Source: Dehalococcoidales bacterium
Lineage (GTDB): Bacteria; Chloroflexota; Dehalococcoidia; Dehalococcoidales; RBG-16-60-22
NCBI GenBank assembly: GCA_028714335.1
Contig: JAQTMM010000006.1
Location: 1-46,185, forward strand
Direction: 5' to 3'
DNA: 46,185 nucleotides
Shown here: piece by piece, positions 1-46,185 of the stretch
Layout: every line of letters starts with the position of its first letter
Numbering within the stretch: the first letter of the stretch is position 1
Program-made: the position numbers and the translations under genes
The notes under the pieces: generated by a model
What the model was told of the DNA's origin: nothing
Database searches by the model: none
The model's input: only the letters and a program-made list of their open reading frames with translations

Positions 1-2
1 TA

Positions 3-428
3 TTAAAAAAATACCAGAACGATAAATCGGCGCTGATTGATATTCTGCACGATACCCAGTCAGCTGTCGGCTATCTCCCGCGTGAAGCGCTGGAAGCAAT
101 AACCAAAGGCTTGGATATCCCCTTAAGCCGTGTGTATAGTGTGACTACTTTCTTTAAGGCTTTCCATCTAACACCGCGTGGACGCAACCTGATTAGCGTC
201 TGTATGGGTACTGCCTGCCATGTCCGCGGCGCCGATAAGGTTCTTGCACAGATAGAACAAGAGCTGGGAATTAAAGACGGTGAAAATACCACCGATCTTA
301 AATTTACGTTAGAAACCGTCAACTGCGTAGGCGCCTGCGCCTTGGGGCCGATGGTTATAATCGGGGAAGATTATCATGGCGAAATGACTCCCGAAAAAGT
401 CGGCGACGTGTTGAAGAATTATAGTTAA
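3..428 (+). CDS. NuoE-like [2Fe-2S] NADH dehydrogenase 24 kDa-type subunit, 5' truncated by the window edge
   Basis: The frame is open from position 3 (LKKYQNDKSALIDILHDTQSAVGYLPREALEAITKGLDIPLSRVYSVTTFFKAF). It carries CMGTACHVRGA...CVGACALGP cysteines typical of the thioredoxin-like 2Fe-2S family. The ORF-track start at 111 (TTG) is internal. Confidence 0.9.
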   Translation, partial: LKKYQNDKSALIDILHDTQSAVGYLPREALEAITKGLDIPLSRVYSVTTFFKAFHLTPRGRNLISVCMGTACHVRGADKVLAQIEQELGIKDGENTTDLKFTLETVNCVGACALGPMVIIGEDYHGEMTPEKVGDVLKNYS

Positions 429-445
429 CAACTGGAGGAACTCCT

Positions 446-2122
446 GTGGCTAAACTGAAATCACCGAGCGAGTTGGAAACATTAAGAAGCTCGATTATAC
501 AAAAGAGAGACCCCAATAAACCGTGCATTACGATATGTAATGGCACAGGCTGCCAATCTTACGGCGGCAAAGCGTTGACAGAATCTTTTAGGAACGAAAT
601 CAAGAAGCAAAATCTTGAAAGCAAAGTTGACATCAGGGTTACAGGGTGTCACGGTTTTTGTGAACGGGGCCCCTTGGTAATCATTAAGCCGACAGAAATT
701 CTCTATCAAAGAGTCAGAATTAAAGACGTGCCGGAAATCGTCTCGGAAACAGCCGTAAACAATAAAGTCATTGAGAGGATGCTTTATACCGATAAAGCCA
801 GCAATCAGAAAATAGCCTCCGAGAAAGATGTTCCTTTCTACAAACTGCAGAAACGCTTGATTTTCGGCAACAATGGTTTGATTGACCCCACCTCAATTGA
901 AGATTATCTGGCAGTTGGCGGCTATACCGCTCTGACTAAAGCCATTAAAATGACTCCGGAAAATGTCATTGAAGAGGTAAAAAAATCAGGTTTGAGAGGC
1001 CGCGGCGGTGCGGGGTTCCCGACAGGAAGTAAATGGGAGAGCACCCGTAACGCTGAAGGCGATGTCAAGTACGTAATCTGCAACGCTGACGAGGGTGACC
1101 CCGGCGCGTTCATGGACCGCAGTCTGGCAGAAGGTAATCCCCACAGCGTACTCGAAGGCATGGTAATCGGTGCTTACGCCATCGGCAGCCACGAGGGCTT
1201 TATTTACATACGCAACGAATATCCTCTCGCCGTAAGAAATATGACCACGGCGATTGAACAGGCCGAAGCCAACGGACTCCTCGGCGATAATATCTTAGGT
1301 TCGGGTTTTAGCTTCAAAATAAAGATTAAACGGGGCGGCGGCGCATTTGTTTGCGGCGAATCCACAGCACTGATGGCGTCGCTGGAAGGCAGGGTGGGGG
1401 AACCACGGGCAAAATACATTCACACCTCTGAACAGGGTCTCTGGGGCAAACCGAGCAACCTGAATAATGTTGAAACATGGGCTAACATTCCCTTGATTAT
1501 AAGTAAAGGCGCTGACTGGTATTCACAGATTGGCACCACTGGCAGCAAAGGCACCAAGATATTTGCGCTTACCGGCAACATTACCAACAGCGGCCTCGTA
1601 GAAGTGCCGATGGGCATTAAGCTGCGTGAAATCATCTTCGACATCGGCGGCGGTATTCCTAAGGGCAGGAAGTTTAAAGCCGTCCAGACCGGCGGCCCCA
1701 GCGGTGGTATGTTACCGGAAAACATGCTTGACCTATCGGTTGACTTTGACGAATTGACCAAAGCCGGTTCGATGATGGGTTCCGGCGGCATGATTGTCAT
1801 GGATGAAAAGACCTGCATGGTTGACATGGCGCGCTACTACACTACCTTCCTTGAAGGCGAGTCCTGTGGTAAATGCGTTCCCTGCCGCGAGGGGCTTAGG
1901 CAGATGAAATATATCCTAGACGGCATTACCCAGGGACGCGGTAAAGAAGGGGATATCGAACTCCTTGAAGAGCTTTGTGCCACGCTGCTGGACGCATCGC
2001 TTTGCCAGTTAGGCCAATCGGCGCCCAATCCAGTATTGAGTTCAATAAAATATTTCAGAGACGAATATGAAGCCCATATTAAAGAAAAGAAATGCCCCTC
2101 GGGCGTCTGTAAAATTGGTTAA
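446..2122 (+). CDS. NuoF/HydB-like NADH-binding FMN/FeS subunit with N-terminal 2Fe-2S thioredoxin-like domain
   Basis: GTG start with SD ggagg. GRGGAGFPTGSKW, NADEGDPGAFMDR, GGGAFVCGESTALMASLEG and ESCGKCVPCREG motifs; N-terminal CNGTGCQ...CHGFCERGP. Confidence 0.93.
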   Translation: MAKLKSPSELETLRSSIIQKRDPNKPCITICNGTGCQSYGGKALTESFRNEIKKQNLESKVDIRVTGCHGFCERGPLVIIKPTEILYQRVRIKDVPEIVSETAVNNKVIERMLYTDKASNQKIASEKDVPFYKLQKRLIFGNNGLIDPTSIEDYLAVGGYTALTKAIKMTPENVIEEVKKSGLRGRGGAGFPTGSKWESTRNAEGDVKYVICNADEGDPGAFMDRSLAEGNPHSVLEGMVIGAYAIGSHEGFIYIRNEYPLAVRNMTTAIEQAEANGLLGDNILGSGFSFKIKIKRGGGAFVCGESTALMASLEGRVGEPRAKYIHTSEQGLWGKPSNLNNVETWANIPLIISKGADWYSQIGTTGSKGTKIFALTGNITNSGLVEVPMGIKLREIIFDIGGGIPKGRKFKAVQTGGPSGGMLPENMLDLSVDFDELTKAGSMMGSGGMIVMDEKTCMVDMARYYTTFLEGESCGKCVPCREGLRQMKYILDGITQGRGKEGDIELLEELCATLLDASLCQLGQSAPNPVLSSIKYFRDEYEAHIKEKKCPSGVCKIG

Positions 2123-2145
2123 AAGTAACGTAAGGGTAGGATAAC

Positions 2146-2877
2146 ATGGTTAATATAACGATTAACGGACGACAGATCAAAACGGAAGAAGGCAAAACGC
2201 TACTAGACGCCGCCCGTAAAAATAACATCTACATTCCCACTTTATGCGCTAATGAGGAAGTATCTCCTTACGGAGCCTGCCGCCTTTGCCTGGTGGAAAT
2301 CAAGACCGCTAAAGGCAGAGAACGGCTAGTCACTTCTTGTATTTACCTGGTGGAAGAAGGCTTAACAGTACAAACCGATACCGATCGAATTAAGAAAATT
2401 CGTAAGATGCTTTTAGAATTACTGCTGGCTAGATGCCCGGACTCCGAAGAAATCCAGAAAATGGCTAAAGAAGCCGGAGTTGAGAAGACGCGCTTCGTTG
2501 AGCAGGAAGGCAACAATAAATGTATCTTGTGTGCTAATTGCTCACGCACATGTGAAGAAGTCGTTGGGGTTGCGGCTATCAGTCTGGCACAGCGCGGCGT
2601 GGAACGAGAGATTGTTACTCCTTTTAACGAAGATTTCGCCGATGCGTGCATCGGGTGCGGTTCCTGTGCTTACAGCTGTCCCACCGGCGCGATTACCATG
2701 ACGGATGTTAAAGGCAAACGCATAATAAAATGGCCGCATAATACGATGGATTTCAAACTGAAGAAATGCTCCGTTTGCGGGCAATACTGGGCACCGGAAA
2801 AACAGATTAAGTATATCGCCAAGAAATCAGGCACACCACTTAGCGATTACGATAAATGCCCTGATTGCCGGGACTAA
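2146..2877 (+). CDS. HoxU/NuoG-N-terminal-like ferredoxin subunit with C-terminal CxxC...CxxC extension
   Basis: 2Fe-2S plant-type motif (CANEEVSPYGACRLCLVE) and 4Fe-4S motifs (CILCANCSRTC, CIGCGSCAYSCPTGAI), ending KKCSVCGQYWAP...KCPDCRD. Confidence 0.88.
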   Translation: MVNITINGRQIKTEEGKTLLDAARKNNIYIPTLCANEEVSPYGACRLCLVEIKTAKGRERLVTSCIYLVEEGLTVQTDTDRIKKIRKMLLELLLARCPDSEEIQKMAKEAGVEKTRFVEQEGNNKCILCANCSRTCEEVVGVAAISLAQRGVEREIVTPFNEDFADACIGCGSCAYSCPTGAITMTDVKGKRIIKWPHNTMDFKLKKCSVCGQYWAPEKQIKYIAKKSGTPLSDYDKCPDCRD

Positions 2878-2904
2878 ATCTGTATCTTTTTTAACGGTAA
2901 ATTG

Positions 2905-2930
2905 AGAGGGGCGTAAAGCCCCTCTTTTTT
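2905..2930 (+). terminator. Rho-independent terminator
   Basis: agaggggc-gtaaa-gcccctct followed by a T-run, 27 nt after the preceding stop. Confidence 0.9.
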
Positions 2931-2941
2931 GTGAAAAAATA

Positions 2942-2970
2942 TTGCACACCGTTACTCTTAGGATTATACT
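2942..2970 (+). promoter_or_regulatory. sigma70-like promoter for tRNA-Pro
   Basis: TTGCAC-N17-TATACT, 9 nt before the tRNA 5' end. Confidence 0.65.
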
Positions 2971-2978
2971 TTATGCGG

Positions 2979-3053
2979 CGGGGTGTAGCGCAGTTGGTTT
3001 AGCGCGCAGCGTTTGGGACGCTGAGGTCGGAGGTTCAAATCCTCTCACCCCGA
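2979..3053 (+). tRNA. tRNA-Pro (anticodon TGG), CCA encoded
   Basis: Acceptor CGGGGTG/CACCCCG, anticodon stem CAGCG/CGCTG with loop TTTGGGA, T-loop GTTCAAATC, then CCA. Confidence 0.95.
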
Positions 3054-3084
3054 CCATGCTAAGAAAGGGAAGCATTAGTTTATT

Positions 3085-4125
3085 ATGAACACACCAAATA
3101 GTAATGTCCCGAATAGAAACGATTCCATCGAACGCAACCTTGCCATGGAACTGGTGCGCGTCACCGAAGCTGCCGCCATGTCCGCGGCTCGCTTTCTAGG
3201 CAAGGGTAACAAGAATGACGTAGACCAGGCAGCGGTCAACGCCATGCGCAATGTATTGGGTTTCGTACGGATGGACGGCATCGTAGTGATTGGTGAAGGT
3301 GAAAAAGATGAAGCACCGATGCTGTATATTGGGGAGAAAATTGGTGACGGTTCAGAACCTAAAGTAGATATCGCTGTTGACCCGGTGGACGGCACGACGT
3401 TGACGGCTAAAGGCTTACCCGGCGCGATTTCGGTTGTAGCGCTTTCCGCCAGAGGGACAATGCATTTCCCCCGCAACCTCGTTTATATGAATAAAATTGT
3501 TACGGATGCCGAAGCTAAAGATGTTCTGGATATTGACGCGCCGGTAGCCGAAAACATTAGAAGAGTGGCTGCCGCGAAAACTAAAAATATATCCGAGATA
3601 ACCGTAGTTGTTCTAGACCGACCGCGTCATGAAAAGCTGTTAGAAGACATCAGAAAAGCCGGAGCTAGAGTAAAGTTAATCTCCGATGGTGATATTGCCG
3701 CCGCTATCGATGCCGCGATTCCGGAAACAGATATAGATATGCTGATGGGTATTGGCGGAACGACGGAGGGCGTCCTTTCAGCCGCAGCGATACGATGCGT
3801 TGGTGGCGCAATACAATGCAAAGGCTGGCCCCGCAACGATAAAGAAAAACAGTCTGCTATTGATAAAGGAGAAGACCTTAAAAAGGTTTATACCACCGAA
3901 GACTTAATCAGCAGTGATGATGTATTCTTTGCGGCAACCGGCGTCAGTACCGGTGATTTATTAAAAGGGGTACGGTATTTCAGCGGCGGAGCATTTACGC
4001 AGTCAATCGCTATGCGCGGGCGCTCCGGTACAATGCGCTGGGTAGATGCCCGTCACAATTTCAATAAACTAGGAAAACTCGACGACATGAAATTTGTGAA
4101 AACGCGTAAATGGTCGCAAAGCTAA
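3085..4125 (+). CDS. glpX: Class II fructose-1,6-bisphosphatase (GlpX family)
   Basis: GEGEKDEAPMLYIGEKIG, DPVDGTT and GIGGTTEGVLSAAA motifs. Confidence 0.93.
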   Translation: MNTPNSNVPNRNDSIERNLAMELVRVTEAAAMSAARFLGKGNKNDVDQAAVNAMRNVLGFVRMDGIVVIGEGEKDEAPMLYIGEKIGDGSEPKVDIAVDPVDGTTLTAKGLPGAISVVALSARGTMHFPRNLVYMNKIVTDAEAKDVLDIDAPVAENIRRVAAAKTKNISEITVVVLDRPRHEKLLEDIRKAGARVKLISDGDIAAAIDAAIPETDIDMLMGIGGTTEGVLSAAAIRCVGGAIQCKGWPRNDKEKQSAIDKGEDLKKVYTTEDLISSDDVFFAATGVSTGDLLKGVRYFSGGAFTQSIAMRGRSGTMRWVDARHNFNKLGKLDDMKFVKTRKWSQS

Positions 4126-4173
4126 CCCGGGCGTAATAGCAGTTGGTAGGGTGGGGGAGGTTACATGATAGTA

Positions 4174-5016
4174 TTATCTTGCGGTTACTATCTGCGGAGG
4201 ATTCTGTCCCTGGATAGATATACGGATAGTGCCGTTAACATCTGTACCAAAAATATCAGCGCCGATGGCGTTAAGGTTATTGATTGTTACCTGGTGAGGA
4301 TGCCCGTAAGAATTCCCGATGCCAGCCATGTAAATAGCATATTCGGGTTTTACTATCTGCAAGAAATCCCATGAGGAAGAAGAGTCGGAACCATGGTGAC
4401 CGACTTTAAGAATGTCAATATCTGTCAACATGGACAGCATATCAGTTTCTGCTTCCTTTTCAGCATCACCCATAAAAAGAAAGTCAGTTTGTCCGTAGGT
4501 TAATAAAAGCACAATCGAATCATTATTCTCATCCTCGAAGAAGGGGACGGGTGGATTAAGAACGGAGAATTGCAGCATACCTACTTGAATAACATCACCA
4601 CGAGTGACCGTATAAATCGCCGAATTTTCATTATCAACCGCTGTCATCAAATCATCAGCCGTAGCAGTTCCAGAAGTCTCACCGCGATACCAGAATCCGC
4701 TAACATCATAGTCTTCAAAAACCTGTAATAACCCACCGATATGGTCAGTATCAAAGTGGGTTACAATTACGGCTTCTAATGGGCCATTGACATACGCGCT
4801 GATATATTGGGCGGCGCCGGTGTTTTTCTTGCCCCCATCAATCAATATTTCTGTATCACCAAAATCAATCAAAATAGCGTCGCCCTGGCCAACATCAATA
4901 AAGTGGACGGTGAGAGTATCTGTTGGCGTTTGCGTCGTCGACTTGTTAAACAAGTCACAGGCAGACAAGGTAAAGGTGAGTATTAATACTATGAATATGA
5001 GACAAATATTTTTCAC
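4174..5016 (-). CDS. MBL-fold (ComEC C-terminal-like) hydrolase lipoprotein
   Basis: Lipobox LSAC after a signal peptide; FIDVGQGDAILI, THFDTDHIGG, DILKVGHHGSDSSSS motifs. Confidence 0.88.
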   Translation of the reverse strand: MKNICLIFIVLILTFTLSACDLFNKSTTQTPTDTLTVHFIDVGQGDAILIDFGDTEILIDGGKKNTGAAQYISAYVNGPLEAVIVTHFDTDHIGGLLQVFEDYDVSGFWYRGETSGTATADDLMTAVDNENSAIYTVTRGDVIQVGMLQFSVLNPPVPFFEDENNDSIVLLLTYGQTDFLFMGDAEKEAETDMLSMLTDIDILKVGHHGSDSSSSWDFLQIVKPEYAIYMAGIGNSYGHPHQVTINNLNAIGADIFGTDVNGTIRISIQGQNPPQIVTAR

Positions 5017-5026
5017 ATTAAATCCT

Positions 5027-5055
5027 TTGACAATACGTAGTTTTAACGATAGAAT
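5027..5055 (+). promoter_or_regulatory. sigma70-like promoter for tRNA-Gly
   Basis: TTGACA-N17-TAGAAT, 12 nt before the tRNA. Confidence 0.7.
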
Positions 5056-5066
5056 TATAACTGCAA

Positions 5067-5139
5067 GCGGGAGTAACTCAGTTGGTAGAGTTCCTGCCCT
5101 CCAAGCAGGCTGTCGCGGGTTCGAGCCCCGTCTCCCGCT
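5067..5139 (+). tRNA. tRNA-Gly (anticodon TCC), CCA encoded
   Basis: GCGGGAG/CTCCCGC acceptor, CCTGC-CCTCCAA-GCAGG anticodon arm, GGTTCGAGCC T-arm. Confidence 0.95.
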
Positions 5140-5162
5140 CCAAAATTACCCTAAAGAATTTA

Positions 5163-5318
5163 CTAAAAAGAGCCTGCAGGCTTGTTCTTTAAGTTCTCGA
5201 TTTCTTTATCCACGGGTAGTTTCTTTACGTCGTTTTTACGGCCACCTTTACTACGGTCGTAATAGAGAGAGTTGAGTATCTTCTTAAAGACATTCTGTTT
5301 TTGTTTTTTCTTCGCCAT
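5163..5318 (-). CDS. Small basic protein, 51 aa (absent from ORF track)
   Basis: MAKKKQKQNVFKKILNSLYYDRSKGGRKNDVKKLPVDKEIENLKNKPAGSF; ATG 11 nt after the kinase stop with AGAGG 8 nt upstream. Confidence 0.6.
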   Translation of the reverse strand: MAKKKQKQNVFKKILNSLYYDRSKGGRKNDVKKLPVDKEIENLKNKPAGSF

Positions 5319-5329
5319 ACTAATAACCT

Positions 5330-6445
5330 CTATCCTGGCACATCTACGGTTATCGTTGTGCCTTTTCCTGGCTCGGACTGCACATCCATTTTCCCGCCGA
5401 GGAGTTGAACACGTTCCTGCATACCCGCCAGTCCAAGTTTACTTTGCTTAGCCAAATCACCAATTTTGCCGGTCAGTTTAAAGCCCTTGCCGTTATCATG
5501 TATGGTGATTTTAGTACGGTTTTCGATAAACTCAACCATAATCTTGGCGCTGGTGGCTCCGGAATGACGCCAGACGTTGCGTAACGCCTCCTGAATGATG
5601 CGGAATAGGGCGATGGCAGCTTCCTCCGAGAGGCGATGTTCCTTACCGATTATCTGAACGTTGGTAGCAACTCCGGAATACTTGGTTACTTCCTCGGCGA
5701 GCCAGCGCACAGCCGGTAAGAGACCCAGGCGGTCAATGGCGGCGGGGCGCAGGTCCTGGCTTAAACGCCGCACGCCCTGCAGGATACTATCGGTCTGCTG
5801 CCATAATTCCTCAATGCGTTTTTTAGATTCTTCTGTCATACCGTTGCTGGCAGAAGTTAAAGCATCCAGCTGACGTGAAAGCACTACTAAAGCCTGGACC
5901 GTATCATCATGCAGTTCGTGAGAGATGCGCTTGCGTTCTTCTTCCTGGGCACGGGTAGCCTGCTGGAGGTAAAAGCGGAGGTTTTCATTCATCTTCTTTT
6001 GTTCGGTAATGTTGCGGGCGATGTTTTGAAAACCTACCGGCTTGCCTTTATCATAGATTATACTGGTGGAAAGCTGGATATAAACTTCGGTGCCGTCGCG
6101 CCGGACAACACGCTGTTCATAAGGTTGATCAACCGGTTCATTATTCAGCATTTTTTTTCTAATATTGTGGGCTAGTTCGAGACTTTCTTTTGACAAATAA
6201 TCCTTGGCATTGCCGTTATAAAGTTCTTCCCAGCTAATGCCAATCATATTGATGGCGGCTTTGTTGGCATTAATGAAATTACCGTTCAGGTCATGCATCC
6301 AAATGCCGTCAATGGCGTTGTCAAAAAGGTTGCGGTATCTTTCCTCGGAGGCTTTAAGCGCCTGCTGGGCCGCCTCGAGGCGAGCGACACAATCCCGCCG
6401 GAAACGAAACCATTCAGTTAGATGGCGGAAAAAGTTTATTTTCAG
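5330..6445 (-). CDS. PAS domain sensor histidine kinase (HisKA_3/NarX type)
   Basis: SHELHDDTVQALVVLSRQLDAL (HisKA_3) and HATPase motifs (NVWRHSGA, HDNGKGF, GLAGMQERV). The frame extends upstream of the ORF-track ATG as LKINFFRHLTEWFRFRRDCVARLEAAQQALKASEERYRNLFDNAIDGIW. The likely start is CTG at 6445. Confidence 0.87.
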   Translation of the reverse strand: MKINFFRHLTEWFRFRRDCVARLEAAQQALKASEERYRNLFDNAIDGIWMHDLNGNFINANKAAINMIGISWEELYNGNAKDYLSKESLELAHNIRKKMLNNEPVDQPYEQRVVRRDGTEVYIQLSTSIIYDKGKPVGFQNIARNITEQKKMNENLRFYLQQATRAQEEERKRISHELHDDTVQALVVLSRQLDALTSASNGMTEESKKRIEELWQQTDSILQGVRRLSQDLRPAAIDRLGLLPAVRWLAEEVTKYSGVATNVQIIGKEHRLSEEAAIALFRIIQEALRNVWRHSGATSAKIMVEFIENRTKITIHDNGKGFKLTGKIGDLAKQSKLGLAGMQERVQLLGGKMDVQSEPGKGTTITVDVPG

Positions 6446-7107
6446 GGTATGTCCTCCAGCGTCACCCAGCCCTCTTTAAGCGCCCGGACGACGGCTTCGG
6501 TTCGGGAGCTAACCTGCAGTTTATTAAAGATATGGCCAAGATGCGCCTGAACGGTGCGCAGGCTTAAACAAAGCTCGTCGGCGATGTCTTGGTTACTCAA
6601 GCCGCGAGTAGCTAGTTTGAGAACTTCAATCTCGCGCTCACTTAACATGTCCGTCGGTTTTTTCACCGAGCTTTTACCGGGGGCGGGGACAAAGCGGTTA
6701 AGGACCTTACGGGCGATAGAGGGGTGTAGCACCGATTCACCGCCATAAACCTGACGGACGGCATCGACAAGCTCACGGCCGCGCACGCTTTTAAGAAGAT
6801 AACCGGCGGCACCGGCTTCGAGCAGGCTGAATACAAACTGGTCATCATCATAGGCAGAGAGAATCAAAACGGCGATGGCGGGGTATTTTGCTTTTATCTG
6901 TTTGGTGGCTTCTATACCGTCAACGCCGGGCATGGCGATGTCAATTATAGCAACGTCAGGCTTCACAATCCCAGCCAATCTTATGGCGTCAGCCCCGTCG
7001 GCTGCCTCACCGACAACGTCCATATCAGGCTCCTGCGCCAGTATCTGACGAGTGCCGTCTCTAACGACCGCGTGGTCATCGGCGATTAATATCTTAATCT
7101 TTGGCAT
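6442..7107 (-). CDS. NarL/FixJ-family response regulator
   Basis: MPKIKILIADDHAVVRDGTRQIL receiver and LSEREIEVLKLATRGLSNQDIADELCLSLRTVQAHLGHIFNKL LuxR-type HTH; ATG at 7107 preceded by AAAAGGA. Confidence 0.94.
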   Translation of the reverse strand: MPKIKILIADDHAVVRDGTRQILAQEPDMDVVGEAADGADAIRLAGIVKPDVAIIDIAMPGVDGIEATKQIKAKYPAIAVLILSAYDDDQFVFSLLEAGAAGYLLKSVRGRELVDAVRQVYGGESVLHPSIARKVLNRFVPAPGKSSVKKPTDMLSEREIEVLKLATRGLSNQDIADELCLSLRTVQAHLGHIFNKLQVSSRTEAVVRALKEGWVTLEDIP

Positions 7108-7272
7108 AAGTGTCCTTTTAATTTCTATGATACACCCTGAATACCGCCGACTCAATACTGAAATAAAGCTACATTAAGCAGATATACCTAAAATCAGACG
7201 CATTTAAATAGGCATCAAAGCGGAAGAATAGAAACTGATAGCTTGATACACTGATAATAGAGGTGTATAGAG

Positions 7273-7401
7273 ATGGAATGGCAGATTGTAATAGCTATAT
7301 TGATTGCGGTACCGGTAATAATATTTCCTTTAACGGCGATATCGAACATTGGTAAGATGTTAAAGGGAAATAAGGGTAAGCACGCAGTAAACAATAAGTA
7401 A
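7273..7401 (+). CDS. Predicted single-TM small protein, 42 aa (absent from ORF track)
   Basis: MEWQIVIAILIAVPVIIFPLTAISNIGKMLKGNKGKHAVNNK; hydrophobic N-terminus, basic C-terminus, terminator shortly downstream. Confidence 0.5.
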   Translation: MEWQIVIAILIAVPVIIFPLTAISNIGKMLKGNKGKHAVNNK

Positions 7402-7428
7402 CAAAAATTTACCGTTAATAGAACAAGT

Positions 7429-7460
7429 TAAGGGGCGATATTATTCGCCCCTTATTTTTT
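7429..7460. terminator. Terminator hairpin, possibly bidirectional
   Basis: taaggggcga-tattat-tcgccccttattttttt-like structure between a plus-strand small ORF and a minus-strand gene. Confidence 0.75.
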
Positions 7461-7475
7461 GCATGAATACTTAAG

Positions 7476-7778
7476 CTACCAGGGATTTTCGCGGTTTTTA
7501 AGGGTATGAATCAAGTCATCAATAGAGATAGCGGTAAGGGTAAGGGTCTGGGTATTGCCGCTGGCGCTTAAGCGGATGGCGAGTTTGGCGACGGCTTCGT
7601 TGCCGGGGGCTTCAATGATATTAACGAAGTCGTACTGGCCGAGGAGGGCGTACTGGGTGAGGATTTTAGCCCCGGTAAACTCGACCTCTTTATTGATTTC
7701 CTTAAGCAGTTCTGGGTTTTCCTGTAAAGCCTTTCTACCGGCGTCGGTAAGGGTTGTCAGCATCAGATAGACAGACAT
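7476..7778 (-). CDS. GYD-domain protein
   Basis: YLMLTTLTDAGRKALQENPE...GAKILTQYALLGQYDFVNIIEAPGNEAVAKLAI, typical of the GYD family. Confidence 0.85.
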   Translation of the reverse strand: MSVYLMLTTLTDAGRKALQENPELLKEINKEVEFTGAKILTQYALLGQYDFVNIIEAPGNEAVAKLAIRLSASGNTQTLTLTAISIDDLIHTLKNRENPW

Positions 7779-8092
7779 ATCAACCTCCTACGTATTTAGC
7801 ATGTTCATATTAGAAGGCATTTTTGTAGTTTTGTCAATACAGGGTTCGTTACAAAGATTTTTTTTATTTTAGCTTCATTTGTGGATTATTAGTTTTTAGT
7901 TTTATGGTAATGGAGAGTCAGACTGGTTAATATCTGTTTCACAGTTTCTAGTTTACAGTAGAGAGAAAACGTGCAGCAATAGAAATTTGTCATACTCCAG
8001 CTTATAATATAAAAAATCTTTTTATTTGAGGAGAGAAACAGATAATCTTGTGATATAATAAAGCAAAATAAACACAGGCAGGGGTGATAATT

Positions 8093-8509
8093 ATGACAGA
8101 TGAAACCGTAACACATGATTATGTAGAACTCCTAAAAACCAGAGAAAAAGAGGAGCCGATTGCCGCTACGCTGAAGATGAAGCTGGTGGAGCTGAAACCG
8201 GGTTACTCTAAGACAACAATGAAGATAGGTCCGGAGCACCTGAACTTTAACGGGATGGTATTCGGAGGAGTGGTGATGGCGATAGCCGACCAGGCTTTTG
8301 CTTACGCATCCAACTCACTGGTGATGCCGGCGATAGCGTCGCAGTTCAATATTTATCTACTGTCCGGCGCCAACCCTGGGGATGAGTTAACGGCGGAGGG
8401 GCGTGTATTAAGGAGCGGCAGGCGCATCGGGGTAACAGAAATGACGGTAGTCAACCAGGAAGGTAAGCTTATCGCTAAGGCAACCGGCACGACGATAGTG
8501 ACGGGGTAG
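8093..8509 (+). CDS. PaaI-like hotdog-fold thioesterase
   Basis: HLNFNGMVFGGVVMAIADQAFAYASNS hotdog motif. ATG at 8093 preceded by AGGGG; an extended -10 TGTGATATAAT lies upstream. Confidence 0.87.
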   Translation: MTDETVTHDYVELLKTREKEEPIAATLKMKLVELKPGYSKTTMKIGPEHLNFNGMVFGGVVMAIADQAFAYASNSLVMPAIASQFNIYLLSGANPGDELTAEGRVLRSGRRIGVTEMTVVNQEGKLIAKATGTTIVTG

Positions 8510-8549
8510 TTGAGGATTTAGTAGCTGGGTATGTTTTAACAACAATTCC

Positions 8550-8578
8550 TTGACAACACATACTCTAAATACTAGTAT
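8550..8578 (+). promoter_or_regulatory. sigma70-like promoter
   Basis: TTGACA-N17-TAGTAT, 40 nt upstream of the ORF at 8618. Confidence 0.65.
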
Positions 8579-8617
8579 TAAAAATACGTTACTTAAGAAT
8601 ACTAAAAATGGAGACTT

Positions 8618-8818
8618 ATGAACATATTTAAAATGTTTTTCAAGTGGAACGCAATGGTCATTATTAGCAAAATTCTCGGCGTAATTTTGATCATCGGGGA
8701 TGTTTGGTATGTTTGGCACCTTGGTTTTAACAGCACTACTTTTAGTGATTGGGCAACTACTTTATGGTTTATTGTTGTTGCTGTTATAGGTGCAATTCTT
8801 ATTTTTATATTCAAATAA
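8618..8818 (+). CDS. Small two-TM membrane protein, 66 aa
   Basis: Two hydrophobic segments; GGAG upstream of the ATG; preceded by a good promoter. Confidence 0.6.
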   Translation: MNIFKMFFKWNAMVIISKILGVILIIGDVWYVWHLGFNSTTFSDWATTLWFIVVAVIGAILIFIFK

Positions 8819-8880
8819 CATATAATATATGGGATAATAATTCATAATAAATCAATCCCAACAAAATACTACTTAATATG

Positions 8881-8909
8881 TTGACAGCTTTATTCTAAAT
8901 ATGTTAATC
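8881..8909 (+). promoter_or_regulatory. sigma70-like promoter for the acyl-CoA synthetase/Liv operon
   Basis: TTGACA-N17-TTAATC (or N18-TAATCT). Confidence 0.6.
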
Positions 8910-8918
8910 TAGTTTCAA

Positions 8919-9084
8919 ATGTCAGTCTATCATTACGAGTCAGGAAAACTTAACTTCATCTTTATCGGGCGCACCAGGGGTGCGCAGGGAGGTTTTGTTA
9001 GTTCGTAAATAGATTGGTAAGCTTAGTATAGCTGTAATTAGTTAGTTATCAATTACCTCCCCAAAATGCGGGAGGTATTTTTTT
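8919..9084 (+). promoter_or_regulatory. Candidate transcription-attenuation leader
   Basis: Hairpin GCGCACC-AGG-GGTGCGC (8969-8985), GGGAGGT (8987-8993), intrinsic terminator TACCTCCC-N8-GGGAGGTA-T7 (9054-9084), all before the ATG at 9095. Confidence 0.55.
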
Positions 9085-9094
9085 ATGGGTAATT

Positions 9095-11002
9095 ATGGGA
9101 AAAAGAGAAACAATACCACAGATAATTAAAGACAATGCCGCTAAGTGGGGCGACCGCACGGCGATGTCCATGAAGGCGTTCGGCATCTGGCGGCAGTATG
9201 GCTGGCAGGAGTATTACGACAATATCAAATACTTCTCGCTGGGGATGATAAGCCTGGGGTTAAAGCGCGGCGACGTAGCGGCAATTATAGGGGACAATGA
9301 GCCGCAGTGGTTCTGGGCGGAGTTTGCCGTCCAGGCAGCGGGGGGAGTTGCTACCGGCATCTATGTTGATTCTGTGCCTTCCGAAGTCAAATATACAGCC
9401 ACCCACAGCGACGCCAAATTCGCCATTGTCAACGACCAGGAGCAGACGGACAAGTTCCTGGAAATTAAACCCGAACTGCCGCTCCTCAAGAAAATTATTT
9501 ACTGGGACGCCAAGGGGCTGCGCAATTATGACGACCCGATAATCATCAGCTTCGATGAAGTGATAAATCTGGGTAAAGAATATGAAAAGAAACATCCCGG
9601 CTTATTTGATAAAAACGTGGACGCCGGCAAGGGCGACGACGTAGCATTTATCTACTACACCTCCGGCACGACAGGTTTGCCCAAGGGGGCAATGCTGACC
9701 CACCGCGCTTTGATAACCACCTCCCAGGGATTTGTAAACCGCTATCCACTGAATGAAAACGACAACCTTATATCCAACTTCCCGGCGGCGTGGGTGGGGG
9801 ACAGCTATTTTGCCACCATACCGCACCTGCTGACCGGCGCGATGCTTAACTTCCCGGAAGAGCCGGAAACAATCGCCGAAGACACGCGAGAAGTCGGGCC
9901 TAACTTTGTAATCTACGGGCCGCGGCAGTGGGAGGGGCTGGTCAGCGAGATACAGGTAAAGATGCTGGACGCTTACTGGCTGAAACGATTGACTTATAAG
10001 CTGTTCCTACCGGTAGGACATAAGATTGCCGATATGAAATTCGAGGGGAAGACGCCCAACTTTTTCTGGAAAGCGTTACATTACTTAGCCTACCTGGCGC
10101 TGTTCCGCCCGCTTAAAGACCGGCTGGGCTTAAGCAAGGTAAGGTTCGCGGTAACAGGCAGCTCGGTGTTAAGCCTGGATACCTTCAGGCTCATTCACGC
10201 CATCGGCGTGGAGCTGCGGCAGTGCTATGCCAGCACCGAAGCCGGATTGATATCGTCCCACGGCAAGGGCGAAATCAAGTTTGAAAGCGTGGGCCGCCCG
10301 GCGCTGGGCACTTCATTAAGAATCACTAAAGAAGGCGAACTGCTGGTCACCAGCAACTGCATGTTCACCGGCTATCACAAGGATAAAGAAAAAACGGCGG
10401 TGACGCTGATTGACGGATGGTGCCACACCGGCGACGCCGTCAACCTTAATGAACAGGGGCATATCATTTTCATGGACCGGCTGGAACACATGGGTATTTT
10501 AAAATCGGGCGCCAAGTACGCGCCGCAGTACATCGAGGGGCGTTTGAGGTTTAGCCCATACATTAAAGACGCCATGGTCATCGGGGGAAAAGATAAGGAC
10601 TTCGTCTCCGCTATCGTTAATATAGACTTTGCGATGGTGGGAAAATGGGCGGAGCGCAACCGTATTCCTTATACGACCTTCGTTGACCTTTCACAGAAAA
10701 ATCAGGTTGCGGATTTGGTGAAACAGGATTTAGACCGCGTCAACGGCTACCTGCCGGAACAATCTCGCGTGCAGAAATTCGTGCTGCTGCATAAAGAGTT
10801 CGACCCGGATGAAGCCGAACTGACGCGCACCAGAAAATTGAGGCGCGAGTTCATGGAGCAGCGCTACAAAGAATTGATTGACGCTTTATACAGCGGCAAA
10901 GATAAGATAAACGTCGAGGCACCGGTGACTTACCGCGACGGGCGCAAAGGCACAGTAACGACCGGCATTAACATCAGAAACACTAGAGGAGAAGCAGGTT
11001 AA
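9095..11002 (+). CDS. AMP-dependent long-chain acyl-CoA synthetase (FadD15/FAA1-like)
   Basis: YYTSGTTGLPKGAMLTHRAL and WCHTGDAVNLNEQGHIIFMDRLEHMGILKSG motifs. Confidence 0.92.
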   Translation: MGKRETIPQIIKDNAAKWGDRTAMSMKAFGIWRQYGWQEYYDNIKYFSLGMISLGLKRGDVAAIIGDNEPQWFWAEFAVQAAGGVATGIYVDSVPSEVKYTATHSDAKFAIVNDQEQTDKFLEIKPELPLLKKIIYWDAKGLRNYDDPIIISFDEVINLGKEYEKKHPGLFDKNVDAGKGDDVAFIYYTSGTTGLPKGAMLTHRALITTSQGFVNRYPLNENDNLISNFPAAWVGDSYFATIPHLLTGAMLNFPEEPETIAEDTREVGPNFVIYGPRQWEGLVSEIQVKMLDAYWLKRLTYKLFLPVGHKIADMKFEGKTPNFFWKALHYLAYLALFRPLKDRLGLSKVRFAVTGSSVLSLDTFRLIHAIGVELRQCYASTEAGLISSHGKGEIKFESVGRPALGTSLRITKEGELLVTSNCMFTGYHKDKEKTAVTLIDGWCHTGDAVNLNEQGHIIFMDRLEHMGILKSGAKYAPQYIEGRLRFSPYIKDAMVIGGKDKDFVSAIVNIDFAMVGKWAERNRIPYTTFVDLSQKNQVADLVKQDLDRVNGYLPEQSRVQKFVLLHKEFDPDEAELTRTRKLRREFMEQRYKELIDALYSGKDKINVEAPVTYRDGRKGTVTTGINIRNTRGEAG

Positions 11003-11005
11003 GTT

Positions 11006-11890
11006 ATGGACCAGCTTTTACAGTACGTCATCACAGGCTTATCGGTAGGGATGGTTTATGCCCTGATTGCGCTGGGCTTTGTGCTGATATGGAAATCAAG
11101 CAGCGTGGCAAACCTGGCGCTGGGGCAGATAGTTTTACTGTCCTCGTGGTTTACGTACTCGATGCTGGTGCAGGCTAACCTGCCGCCGATTGTCGCTTTA
11201 CCCATCGTTATTATTTTTGCGCTGTGCCTGGGGTGGGTGATAGAGCGTTTCGCGTTACGGCCCCTCATCGCCCAACCGATACTATCGCTTATTGCTGTAA
11301 CGCTGGGGATAGGCTATTTCATCGAAGGTGTTATTACATTTATCTGGCCGTGGAGTGTGGACGCGCTGCCGACGCTGTTCCCTCAGGAAGTCGTACACAT
11401 CGGGCCGGCGGTAATTTCACAGGAATATCTCTGGGTAATCGGTATTTGCCTGGCGGTATTCGTTTTACTGACGCTTTTCTTCCGCTTCCACAGGATGGGC
11501 GTGGCGATGCGCGCCACTGCCGACGACCAGATGGCGGTGCAGGCCTGCGGCATACCGGTAACCAGGGTATTTTCCATGTCATGGATGCTGGCATGCGTTG
11601 TGGCGGCCATCGGCGGCGTGCTGATTTCCAGCATCGGCGGCATAACGCACGGGCTGGTGAATACCGGGCTTAAAGCTTTCTCCGTAGTCATTTTGGGCGG
11701 TCTGGATTCATTCGTCGGTGCGCTGGTTGCCGGACCGATTATCGGTTTGCTGGAAACGCTGGGAGGCGGCTACCTGACGCCATATATGTGGGGCGGCGTC
11801 AGAGATGTTATACCATTCATCATCATTATCATCGTCATGGTGATTAAGCCATTCGGGTTATTCGGCGAGAAGAGGATAGAGAGGATATAG
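11006..11890 (+). CDS. Branched-chain amino acid-type ABC transporter permease LivH family
   Basis: Hydrophobic; GLSVGMVYALIALGFVLIWKSSSVANLALGQ and VVILGGLDSFVGALVAGPIIGLLE signatures. Confidence 0.92.
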   Translation: MDQLLQYVITGLSVGMVYALIALGFVLIWKSSSVANLALGQIVLLSSWFTYSMLVQANLPPIVALPIVIIFALCLGWVIERFALRPLIAQPILSLIAVTLGIGYFIEGVITFIWPWSVDALPTLFPQEVVHIGPAVISQEYLWVIGICLAVFVLLTLFFRFHRMGVAMRATADDQMAVQACGIPVTRVFSMSWMLACVVAAIGGVLISSIGGITHGLVNTGLKAFSVVILGGLDSFVGALVAGPIIGLLETLGGGYLTPYMWGGVRDVIPFIIIIIVMVIKPFGLFGEKRIERI

Positions 11891-11891
11891 C

Positions 11892-12950
11892 ATGAGTCTG
11901 CCGTGCGGCATAAGAAACTATAATTACGCGCAGGATATGGCTATCTTCCGCACCAAGACGCACTGGGGGATGCTGATTGTATTCCTGGTGCTGCTGTTTA
12001 CCGTACCGCCGTTAACGTTTAATCACCTGTGGCTGAATACGGTCAACACCATCGGTATTACACTGATTGCTACGCTGGGTCTCAACATACTGGTAGGGTA
12101 TTGCGGGCAGTTATCCATCGGGCATGCGGGGTTCATCGCAGTGGGGGCGTATACCTCGGCGATATTAACCAACCGCTTCGATATGCCTTTCTTAGTCGGG
12201 CTAATTGCGGCTGGTGTGGTTGCCGGCTGTGTGGGCATTATCTTCGGTCTGCCGTCGGTGAGAGTGAAGGGGTTTTACCTGGCGATTACCACGATTGCCG
12301 CACAATTTATCATTATATGGGTTATCAACCATTGGGGCTTGACGGGCGGCTTCGAGGGTATTTCTGTGCCTTACGCGTCCATCGGTGGGCTGGTCTTTGA
12401 CAGCGACGTCAAGCAATTCTACTTGGTGATGGTGATTGTGTTAATGGCGGTGTTCGTTGCCAAGAACCTGATGAGGACCAAAGTAGGGCGGGCTTTTATA
12501 GCTATCCGTGATAACGACCTTGCCGCTGAGGTGATGGGCATTAATGTTAATTATTACAAGCTGCTGGCGTTCTTTATCGGTTGCTTCTTTGCGGGTATAG
12601 CCGGGGCGTTACTGGCGCATACAACTTACTACTTGAATGCAGAGCAGTTCAGTTTTACGGATTCTATTTTATATATAGGAATGATAATCATCGGCGGGTT
12701 AGGCACAACGATTGGACCGATGCTGGGCGTAACGCTGGTTAAAATCATCCAAAAGGTGCTGCTGCCGATTTATATGGTGCCGTGGCTGGAAAACTCCATT
12801 ACCAGCCTGCCGGCAGGCTTTGCCACCGGTCTGGCACCAATTGTATTTGGGTTGATTATCGTGCTGTTCCTGATACTCGAACCAAGGGGCCTGGCACACC
12901 GCTGGAATTTATTTAAAGCCGCATACCGTTTGTGGCCGTTTTCATATTAG
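11892..12950 (+). CDS. ABC transporter permease LivM family
   Basis: GYCGQLSIGHAGFIAVGAYTSAILTNRF and GRAFIAIRDNDLAAEVMGINVNYYKLLAF signatures. Confidence 0.92.
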   Translation: MSLPCGIRNYNYAQDMAIFRTKTHWGMLIVFLVLLFTVPPLTFNHLWLNTVNTIGITLIATLGLNILVGYCGQLSIGHAGFIAVGAYTSAILTNRFDMPFLVGLIAAGVVAGCVGIIFGLPSVRVKGFYLAITTIAAQFIIIWVINHWGLTGGFEGISVPYASIGGLVFDSDVKQFYLVMVIVLMAVFVAKNLMRTKVGRAFIAIRDNDLAAEVMGINVNYYKLLAFFIGCFFAGIAGALLAHTTYYLNAEQFSFTDSILYIGMIIIGGLGTTIGPMLGVTLVKIIQKVLLPIYMVPWLENSITSLPAGFATGLAPIVFGLIIVLFLILEPRGLAHRWNLFKAAYRLWPFSY

Positions 12951-13025
12951 GTTAAGGAGGAAGGGAAGATGTAACGATGTTTAGGAATTATCATCGGCAA
13001 GTAATAAATGTTTATGGGAGGAACG

Positions 13026-14300
13026 ATGAAAAATAAAAAACTGCTGATAATTAATAGTATCATCTGTGTGGCGTTATTAGTGGTTGCCTTACCTTTCTTA
13101 AGCGCTTGCGGCGGCGGTGAAGACACTGCCGGCAAAACACTCAAGGTAGGCATCATGACGCCCACAACCGGCATTGCCGCAGAAAAAGGCGTACCTCTAC
13201 GTGACGCTAACATGGACTGCATCGCGTATATCAACACTGAGCTTGGTGGCATCAACGGCTACCAGATTGAAGCTATCAATCTGGACAGCCAGTATAAAGC
13301 CGACCAGGCAGTGACGAACATCAACCAGTTCATGGACCAGGGCTGTCTCTTTTTCACGACATCAGCTTCGGCAGAAATGAGCTGGGTCCAGGAAATAGCC
13401 AACCGCGCCGGTTTCCCCGGTTTGGTATGCTATTCTTCTCCCAGCAACTACCATCCGCCACAGCACATCTACGGCCAGATGCCGGACTACGGCGATGACT
13501 GGACAGCTTTTGCTCAGTATTACCTGGATAACATCTGGCAAGGCACCGGCAAACCCAAGATGGCATTAATGCTGCTTAACAACTCCACCGGCGCCGGCGC
13601 CAAGAACGCCGCTATGGCAATGGCCGATGCTATGGGCATAGAAATCATCGCTATGGAAGAGCACGCTGCCACCACTATCTCGGAAATGGAATCGTTGACC
13701 CGTGTTAGTGCGATGAATCCCGACGTCATCTACATCTCGTCCACACCACAGCCGACGTCGATTATCATCAAAGAAGCCAAAAACATCGGTCTTTATCCCA
13801 ATGTAACCATCGGCGTCTGCCATGCCGCGATGACCAAGGCACTGGTTGACCTCGGCGGCGCGGACATCATCGAAGGCGTTTATGGCGTGTTCCCGACCAT
13901 CGTCAGCTGGGACGAAGACGCTCCGGCTGTAGTCAAGATGAAGGAATATGCGCAGAATCTGCATCCTAACGATGTCAACAACGGCGACTACATCGCCGCC
14001 TGGGCGCAGAGCCTGATTATTGCCGAGATTCTCCGGAAGACTCTGGATGCCGTCGGCTACGACGTGCTAGCCAAGGGTGATGCCGAGTCCTGGGCTGCTA
14101 TTGAACAATACGGCTTCCAGGGGTTAGACGGCTACGATGTGGGCGGACTGCAGAGTCCGGTCAACTACGTCGCTGGCGACAACCGACTGGGCAAATCACT
14201 GCGTATCAACCGTGTGACTAACGGAGTCATTACCGCCATTACCGGCTGGGTTGAAGCTCCGCTAATCAAATACGAAGACTACGACTGGTTCGGCAACTAA
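13026..14300 (+). CDS. Liv-type substrate-binding lipoprotein (periplasmic binding protein, LivK-like)
   Basis: Signal peptide plus lipobox LSAC; KVGIMTPTTGIAAEKGVPLRDA; SD ggagg before the ATG at 13026 (ORF track starts at 13008). Confidence 0.92.
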   Translation: MKNKKLLIINSIICVALLVVALPFLSACGGGEDTAGKTLKVGIMTPTTGIAAEKGVPLRDANMDCIAYINTELGGINGYQIEAINLDSQYKADQAVTNINQFMDQGCLFFTTSASAEMSWVQEIANRAGFPGLVCYSSPSNYHPPQHIYGQMPDYGDDWTAFAQYYLDNIWQGTGKPKMALMLLNNSTGAGAKNAAMAMADAMGIEIIAMEEHAATTISEMESLTRVSAMNPDVIYISSTPQPTSIIIKEAKNIGLYPNVTIGVCHAAMTKALVDLGGADIIEGVYGVFPTIVSWDEDAPAVVKMKEYAQNLHPNDVNNGDYIAAWAQSLIIAEILRKTLDAVGYDVLAKGDAESWAAIEQYGFQGLDGYDVGGLQSPVNYVAGDNRLGKSLRINRVTNGVITAITGWVEAPLIKYEDYDWFGN

Positions 14301-14325
14301 ACAAAATAGCATTATCCCTCTTGAT

Positions 14326-14386
14326 GAGTGAGGTGGAGAATCCGTCTTCCTTCAGGGTAAAAGATTACGGATTCTTCACTTCGCTC
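14326..14386. repeat. Long imperfect stem-loop (REP-like) between livK-like and livF-like genes
   Basis: GAGTGAGGTGGAGAATCCGT (14326-14345) pairs with ACGGATTCTTCACTTCGCTC (14367-14386), about 20 positions with a few mismatches or G-U pairs. Confidence 0.75.
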
Positions 14387-14423
14387 TGATTAACTTTGTG
14401 TTATAGTAAAAAGGTTAAAAGCA

Positions 14424-15215
14424 ATGCTAAAACTGAACAACATAGAAGTCACCTATCTCAACGTCATCAGGGTGCTGCACGGCGTATCGCTGGCAGTAGA
14501 AGACGGTGCGATTATCGCTTTACTGGGGGCGAACGGAGCGGGGAAAAGCACCACCCTTAAGGCGATATCGGGGCTGCTGCATATAGAAGAGGGCGAAGTA
14601 ACCGACGGCACCATCGAGTGGAACAACGATAGAATAGATAGGAAAAACGCCGAATACATAGGCAAACTTGGAATTATCCAGGCGCTGGAAGGGCGGCATG
14701 TCTTCGAGCACCTGACCACCGAGGAAAACCTGCTGGTGGGGGCGCATAACCGCCACAGCCGCGGTAGTGTTAAGACCGACCTGGATATGGTTTACGATTA
14801 CTTCCCGCGGTTAAAGGAGCTAAAACGCAACACGGCAGGTTATCTTTCCGGCGGCGAGCAGCAGATGCTGGTCATCGGACGGGCAATGATGGCACGACCC
14901 AAACTCATGATGCTCGATGAGCCGTCCCTGGGGCTGGCGCCATTACTCGTCGAGGAAATATATAATATCATCAAGCGGTTCAATACCGAGAGCAAGACGT
15001 CCGTACTATTGGTGGAGCAGAACGTCCGCATCGCCTTAAGCATAGCCAACTACGGATACGTCATGGAGAACGGGCGCATCGTGCTGGACGGCTCTGCCGA
15101 CTTTTTGAAAAACAACGAGGACGTCAAAGAATTTTACATGGGTCTTTCTACGGTAGGCACCAAGAAAAGCTACCGCGATGTGAAACATTATAAGAGGAGA
15201 AAGAGATGGCTGTAG
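14424..15215 (+). CDS. ABC transporter ATP-binding protein LivF family
   Basis: Walker A GANGAGKST, signature LSGGEQQML, Walker B LMMLDEPSLGLAP. Confidence 0.93.
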   Translation: MLKLNNIEVTYLNVIRVLHGVSLAVEDGAIIALLGANGAGKSTTLKAISGLLHIEEGEVTDGTIEWNNDRIDRKNAEYIGKLGIIQALEGRHVFEHLTTEENLLVGAHNRHSRGSVKTDLDMVYDYFPRLKELKRNTAGYLSGGEQQMLVIGRAMMARPKLMMLDEPSLGLAPLLVEEIYNIIKRFNTESKTSVLLVEQNVRIALSIANYGYVMENGRIVLDGSADFLKNNEDVKEFYMGLSTVGTKKSYRDVKHYKRRKRWL

Positions 15216-16477
15216 GCGAGTATTACGATAAACTGGAAACAATGCCGCAGGCAAAGCGCCAGCAACACCTCGATAAAGCGCTGCGGGAACAGGTCGCGTA
15301 CGCTTACCAGCATTCTCCTGCCGTAAAAAAATCATTTGATAAAGCCGGCGTAAAGCCCGGTGACATTAAGACTACCAAAGACTTGGAGAAACTACCGATT
15401 ATCCGCAAGACGGACCTGCTGGAGATGCAGAAAGCCGATTTGCCTTATGGGGGCGTGTTGGGGTCGGCTAAAGAGGATGTGGAGCGGATATTCATCTCCC
15501 CGGGTCCGATATACGAGATTCAGCCTTCTACCTGCAAGTGGTTTGCGAAAGCGTTCTGGGCGGCGGGATTCCGGAAGGGCGACGTCGTTATTAACACGTT
15601 TACTTATCATATGTCGCCAGCGGGTATTTTGTTTCACGAAGCCATCAAGGACTGCGGGGCGACGGTAGTGGTGGCAGGGACTGGGAATACCGACCTGCAG
15701 ATACAGATAATGAAGGAACTCAAGGTTACTGGGTTCGTGGGGACACCCAGCTTTCTTAATACGATTATCAAACGCGCCGAAGAAATGGGGCATAACATCA
15801 AGAAAGAACTTGACATAAAGCGAGCATGGTTTACCGGTGAGATGCTGGCGCCATCACTGCGGAAGACTTTTGAAGAAGATTACGATATAGACACCTACCA
15901 GACTTACGCGGTAACGGAGCCGGGCGGCGCTATAGCCTATGAATGTAAAGAGAAGAACGGTATGCACCTGATGGACGAATATGTCACCGAAATAGTGGAC
16001 CCGGAAACAGGGAAGCAGTTAGGACCCGGAGAAGTGGGGGAGATAGTCACTACGCAGCTCCACAATCCAAATTGGGGCTTGATACGCTTTGGGACGGGTG
16101 ATTTATCGTCTTACGAGGCGGAACCGTGTAAATGCGGCCGTACAGCGTATCGTATCATGGGCATCGTCGGTAGGGCAGGGGACGCGGTTAAGGTGCGGGG
16201 AATGTTCATCGTAGCAAAACAGGCGGAGCAGGCTATAAAAGGCTTCCCACAGATAGATAAATACCAGCTAATCGTCTGGCGTAAAGAACACCGCGACGAG
16301 ATGACGCTTAAGTGCGAGCTGAAAGATAAGACTGTTGACCAGAATAGGCTAGCAGTTGACATAAATAGTAAATTTCAGGATATCTGCCGCATTAAGATAG
16401 ACCACTTTGAATACGTCAGCCCGGGTACAATCGGGGAAAAGGCGGAGGGGATTAAAGATGAGCGGAAGTGGGAGTAG
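15206..16477 (+). CDS. Phenylacetate-CoA ligase-like adenylate-forming enzyme (PaaK family)
   Basis: YAYQHSPAVKKSFDKAGV, YAVTEPGGAIAYECKEKNGMHL, RIMGIVGRAGDAVKVRGMFI. ATG overlaps the livF end by 10 nt. Confidence 0.9.
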   Translation: MAVGEYYDKLETMPQAKRQQHLDKALREQVAYAYQHSPAVKKSFDKAGVKPGDIKTTKDLEKLPIIRKTDLLEMQKADLPYGGVLGSAKEDVERIFISPGPIYEIQPSTCKWFAKAFWAAGFRKGDVVINTFTYHMSPAGILFHEAIKDCGATVVVAGTGNTDLQIQIMKELKVTGFVGTPSFLNTIIKRAEEMGHNIKKELDIKRAWFTGEMLAPSLRKTFEEDYDIDTYQTYAVTEPGGAIAYECKEKNGMHLMDEYVTEIVDPETGKQLGPGEVGEIVTTQLHNPNWGLIRFGTGDLSSYEAEPCKCGRTAYRIMGIVGRAGDAVKVRGMFIVAKQAEQAIKGFPQIDKYQLIVWRKEHRDEMTLKCELKDKTVDQNRLAVDINSKFQDICRIKIDHFEYVSPGTIGEKAEGIKDERKWE

Positions 16478-16480
16478 AGG

Positions 16481-17332
16481 TTAGCCTTTTTCTTCGCCCA
16501 AATAGGCGGCAATAACCTTAGGATTATTCTTGATTTCTTCCGGCGTGCCCTCGGCAATCTTCTTGCCAAAGTCCAGCACAATAATGCGGTCGGCGATGTC
16601 CATGACCACGCCCATATCATGCTCCACGAGAACGATGCAGGAAACACCGTCACGTAATACCGGCGTATCCGGGTAGGTGACGCCCTGACCCTCAAAGATA
16701 TCAATAATAAAGCGGGCGATGTCTTCTTTTTCCTCAAGGTTCATGCCGGCCATCGGCTCGTCCAGCAGGAGAACCTTAGGCTCCAGGGCTAAAGCGCGCC
16801 CCAGTTCAACGCGTTTGCGCATACCGTAAGGCAGGACGCCGACGGTCTGCTTGCGGATAGGCTCGATTTCCAGGAAGTCGATAATGTCTTCCACGGTCTT
16901 GCGGTGTTCAATTTCCTCTTTATGCGCCCAACCAAAGTAGAGGGCGGAGGTGATGGGATTCTGCTTCATCAGAACATGGCGGGCGGCCAGAATGTTATCC
17001 AGCGTGCTCAAGCCGGTGTATAGCTCAATGTTCTGGAAGGTGCGGGCGAGGCCCAGTTGGGCGGCTTTATCGGGGCGGATGCGGGTAATGCGCTTGCCGT
17101 CAAATGTGATTTCGCCTTGCTGGGGCTTATAGAAACCGTTGATACAATTTAAGAGGCAGGTCTTGCCGGCGCCGTTGGGCCCGATAATCGCCAGAATCTC
17201 TTTATCATGGACATCAACGTTAATATTAACCAGGGACTTTACGCCGCCAAAGGTCAGCGAAAGGTGGCTTATCTTGATCCTGGTCTTCTTGACGGCCTTC
17301 TTTTTGGGGGCAGTTTTCTTAGTCGTCGTCAT
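16481..17332 (-). CDS. ABC transporter ATP-binding protein LivG family
   Basis: Walker A GPNGAGKT, LARTFQNIELYTGLSTLDNI (LivG-type), LLLDEPMAGMNLEEKEDIARFI. Confidence 0.93.
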   Translation of the reverse strand: MTTTKKTAPKKKAVKKTRIKISHLSLTFGGVKSLVNINVDVHDKEILAIIGPNGAGKTCLLNCINGFYKPQQGEITFDGKRITRIRPDKAAQLGLARTFQNIELYTGLSTLDNILAARHVLMKQNPITSALYFGWAHKEEIEHRKTVEDIIDFLEIEPIRKQTVGVLPYGMRKRVELGRALALEPKVLLLDEPMAGMNLEEKEDIARFIIDIFEGQGVTYPDTPVLRDGVSCIVLVEHDMGVVMDIADRIIVLDFGKKIAEGTPEEIKNNPKVIAAYLGEEKG

Positions 17333-17574
17333 TTCTTTTTCATCAATTCGTCGCGGTATTGTGGTAATTTGGAGCAGGAGGCTTCTTTACATAATATTGT
17401 AACGCCTTTCTGCTTGTTCTTCTTCTTGATTTCTTCAGATGTCTCTTTGGTGGGTTTAGTGTACTTCTGTACGCCGGTGCATTTAGCCGTGCCATCGCCG
17501 TTAACGATAATTGTTACTTCATCGTCAACATCTTCACAATAAATTGTGGTAGCGGTAACTTCCCAGTCAACCAT
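17329..17574 (-). CDS. Small Cys-containing conserved-looking protein upstream of livG
   Basis: MVDWEVTATTIYCEDVDDEVTIIVNGDGTAKCTG...; stop overlaps the livG start (ATGA). The ORF track begins at 17610 (TTG); start uncertain. Confidence 0.6.
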   Translation of the reverse strand: MVDWEVTATTIYCEDVDDEVTIIVNGDGTAKCTGVQKYTKPTKETSEEIKKKNKQKGVTILCKEASCSKLPQYRDELMKKK

Positions 17575-17683
17575 ACATTTTATATTACAATTAATCGTAA
17601 AGTAATTCAAACGTTGTTGCTTGATATTAAGAGGTCAAAAAGTTAAAATATTAGTTGTGGCGGGGCGGCGGATAAAAGCAAGC

Positions 17684-17755
17684 GGGCTCGTAGCTCAGCG
17701 GCAGAGCGGACGGCTCATAACCGTTTGGTCCCAGGTTCGAACCCTGGCGAGCCCA
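17684..17755 (+). tRNA. tRNA-Met-type (anticodon CAT), CCA encoded
   Basis: GGGCTCG/CGAGCCC acceptor, anticodon arm GACGG-CTCATAA-CCGTT, T-arm CAGGTTCGAACCCTG. The paired G1-C72 argues against initiator; elongator Met versus Ile2 is not resolved. Confidence 0.93.
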
Positions 17756-17786
17756 CCATTAACTCCACAGATTTTCAAATGAAGCC

Positions 17787-17802
17787 CTGTAATCAAAATC
17801 TG
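17787..17802 (+). repeat. Left arm of a 16-bp inverted repeat
   Basis: CTGTAATCAAAATCTG; exact reverse complement at 18939-18954. Confidence 0.85.
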
Positions 17803-17856
17803 ACGACATAATCGTATTGCCCCATGGTTCTATAATAAGATGGACGAGAATTTTGC

Positions 17857-18063
17857 ATGGGCACGATATATCAAAAGCTATTATGGTTTATGGGTTTTAA
17901 AACCAGCGAGACTATCAGCGCGATGCTGGCCCGGCAGAAGAAGCGGTTGGGAAACTGGTGGTGGTTATTTCCGATAACGACGCTGCTGGGAACGTTAGGA
18001 TTGTTTTTATTTGAAATCTGGCTGACGATTCACGTGGCGACGATGCAACGAAAACGAAGCTAA
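17857..18063 (+). CDS. Small membrane protein, 68 aa
   Basis: MGTIYQKLLWFMGFKTSETISAMLARQKKRLGNWWWLFPITTLLGTLGLFLFEIWLTIHVATMQRKRS, one TM with flanking basic residues. Confidence 0.5.
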   Translation: MGTIYQKLLWFMGFKTSETISAMLARQKKRLGNWWWLFPITTLLGTLGLFLFEIWLTIHVATMQRKRS

Positions 18064-18207
18064 ATACACACGAAAAACCCAACTTAACCGAAACCCTATG
18101 TTATTATGTCAATTATCCTTCTCTACGAACACTACACGACATAACATATATTGTGCGCCCCAAATGATTTATAGCTTTTGATGGGTGACATAATAAGATG
18201 AAGAGCT

Positions 18208-18870
18208 TTACAGACTTGATTTAATTTCAATCAACTTATCAATTGCTTTATTGATACACTTATGGATATCATTGTAGTTTTTATTCAGTTTCACAATATC
18301 AGACGACTTATTTTCTGATGATTCAAAATTTTTTATATGGTCTTGGCCTTGTGACACTGCCCTTTCCAATTCTTTAAACATTTTTACACTATTAAGTACA
18401 ATGTTTAATCGTTCTTGATTTGTATCAAGCATTAATTTAGGTCTATCAGATAAAAGAAGATTTAATTTTGTTAACATTTTATACAAGCGAATATCAATTT
18501 TTAATGCCATTTTTATCATATAATTACAGTCTCTATTAGCTTGAAATAGTAAATTTAGATTAAGACTATTTTCATCTGAATGTGACAGTATAATCATGGA
18601 TTCCATATCGAGCCCAGTTCTTTTACCTAAAGTTGATTCTTCTAGCATTTCTTTAGTAGTTTTTGTGTCATAAGGAAATAGTTGTATTTCTATTCTTCTT
18701 AACCAATCAAGAATTTCATTTAACATTCTCTCAATTCGCTCTTTTTTCTGAATGTTCTTAGTTTGACTAATAGATTTTAAACCGATCCACAATGCAACGA
18801 TAACAGCAACTAATGTAGCGCCAGCACCTAAAGGCGTTGCCCAATCCTTTATCCATTGTCCTATATCCAT
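18208..18870 (-). CDS. Membrane-anchored hypothetical protein, N-terminal TM plus helical domain, AT-rich
   Basis: N-terminal GAGATLVAVIVALWIGLKSI followed by long Lys/Asn/Ile-rich helical sequence; visibly lower GC than its neighbours. Confidence 0.7.
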   Translation of the reverse strand: MDIGQWIKDWATPLGAGATLVAVIVALWIGLKSISQTKNIQKKERIERMLNEILDWLRRIEIQLFPYDTKTTKEMLEESTLGKRTGLDMESMIILSHSDENSLNLNLLFQANRDCNYMIKMALKIDIRLYKMLTKLNLLLSDRPKLMLDTNQERLNIVLNSVKMFKELERAVSQGQDHIKNFESSENKSSDIVKLNKNYNDIHKCINKAIDKLIEIKSSL

Positions 18871-18938
18871 ACCCCCATTATACTCTTAAACATATGGCTT
18901 TCAATGAAATTTTGCTTTTATGCAAATATGAAAGCTAA

Positions 18939-18954
18939 CAGATTTTGATTACAG
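18939..18954 (-). repeat. Right arm of a 16-bp inverted repeat
   Basis: CAGATTTTGATTACAG, exact reverse complement of 17787-17802. Confidence 0.85.
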
Positions 18955-18965
18955 CCCGTGAGGCT

Positions 18966-19868
18966 TTAGCGAAAGAGCAGGAACGTACCGGCTACGGCCG
19001 CCGCCATACCTAAAGCTACCTTCCAGGTAAAAACCTCAATGCGGCGGTTAATGAAGAAAGACAGCAGGAAGATAAACACAATCTCAATGCTGACCAGAGG
19101 CGCTACAAGGTTGGCCGGGCTCCTGCCTAAAGCGGCAAAGTAAAGAATCTGGCCGCCGGCGGTGAAAAGACCGGATATTATCATAAGCAGTATGTTCTTT
19201 TTGAAAGAAAGCCGTTTAAAATGAATACGCTGCTTCTTGCTGATTAAAAGCCAGACTAAAAACCCCAGTGCCGCCGCAGAATACGCTATAAAGTTGCCAA
19301 CTATGGCGGACCCCGCCTCCTGGACGGCAGGCTTAATCAAAATCGGGGTAACGCCCCAGCAGACCGCGGCGACTAGAGAGAATATAATGCCCTTAACCTC
19401 GTCGGCGGTGAGTTTTTTCTTGCCGCCGGATTCATGAGTTTTGTGCTGGGTAATCAGAATCACGCCGGACATCATCAGTAAAGCGCCAAAAGCCACATAA
19501 AACGTCAGGGTCTCACCGAGGAAAATCCAGCTTAAAACGATGGTAATAATGGGACAGGTCTGGGTAATCGGCATAGAACGGTTAGCCCCTATATAGCGAA
19601 AGGCATCGTAAGCCAGGGACCGCCCGATGATGAAATGGATAATCCCTACCGCCGCCAGCATCCCTAACGCTTTAATGGATATTGCGGCGAGAAGTTGCCA
19701 ATCACCGACAATGGAGATGACGACAGCAAACAAAGGAATACCCGTGAAAATACTGATTGAGGTGACGGTAAAGGCTTCTCCAGCCTCGCCAGCCGTCTTC
19801 CTGACGAGGACAATGCCTACAGCGAAGAATACGGCACTGACAAGAGCCAGTATTAAGCCTATGTCCAT
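18966..19868 (-). CDS. EamA/DMT-family transporter
   Basis: About 10 hydrophobic segments with duplicated architecture; GANRSMPITQTCPIITIVLSWIFLGET. Confidence 0.88.
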   Translation of the reverse strand: MDIGLILALVSAVFFAVGIVLVRKTAGEAGEAFTVTSISIFTGIPLFAVVISIVGDWQLLAAISIKALGMLAAVGIIHFIIGRSLAYDAFRYIGANRSMPITQTCPIITIVLSWIFLGETLTFYVAFGALLMMSGVILITQHKTHESGGKKKLTADEVKGIIFSLVAAVCWGVTPILIKPAVQEAGSAIVGNFIAYSAAALGFLVWLLISKKQRIHFKRLSFKKNILLMIISGLFTAGGQILYFAALGRSPANLVAPLVSIEIVFIFLLSFFINRRIEVFTWKVALGMAAAVAGTFLLFR

Positions 19869-19904
19869 ATAGTTATGTTAAGTTACCTGCCCCTGTATTC
19901 CAGC

Positions 19905-21062
19905 CTATGCAGTAATGGCAGCTTTCAGTGAACCTGAAATCACGTTTAAAAGCCTAGGCAAACCCCAGCCTTTGGACGCGGAAATAATCACCGTGCTATC
20001 GTCCGGGGCGATGCCAAGGGTGGCAATAACGCTTTCTAAGCCCTCGCCGCCGGGCAGCGGCTCATCGGGGAAAAGGCAATCGATTTTATTCAGCACGGTA
20101 ACGCGCTTTTTGTTCGTCAGCTCTAAATCAGCGAGGATTTTCTCCACTGCCTGGCACTGTTCCGGCGCTTCCGGCGATGAAACGTCCACGACATGCAGTA
20201 ACAAATCAGCTTCAGAAAGCTCCTCCAGCGTGGCGCGGAAGGCGTGAACGATGGTTGGTGGGAGTTTACGGATAAAACCGACCGTATCGGAGAGTAAAAC
20301 GGTGCTGTTATCGGGCAAATTAAGGCGGCGGGTGGTGGGATCTAAAGTGGCGAAGAGCCTATCGTCGGCCAGGATATTAGTCTTGCACAGAGAATTAAGC
20401 AGCGTGCTTTTACCGGCGTTGGTATAGCCGACTAAAGCGACTACGGGGACACGGCTGCGCTGCCTTTGCTGGCGGTAAAGCGCGCGCCGGCGGCTGATTT
20501 CGGCGTTTTGCTCTTCTAAACGCTGGATTTTACGCCGAATAAGGCGTCTATCCGTCTCCAGCTGTGATTCGCCGGGGCCGCGGGTGCCGATGCCGCCACC
20601 CAGCCTCTCCAGATGGCTCCACTGGCCTGCCAGACGGGGTAAAAGGTATTGGTGCTGGGCTAACTCCACCTGAAGGCGCCCCTCGTGCGTCCTGGCGCGT
20701 TTGGCGAAGATATCCAGAATCAGCGCCACGCGGTCAATGACCTTAACGTCCAGAGCTTTTTCCAGGTTTTCCTGCTGTTTAGGCGTCAGTTCGTCGTCGA
20801 GGATGAGGACGGAAAAGCCTTTTTTATCCTTTAAAGCTAAAAGGTCCTGAATCTTGCCCCTGCCGACGTAATAATCGTGGGAAGGCGTGGGCAGCTGCTG
20901 GACGATTTTATCAACGACGATTGCTCCGGCGGAGGCTGTCAATAAAGCCAACTCCTCCAGAGAGTCCAAAGCTGTTTGCCTTTCATGGCTGCCCTTGCCG
21001 GACACGGCTAATAATAGCGCTTTTTCCGGCGCGGGCCTGGTGACGATGATATTTTTAGGTAT
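19905..21062 (-). CDS. hflX: GTPase HflX, probable ATA start
   Basis: GYTNAGKSTLLN, LFATLDPTTRRL, DTVGFIRKLP, GGIGTRGPGESQLETDRR. The frame continues upstream of the ORF-track GTG as (M)PKNIIVTRPAPEKALLLAVSGKG, bounded by an in-frame TAA; AGGAG lies 6 nt before the ATA. Confidence 0.9.
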   Translation of the reverse strand: MPKNIIVTRPAPEKALLLAVSGKGSHERQTALDSLEELALLTASAGAIVVDKIVQQLPTPSHDYYVGRGKIQDLLALKDKKGFSVLILDDELTPKQQENLEKALDVKVIDRVALILDIFAKRARTHEGRLQVELAQHQYLLPRLAGQWSHLERLGGGIGTRGPGESQLETDRRLIRRKIQRLEEQNAEISRRRALYRQQRQRSRVPVVALVGYTNAGKSTLLNSLCKTNILADDRLFATLDPTTRRLNLPDNSTVLLSDTVGFIRKLPPTIVHAFRATLEELSEADLLLHVVDVSSPEAPEQCQAVEKILADLELTNKKRVTVLNKIDCLFPDEPLPGGEGLESVIATLGIAPDDSTVIISASKGWGLPRLLNVISGSLKAAITA

Positions 21063-21082
21063 GATTTACTCCTGTGAGATGA

Positions 21083-22267
21083 TTATCTTTTAGGGGTAAG
21101 GCGGCGGGTATTGCGCCACCCGGAAAGACGCGATAATCCTTTGACTAAAGACACGTCCGGGATGGTCAATGAAAGTCTCACGTAGCCCTCGCCGCTGGGG
21201 CCGTAACCGATGCCCGGCGTAACGGCAACACTCACCTGGTCCAGCAAGTCGGCGGTGAATTCTACCGAATTATAGCCATCCGGGACCTTCGCCCAGATAT
21301 AGAGGCTGGCCTTGGGTGGTATCGCTTTCACCCCAATTTTTTCCAGCACCTCTATAATAAGGTCGCGGCGGCGCTGGTAGATAACGTTATGTTCCGAAAT
21401 GCTGTCCTGCGGGCCGTTTAAAGCCTCGATAGCCATGTACTGGATAGCCTGTGGAATACCAGAATCCAGGTTCGACTTAATCGTTCTTAAAGCCTTGATG
21501 GCCTCGGCGTTGCCGACTGCCATACCGATACGCCAGCCGGTCATATTGTAGGTCTTAGAAAGCGAATGAAACTCGATGCCGATATCCTTGGCGCCATCGG
21601 TCTGCATAAAGCTGTTGGGCACGTAGTTATCGTAAGCGACCTCGGAATAAGGGCCGTCGTGGCAGACGAGGATGTCGTGCTGTTTAGCGAATTCTACAGC
21701 CTGCTGGAAAAAGTCCAGCCCGGCAACAGCACCGGTGGGATTATTGGGATAGTTCAGCCAGAGTATCCGCGTATCCTTGAGGATAAAGTCCTTAATGTTT
21801 TTGAGGTCCGGGAGGAAGTTATTTTCCTCCGTTAACGGCATATAGTAAGGCCTTCCTCCCGCCAATTGCGTGCCGATAGCGTAAACGGGATATGCGGGAT
21901 CAGGCACCAGCGCGATGTTGCCGCTATCAATAAAACAAAAAGCGATATGTCCGATGCCCTCCTTGGAACCGATGAGCGGTAAAACCTCGGTAGTCGGGTC
22001 AAGGGTAACGTCGAAGCGCTTCTTGTACCAATCGGCAATGGCAACGTGCAGTTCCGGCAGACCCTCGGATTCCGGATAGCGGTGATTAGCGGGGTCCTGG
22101 GCGGTCTCGCAAAGCTTTTTAATGACATGCGGCGGGGTGGGAATATCAGGGTCGCCGATGGCAAAGCTGATAACTTCTTCGCCCCGGGCTCTTTTTTCCG
22201 CTATTTTCTTATTAATTTCTACAAACAGATATGGCTTTAAAGCCTCGATACGCCTGGCTGTCTTCAT
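21083..22267 (-). CDS. dapL: LL-diaminopimelate aminotransferase-type class I/II aminotransferase
   Basis: YPESEGLPELHVAIADWYKKRF, GSKEGIGHIAF, LNYPNNPTGA, FHSLSKTYNMTGWRIG; adjacent to dapF. Confidence 0.82.
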   Translation of the reverse strand: MKTARRIEALKPYLFVEINKKIAEKRARGEEVISFAIGDPDIPTPPHVIKKLCETAQDPANHRYPESEGLPELHVAIADWYKKRFDVTLDPTTEVLPLIGSKEGIGHIAFCFIDSGNIALVPDPAYPVYAIGTQLAGGRPYYMPLTEENNFLPDLKNIKDFILKDTRILWLNYPNNPTGAVAGLDFFQQAVEFAKQHDILVCHDGPYSEVAYDNYVPNSFMQTDGAKDIGIEFHSLSKTYNMTGWRIGMAVGNAEAIKALRTIKSNLDSGIPQAIQYMAIEALNGPQDSISEHNVIYQRRRDLIIEVLEKIGVKAIPPKASLYIWAKVPDGYNSVEFTADLLDQVSVAVTPGIGYGPSGEGYVRLSLTIPDVSLVKGLSRLSGWRNTRRLTPKR

Positions 22268-22276
22268 AAAAATACC

Positions 22277-23137
22277 TCAATCTGGCCAAACACCCTCATA
22301 AACCGTTACGGCCGGGCCGCCTAAAACTATTTCTCCATTGCCGTTCCATTCGGCGTTTAGCACACCGCCGGGCAAGGTAACATCAACCTTAGATTCTGTA
22401 TACCCGTTTAACTTTGAGGCAATGGTTATGGCACACGTGCCGGAGCCACAGGCCAGAGTTTCACCGACGCCGCGTTCCCATACTCTAGCCTCGATGTGAT
22501 TCTTATCCAGCACTCGCGCTACTTCAAAGTTAACACGCTGGGGAAAGATTGACAAGTGTTCTACCAGCGGGCCCATTTTATCCATCGGAAAGTCTTTTAC
22601 CGGCGTTTTGATGAAAAAAACGGCGTGGGGATTGCCCATGGACACAAGATTCAACGTCATTTCCAGACCGCCGACGTTATCGGTGTAGGCTATCATGTTA
22701 TTTATGTCAACTACCCTACCCTGCCCGGCGCTGGTATCAACCGGTATCTGTTCGGGGGCAAAACGGGGCTTGCCCATATTCACCGAGAACTTAACGACCT
22801 TGCCGTCTTTTCTTTCCAGCTTTATTTTATTAACCGTAGCCACAGTTTCAATGGTCATTTCCTGAATATCAGACTTAGCTAAACCTTTAACCAGAACGTA
22901 CCTTGCCAGACAGCGGATACCGTTACCGCAGGTTTCCGCCTCCGAGCCGTCAGCGTCCCAGGTACGCATGCCGAAGTCTGCCTTTTGCGAAGGCATCAGC
23001 ACAATCAAGCTATCAGCGCCAATGCCGAAATGACGGTCCAAAACAATCATCGCCAGCTGCGACCAGTCACGCTCCATATTGCGCCCGTCAACCATGACAA
23101 AATCGTTGCCGGCGCCATGCATCTTGGTAAATTCCAT
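22277..23137 (-). CDS. dapF: Diaminopimelate epimerase
   Basis: MEFTKMHGAGNDFVMVDG, AETCGNGIRCLARYV, ETLACGSGTCA. Confidence 0.95.
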   Translation of the reverse strand: MEFTKMHGAGNDFVMVDGRNMERDWSQLAMIVLDRHFGIGADSLIVLMPSQKADFGMRTWDADGSEAETCGNGIRCLARYVLVKGLAKSDIQEMTIETVATVNKIKLERKDGKVVKFSVNMGKPRFAPEQIPVDTSAGQGRVVDINNMIAYTDNVGGLEMTLNLVSMGNPHAVFFIKTPVKDFPMDKMGPLVEHLSIFPQRVNFEVARVLDKNHIEARVWERGVGETLACGSGTCAITIASKLNGYTESKVDVTLPGGVLNAEWNGNGEIVLGGPAVTVYEGVWPD

Positions 23138-23167
23138 GTATTTTACTTTATCACTCCAGTCATTCTG

Positions 23168-24085
23168 TTATTCGTTTAAAAACTCTTGAAGAGTCTTTTC
23201 TATTTCTAAATCGTTTGTTTGTTCGACATCAAACCAACGTATTTTCTCGTCGCTAAGCCGGAACCAGGCATACTGATGACGGATAAAGCGGTGAGTTTCC
23301 GTCTTAATTTTTGAGACCGCGGCTTCGAGAGTTAATTCGCCTGATAAATACTGCCCGATTTGCTGGTAACCGATGCCGGACATCGAGGGTAAAGTGAAAT
23401 CATAACCCCTCTGGAGCAGATTTTCCACCTCTTTAACGAGTCCCCGCTCAATCATTGAATCCACCCGCCGGTCAACGATATTGTAAAGCGATGACCTCGG
23501 GGCGGTTAAGCCGATAATGAGGGGGGTAAAGGGGGGAGGTATTTTACGCTCGCGCCGGGAAGATGCCCGCCCTGACTTAGCATGCACTTCCAGCGCGCGA
23601 ATCACACGGCGCACATTGCGGCGATCAATTTTAGCTGCCGCATCGGGGTCGGCAACAAGCAACTCTTGATATAACTCGTCAACATTACCTTCACCAACTC
23701 CTTTAACTTTATTATACCGAAAAATTACGTCGGGTGAAACCCTGGGGACTTGCCAGCCCTCCAGCACCGCTTTTACGTATAGACCGGTGCCTCCAACAAG
23801 GAACGGCAGTTTGTTGCGCTTATGAATATCAGTTATCGCTTGACTGGCTAATTCCTGAAAAGCAGCCAAATTAAAGTCATCGTCGGGGTCAACGATATCG
23901 ATTAAATGATGAGGAACGGATTTAAGCTCTTCAGCAGTGGGCTTAGCGGTGCCGATGTCCATATAGCGGTAGACCTGGCGGCTGTCCGCGCTGACAATTT
24001 CACCCTGAAAGATAGGCGCCAGATGCAGGGCCAGGCGGCTTTTACCGATACCTGTCGGACCAACGATAGCGATAATTCGCTTCAT
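23168..24085 (-). CDS. miaA: tRNA dimethylallyltransferase
   Basis: IVGPTGIGKSRLALHLA, EIVSADSRQVYRYMDIGTAKPT, GGTGLYVKAVLEG. Confidence 0.95.
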   Translation of the reverse strand: MKRIIAIVGPTGIGKSRLALHLAPIFQGEIVSADSRQVYRYMDIGTAKPTAEELKSVPHHLIDIVDPDDDFNLAAFQELASQAITDIHKRNKLPFLVGGTGLYVKAVLEGWQVPRVSPDVIFRYNKVKGVGEGNVDELYQELLVADPDAAAKIDRRNVRRVIRALEVHAKSGRASSRRERKIPPPFTPLIIGLTAPRSSLYNIVDRRVDSMIERGLVKEVENLLQRGYDFTLPSMSGIGYQQIGQYLSGELTLEAAVSKIKTETHRFIRHQYAWFRLSDEKIRWFDVEQTNDLEIEKTLQEFLNE

Positions 24086-24090
24086 TTCCG

Positions 24091-24855
24091 TTATGTGCGT
24101 TTAGCCTCCGAAGCCTGTTTAACGATGCTAACGAAGTCATCAGCCTGCAGGCTGGCGCCGCCCACTAAAGCGCCGTCAATTTCCGGCTGGCTCATGAATT
24201 CACTGATGTTGGTGGCGTTAACGCTGCCTCCGTAAAGAATACGGATGTTATCGGCGATGTCATTGCCGTGGACACGGGTGATAAATTCGCGGATAAACTT
24301 GATGGTTTTATTGGCGTCGTTGCCAGTAGCGGATTTACCGGTGCCGATAGCCCATATCGGCTCGTAAGCAATAACCATGCCGCTAAGAAAATAAAGTTTA
24401 TCGGAGCAGGCGAAAATCTGGCTGCCTAAAATGTCCTGCGTTTTTCCGGTCTCGTTTTCCTCGGCGGTTTCACCAATACAGAGGATAGGCCTTAGTCCTA
24501 CATCAATAGCCGCCCGTATTTTCTTATTGATAATTTCATCGGTTTCACCGAGGACCTGGCGCCGCTCGGAGTGGCCTATAATTACATATTCGCAGTAGTC
24601 GGTCAGCATAGCGGGAGAAATTTCTCCGGTATAAGCGCCTTTTTCTTCGTAAAATACGTCCTGGGCGCCCAGTTGAATACCGTCACCTTTAAGTACGGCA
24701 TGGACGGAGGCTAAAGAAACAAACGGGGGGCATACGACTTTTTCGACATCCTGTATTCTGTTCAGGCGTCCCTGCATTTTCTTGACTAGATCGACGGCTT
24801 CTTTGACTGTAGTGTTCATCTTCCAGTTGCCGGCGATTAAAGGCATACGCGACAT
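24091..24855 (-). CDS. tpiA: Triosephosphate isomerase
   Basis: AGNWKMNTT, YVIIGHSERRQ, VIAYEPIWAIGTGKSAT, ILYGGSVNATN. Confidence 0.97.
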   Translation of the reverse strand: MSRMPLIAGNWKMNTTVKEAVDLVKKMQGRLNRIQDVEKVVCPPFVSLASVHAVLKGDGIQLGAQDVFYEEKGAYTGEISPAMLTDYCEYVIIGHSERRQVLGETDEIINKKIRAAIDVGLRPILCIGETAEENETGKTQDILGSQIFACSDKLYFLSGMVIAYEPIWAIGTGKSATGNDANKTIKFIREFITRVHGNDIADNIRILYGGSVNATNISEFMSQPEIDGALVGGASLQADDFVSIVKQASEAKRT

Positions 24856-24865
24856 TTCTTAACTC

Positions 24866-26068
24866 CTAAGCTCCAAATTTTGTTAGCTTACGGGCATTAG
24901 CCAGTGCCAGGGGCATAATATCCGTGCTGTGTATTCTGCCCAGCCCACCCGCCAGGAAAGCCGGTTCAGAAAATTCCTTAACGGCATCGGGGCGGCAGAA
25001 TTGACCGCAGATAACAACAGGCACTGTATGCCAGCTATGGCCGCCGTAAACCGCCGGCGTTGAATGGTCGCCGGTGACGACCAGCACGTCCGGCTTGAGT
25101 GACGTTATTGCGGGTAAAGCGGCGTCAACCTGCTCTAAAATCTTTACTTTTCTATCGAAAGCGCCGTCCTCGCCGGCAGTGTCCGTCCACTTAACATGAA
25201 AGAAGAAAAAGTCGTATTTATTATAATTGTCTTTTAGGGTCTTTATCTCGTCTTCCAGTGTTGTTCCGGCGTCAGCTACTTGCATTCCTATCAATCTCGC
25301 TAAGCCGCGATACATAGGATAAACGGCTATCGCCAGAGGATTGAGTTTGTAAATTTCCTGCATCGTTGGGAGTTTTGGTTTTTTTGCAAAACCGCGCAGC
25401 AATATCATGTTGGCGGGGTGATGGTGGGCTAAAACTGCTTTAGCTTTAGCGATAAATTCGTTAATTATGGGTGCTGTTTGTCTAGCAATAGTTGCTTCCG
25501 CCTTTACCTCTAACGGAGCCAAGCCGGTCTGCGATGGGTCTGATTCGGTGAGTTCGGTGTGCAGGTTCTTACCGCTAAAGACCACCACGAAACGGTGTTC
25601 TCTGACCGGATATGTCTTTATGTCAACTCCATTCACCTTAATGCCGTCGAGCAATTTACACAGTTCGGTGCACTTTTCCGTAGAGATACGTCCTGCCCGG
25701 CGGTCGGTGATAATGCCTTTATCATCAACCGTGCAGAAGTTACCGCGTGCCGTCATATCGTCAGGGCCGAACTCAATATCAATGCCCACAGCTTCTAAAG
25801 CGCCCCGCCCTACCAGGTTGGCGATGGGGTCGTAACCGAAAAGCGCCAGGTGGCCGGGACCGCTGCCGGGGGTAATGCCCGGGGCAATGGGGTCGGCCAT
25901 GCTGCAGATGCCATGTTTGGCAATAGTATCGAGGTGGGGAATACGGGCAGTTTCCAGTTCGGTCTTGCCGGTCTTAGGATCGGGCAAGCCGCCCAATCCG
26001 TCCAGCACCAGCATGACAATCTTTTCCGGCGAGGAAATGGCTATTTCTTTAATTAAGTTTAAGTCCAT
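24866..26068 (-). CDS. apgM: 2,3-bisphosphoglycerate-independent phosphoglycerate mutase, archaeal (ApgM) type
   Basis: VLDGLGGLPDPKTGKTELETA, GITPGSGPGHLALFGYDP, VTGDHSTP. Confidence 0.93.
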   Translation of the reverse strand: MDLNLIKEIAISSPEKIVMLVLDGLGGLPDPKTGKTELETARIPHLDTIAKHGICSMADPIAPGITPGSGPGHLALFGYDPIANLVGRGALEAVGIDIEFGPDDMTARGNFCTVDDKGIITDRRAGRISTEKCTELCKLLDGIKVNGVDIKTYPVREHRFVVVFSGKNLHTELTESDPSQTGLAPLEVKAEATIARQTAPIINEFIAKAKAVLAHHHPANMILLRGFAKKPKLPTMQEIYKLNPLAIAVYPMYRGLARLIGMQVADAGTTLEDEIKTLKDNYNKYDFFFFHVKWTDTAGEDGAFDRKVKILEQVDAALPAITSLKPDVLVVTGDHSTPAVYGGHSWHTVPVVICGQFCRPDAVKEFSEPAFLAGGLGRIHSTDIMPLALANARKLTKFGA

Positions 26069-26080
26069 CTGCGTTAATGC

Positions 26081-27262
26081 TTATATTTTATCACGTAATG
26101 CAACTACACCGGGCAATTGGTCGCCGCCGAGGAATTCCAGAGACGCGCCGCCGCCGGTAGAAACGAAGGTAATTTTGTCCGTTAAACCGAGTTTAGCAAT
26201 AGTTTCGGCGGTGGAGCCGCCGCCAATTACGGTCTTCGCTTTTAAGGTAGCCAACAGCTTCGCCAATGTGTTCGTCCCTACAGCAAATTGTGGTATTTCG
26301 GCGATGCCCATCGTGCCGTTCCAGAAGACGGTTTTACTCCTTTTGAGTTCGTTTTCAAATGCAGTAATTGTCCCGGGGCCGATATCCAGTATCATCTGGC
26401 CAAGTGGAATTTTGTCCACACTTACGATTTGTCCTTTAGCGCTGCCGTCGGGTTTGGCCGCAACAACGACGTCCACAGGCAATACCAAATTCACTTTATT
26501 TTTTAAAGCGTCTTTTATTAAGTCATTGGCGATATTAATGATATCGTCCTCAACAGCTGAAGCGCCGACGCTGTACCCTTTTGCTCTAAGAAACGTCGCT
26601 GCCATACCGCCACCAATGAGGATGGTATTTACCTTGCCCATGATGTTTTTCAGTAAAGCAACCTTATCGCTGACTTTGGCACCACCGAAAAGAGCGGTAA
26701 AGGGGTGGTTGGGGTTTTCTAAAAGCCCGCCGAGGGTGTTAATCTCTTTTTCTAATAGAAAACCTGCCACAGCCGGCAGGTACCTGGCGATACCGGATAT
26801 CGAGGCGTGGGCGCGGTGGGAGGTACCGAATGCGTCGTTGACATACACGTCGCCGAGGCTAGCTAACGCTTTAGCGAAGGCATCATCACCCTTTTCTTCC
26901 TCCGCGTGGAAGCGTAAATTTTCTAAAAGCAGCACGTCGCCGCCCTTAAGCGCCGCTACGGCGTTTTCCACCTCCTGACCTACACAATCCCTGGTCGTGG
27001 CAACAGGCTTGCCCAGAATCTCACTAAGGCGCCTGGCAACCGGGGTTAACCGCATATCTTCAACCACTTTTCCCTTGGGGCGGCCGAAGTGCGAGAGTAA
27101 GATTACTTTGGCATTACGTTCCAGGAGATAGTTGATAGTCGGTAAAGCGGCGCGGATACGTCTGTCATCGGTAATGGCGCCGGTATTTACGTCCAGCGGA
27201 ACGTTAAAGTCAACGCGGACCAAAACCCGCTTACCGGCAACATCAATATCCCTGACAGTCAT
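26081..27262 (-). CDS. pgk: Phosphoglycerate kinase
   Basis: GKRVLVRVDFNVPLD, RAALPTINYLLE, ALFGGAKVSDKVALL, GGGSTAETIAK; Met at 27262 fits the family N-terminus. Confidence 0.96.
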   Translation of the reverse strand: MTVRDIDVAGKRVLVRVDFNVPLDVNTGAITDDRRIRAALPTINYLLERNAKVILLSHFGRPKGKVVEDMRLTPVARRLSEILGKPVATTRDCVGQEVENAVAALKGGDVLLLENLRFHAEEEKGDDAFAKALASLGDVYVNDAFGTSHRAHASISGIARYLPAVAGFLLEKEINTLGGLLENPNHPFTALFGGAKVSDKVALLKNIMGKVNTILIGGGMAATFLRAKGYSVGASAVEDDIINIANDLIKDALKNKVNLVLPVDVVVAAKPDGSAKGQIVSVDKIPLGQMILDIGPGTITAFENELKRSKTVFWNGTMGIAEIPQFAVGTNTLAKLLATLKAKTVIGGGSTAETIAKLGLTDKITFVSTGGGASLEFLGGDQLPGVVALRDKI

Positions 27263-27419
27263 TTTATTCACGGCGAACTCCAAAAAAATATCAGGCGCCG
27301 ACCCGGCAAACCTGATACTCACCACCACTACAGCAAAGGCGGCGCTTAACCTTCTGTGTTATTATAACGATTATGAATTAACGTATCAAGCGTAAACTAA
27401 CTTTCTTTGCCCTAGCGAG

Positions 27420-29282
27420 TTAGTTTTTGGTTTTTAAGAACTTTCTTACCTGCCGGGCGATGCCTTTAGCGTCGATGCCGTATTTAGCACGCAGGATAGA
27501 CTGTGCTCCATGCTCCACAAATTCATCCGGGATGGCGATGTTATTGATGACGACGCCTTTCTTGGAAAATTCCTGTATTAGCTTATTAACACCACTGCCA
27601 AAGCCGCCGGAAAGCACATTTTCTTCAACAGTGACGAAGTTTTTAATGCGTCCGGCAAGGTTGGTGATGAGTTTTTTGTCCAGCGGTTTGGCGAAGCGTG
27701 CGTTAACCACGGTTGCTTTAATTCCTTCCTTAGCAAGAATATCTGCCGCTTCTAAAGAAGGGGCTACGGAGGAACCTAAAGTGAGAATCGCCACGTCTTT
27801 ACCGTCGCGGAGGATTTCTCCTTTGCCGATGGGAATTTCATGTAAAACGGTATCCATTTCAACGCCCAGGCCGTGACTGCGAGGGTAGCGCACTGCCATA
27901 GGGCGTTTAGCTTTGGTGGCGGTGTAAAGCAAGTGCTGCAGTTCATTTTCGTCTTTGGGTGAGGCGACAATCATATTGGGAATAAGGGTGAGGTAGGAGA
28001 TATCGAACGTGCCCTGGTGAGTTTTTCCGTCATCGCCGACGATGCCGCCGCGGTCAATGGCAAAGACCACCGGCAGGTTCTGGAGGCAAACGTCGTGAAT
28101 TATCTGGTCGAAGGCGCGCTGTAAAAACGTAGAATAAATCGCCACTACCGGCAGGTAGCCCTGCGTCGCCAGACCGGCGGCAAAGGTAACGGCATGCTGT
28201 TCGCAGATGCCGACGTCAAAGACGCGGTTGGGGTATTTAATGGCCATCTCATTTAGACAATTACCTTCCGGCATAGCGGGGGTGATAACCACCAGCTTAG
28301 GCTCTTTACGCGCCAATATAATCATCGTCTGGGCGAATATTTCACTATAAGTTGGGGCTTTACTCTTACCGGAGTTCTTGGCGGATACGCCATGAAAATA
28401 TACAGCGTTTTCTTCCGCCTCGGAAAGACCTTTGCCTTTGGTGGTAATCACATGAACCAGCGTAGGTTTATGGCTCTGCTCTTTAACCTGCTTTAAAACA
28501 CTCTCTATCTGTTGAATATTATGACCGTCCACCGGGCCGACATAGGTAAAACCAAGGGCTTCCCAGATGGGAGTGGGCATGAAGAAGCTCTTAATGCGCT
28601 CAACCACTTCACGCCCCCAGTACCAGGCGCTTTTTCCGAAAGGAAGCGAGGTGATGATTTTCTTGCTGCGTCTTTCAGCAGTTTGTACGCGCCGGTCAAG
28701 CCTGACTTTATTCATCGTCCTGGCGATAGCGCCCACGGTTGGGGAAATGGACATACCATTATCATTGAGGATAACTATAAGGGGTTTATCAAGGTGCCCG
28801 GCATGGTTCAAAGCCTCGTAGGCCATGCCGGCGGTAATTGCGCCGTCGCCGATGACCGCCACCACGTTGTATTTGTCCTTAGCCAAATCCCGGGCAGTAG
28901 CCATACCTAAAGCGGCGGAGATGGAGGTGCTGGCATGGCCGGCGCCGAAGGGGTCGTGCTTGCTTTCTTCCCGCGAGGTAAAACCAGAGATGCCGCCGTA
29001 CTGCCGTAAAGTTTTGAATTGCTTATTCCGCCCGGTTAATAACTTATGCGGATAGCTCTGGTGCCCCACGTCCCAGATGATTTTGTCCTTGGGGCTATTG
29101 AAAATGCGATGAATGGCAATAGTAAGCTCCACCACACCGAGGTTTGAGGCTAAATGGCCGCCGTTGGCAGTTACCGTTGTGATGATTTCCTGTCTAAGTT
29201 CGGCAGCCAGTCGTTCGAGTTCGGCCGGTGTGAGTTTTTTTAAATCGGCGGGATTTTTGATGGTATCCAGTAATTTTGGCAT
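27420..29282 (-). CDS. dxs: 1-deoxy-D-xylulose-5-phosphate synthase
   Basis: LASNLGVVELTIAIHRIF, WDVGHQSYPHKLLTGR, GAGHASTSISAALGMA, VVAVIGDGAITAGMAYEALNHAG; Met at 29282 fits the family N-terminus. Confidence 0.96.
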   Translation of the reverse strand: MPKLLDTIKNPADLKKLTPAELERLAAELRQEIITTVTANGGHLASNLGVVELTIAIHRIFNSPKDKIIWDVGHQSYPHKLLTGRNKQFKTLRQYGGISGFTSREESKHDPFGAGHASTSISAALGMATARDLAKDKYNVVAVIGDGAITAGMAYEALNHAGHLDKPLIVILNDNGMSISPTVGAIARTMNKVRLDRRVQTAERRSKKIITSLPFGKSAWYWGREVVERIKSFFMPTPIWEALGFTYVGPVDGHNIQQIESVLKQVKEQSHKPTLVHVITTKGKGLSEAEENAVYFHGVSAKNSGKSKAPTYSEIFAQTMIILARKEPKLVVITPAMPEGNCLNEMAIKYPNRVFDVGICEQHAVTFAAGLATQGYLPVVAIYSTFLQRAFDQIIHDVCLQNLPVVFAIDRGGIVGDDGKTHQGTFDISYLTLIPNMIVASPKDENELQHLLYTATKAKRPMAVRYPRSHGLGVEMDTVLHEIPIGKGEILRDGKDVAILTLGSSVAPSLEAADILAKEGIKATVVNARFAKPLDKKLITNLAGRIKNFVTVEENVLSGGFGSGVNKLIQEFSKKGVVINNIAIPDEFVEHGAQSILRAKYGIDAKGIARQVRKFLKTKN

Positions 29283-29331
29283 GGTTTTTGGGGGAAACAC
29301 CCAATTAAATAGTAACAACGGCAACGAATCA

Positions 29332-29360
29332 TTGTCAAGCAATCATCTTGACGCTATAAA
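29332..29360 (+). promoter_or_regulatory. sigma70-like promoter for the DedA gene
   Basis: TTGTCA-N17-TATAAA, 23 nt before the GTG start. Confidence 0.65.
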
Positions 29361-29383
29361 GGCGTATTTGCTACACTCTCAAC

Positions 29384-30034
29384 GTGACGGGAGTAGAACA
29401 TTGGCTTATCATCGATATAATAAAACCGTTCTATTTGTCTGTCGGATGGACGGGCGTAATGCTCTTTATGGTGGTGGAGAGTGCTCTAGTACCTTTTCCT
29501 AGTGAACTTATTATGCCATTGGCGGGGTGGATGCTGATTAGTGACCAAGGATTATCCGTCTGGTTTGTTTTTGTGGCGGGGCTGATGGGGGCGGTTGGCA
29601 ACACTATAGGGTCCGATGTAGCATATTACGTAGGAAAGTGGCTGGGGAGGCCTTTCCTCAATAAGTACGGCAAGTACGTCTTAATCTCACAACACGATTT
29701 AGATACGGCGGACCGCTGGTTCACCAAGCGCGGCAGCTGGACAGTCTTCATCGGACGTCTTTTACCCCTCATCCGCACCTATATCAGCCTGCCGGCGGGT
29801 ATCGCTAAAATGAATATCTGGAAATTCAACATATTTACCTTCGTGGGGTCTTTCATCTGGAGCACCGGGCTGGCTTATGGCGGTTATCTTTTAGGGGAAC
29901 ATTGGGAGACGCTGCGCAGCGCGATGCGGCCCTTCGACCCTATCATTGCAGCGGTCATTGTAATCCTCATCGGGCTATACGTCTGGCGGCACATCAGGCA
30001 CCTGCGGGCGGATAAAAAGAAGCAAGCCGAATAA
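29384..30034 (+). CDS. DedA-family membrane protein
   Basis: ESALVPFPSELIMPLAGWM, IGRLLPLIRTYISLPAGIAKMN, FNIFTFVGSFIWSTGLAYGGYLLG. Confidence 0.93.
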   Translation: MTGVEHWLIIDIIKPFYLSVGWTGVMLFMVVESALVPFPSELIMPLAGWMLISDQGLSVWFVFVAGLMGAVGNTIGSDVAYYVGKWLGRPFLNKYGKYVLISQHDLDTADRWFTKRGSWTVFIGRLLPLIRTYISLPAGIAKMNIWKFNIFTFVGSFIWSTGLAYGGYLLGEHWETLRSAMRPFDPIIAAVIVILIGLYVWRHIRHLRADKKKQAE

Positions 30035-30044
30035 ACGCCATGTA

Positions 30045-30073
30045 TTGACCACCCGTCGTAATTCGTGTTAAAT
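30045..30073 (+). promoter_or_regulatory. sigma70-like promoter for tRNA-Arg
   Basis: TTGACC-N17-TTAAAT. Confidence 0.55.
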
Positions 30074-30087
30074 TTGAGTGTAATTAC

Positions 30088-30161
30088 GTCCCTGTAGCTC
30101 AGCTGGATAGAGCGGCTGCCTTCTAAGCAGTAGGTCGTGGGTTCGAGTCCCTCCAGGGACG
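30088..30161 (+). tRNA. tRNA-Arg (anticodon TCT), CCA encoded
   Basis: GTCCCTG/CAGGGAC acceptor, CTGC-CTTCTAA-GCAG anticodon arm, GGGTTCGAGTCCC T-arm. Confidence 0.95.
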
Positions 30162-30243
30162 CCATTTTTTATACAAAATCCTACACAAGATTTCTACTAA
30201 AGAATCTGTAAAGACCTCTGCAAACTTCCAGCTTATACAGTGT

Positions 30244-32169
30244 TTACTTGGATTTGTAGCTTATTTTCGCAAAGCGCATTACATCCGTACCAGCGGAACC
30301 GGGGCGGCGGTCATATTCGAACTCGCGCGGTTCAGGCGTGATTTCTTCGCCGTGGTCGCTTAGTCTTTCCGCCTCGAGCATGGCTGCCTTAAGGCTCGCC
30401 TGCTTGTAGTCGGTCCAGGCATGGCTGTTGTAATATATGCCTTCCCGGGTAGACTTTTCTCTTTCGGCTCTAGCCTGCCTTTCCTGATTCCGTTCGGCGG
30501 TTTGCTTCTTGAAATAGCTGGTAACCTCATCGTTGTAAATCCAGGGACGTCTTCGGGACTTAATTTCAAGTTCCATTCTTTGTGCCTCCTGTTTTTTCTT
30601 TTCAATGCTTCGTTGTAAAGATAGCCAGTCGGGCTGGGGAGTTATTTTAACGCCTTCCGGCAGTTCAATCATGCCGTTTTTCAATGCCGGCGGCGGAGAT
30701 TCCTGTTTTTTCCAGTCGCGATTATAATGGGCGACATGCTGGGGCTGGGAGACGAATATCTCCTTGCGGGTTTTCGTCGAGGTTCTATTGGATATAGGCT
30801 GTGTTGTCCTTTCTCGATGATAGAATAAGCCGCGTTGAGACACGGGAATTGTGCCGGTTTCATCTAGATTTACTTCCAGCGATGTAACCGGGCGGCCGTA
30901 TATCATCGCCATATCAATCAGCTTGGGCATCAAGAAAAACACCACTACTGCCCGGAAAAGCCCTGAAACCAAAAATACAGACAATATCGTACTGCCGAAG
31001 ATGGGGAATATACCCCGGGTCAAAAAGACGCCGCCAACGCCGCCTAAAGCCGTAGAGAACAGAATCAGGCAGCGCGTGTAGACGATATAGCGTAGTTTCT
31101 TCTCCGGCGGGGCGACTTTATAGATATAGTTCTGGGTACAAAGGTCGAAAGCGCCCCAGGACATTCCGGAAATAATCTGAACGACTACCAGGTAGCCGAT
31201 ATTGGAGCAAAAAAGCCAGCATATTGGTATAGCCGGAAGAACTCGTGAAACAACGCTTAAAACGCGGATATTACCGGCTTTATCGGCATAACGGCCCCAG
31301 AAAGGTGCGCTGATTACCCTGGCGAGGTACTCCGAGGCGATAACGATGGTGAAGCTTAAATAGGAGAAATGCTTGTTTTCCAGCATGTAAACCACGTATA
31401 GCGGGCCGCTAACGCCCACGGTCAGGTAGAAAAAGGAGGTGAAAACAATAAAGGTGTCCAGTTTTTTCTCCTTAATTTCCTTCATAAAGGCGAATAAACC
31501 GAACTTGATGGGATAAATGGGCGCTTCGACATTGTTGAACCGTTTTGTTCTCGGTTCGTGCATGAAGTTGAAGATAACAAAATCCACCAGCGATACCACC
31601 ACCGCGATGACAAACACAAAACCGAAATTAGGCAGGCTGGTTTCGCCAAACGAGTCCATCATGTACCCCAGGAAACAAAATGCTCCGAGGTAGAAAGCGC
31701 TCTTGATAGCCAGCCTCTGGCCGATGTAACCCCCTAATTTCTCTTTAGGGGCAAGATTGGACAGCCAGTTATCGCGCTGGAAGGTCAAGAGCATCCCCGG
31801 CATGACATTTACGAGCCAGAGAAGCGCTATCCAGCCCGGTCCAACGCCGGCAGGCGCCAGGAAAAACATTAGAATAAGCGGCACCCACGCCAGTACGTTG
31901 AGGGCGGAGAGCGTAATAGCGCCTTTTTTGCCGCTGCCGATACGCTCGATTAATGAAGGCGCCTTGATACAAACCAGCGACAGCCCAAGGTTAACCAGCG
32001 TGGTAAAAATAGTAATGCTTTGCGCGCTGGCTCCGGCAGCGATTATCGAGGGCGACTGATAGCTGATGGCGGCATCATCCACCGCCGAAGCTGCCGCGTC
32101 TCCGTGAAAACGCAACAGGTTTCGTTCTTTCTTTTTATTAAGACTAAATTTCTTATCGGGGTAAACCAA
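30244..32169 (-). CDS. MFS transporter with long charged cytoplasmic C-terminal extension
   Basis: Around 12 hydrophobic segments with PFWGRYADKAGNIRVL, then about 180 aa rich in Lys/Arg/Glu. Confidence 0.82.
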   Translation of the reverse strand: MVYPDKKFSLNKKKERNLLRFHGDAAASAVDDAAISYQSPSIIAAGASAQSITIFTTLVNLGLSLVCIKAPSLIERIGSGKKGAITLSALNVLAWVPLILMFFLAPAGVGPGWIALLWLVNVMPGMLLTFQRDNWLSNLAPKEKLGGYIGQRLAIKSAFYLGAFCFLGYMMDSFGETSLPNFGFVFVIAVVVSLVDFVIFNFMHEPRTKRFNNVEAPIYPIKFGLFAFMKEIKEKKLDTFIVFTSFFYLTVGVSGPLYVVYMLENKHFSYLSFTIVIASEYLARVISAPFWGRYADKAGNIRVLSVVSRVLPAIPICWLFCSNIGYLVVVQIISGMSWGAFDLCTQNYIYKVAPPEKKLRYIVYTRCLILFSTALGGVGGVFLTRGIFPIFGSTILSVFLVSGLFRAVVVFFLMPKLIDMAMIYGRPVTSLEVNLDETGTIPVSQRGLFYHRERTTQPISNRTSTKTRKEIFVSQPQHVAHYNRDWKKQESPPPALKNGMIELPEGVKITPQPDWLSLQRSIEKKKQEAQRMELEIKSRRRPWIYNDEVTSYFKKQTAERNQERQARAEREKSTREGIYYNSHAWTDYKQASLKAAMLEAERLSDHGEEITPEPREFEYDRRPGSAGTDVMRFAKISYKSK

Positions 32170-32275
32170 TGAAGTAATTCCCTTCTAGTAAGTCATTTTT
32201 AGGTAAAGCAAAGCCCCATTAAGCCATTTGCAGAAAAGCTTAAACCGAAAAATATAGACGTTTCCCTGTGTAAAT

Positions 32276-32419
32276 TCAGGTAATAGAACTACAGGGTTTT
32301 ATATCAAAACCTTTATTTCCCAACAGTTGGCTTGGGTATAAAATGCCCTTGCCCCAACTGCCGGAGGTAAATCCATAGCCTGTTTCGCCAACCAGATGTC
32401 TTGCAACACCAGTTGTCAT
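32276..32419 (-). CDS. Uncharacterised small protein, 47 aa (absent from ORF track)
   Basis: MTTGVARHLVGETGYGFTSGSWGKGILYPSQLLGNKGFDIKPCSSIT; GGGAGG SD about 7 nt before the ATG. Confidence 0.55.
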   Translation of the reverse strand: MTTGVARHLVGETGYGFTSGSWGKGILYPSQLLGNKGFDIKPCSSIT

Positions 32420-32457
32420 GACGGCCCTCCCAATATAGAAAGAACTAAATTTAGGCG

Positions 32458-32580
32458 TTATTTGCCCAGAGCCGATTCCTGTTTCTTTCTGACCGGGCGG
32501 GTACCATGGCCATGTTTTACATTCTTGAAAGCTTCTTTATAGTTACGCCTTTGCGCTTGTTTTTCTGCTTTTCTGCCCAT
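32458..32580 (-). CDS. Uncharacterised highly basic small protein, 40 aa (absent from ORF track)
   Basis: MGRKAEKQAQRRNYKEAFKNVKHGHGTRPVRKKQESALGK; AAGGA SD before the ATG. Confidence 0.6.
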   Translation of the reverse strand: MGRKAEKQAQRRNYKEAFKNVKHGHGTRPVRKKQESALGK

Positions 32581-32644
32581 TTTAAGTTCCTTTATCTAGT
32601 TTCATTTACATCCATTATATCGTATTCGGTTATCCTATTACTAA

Positions 32645-32992
32645 TTAGGCGTGCTCCAGGACAAGCTGCCAGTCGCGCCAGTCGAAGATAGCCATATTCA
32701 GCACCAGCCGGCGCAGGGCTTCTTCCTTAGTAAGGATGTATAAAGCGACTTCGTTTTCGTAAGTGATGTCGAGAACTTCTTCACGGACCATTTCGTTTAA
32801 AGCCTCGCCCATCTCGGTGCGATTACATTCGTCGTCAATAGCGTGGATAATCGCTAATTTATTGAACCGGCCGTTGGGATGGGCGGCAAAGAACCTAAGC
32901 AGCCCCAGGCAATGATGATTGCTGATGAATTTCTTCATAAGCTCCTCGATGTACGAACGGCTCTTTTTCTTTTTTACTTCAATAATAGTCAT
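32645..32992 (-). CDS. Winged-helix-like hypothetical protein, 115 aa
   Basis: HHCLGLLRFFAAHPNGRFNKLAIIHAIDDECNRTEMGEALNEMVREEVLDITYENEVALYILT resembles a wHTH pattern. Confidence 0.65.
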   Translation of the reverse strand: MTIIEVKKKKSRSYIEELMKKFISNHHCLGLLRFFAAHPNGRFNKLAIIHAIDDECNRTEMGEALNEMVREEVLDITYENEVALYILTKEEALRRLVLNMAIFDWRDWQLVLEHA

Positions 32993-33103
32993 TATCGATT
33001 CCTTCCTTATTTATCTTCATTTACACGTTGTTGGCGATAGGAGATTTTAACGGCTGGTAAAATCCGCCGCTGCTTTTTCCCTCTCACCCCTTGAATCTGT
33101 TAA

Positions 33104-34318
33104 TTACCCGAGGAGCCTTAGCGCTTTCTTGAGTAAAACGTGAATACCTTTTTCCGTGGCGCGGGGTGATTCGGTGTCTTCGTTCTGTGACTGCCACAGG
33201 AGCAGGCCTACGCCCGTAGCATGTGCCGGATTATCCAGAACATCCCCTACCCCAGCCATACGCATCGGTACGCCGAGCCTGACAGGCATACGGGTAACCC
33301 GCTGCCCCAGTTCAGCAATACCGGGAAGATTTGCACCACCACCTGTAATAACGATGCCGGCGGGAATTAGTTTGTGGAGATCGTTTTGCGGCAGCTCAAG
33401 TATTACCAGGCGCAAAATTTCCTCTACGCGCAGGCGTATAATATCGGAAAGGTCATCGTAGGAAACGCTGTGCCCGTCGCCGGTAATCGAGACGCTTTTA
33501 TCCATTTTATTCTTGCTTTTTTCCCGCGGAGTGACATCGCCGTAGCGCTTTTTCATCTCTTCGGCCAGTTCATAGGTAACGCCCAGACCGATGGAGATAT
33601 CACGTGTAACCTGGTAGCCGGCAACCGGTAATACCGAGGTGTGGTAGATGTTATCGTCTTTGAAAATGGCAATATCGGTGGTGCCGCCGCCGATGTCCGC
33701 CAGCAGCACGCCGTCCTGTCTTTCTTCCGGCTCTAACACCGCTTCGGAACTGGCAAGGCATTCCATGACGAGGTCGTCAATCTCCACTCCAACGCTGCGG
33801 ACGCATTTAACAAGATTCCGCACCGAGGTTGCCGCCGCCGTGATAATATGGGTTTCTACGTCGAGGCGGCTGCCGTGCATGCCGGCGGGATTTTTAACGC
33901 CCATCTGACCATCCACTTGATAATCTCTCGGAATCACATGAAGCACTCTTTGTTCCGATGGGACTTTAACCGTACGGGCAACGTTTAGGACACGCTTCAT
34001 GTCCTCTGGGTAAACAATCTGGTTGTTCCGGGTAATCGAGACGGTTCCGGATTTATTAATTGAGGTAATATGGCGGCCGGTAACGCCGATATTTGCCGAA
34101 TCCATCTTACGTCCGGCCATCTGTTCCGCCATCCTGACCGACTGTCTAATAGATTCCTTCGCCTCGTTAAGACTTAATACGAGGCCTTTATGAAGACCGC
34201 GCGACGGGGTTACCCCAACCCCGATGATACGAAGGCCTTCATCACCGTAATCTTCCGCCATGATACTGCAGATTTTAGTAGTACCAATATCTATGGCGTT
34301 GACCTTAGTTTTTTTCAC
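33104..34318 (-). CDS. ftsA: FtsA-like cell division / actin-fold ATPase
   Basis: VNAIDIGTTKICSIMAE, GVTPSRGLHKGLVLSLNEA, LLADIGGGTTDIAIF, GIVITGGGANLPGIAEL; GTG at 34318 with ggagg SD. Confidence 0.85.
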   Translation of the reverse strand: MKKTKVNAIDIGTTKICSIMAEDYGDEGLRIIGVGVTPSRGLHKGLVLSLNEAKESIRQSVRMAEQMAGRKMDSANIGVTGRHITSINKSGTVSITRNNQIVYPEDMKRVLNVARTVKVPSEQRVLHVIPRDYQVDGQMGVKNPAGMHGSRLDVETHIITAAATSVRNLVKCVRSVGVEIDDLVMECLASSEAVLEPEERQDGVLLADIGGGTTDIAIFKDDNIYHTSVLPVAGYQVTRDISIGLGVTYELAEEMKKRYGDVTPREKSKNKMDKSVSITGDGHSVSYDDLSDIIRLRVEEILRLVILELPQNDLHKLIPAGIVITGGGANLPGIAELGQRVTRMPVRLGVPMRMAGVGDVLDNPAHATGVGLLLWQSQNEDTESPRATEKGIHVLLKKALRLLG

Positions 34319-34368
34319 AGGTGCCTCCTTTTTAGTATGATTCTTGTTAACTGTAAAAATACTGTTTA

Positions 34369-34581
34369 CTATTCCTTGGAATCGCGATAGCGGATATTCC
34401 ATTTGCTGCAGAGCGTCAGCAGGTGCTCTTTGAATTCCGGATTGGGATACCGGTAAAGCTCGGCGAGGAAGCCGTGCAGCAGTTCATTACCGGTCATGTG
34501 GGGATTAGATTCCTGCGGCCCAGGGAGATTGATGTACACGATTTCCGTCATTAGCCTCTGGTACTCGATAGGATTAGACAT
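34369..34581 (-). CDS. Small conserved-looking hypothetical protein, 70 aa, upstream of ftsA
   Basis: AGGAGGG SD before the ATG; same strand and adjacent to ftsA. Confidence 0.6.
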   Translation of the reverse strand: MSNPIEYQRLMTEIVYINLPGPQESNPHMTGNELLHGFLAELYRYPNPEFKEHLLTLCSKWNIRYRDSKE

Positions 34582-34669
34582 GGAATAATAGCCCTCCTTC
34601 TTTTAGTATTTTGCCAACGATATTAGTGGCTGCGTTTGCAGTTCACTGGTTTAATTTTATCAATATAGG

Positions 34670-34719
34670 AGGACAAGCCTATAATATTGTCCTTACTATT
34701 TTCAACTTGTCCTTATAAT
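34670..34719. promoter_or_regulatory. Cluster of TTGTCCT/AGGACAA repeats in the divergent intergenic region
   Basis: AGGACAAG (34670-34677), TTGTCCTTA (34687-34695), TTGTCCTTA (34707-34715); the two direct copies are exactly 20 bp apart. Confidence 0.5.
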
Positions 34720-34744
34720 TACCATAAATACACAGATATTTTTC

Positions 34745-34773
34745 TTGAATCATTTTTTCTTTTGGAATATAAT
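34745..34773 (+). promoter_or_regulatory. sigma70-like promoter for the DUF5343-like gene
   Basis: TTGAAT-N17-TATAAT, 27 nt before the GTG start. Confidence 0.65.
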
Positions 34774-34799
34774 GGTAAACAACTAGACGAGGTATTGCT

Positions 34800-35492
34800 G
34801 TGGTTACTGAAAAAGGACGAAAACACCTCCCGCCTTATGTCTCTTACCGGACCTTCTATCACTTCCTGGAGCGACTGGAAGAACGCATACCATCACGCAT
34901 AGACCGGAGTTACTGGGGAGACATGCTTTCCGGCAGTACTGGCGTGCAGTTGATATCCGCTTTACGTTTTTTGTCTTTGATTGACGCCAACGGCAAACCA
35001 ACTGACAAATTGAAGCCAATTGTGGACGCTAAAGGCGATCTTAGAGCGCCTCATTTACGTAAGATTACACAGGAATCGTACCATTTTGTGATGGGGGGCT
35101 CGCTTGATTTAGGAAGCGCCACTTACGATCAGTTAAAAGAGGTTTTTCACGGTAATTTCAGTCTTGCCGATGACGTTAGCCGCAAGTGTGTTAAATTCTT
35201 TATTGCCCTGGCTAAGGACTCTGGTATTACCCTTTCGCCGTTTATTACCAAGGGGACTCGTTCCTCTCATACCATAAGCCCCGCCAAAATGGCATTAAAG
35301 AAGTCCGTAACACGTATCAACAAGAATGAAAAAATTCCACAAGACGAGGACAAAATTCCAAATACCAATTCTTACCTACACTTACTTTTGTCCAAGTTTC
35401 CCAACTTCGATCCGTCATGGAGCGATGAAATCAAGCTCAAGTGGTTCGCTGATTTTGACGAACTATTAAAGATGCGACATCAACAAGACTAG
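34800..35492 (+). CDS. DUF5343-like protein
   Basis: LPPYVSYRTFYHFLERL...GSTGVQLISALRFLSLIDANGKPTDKLKPIV resembles DUF5343 from memory; GAGG SD before the GTG. Confidence 0.7.
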   Translation: MVTEKGRKHLPPYVSYRTFYHFLERLEERIPSRIDRSYWGDMLSGSTGVQLISALRFLSLIDANGKPTDKLKPIVDAKGDLRAPHLRKITQESYHFVMGGSLDLGSATYDQLKEVFHGNFSLADDVSRKCVKFFIALAKDSGITLSPFITKGTRSSHTISPAKMALKKSVTRINKNEKIPQDEDKIPNTNSYLHLLLSKFPNFDPSWSDEIKLKWFADFDELLKMRHQQD

Positions 35493-36448
35493 GATTTCTT
35501 AGATTCTTCGTCGCTGCTATCTGATAAAATATCCTTCTTTTTTGGCGGCCACAGGTAGGAAGCCAGGGCAGATAAAAGCAGTATCCCTACTACCGCTCCT
35601 AACGATACCGGTACCGGCACTTCAAACCACGCCGAGCCTATCATCTTAACGCCCAGCAGCCCCAATATTGCCGCCAGCCCGTAATTCAGATACACCAGCT
35701 TCTTGGTTAAGCCGGCTATAGCAAAATAGAGCGCCCGCAGGCCTAATATGGCAAAGATATTCGATGTATAGACGATAAATAGGTCGGAAGTGATTGAAAG
35801 GATAGCTGGAATCGAGTCCACGGCGAATACAACATCAGTTGATTCAACCACGATTAACACTAAAAGCAGTGGGGTCGCCAGCCGGCGCCCGTCTATCCGG
35901 CACAGAAAATTGGAGCCCTTATATTCATCGGTAACTGGTAGGAACTTACATGCCAGGCGGAAAAGCAGATTCTTCTTAGGGTTAACCTGCTCTTCCTTTT
36001 TGGTAGCGATTTTAAAGGCGGTGTATATCAGGAACGCCCCGAATATGTAGATAACCCAGTGCAAGGCGTTCAATATCGCCCAGCCGGAGGCGATAAATAT
36101 GCCACGCATCGCCATAGCACCCACAATGCCCCAGAACAATACCCGGTGCTGATACTCCGAAGGGACAGCAAAGGAGGCGAATATCAACAGGAAGACAAAG
36201 AGGTTGTCCATGCTTAATGAATATTCTACGATGTAGCCGGTGAGGAAAGTGAAGGCTTTATCCTGCCCCAGCACAAAGTAGATAACTAAAGCGAAAACCA
36301 AAGCTAGAGCCACGTAACACGCGGTCATAATCAGGGCTTCCTTGGTCTTAATCGCATGAGCTTTACGTTGGAATATCGCCAGGTCAGCGATCAACACTAT
36401 CGGTACAATAATGGCAAATACTATCCAGAGTATATTTTCCGGATCCAT
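35489..36448 (-). CDS. TerC-family integral membrane protein (Alx-like)
   Basis: GYIVEYSLSMDNLFVFLLIF, VESTDVVFAVDSIPAILSI, SNIFAILGLRALYF. Confidence 0.93.
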   Translation of the reverse strand: MDPENILWIVFAIIVPIVLIADLAIFQRKAHAIKTKEALIMTACYVALALVFALVIYFVLGQDKAFTFLTGYIVEYSLSMDNLFVFLLIFASFAVPSEYQHRVLFWGIVGAMAMRGIFIASGWAILNALHWVIYIFGAFLIYTAFKIATKKEEQVNPKKNLLFRLACKFLPVTDEYKGSNFLCRIDGRRLATPLLLVLIVVESTDVVFAVDSIPAILSITSDLFIVYTSNIFAILGLRALYFAIAGLTKKLVYLNYGLAAILGLLGVKMIGSAWFEVPVPVSLGAVVGILLLSALASYLWPPKKKDILSDSSDEESKKS

Positions 36449-37533
36449 TATCTCTCCTTGTTTTTCAGAAATTGACTACGCAGCTGGCCGCAGCCGGCAT
36501 TGATGTCCTGCCCCCGGCGTTCGCGGAGGGTTACATTTAGGTGCAGCCGTTTGAGTTCATCCTCAAAAGCCAGTATAACCTGACGCGGGGGTGGCTGAAA
36601 AGCGGGGTCGGCGGTAACGTTAGCCGCAATGAGGTTGATATGGCATTTGAGCCCGCCAATTAAATCGGCTAAAGCACGGGCATGACCGATGGAAGCGTTA
36701 ACGCCTCTAAACAACGCGTACTCAAAGCTCAAACGCTTGCCTTTAACCTCAATATACTCGCGGCAGGCTGGGATAAGCTGTTCCAGCGGGTACCTGCGAT
36801 TAAGCGGCACCAGCTTATTCCGTAAAGCGTTATCGGCGGCATGGAGGGATATTGCCAGCCCTACCTGAAGCTTTTCTTTGGCTAATCGTTTTATCTGGGG
36901 CACCAATCCCGCGGTAGAGATAACCATATTGCGCGCCCCCAGCCCAAATGCCTCCGGTGAATTCAACATTTCTATAGCCCGCCAGAGGTTGTCGTAATTA
37001 GCCAGCGGCTCGCCCATGCCCATGAAAACTACGTTGGATACGTGTTTACCGCTCGAACCGTTTTTCTTTTCCATGAGGTAACGGGCGAAATAAAGCACCT
37101 GGTCAATAATCTCACCGGGGGTCAGATTACGCTCAAAGCCCTGCTGTCCGGTAGCGCAAAAGGGGCAGCCGACGGCGCAGCCCACCTGCGTGGAAACGCA
37201 AACCGTATAGCGCTCCCCTCCCCTCTCCGGGTCATAATGCATCAACGCCGTCTCAACAGTCTTACCATCGGCAAGGTTAAAAAGCGTTTTTACCGTACCG
37301 TCCCTGCCGATTTCTTGTTTTGCGGGGCTTATGCTGTGCAATTTCAGGCTATCGCTTAGCTTTTGACGTAAACCCTGCGGCAAATCAGTCATTTCTGCAA
37401 AGTCTTGCGCCATGTTGCGATATACCCACTTGGCTACCTGCTTAACGCGGTAGGCGGGTTCGCCCAGAGCTAGAAGGAATTCGCTGGATTGTGCGTAATT
37501 TAGTTCGGTAAAGCTTTGCGGTTTTTTAGTCAT
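36448..37533 (-). CDS. rlmN: 23S rRNA/tRNA adenine C2-methyltransferase
   Basis: VCVSTQVGCAVGCPFCATGQQGFERNLT (radical SAM), VVFMGMGEPLANYDN, GCGQLRSQF. TAATG junction with terC. Confidence 0.95.
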   Translation of the reverse strand: MTKKPQSFTELNYAQSSEFLLALGEPAYRVKQVAKWVYRNMAQDFAEMTDLPQGLRQKLSDSLKLHSISPAKQEIGRDGTVKTLFNLADGKTVETALMHYDPERGGERYTVCVSTQVGCAVGCPFCATGQQGFERNLTPGEIIDQVLYFARYLMEKKNGSSGKHVSNVVFMGMGEPLANYDNLWRAIEMLNSPEAFGLGARNMVISTAGLVPQIKRLAKEKLQVGLAISLHAADNALRNKLVPLNRRYPLEQLIPACREYIEVKGKRLSFEYALFRGVNASIGHARALADLIGGLKCHINLIAANVTADPAFQPPPRQVILAFEDELKRLHLNVTLRERRGQDINAGCGQLRSQFLKNKER

Positions 37534-37564
37534 AATGATGGCAACCGTTAATACTCAATATGAC

Positions 37565-37624
37565 ATTATACCATTATTCTTGAGTATAACAGCCTATAAA
37601 AATGCATAGCTCTAATGGTATAAT
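37565..37624. promoter_or_regulatory. Mirrored divergent extended -10 promoters
   Basis: ATTATACCATTA (37565-37576) and TAATGGTATAAT (37613-37624) form a perfect 12-bp inverted repeat, each arm carrying TGGTATAAT facing its gene. Confidence 0.6.
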
Positions 37625-37644
37625 CGTCTGTAGGAGAAGATTTA

Positions 37645-38535
37645 TTGAGTAACGCTAAATCCTGGATTTTAGAAACCCGTCCCCAATTCTTAATCCTCTC
37701 TTTCATTTTAGCTTTTCTGGGTACCGCTTTAGCCTGGTATAAAGGCGATGTAACGATTTGGCACGCCCTGCTGGCTGGCATTGGTTTGGTACTGGCACAT
37801 GCCAGCGTCAACGTGTTAAACGACTACTTTGACTTCCGCAGCGGGATAGATAAAGCCACCAAGCGTACGCCTTTCAGTGGCGGCAGTGGAATACTCCCTA
37901 CCCAACTTTTAACACCCCGCCAAGTCCTGTTGCTGGGCATAACCTGCTTTGTCCTGGCGGTACCGGTAGGTATTTACTTCAGCATTATCAAGGGATGGCA
38001 GTTACTGCCTTTGCTGTTTTTAGCCACTTTCTTAATCATCCTTTACAGTCCATTCATTCTAAAGCGCCCCTGGCCGGAATGGGCGGCGGGAATCGGTATG
38101 GGCGGGCTGCCAATATTGGGGATGTACTTTGTGCAAACGGGCGCTTATACCTGGGAAGCGGTTATTGCCTGCATACCATCCACCTTGCTGGTGCATAACT
38201 TACTGCTGCTTAACGAATTTCCGGACATCGAAGCTGATAAGATTGCGAAACGTAGAACCCTGCCAATAGCCCTGGGGCGAAAACCCTCTACTATTATCTA
38301 TATCATCGTCAATATGGCCGTTTACGTTTGGATAATCGCCTGGGTAGCGGCTGGAGTAATGCCCATATGGTCGCTGTTAACCCTGTTATCTCTGCCGTTA
38401 TGCATCAAAGCCATTAACGGAGCCATACACAACGAAGAACCTGATAAACTAATCCCAGGGATGGCTGCTAATGTTATAAACATCTTATTCCTCCAGTTGT
38501 TATTGGGTATCGCTTACGTAATAGCTCATTTTTAG
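37645..38535 (+). CDS. UbiA/MenA-family prenyltransferase
   Basis: NVLNDYFDFRSGIDKATKRTPFSGGSGILP, LLLNEFPDIEADKIAKRRTLPIALG; TTG start with AGGAG SD. Confidence 0.9.
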   Translation: MSNAKSWILETRPQFLILSFILAFLGTALAWYKGDVTIWHALLAGIGLVLAHASVNVLNDYFDFRSGIDKATKRTPFSGGSGILPTQLLTPRQVLLLGITCFVLAVPVGIYFSIIKGWQLLPLLFLATFLIILYSPFILKRPWPEWAAGIGMGGLPILGMYFVQTGAYTWEAVIACIPSTLLVHNLLLLNEFPDIEADKIAKRRTLPIALGRKPSTIIYIIVNMAVYVWIIAWVAAGVMPIWSLLTLLSLPLCIKAINGAIHNEEPDKLIPGMAANVINILFLQLLLGIAYVIAHF

Positions 38536-38544
38536 GATGGCATT

Positions 38545-39270
38545 ATGGCCAAATCGGCCACTATATCAAAGTCGCCTCTGCATAATATCTTTACCGCTAT
38601 ACCATCGCACTACGACCTTGTAAACTTCATCGGTACATTGGGGATGGATAAGCGATGGCGCAGGCTGGCGGCGGAGGCGTGCGTGGAGACAAAGCCACTG
38701 CGCGTGCTGGAGATTGGCTGCGGCACCGGCGACTTGACTATCAACATTGCCCGGTTAGCGGATAAAGGTACGGAATTAATCGGGCTGGATTATAGCCGCC
38801 CGATGCTTGATAAAGCGCGGGAAAAGGTTAAAAAAGCCGGAGTTGACGGCCGCGTTAAATTCATCGAGGGTGATGCATCTAAACTGCCGTTCCCGGACGC
38901 CTCATTTGATGTTACAGCTATATCTTTCGCCTTCCGCAATCTCACCTATAAAAACCCAATCTGTAAAGCGCACCTAAGCGAGGTTGTGAGAGTCCTAAAG
39001 CCCGGTGGGCGCTATGTCATCGTGGAATCCAGCCAACCGGAGAACGGCTTTATTCGCGCCATTAACCACCTGTATATGTGGGTCTTCGTGATGCCGATGG
39101 GTGTAATTCTTTCCGGCAATGTAAGCGCTTACAAGTATTTAGCCAAGTCCACTACGGATTTCTATTCACCCAAAGAGGTCAGGGAATTGCTGATGTCGGC
39201 GGGGTTCAAAGACGTCCGCTACCGCCCCCTATTCTTTGGCGCCGCGGGCATTCATGTAGCCATCAAGTAG
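38545..39270 (+). CDS. UbiE/MenG-family methyltransferase
   Basis: HYDLVNFIGTLGMDKRWRR, VLEIGCGTGDLTINIA, DVTAISFAFRNL. Confidence 0.92.
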   Translation: MAKSATISKSPLHNIFTAIPSHYDLVNFIGTLGMDKRWRRLAAEACVETKPLRVLEIGCGTGDLTINIARLADKGTELIGLDYSRPMLDKAREKVKKAGVDGRVKFIEGDASKLPFPDASFDVTAISFAFRNLTYKNPICKAHLSEVVRVLKPGGRYVIVESSQPENGFIRAINHLYMWVFVMPMGVILSGNVSAYKYLAKSTTDFYSPKEVRELLMSAGFKDVRYRPLFFGAAGIHVAIK

Positions 39271-40527
39271 CTAAATCTGATGCTCGATATGGTATTCCCG
39301 CAACGTATTAAGCGCCGCAAAGAACTCCCGCATCATCACGCTGACTGTGTACATGCCTTTTTCCGTGACGCGTAAAGTATCGTTGCCTTCTACAACGCCT
39401 CCCAGCTTGAGGAACGCCGTTTCCAGCCAGAGTTTTTGCGCCATCTCCCCGCCAAAGCGCTGCCGGAAGGCTTTAGTATCCACCTCCAGCCCGAAGAGCT
39501 TGGTTAAAAGATAATATCGCGTTTTTTCTCTACCGGAAAGCTGACGCCAGCCAACGATGGGAAGTTTATTAGAGGCAGTCATTTCGTGGTAGCGGTCTAA
39601 AGAGAAGGAGTTGACGTAGAAATTCCCTTTTACAATGCTGACTGAACCCGCGCCGATACCGATATAGTCGTCCGTCTTGATAATATATTCGTCAATCATA
39701 TGGTTGCCACGGGAAAAGCACCACGCTGTTGACGCGTTGAAACCACCGCGGTAAAGCTCTTTGAGTATCACGTTATAAAACTGGCGTTCGCGGGAGTTGT
39801 TCACCCGATTGAACCGCCGTTCCATGGCGTCCTTTTTATGCGGCGAGGGCATCAACGGGTAGAATGTTGCCTGGTCTATGCCTAATTCTTTAAATGCCTT
39901 AACGTCCTCAACGAACTGGGGGACCGTCTGCCCGGGGAAGTTAAAGACAAAATCAACGTTCAGGGTGTCGAACTGCCCTTCTGTTTCCTGGAGCCGTCTT
40001 TTAACTTCATCGGCGGGGCCGTTAATCCTGCCCATCGTCTTTAAGACTTGCTCGTCAAAGCTCTGGACGCCTATCGAAAGCCGGTTGACGCTGTAGTCTT
40101 TGAGGAGACTGATGTTCTTGGTCGTTAGTTCGCGGGGGGTTGTTTCTAAAGATATTTGTTTTATGTCAAATAGTCCCCTCAAATGCTTGATAAAGCCTCC
40201 AAGCTCATCCATCAGCACCGTGGGCGTTCCCCCACCAAAGTAAACGTCATTAAAGCTGAAACCGAGTTTGCGGTATAACTCCAACTCCCGTTTAAGGTCA
40301 ATAAAGTACCGGCGTGCCAGACCATCGTCGAAGAGATAGCGGTTAAAGCAGCAGAACGGGCACAACGAGCGGCAAAACGGAATATGGACGTAAAGCGATA
40401 TCCCCCCCTTATCCCACTCCCCCATATTAAGCGGCGTTCCGGTGGAGGTTAAGCGCTGGAATTTCCGCCCTTCCCGCCGTGTAACAAAGCCCGCAAGTTC
40501 AGCAATCATCCTAAAAAATGATACCAC
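39271..40527 (-). CDS. HemN/HemW-like radical SAM protein
   Basis: YVHIPFCRSLCPFCCFNRY (CX3CX2C), DVYFGGGTPTVL, NRLSIGVQSFDEQVLKTMGR. Confidence 0.88.
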   Translation of the reverse strand: MVSFFRMIAELAGFVTRREGRKFQRLTSTGTPLNMGEWDKGGISLYVHIPFCRSLCPFCCFNRYLFDDGLARRYFIDLKRELELYRKLGFSFNDVYFGGGTPTVLMDELGGFIKHLRGLFDIKQISLETTPRELTTKNISLLKDYSVNRLSIGVQSFDEQVLKTMGRINGPADEVKRRLQETEGQFDTLNVDFVFNFPGQTVPQFVEDVKAFKELGIDQATFYPLMPSPHKKDAMERRFNRVNNSRERQFYNVILKELYRGGFNASTAWCFSRGNHMIDEYIIKTDDYIGIGAGSVSIVKGNFYVNSFSLDRYHEMTASNKLPIVGWRQLSGREKTRYYLLTKLFGLEVDTKAFRQRFGGEMAQKLWLETAFLKLGGVVEGNDTLRVTEKGMYTVSVMMREFFAALNTLREYHIEHQI

Positions 40528-40543
40528 AGGTAGGTGGTATTAG

Positions 40544-42466
40544 CTATTTTGCTAAAGTAGAAATATCTGGTAAATCCGCTTTGCATTTAGTCAGACCATG
40601 TTGTGTCTTTTCCCAGTAAAAAGGTCTGACTAATAATTGCCAGAGTCCTCTGAATGCGCCGGCTGACTGCAACAGCCAATAAACCGGACTTAATAGAGCG
40701 TACGGTATTAATGAATAATTCTTGCGCATGAATACGCCGAGCAATGCAATAAATATCACCGCAACATTGCCAATAACCAAATTGAAGAGAGACAGGTACA
40801 TTAACCAATCCGGTACATGGAGATATCCATAAAAGTTAAAGAAAAATGAAAGCCCGAACAACGCCCACATGATGGGGAAAAGGAGGAAATTAACCGGAGT
40901 GCCCCCAACCAGCCAGGCATAGCTGAGCCAGCGTGTAAATCCCATCGCTTTGATTACTTTCAGCGGATGACGGCTGTATACAAGGAAGGTTTGCATGTAC
41001 CCTTTTACCCACCGCGAACGCTGATTTATCCAATTTTTCAGTTGCGAGTTTGCTTCTTCGTAGGTGGTTGAATCAATCACGCCCACCTTATATCCCTCAA
41101 CAGAAGCCCTGATTCCCAAGTCTGCATCCTCGGTAACGTTAAATGGGTCCCAAGCACCAATACGTTTTAGTTTTTGAACGTCGAAGTGATTGCTTGTGCC
41201 ACCTAAAGGTATAGGTAAATTAGATTTAAAGAGACCGGGCAATAAGCAATCGAACCAACTGGAATACTCCAGGGTAAACATCCTGGTAAGGAAGTTCTCA
41301 TCTCTATTGAAATAATTAAGCGCTGCTTGGAAACAGATATAGTTATCGGGATGTGTTCTGAAAGCGGTAACGGCTTTTTTCAATTGATCCGGCTCCGGTA
41401 AATCTTCCGCATCATAGATGGTGAGGTATTCCCCTCTGGCAAAATGCAACCCGTAGTTCAAAGCTTTGGGTTTAGTCCTGGGTGTGCTGTCCGGCAGGAC
41501 AAGGAAGCGCCAGTTTGCTGAAGGTTTTTCTTTTTTAGCCGCTTCCAGCGTTTCTACATCATCTTTTTCTAAAAGGAGGATAATATCCAGTTTATTTTCA
41601 GGATAATCAAGTTTCTTAAGGGACTTAATCAAAGTACCGATAACATTTTTTTCTTTGTATGCTGCGATAAGCACCGTGTATACCGGCCAGTTACCTACCG
41701 CCCATGGAACATTGGCGTCAATATGTGCAGGTTTACTATTTTTCTTCATTTGGTAATAGACGCAAACAAACAGCTTAAAAAACACCGGGGCGATAAAGAA
41801 AAATTGAACCACGAAAATCATGGCTACGATTAGCGTATCTGCTTTGAAGAAAGCCCAGGTAACTAGACCTGACAATAAACAAGCCAGGAAAATCCATTGC
41901 GGGCGGGTGATTACTTTATAAGCAGATTCATCAGGATTGCGGTAAAGCAGTCCATTGATGGATTTATCGATGATGGATACACGGTTTAGCTCTTCAGAAA
42001 TTTTCATTAAATCAAGGTCGGTGATTATTATCTGCTTTATATATTCTGTTCCGAACCGCTGGCGGATTAATTCCAGCCCGGATTTATCACCGGGATTAGC
42101 TGTCAAGATGTAGAGAGTATTGTCCTGTACGACAAAATAAGGAATAACCTGATACTTCACTATTTCTTCATGGGTTAACATGACAGTGAGTTTTTTATCG
42201 ATATTTTTTAAAATGTAAGAGTTATCTTTTACAAAAGGCAGTTTAAAGTGCATCGCCAGACCTTCATATAACTCTAACCGGTTGATATATCCTAAAGTAG
42301 CTAAAATCCACCCCAGATTGCCTCCATTTTGTTTCTGGTAATCTAAAGCCCCATCAAGCTGCGTTTGGGAGATATAACCAAGTTCTATTAATATTTCGCC
42401 CAAGTGACTTGGACCAACAATAGTCTTAAGGGTATTTAGGTTTCCAAAGGCTTCTCGAATTACCAT
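40544..42466 (-). CDS. GSPII_E/MshEN-like N-terminal domain fused to processive family 2 glycosyltransferase
   Basis: Tandem LGEILIELGYISQTQL / LGWILATLGYINRLEL repeats. GT2 motifs YDAEDLPEP, TEDADLGIR and QRSRWVKGYMQ, plus several TM segments. Confidence 0.88.
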   Translation of the reverse strand: MVIREAFGNLNTLKTIVGPSHLGEILIELGYISQTQLDGALDYQKQNGGNLGWILATLGYINRLELYEGLAMHFKLPFVKDNSYILKNIDKKLTVMLTHEEIVKYQVIPYFVVQDNTLYILTANPGDKSGLELIRQRFGTEYIKQIIITDLDLMKISEELNRVSIIDKSINGLLYRNPDESAYKVITRPQWIFLACLLSGLVTWAFFKADTLIVAMIFVVQFFFIAPVFFKLFVCVYYQMKKNSKPAHIDANVPWAVGNWPVYTVLIAAYKEKNVIGTLIKSLKKLDYPENKLDIILLLEKDDVETLEAAKKEKPSANWRFLVLPDSTPRTKPKALNYGLHFARGEYLTIYDAEDLPEPDQLKKAVTAFRTHPDNYICFQAALNYFNRDENFLTRMFTLEYSSWFDCLLPGLFKSNLPIPLGGTSNHFDVQKLKRIGAWDPFNVTEDADLGIRASVEGYKVGVIDSTTYEEANSQLKNWINQRSRWVKGYMQTFLVYSRHPLKVIKAMGFTRWLSYAWLVGGTPVNFLLFPIMWALFGLSFFFNFYGYLHVPDWLMYLSLFNLVIGNVAVIFIALLGVFMRKNYSLIPYALLSPVYWLLQSAGAFRGLWQLLVRPFYWEKTQHGLTKCKADLPDISTLAK

Positions 42467-42705
42467 ATTTTTTGTCTTTCTACTCGCGCTAATTAAACTT
42501 TTTTTAACTTCTAATATTTTTAGTCTAACAGCAAAGTATAAATTTCCTCGTAAAAATCGTAGTGGAATTATAAATAATTGCTTAAGGTTTCATAATGACT
42601 AGTAATCAAAATAGTGTGAATAAATACAAAAAACCATGGGAATTTTAATTTCTAATAATCCAAACCTGTGGTAGGTGTTCGGAATTACTCTTCCCGGTTA
42701 CAAGA

Positions 42706-42733
42706 AAAGAGGCGGAAATTACTCCGCCTCTTT
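42706..42733. terminator. Terminator downstream of sir2
   Basis: AAAGAGGCGGA-N6-TCCGCCTCTTT, symmetric. Confidence 0.8.
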
Positions 42734-42769
42734 CGGTTATATATCTTTGATACCGTTTGTAATGAAAAT

Positions 42770-43540
42770 CTAGGCCTTTTTCTTCGCCTTAGCCTTCTGA
42801 ACTACTTTGTCTAGAGTCTCACCGGTTTTTTCAGCGATAACGACGTCGGCGTAGCTATCGTGCGGGGTGGGAGTGATATTGACGATGACCAGCTTGGCGC
42901 CGTTCTGCTTGGCGAGCAGCGGCATTTGCGCCGCCGGATAGACTATCAATGACGAACCCAGCGCCAGCAAAAGGTCGCAGTGAGACGACTTCTCTACCGC
43001 CTCGTTGGTTTCACGCACCGGCATGGATTGGCCATAAGCCACTGTCGCCGGCTTTAAGATACCATTGCAGTCGCCACAGCGCGGCACCTTCTCGCCGGAG
43101 AGCATTTTTTGGTGGGCGTAGTCGCGGGGGTAACGCTTTTTACAGTCCAGGCAGTCAACCCAGTGCATTGTGCCGTGTAATTCCAGCATTTTTTCCTCCG
43201 GCGTACCGGATTTCTGATGCAAGCCATCGGTATTCTGGGTAATAACGCAGTCCAGCTTGCCCATGTTGTACAACTCGGTGACGGCGTAATGCCCTTTATT
43301 GGGTTTGGCGTCCTTGACCGCCTCCCAGAACAACTTGTGCACCTGCCAGTATTTCTCCCTGATTTCCTCGCTGCGCAGGAAGTTTGGCAGATTCAGTTCA
43401 TCGGGGTCGAACTGCTGCCAGACGCCCTGCGGGCCGCGAAAGTCCGGGATATCCGATTCGGTGCTGAAACCCGCCCCCGTAAAGATAACAACCTTCTTGG
43501 CGCCGACCACCATGTCGGCTACCTGTTCAATATAATCCAT
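42770..43540 (-). CDS. Sir2-family NAD-dependent protein deacylase
   Basis: FTGAGFSTESDIPDFRGPQGVW, TQNTDGLHQKSG, ELHGTMHWVDCLDC...CGDC zinc ligands. Confidence 0.92.
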   Translation of the reverse strand: MDYIEQVADMVVGAKKVVIFTGAGFSTESDIPDFRGPQGVWQQFDPDELNLPNFLRSEEIREKYWQVHKLFWEAVKDAKPNKGHYAVTELYNMGKLDCVITQNTDGLHQKSGTPEEKMLELHGTMHWVDCLDCKKRYPRDYAHQKMLSGEKVPRCGDCNGILKPATVAYGQSMPVRETNEAVEKSSHCDLLLALGSSLIVYPAAQMPLLAKQNGAKLVIVNITPTPHDSYADVVIAEKTGETLDKVVQKAKAKKKA

Positions 43541-43555
43541 GGGGAAAAATCCTTT

Positions 43556-44203
43556 CTATTGCGACCCCACTACCATTTTAGCGAGTTCCCACGAGTAGTC
43601 GTAAAGGTGTAAGCCCTTACTTACCGCTAAAATCTCGCCGTCCTCCACACCAAGCTCGCTGGCCATGTATTCCTTAAGAAGCTGTATCGCCGCCAGGTTG
43701 GACGGAAAGCCCGCCCAGAGGTCCCACGAGCGGAAATACACTACAAAATTCAGTCTATTGTTCCTTATCCGCGTATCAATCATACGGAGGCAGGGCGGGT
43801 CGGGGAGGTCTATAGAGTTCTCGTTACCCACCGCCATATAAGCCTGATTGGTGTTAAATCCGTCCCGCTTATACATCTCGATAACCTTGGCTATCTGTTT
43901 TTCCAGGTACTGGCCGTAGGTGTACTGCTCGCCCTCTTTTTTGTGGGCGGTCATAAGATAAGGGAGGTAGCTTTCCACGTACTCCATAGTGCTGGGCGGG
44001 GGAACGCCCGCGGGTACATCGGGTATCAATGGACGGGTGCCCGGGTACTCTATCTGCACAACGACAAAATCTATTTCCTTGCGCTTTTGGCCGGCGTAGC
44101 TGCCCCGGTCAATCGTATATTCGTAGCCTTCGTCCACAGCCTTGGCCAGACAGAGGAACCAGGCTTCCGCAAGGTCGCGCGCTTTGATAATTGATATATT
44201 CAC
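43556..44203 (-). CDS. Thymidylate synthase superfamily protein (archaeal-like, compact)
   Basis: DPPCLRMIDTRIRNNRLNFVVYFRSWDLWAGFPSNLAAIQLL aligns by eye with ThyA PPCH...RSCDVFLGLPFNIASYALL; HLYD near the C-terminus. Confidence 0.75.
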   Translation of the reverse strand: MNISIIKARDLAEAWFLCLAKAVDEGYEYTIDRGSYAGQKRKEIDFVVVQIEYPGTRPLIPDVPAGVPPPSTMEYVESYLPYLMTAHKKEGEQYTYGQYLEKQIAKVIEMYKRDGFNTNQAYMAVGNENSIDLPDPPCLRMIDTRIRNNRLNFVVYFRSWDLWAGFPSNLAAIQLLKEYMASELGVEDGEILAVSKGLHLYDYSWELAKMVVGSQ

Positions 44204-44206
44204 CGG

Positions 44207-44911
44207 CTATTTTCTGCCTTTCACTAAAGCGAAGAACCTGTCCTGGTACTCCTCAAAGACGCCCCAGTGGTTGAGTTCCTGCTCCAGTTCGTATGCTTTA
44301 ATCTCGCCGCGATAGGCCTGGCCGAACATGTCCTCGATAGTCTGGCGGACGCCGACAGGTATGCCGCCCTGGCTCGACCCCAACAGCCCCCGCGAGCTTA
44401 ACTGCGCCATGTTGCTCTGCACCGAGCGGCTGGTCATCTCATAAATAAACTTTAACAGCGAAACGTCCCAGAGGTCGTCCTGGCCTTTGATAATCGCCGC
44501 CAGCGGGTCGTTCTTTTTATCAATCTCTTCGTTCAGTTTTTGCACCACTACCGGCCACCTGTCCGAGACGATATTGAGTCCCTTTGATTCGTTCTTATAG
44601 GTATAAAATAGCCCCGGCGCATTGGGGCCATGCATCATCATCAGCTTCTGGAAATACTGGCGGGCGTCGTAGCTAAAGCCTTCAAGGTTGGCGAGGTAAT
44701 AGGGAGTAACAATTTTAGGCCTCTCGGCGATGACCCTGCCCTCCCTGATAACTGTCTCGTTAGGTTCGTTGGATATTTCGGAATACGTCGGCTCGGTCAC
44801 CAGATAGTAGTAGATGTTGGTAACCCCGAAGGTGTCTAGGTGCTGCCGGGGATGCCGGACAATCTCGGTGTGGCGCGCCGCGTACTCTATTCTTTCGTTC
44901 TCAATATCCAT
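44207..44911 (-). CDS. Uncharacterised protein of the TS-like/Sir2 operon
   Basis: Start revised to ATG 44911 (MDIENERIEYAARHTEIVRH). The ORF-track extension to 45004 reads through a repeat (VIPAKAGIQ). 3-nt gap to the next gene. Confidence 0.75.
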   Translation of the reverse strand: MDIENERIEYAARHTEIVRHPRQHLDTFGVTNIYYYLVTEPTYSEISNEPNETVIREGRVIAERPKIVTPYYLANLEGFSYDARQYFQKLMMMHGPNAPGLFYTYKNESKGLNIVSDRWPVVVQKLNEEIDKKNDPLAAIIKGQDDLWDVSLLKFIYEMTSRSVQSNMAQLSSRGLLGSSQGGIPVGVRQTIEDMFGQAYRGEIKAYELEQELNHWGVFEEYQDRFFALVKGRK

Positions 44912-44930
44912 TAAGCCCCACCCTGCCTGG

Positions 44931-44950
44931 ATTCCAGCCTTCGCTGGAAT
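44931..44950. repeat. REP-like palindrome in an intergenic gap
   Basis: ATTCCAGC-CTTC-GCTGGAAT; in the minus frame the region translates to VIPAKAGIQ, a familiar REP-derived peptide. Confidence 0.75.
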
Positions 44951-44969
44951 GACAGTAGTAAAATATCCA

Positions 44970-45560
44970 TTACTTGATAGCCGCCAGTTCCTTTTTATAT
45001 TCATCCAACGCCCTGGTGTATTGGGCTTCCATCTGTGCCTGCAGCTGCTGCCAGTCCTCCTGGAATTGCGGTTGTTTTTCTACGTCAATATTCATCCTGG
45101 CATTAACGCCGGTCTGCTTACGGATGGCTTCCTGTATCTTGTCTTCATACTCGGCTTTGAGTGCGGCGTAGGCTTCCTTCTTTTGTTTGGCGCCTTCCTG
45201 AACGTAATGATTGAGGATTTGCTGCATTTTGGTAAAAATATTTTCCAGAGCGGCTTTATCTTTCTTAAGGGCTTTCAAACCGTCTATGGACTTGGCGTTA
45301 ATCTTCTGGGCGGTTTCGTTGCGGGGAAGGGTGATATTTCTTAAGAGGATATCGTTGATGCCGTCAACGATGATTTGCCTGGCTTTGGCATCGAATTTGC
45401 CTATTTCATTTTCGAGGTTGATATTTTCCCGTAGATAAAGCGCGGCGAGCTTTTCACCTTCCGGCCCGTACTTCCACTTAAGGCGTTCTTCTTCTGTAGG
45501 CTCGCCTATTTTCTCCAGCTTTTCCCTGGCTATTTCTGCGGCGGTTTTTATTTCACCCAT
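44970..45560 (-). CDS. Coiled-coil-rich hypothetical protein (DUF6657-like from memory)
   Basis: MGEIKTAAEIAREKLEKIGEPTEEERLKWKYGPEGEKLAALYL and a long helical C-terminus; family name is recall only. Confidence 0.6.
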   Translation of the reverse strand: MGEIKTAAEIAREKLEKIGEPTEEERLKWKYGPEGEKLAALYLRENINLENEIGKFDAKARQIIVDGINDILLRNITLPRNETAQKINAKSIDGLKALKKDKAALENIFTKMQQILNHYVQEGAKQKKEAYAALKAEYEDKIQEAIRKQTGVNARMNIDVEKQPQFQEDWQQLQAQMEAQYTRALDEYKKELAAIK

Positions 45561-45630
45561 CTTAAACCTCCGTCAACGGTAATATTTCGCTCAAGTAATA
45601 TTATACTACAACAATGAAACAGCAGGAATA

Positions 45631-45660
45631 AAAAAGGGGGCTTTAACCGCCCCCCTTTTA
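45631..45660. terminator. Terminator downstream of cimA, bidirectional-looking
   Basis: aaaaaGGGGGC-tttaacc-GCCCCCctttta. Confidence 0.85.
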
Positions 45661-45678
45661 TTTAAATTGGATTTGAGG

Positions 45679-46185
45679 TTATTTGTTGTGCTTTACCAGC
45701 CACCATTCGATGGCGTCGGCTAAAGCCAGCCAGCTAGCCTCGATGATGTTGGTAGAGCCGCCGACCGTATGCCACTCGTTAACACCGTCGGAGGACTCGA
45801 TAAGCACACGTACCTGGCTTTCCGTGCCGGTGCTTTCCTCCAGAATACGCACCTTATAGTCCACCAGTTTGACCTGCTTTAACTTGGGATAGAACTGTAA
45901 AAGCGCCTTGCGCATCGCCAGGTCTAAAGCGTTGACGGGGCCGTCGCCTTCCGCCGCGGTGTGGATTATTTCATTATTCACCTTCACTTTAACCATAGCC
46001 TCGGAGAGCATGTTGTCGGTCTCTTTACGCGTTGACTGGCGCCGCCGGCTTTCCACCACCACCATAAAGTCCACCAGCTCGAAGGGCGGTTTATAATTGG
46101 GTTTAGCGCGCCTTAATAATAATTCAAAGGAAGCTTCGGCGTTATCGTACTGGAAGCCAAGGCTTTCCAGATGTTTGACCTTTTC
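45679..46185 (-). CDS. cimA: (R)-citramalate synthase, C-terminal portion, truncated by the window edge
   Basis: Frame open to the edge: EKVKHLESLGFQYDNAEASFELLLRRAKPNYKPPFELVDFMVVVE...GDGPVNALDLAMRKAL...DYKVRILE, typical of CimA/LeuA C-terminal domains. Confidence 0.88.
   Translation of the reverse strand, partial: EKVKHLESLGFQYDNAEASFELLLRRAKPNYKPPFELVDFMVVVESRRRQSTRKETDNMLSEAMVKVKVNNEIIHTAAEGDGPVNALDLAMRKALLQFYPKLKQVKLVDYKVRILEESTGTESQVRVLIESSDGVNEWHTVGGSTNIIEASWLALADAIEWWLVKHNK

Follow-up and report, generated by a model that had tools for sequence, protein, structure and literature searches.

The window, a stretch of 46,185 nucleotides that forms contig C6 of a 1.74-Mb Dehalococcoidales assembly (89% complete), carries on its minus strand a series of genes in which two short open reading frames are embedded. 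Upstream lies a second type of ftsA (ftsA2, 33104-34402), followed by a gap (32993-33103) at the site usually occupied by ftsZ2 in ftsA2-linked relatives, and by the gene for a 115-aa winged-helix (wHTH) protein (32645-32992). The first short frame, sORF1 (32458-32580), encodes a conserved basic protein of 40 aa (pI 11.1, charge of ~+10), while the second, sORF2 (32276-32419), encodes 47 aa; an MFS transporter gene with a TTG start (30244-32169) lies downstream. Both short frames begin with ATG and were found, as an earlier note on this DNA had placed them, between the wHTH and MFS genes behind plausible ribosome-binding sites. For sORF1 this site, as read from the sequence, is AAAGGA (32588-32593) with a 7-base spacer, where most relatives carry a GGAG-like site, and for sORF2 it is GGGAGG with a 6-base spacer. 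A TATAAT hexamer (32614-32619, minus strand) upstream of sORF1 recurs in the corresponding region of five other loci (L030, L031, L033, L034 and L035) and may be a promoter element, although no convincing -35 element accompanies it and a computational scan did not report it. Separately, a 70-aa ORF overlapping the ftsA2 start (34369-34581) is present in conserved form at 11 of 32 loci and matches nothing in NCBIfam.

Frames of 40-50 aa are unremarkable alone, given 85 ORFs of at least 30 aa in 8 kb. Because ORFs of such size are common by chance, the case for sORF1 rests on comparison with relatives, those named in GTDB being metagenome assemblies of Dehalococcoidales/Dehalococcoidia (Chloroflexota). 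Each of the two peptides has counterparts at the corresponding position in relatives. Alignment of 28 intact full-length Dehalococcoidales copies of sORF1 reveals that all are exactly 40 aa long, with a stop codon directly after residue 40, 18 invariant positions besides the start and a mean column identity of 81%. Identity amounts to 90-100% within the genus, 75-85% within the family and 63-73% for intact copies elsewhere in the order. The initiation codon varies between ATG, GTG and TTG, always immediately before GRK, and is usually preceded by a GGAG-like site. Differences fall mostly in third codon positions (3913, 2656 and 9697 at positions 1, 2 and 3, respectively), and the median dN/dS is 0.13 over the 122 pairs without saturation; synonymous sites are saturated in 298 of 435 pairs. 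The window and its closest relative differ in 12 codons, of which 11 changed synonymously. An in-frame TAA interrupts the copy in one genome (L039/L061), and a further copy (L060) is interrupted by Ns.

It is highly improbable that the two ORFs are open merely by chance or that the true gene lies on the other strand: one antisense frame over sORF1 does stay open in 25 of 29 relatives as well, but the third-position bias, fixed length and 18 invariant residues all belong to the sense frame, as does the placement of start codon and ribosome-binding site. Codon-position bias thus refutes a chance frame for sORF1, and sORF2 is accounted for as the remnant of a cold-shock-domain (CSD) gene. The earlier note had held both ORFs to be real small proteins, to be judged by frame conservation and synonymous bias among relatives. 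sORF1 shows both, its frame being kept in close as well as distant relatives, and by selection and conservation it is a real gene, whose translation we infer; sORF2 does not stand as such a protein.

The sORF1 family appears confined to the order. A profile search detected it in 27 of 156 Dehalococcoidales genomes, one of them with the in-frame stop. Among 400 genomes sampled across the phylum, it was detected in just two, both of Dehalococcoidales and one of them that of the window, and in none from outside the order. No match was found in IMG/VR, phages, plasmids or viral contigs, and neither sORF1 nor sORF2 matches Pfam or NCBIfam. Comparison of sORF1 with the PDB, by profile and by fold, revealed no relative, and the literature searched on FtsZ and on small proteins of Dehalococcoidia contains nothing on the family. 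A weak second match, in G001 (contig C88, L107), was taken for a chance frame and not for a copy of sORF1. Taken together, sORF1 is well supported as a new lineage-restricted family of small proteins.

In seven relatives (G002, G005, G004, G001, G011, G007 and G018), sORF1 is followed by a gene for a 66-73 aa cold-shock (RNA-binding) protein. The proteins of G002 and G001, both syntenic with sORF2, match Pfam CSD (PF00313) with E = 5e-18 and 4e-17, respectively, whereas sORF2 has no match to this model at E up to 1. Descent of sORF2 from such a gene is nevertheless apparent from its identical position after sORF1 and from its alignable ends: 30 of the 43 residues shared with the G002 protein are identical, and sORF2 still has the N-terminus, the RNP1-like GYGF and, at the C-terminus, the KGF..DIKP end. 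About 21 codons are missing, comprising one in RNP2, ~19 after RNP2 and a few near the end, and RNP2 itself is damaged, with DIFFH replaced by GILYP. No other CSD gene was found in the window genome assembly; of the twelve relatives in the search, six carry a single CSD gene each, and in five of the six it lies at the sORF2 place. Over the 43 shared codons, sORF2 shows a dN of 0.20-0.27 from its relatives, compared with 0.13-0.17 for the G002 copy from the other three. Synonymous divergence still exceeds dN, so decay would be recent or function partly retained. Judged from these alignments, sORF2 is a decayed or shortened csp gene rather than an independent small protein, although it may also reflect an assembly error. 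It illustrates how a csp gene in decay can pass for a new small protein in a scan.

The earlier note had described a string of genes leading into the MFS transporter. This arrangement is not conserved, since the MFS gene lies downstream at just 4 of 32 loci (cluster c12), and synteny with it is incidental. The recurrent neighbour is instead the upstream ftsA2-ftsZ2(-wHTH) operon. ftsA2 lies just upstream of sORF1 in 16 of the 32 loci, accompanied by ftsZ2 in 14 of those 16, and the wHTH gene precedes sORF1 in at least nine, with ftsZ2 on its other side in several relatives. A tree of FtsZ resolves two clades in the order, FtsZ1, found in most genomes, and FtsZ2, to which every sORF1-linked FtsZ belongs. 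Linkage is not constant, however, and at the unlinked loci the neighbours of sORF1 are unrelated, for instance a lysine 2,3-aminomutase-like or a transporter-like gene (gene names as read from the sequences). The window and G002 have no ftsZ2 at this place: the wHTH gene comes directly after ftsA2, and an FtsZ1 gene lies elsewhere in the genome. The sORF1 copies of these two genomes (G000 and G002) are identical over 39 residues despite the loss of ftsZ2. Because sORF1 is kept where ftsZ2 has been lost and where it is unlinked to ftsA-ftsZ, it can act independently of FtsZ2.

These observations bear on whether sORF1 is a partner of the second division operon (FtsA2/FtsZ2), for example by regulating FtsZ2 as a small basic protein or by serving as a nucleoid adaptor. 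Beyond the linkage to ftsA2 and to the FtsZ2 clade, FtsZ2 was found in 20 of 24 sORF1-positive compared with 11 of 30 sORF1-negative genomes examined (p = 0.0008), with hand-assigned classes, incomplete genomes and relatives counted separately, so that kinship is ignored. In this table G399, with its stop in sORF1, was entered as positive, and G003 as negative; since ftsZ2 of G003 reaches the contig end, its lack of sORF1 was not scored as a loss. Co-occurrence above expectation is thereby only suggestive, and genomes with unlinked sORF1 (G016, G024, G493, G511 and G519) still have FtsZ2. Against a role in division, the window genome and G002 keep sORF1 without ftsZ2, G514 has sORF1 while only FtsZ1 was found (genome 61% complete), and many FtsZ2-bearing genomes, such as G031, G034 and G038, have no sORF1. 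We therefore regard a partnership with the second division operon as unlikely.

Several further features of the division genes were observed. Dehalococcoidales commonly have two ftsA-ftsZ operons, each belonging to a separate clade (FtsZ loci L111-L179), and in G034 FtsZ and FtsA are each encoded four times. ftsZ2 persists in other members of the genus, while the window genome and G002 retain ftsA2 without this partner. Paired genes for distant FtsZ-like proteins of ~390-400 aa, scoring ~50-74 bits to TIGR00065 and lying a few kb apart, occur throughout the order; one pair is on contig C71 of G000 (3166-3795 and 6369-6977), with similar pairs in many relatives. In a fold comparison, a fairly confident structural model of the wHTH protein agreed best with ArsR-type repressors. 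Ranked second was TubR, which binds DNA and partners the tubulin-like TubZ. A TubR-like role of the wHTH protein beside the second FtsZ would be worth testing, an ArsR-type reading of the model being equally good.

The predicted structure of sORF1 comprises a helix at residues 3-19 (pLDDT ~80) and a weaker helix at 30-37, with a KHGHGxR segment between them; mean pLDDT is 72 and falls to 60-65 in the C-terminal half. Its invariant residues include Lys, Arg and His, with K22-H23 invariant. The strong charge together with these residues makes contact with nucleic acid its likeliest activity, and the suggestion of the earlier note that the basic peptide could bind RNA, ribosome or DNA was a reasonable inference from the sequence. 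Basic composition alone is unable to tell RNA, DNA, membrane and protein binding apart. Given ArfA, ArfT and BrfA as precedents, and a cold-shock gene downstream in part of the family, RNA or the ribosome is favored over DNA, both being indirect indications. Structure in or around the sORF1 mRNA is no better than in shuffled sequences (z = 0.3 to 0.7). The reading that we prefer, to which we give a little less than an even chance, is that sORF1 is a genuine Dehalococcoidales-restricted protein, likeliest a trans-acting RNA- or ribosome-binding accessory, and that sORF2 is a CSD gene remnant. The N-terminal basic helix, the KHGHGxR turn and the C-terminal basic helix would then contact rRNA or mRNA. 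Such binding is probably part of what sORF1 does, as far as charge and conservation indicate, while a core ribosomal role would fit poorly with its patchy distribution. A DNA-binding or nucleoid-associated protein would likewise fit the basic composition and the winged-helix gene that adjoins sORF1 in several loci, but sORF1 matches no known DNA-binding motif or family and we consider this improbable.

RNA or ribosome binding might take the specific form of release-factor-dependent rescue of nonstop ribosomes, in which a basic tail occupies the empty mRNA channel and the rest of the protein recruits RF1 or RF2 when tmRNA is insufficient, as with ArfT, BrfA and ArfA, small proteins with basic tails (PMC6299226, PMC6881298). 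A survey of 41 Chloroflexota genomes gives 41, 40, 11 and 0 in its first four gene columns, which we read as smpB, ssrA, arfB and arfA (PMC11633108). Within the order, tmRNA is widespread, with 110 of 156 genomes exceeding the cut-off, and ArfB is rare, with 8 of 156 above its cut-off, leaving room for a backup; these counts show only that a rescue role is possible. Exclusion of ArfB was rejected as a test of rescue, since G479 and G483 carry both ArfB and sORF1, a co-occurrence that itself speaks against rescue. Moreover, sORF1 matches neither ArfA in Pfam nor any rescue factor among PDB chains (E up to 10), has KHGHGxR...KK in place of a KGKGS-like channel-binding motif, and ends in E-x-ALG-K rather than in a long basic tail. 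Its gene also shows no terminator hairpin or missing stop codon, unlike arfA and brfA. Because homology, motif and nonstop-mRNA signature were not found, we rate rescue of this kind no higher than doubtful. That sORF1 is an independently evolved stop-codon-independent rescue factor, or another ribosome-binding regulator, of Chloroflexota we hold to be quite unlikely. Were it true, sORF1 would be the counterpart of ArfT and BrfA in this phylum, from which, to our knowledge, none has been described.

Whatever its activity, the family is compact (40 aa, 28 aligned intact sequences), is covered by no Pfam or NCBIfam model and adds to a phylum in which experimental genetics is scarce. Being so small and basic, with invariant residues, the protein lends itself to direct tests of ribosome binding as a synthetic peptide.

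Comparison with known systems places the two frames differently. sORF2 remains legible as a CSD protein in its N-terminal strand, GYGF, KGF..DIKP end and shared csp position, whereas its ~21 fewer codons in and after RNP2 put it under Pfam detection. sORF1 often lies downstream of the second FtsA-FtsZ operon of Dehalococcoidales, but it matches no known division protein and occurs elsewhere too. No sequence relationship to ArfT, the alternative rescue factor of Francisella, was detected for sORF1, yet ArfT is likewise a 40-aa protein of narrow distribution that annotation had overlooked, with a Lys-rich segment in its C-terminal half (PMC6299226). BrfA of Bacillus and ArfA of beta- and gammaproteobacteria differ in having 52 or more residues and nonstop-mRNA autoregulation, and neither gives a profile match. 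They resemble sORF1 in being small and basic, and the N-terminal helix of BrfA and the Lys-His contact that it has in common with ArfA (PMC6881298) parallel the predicted N-terminal helix and invariant Lys-His of sORF1.
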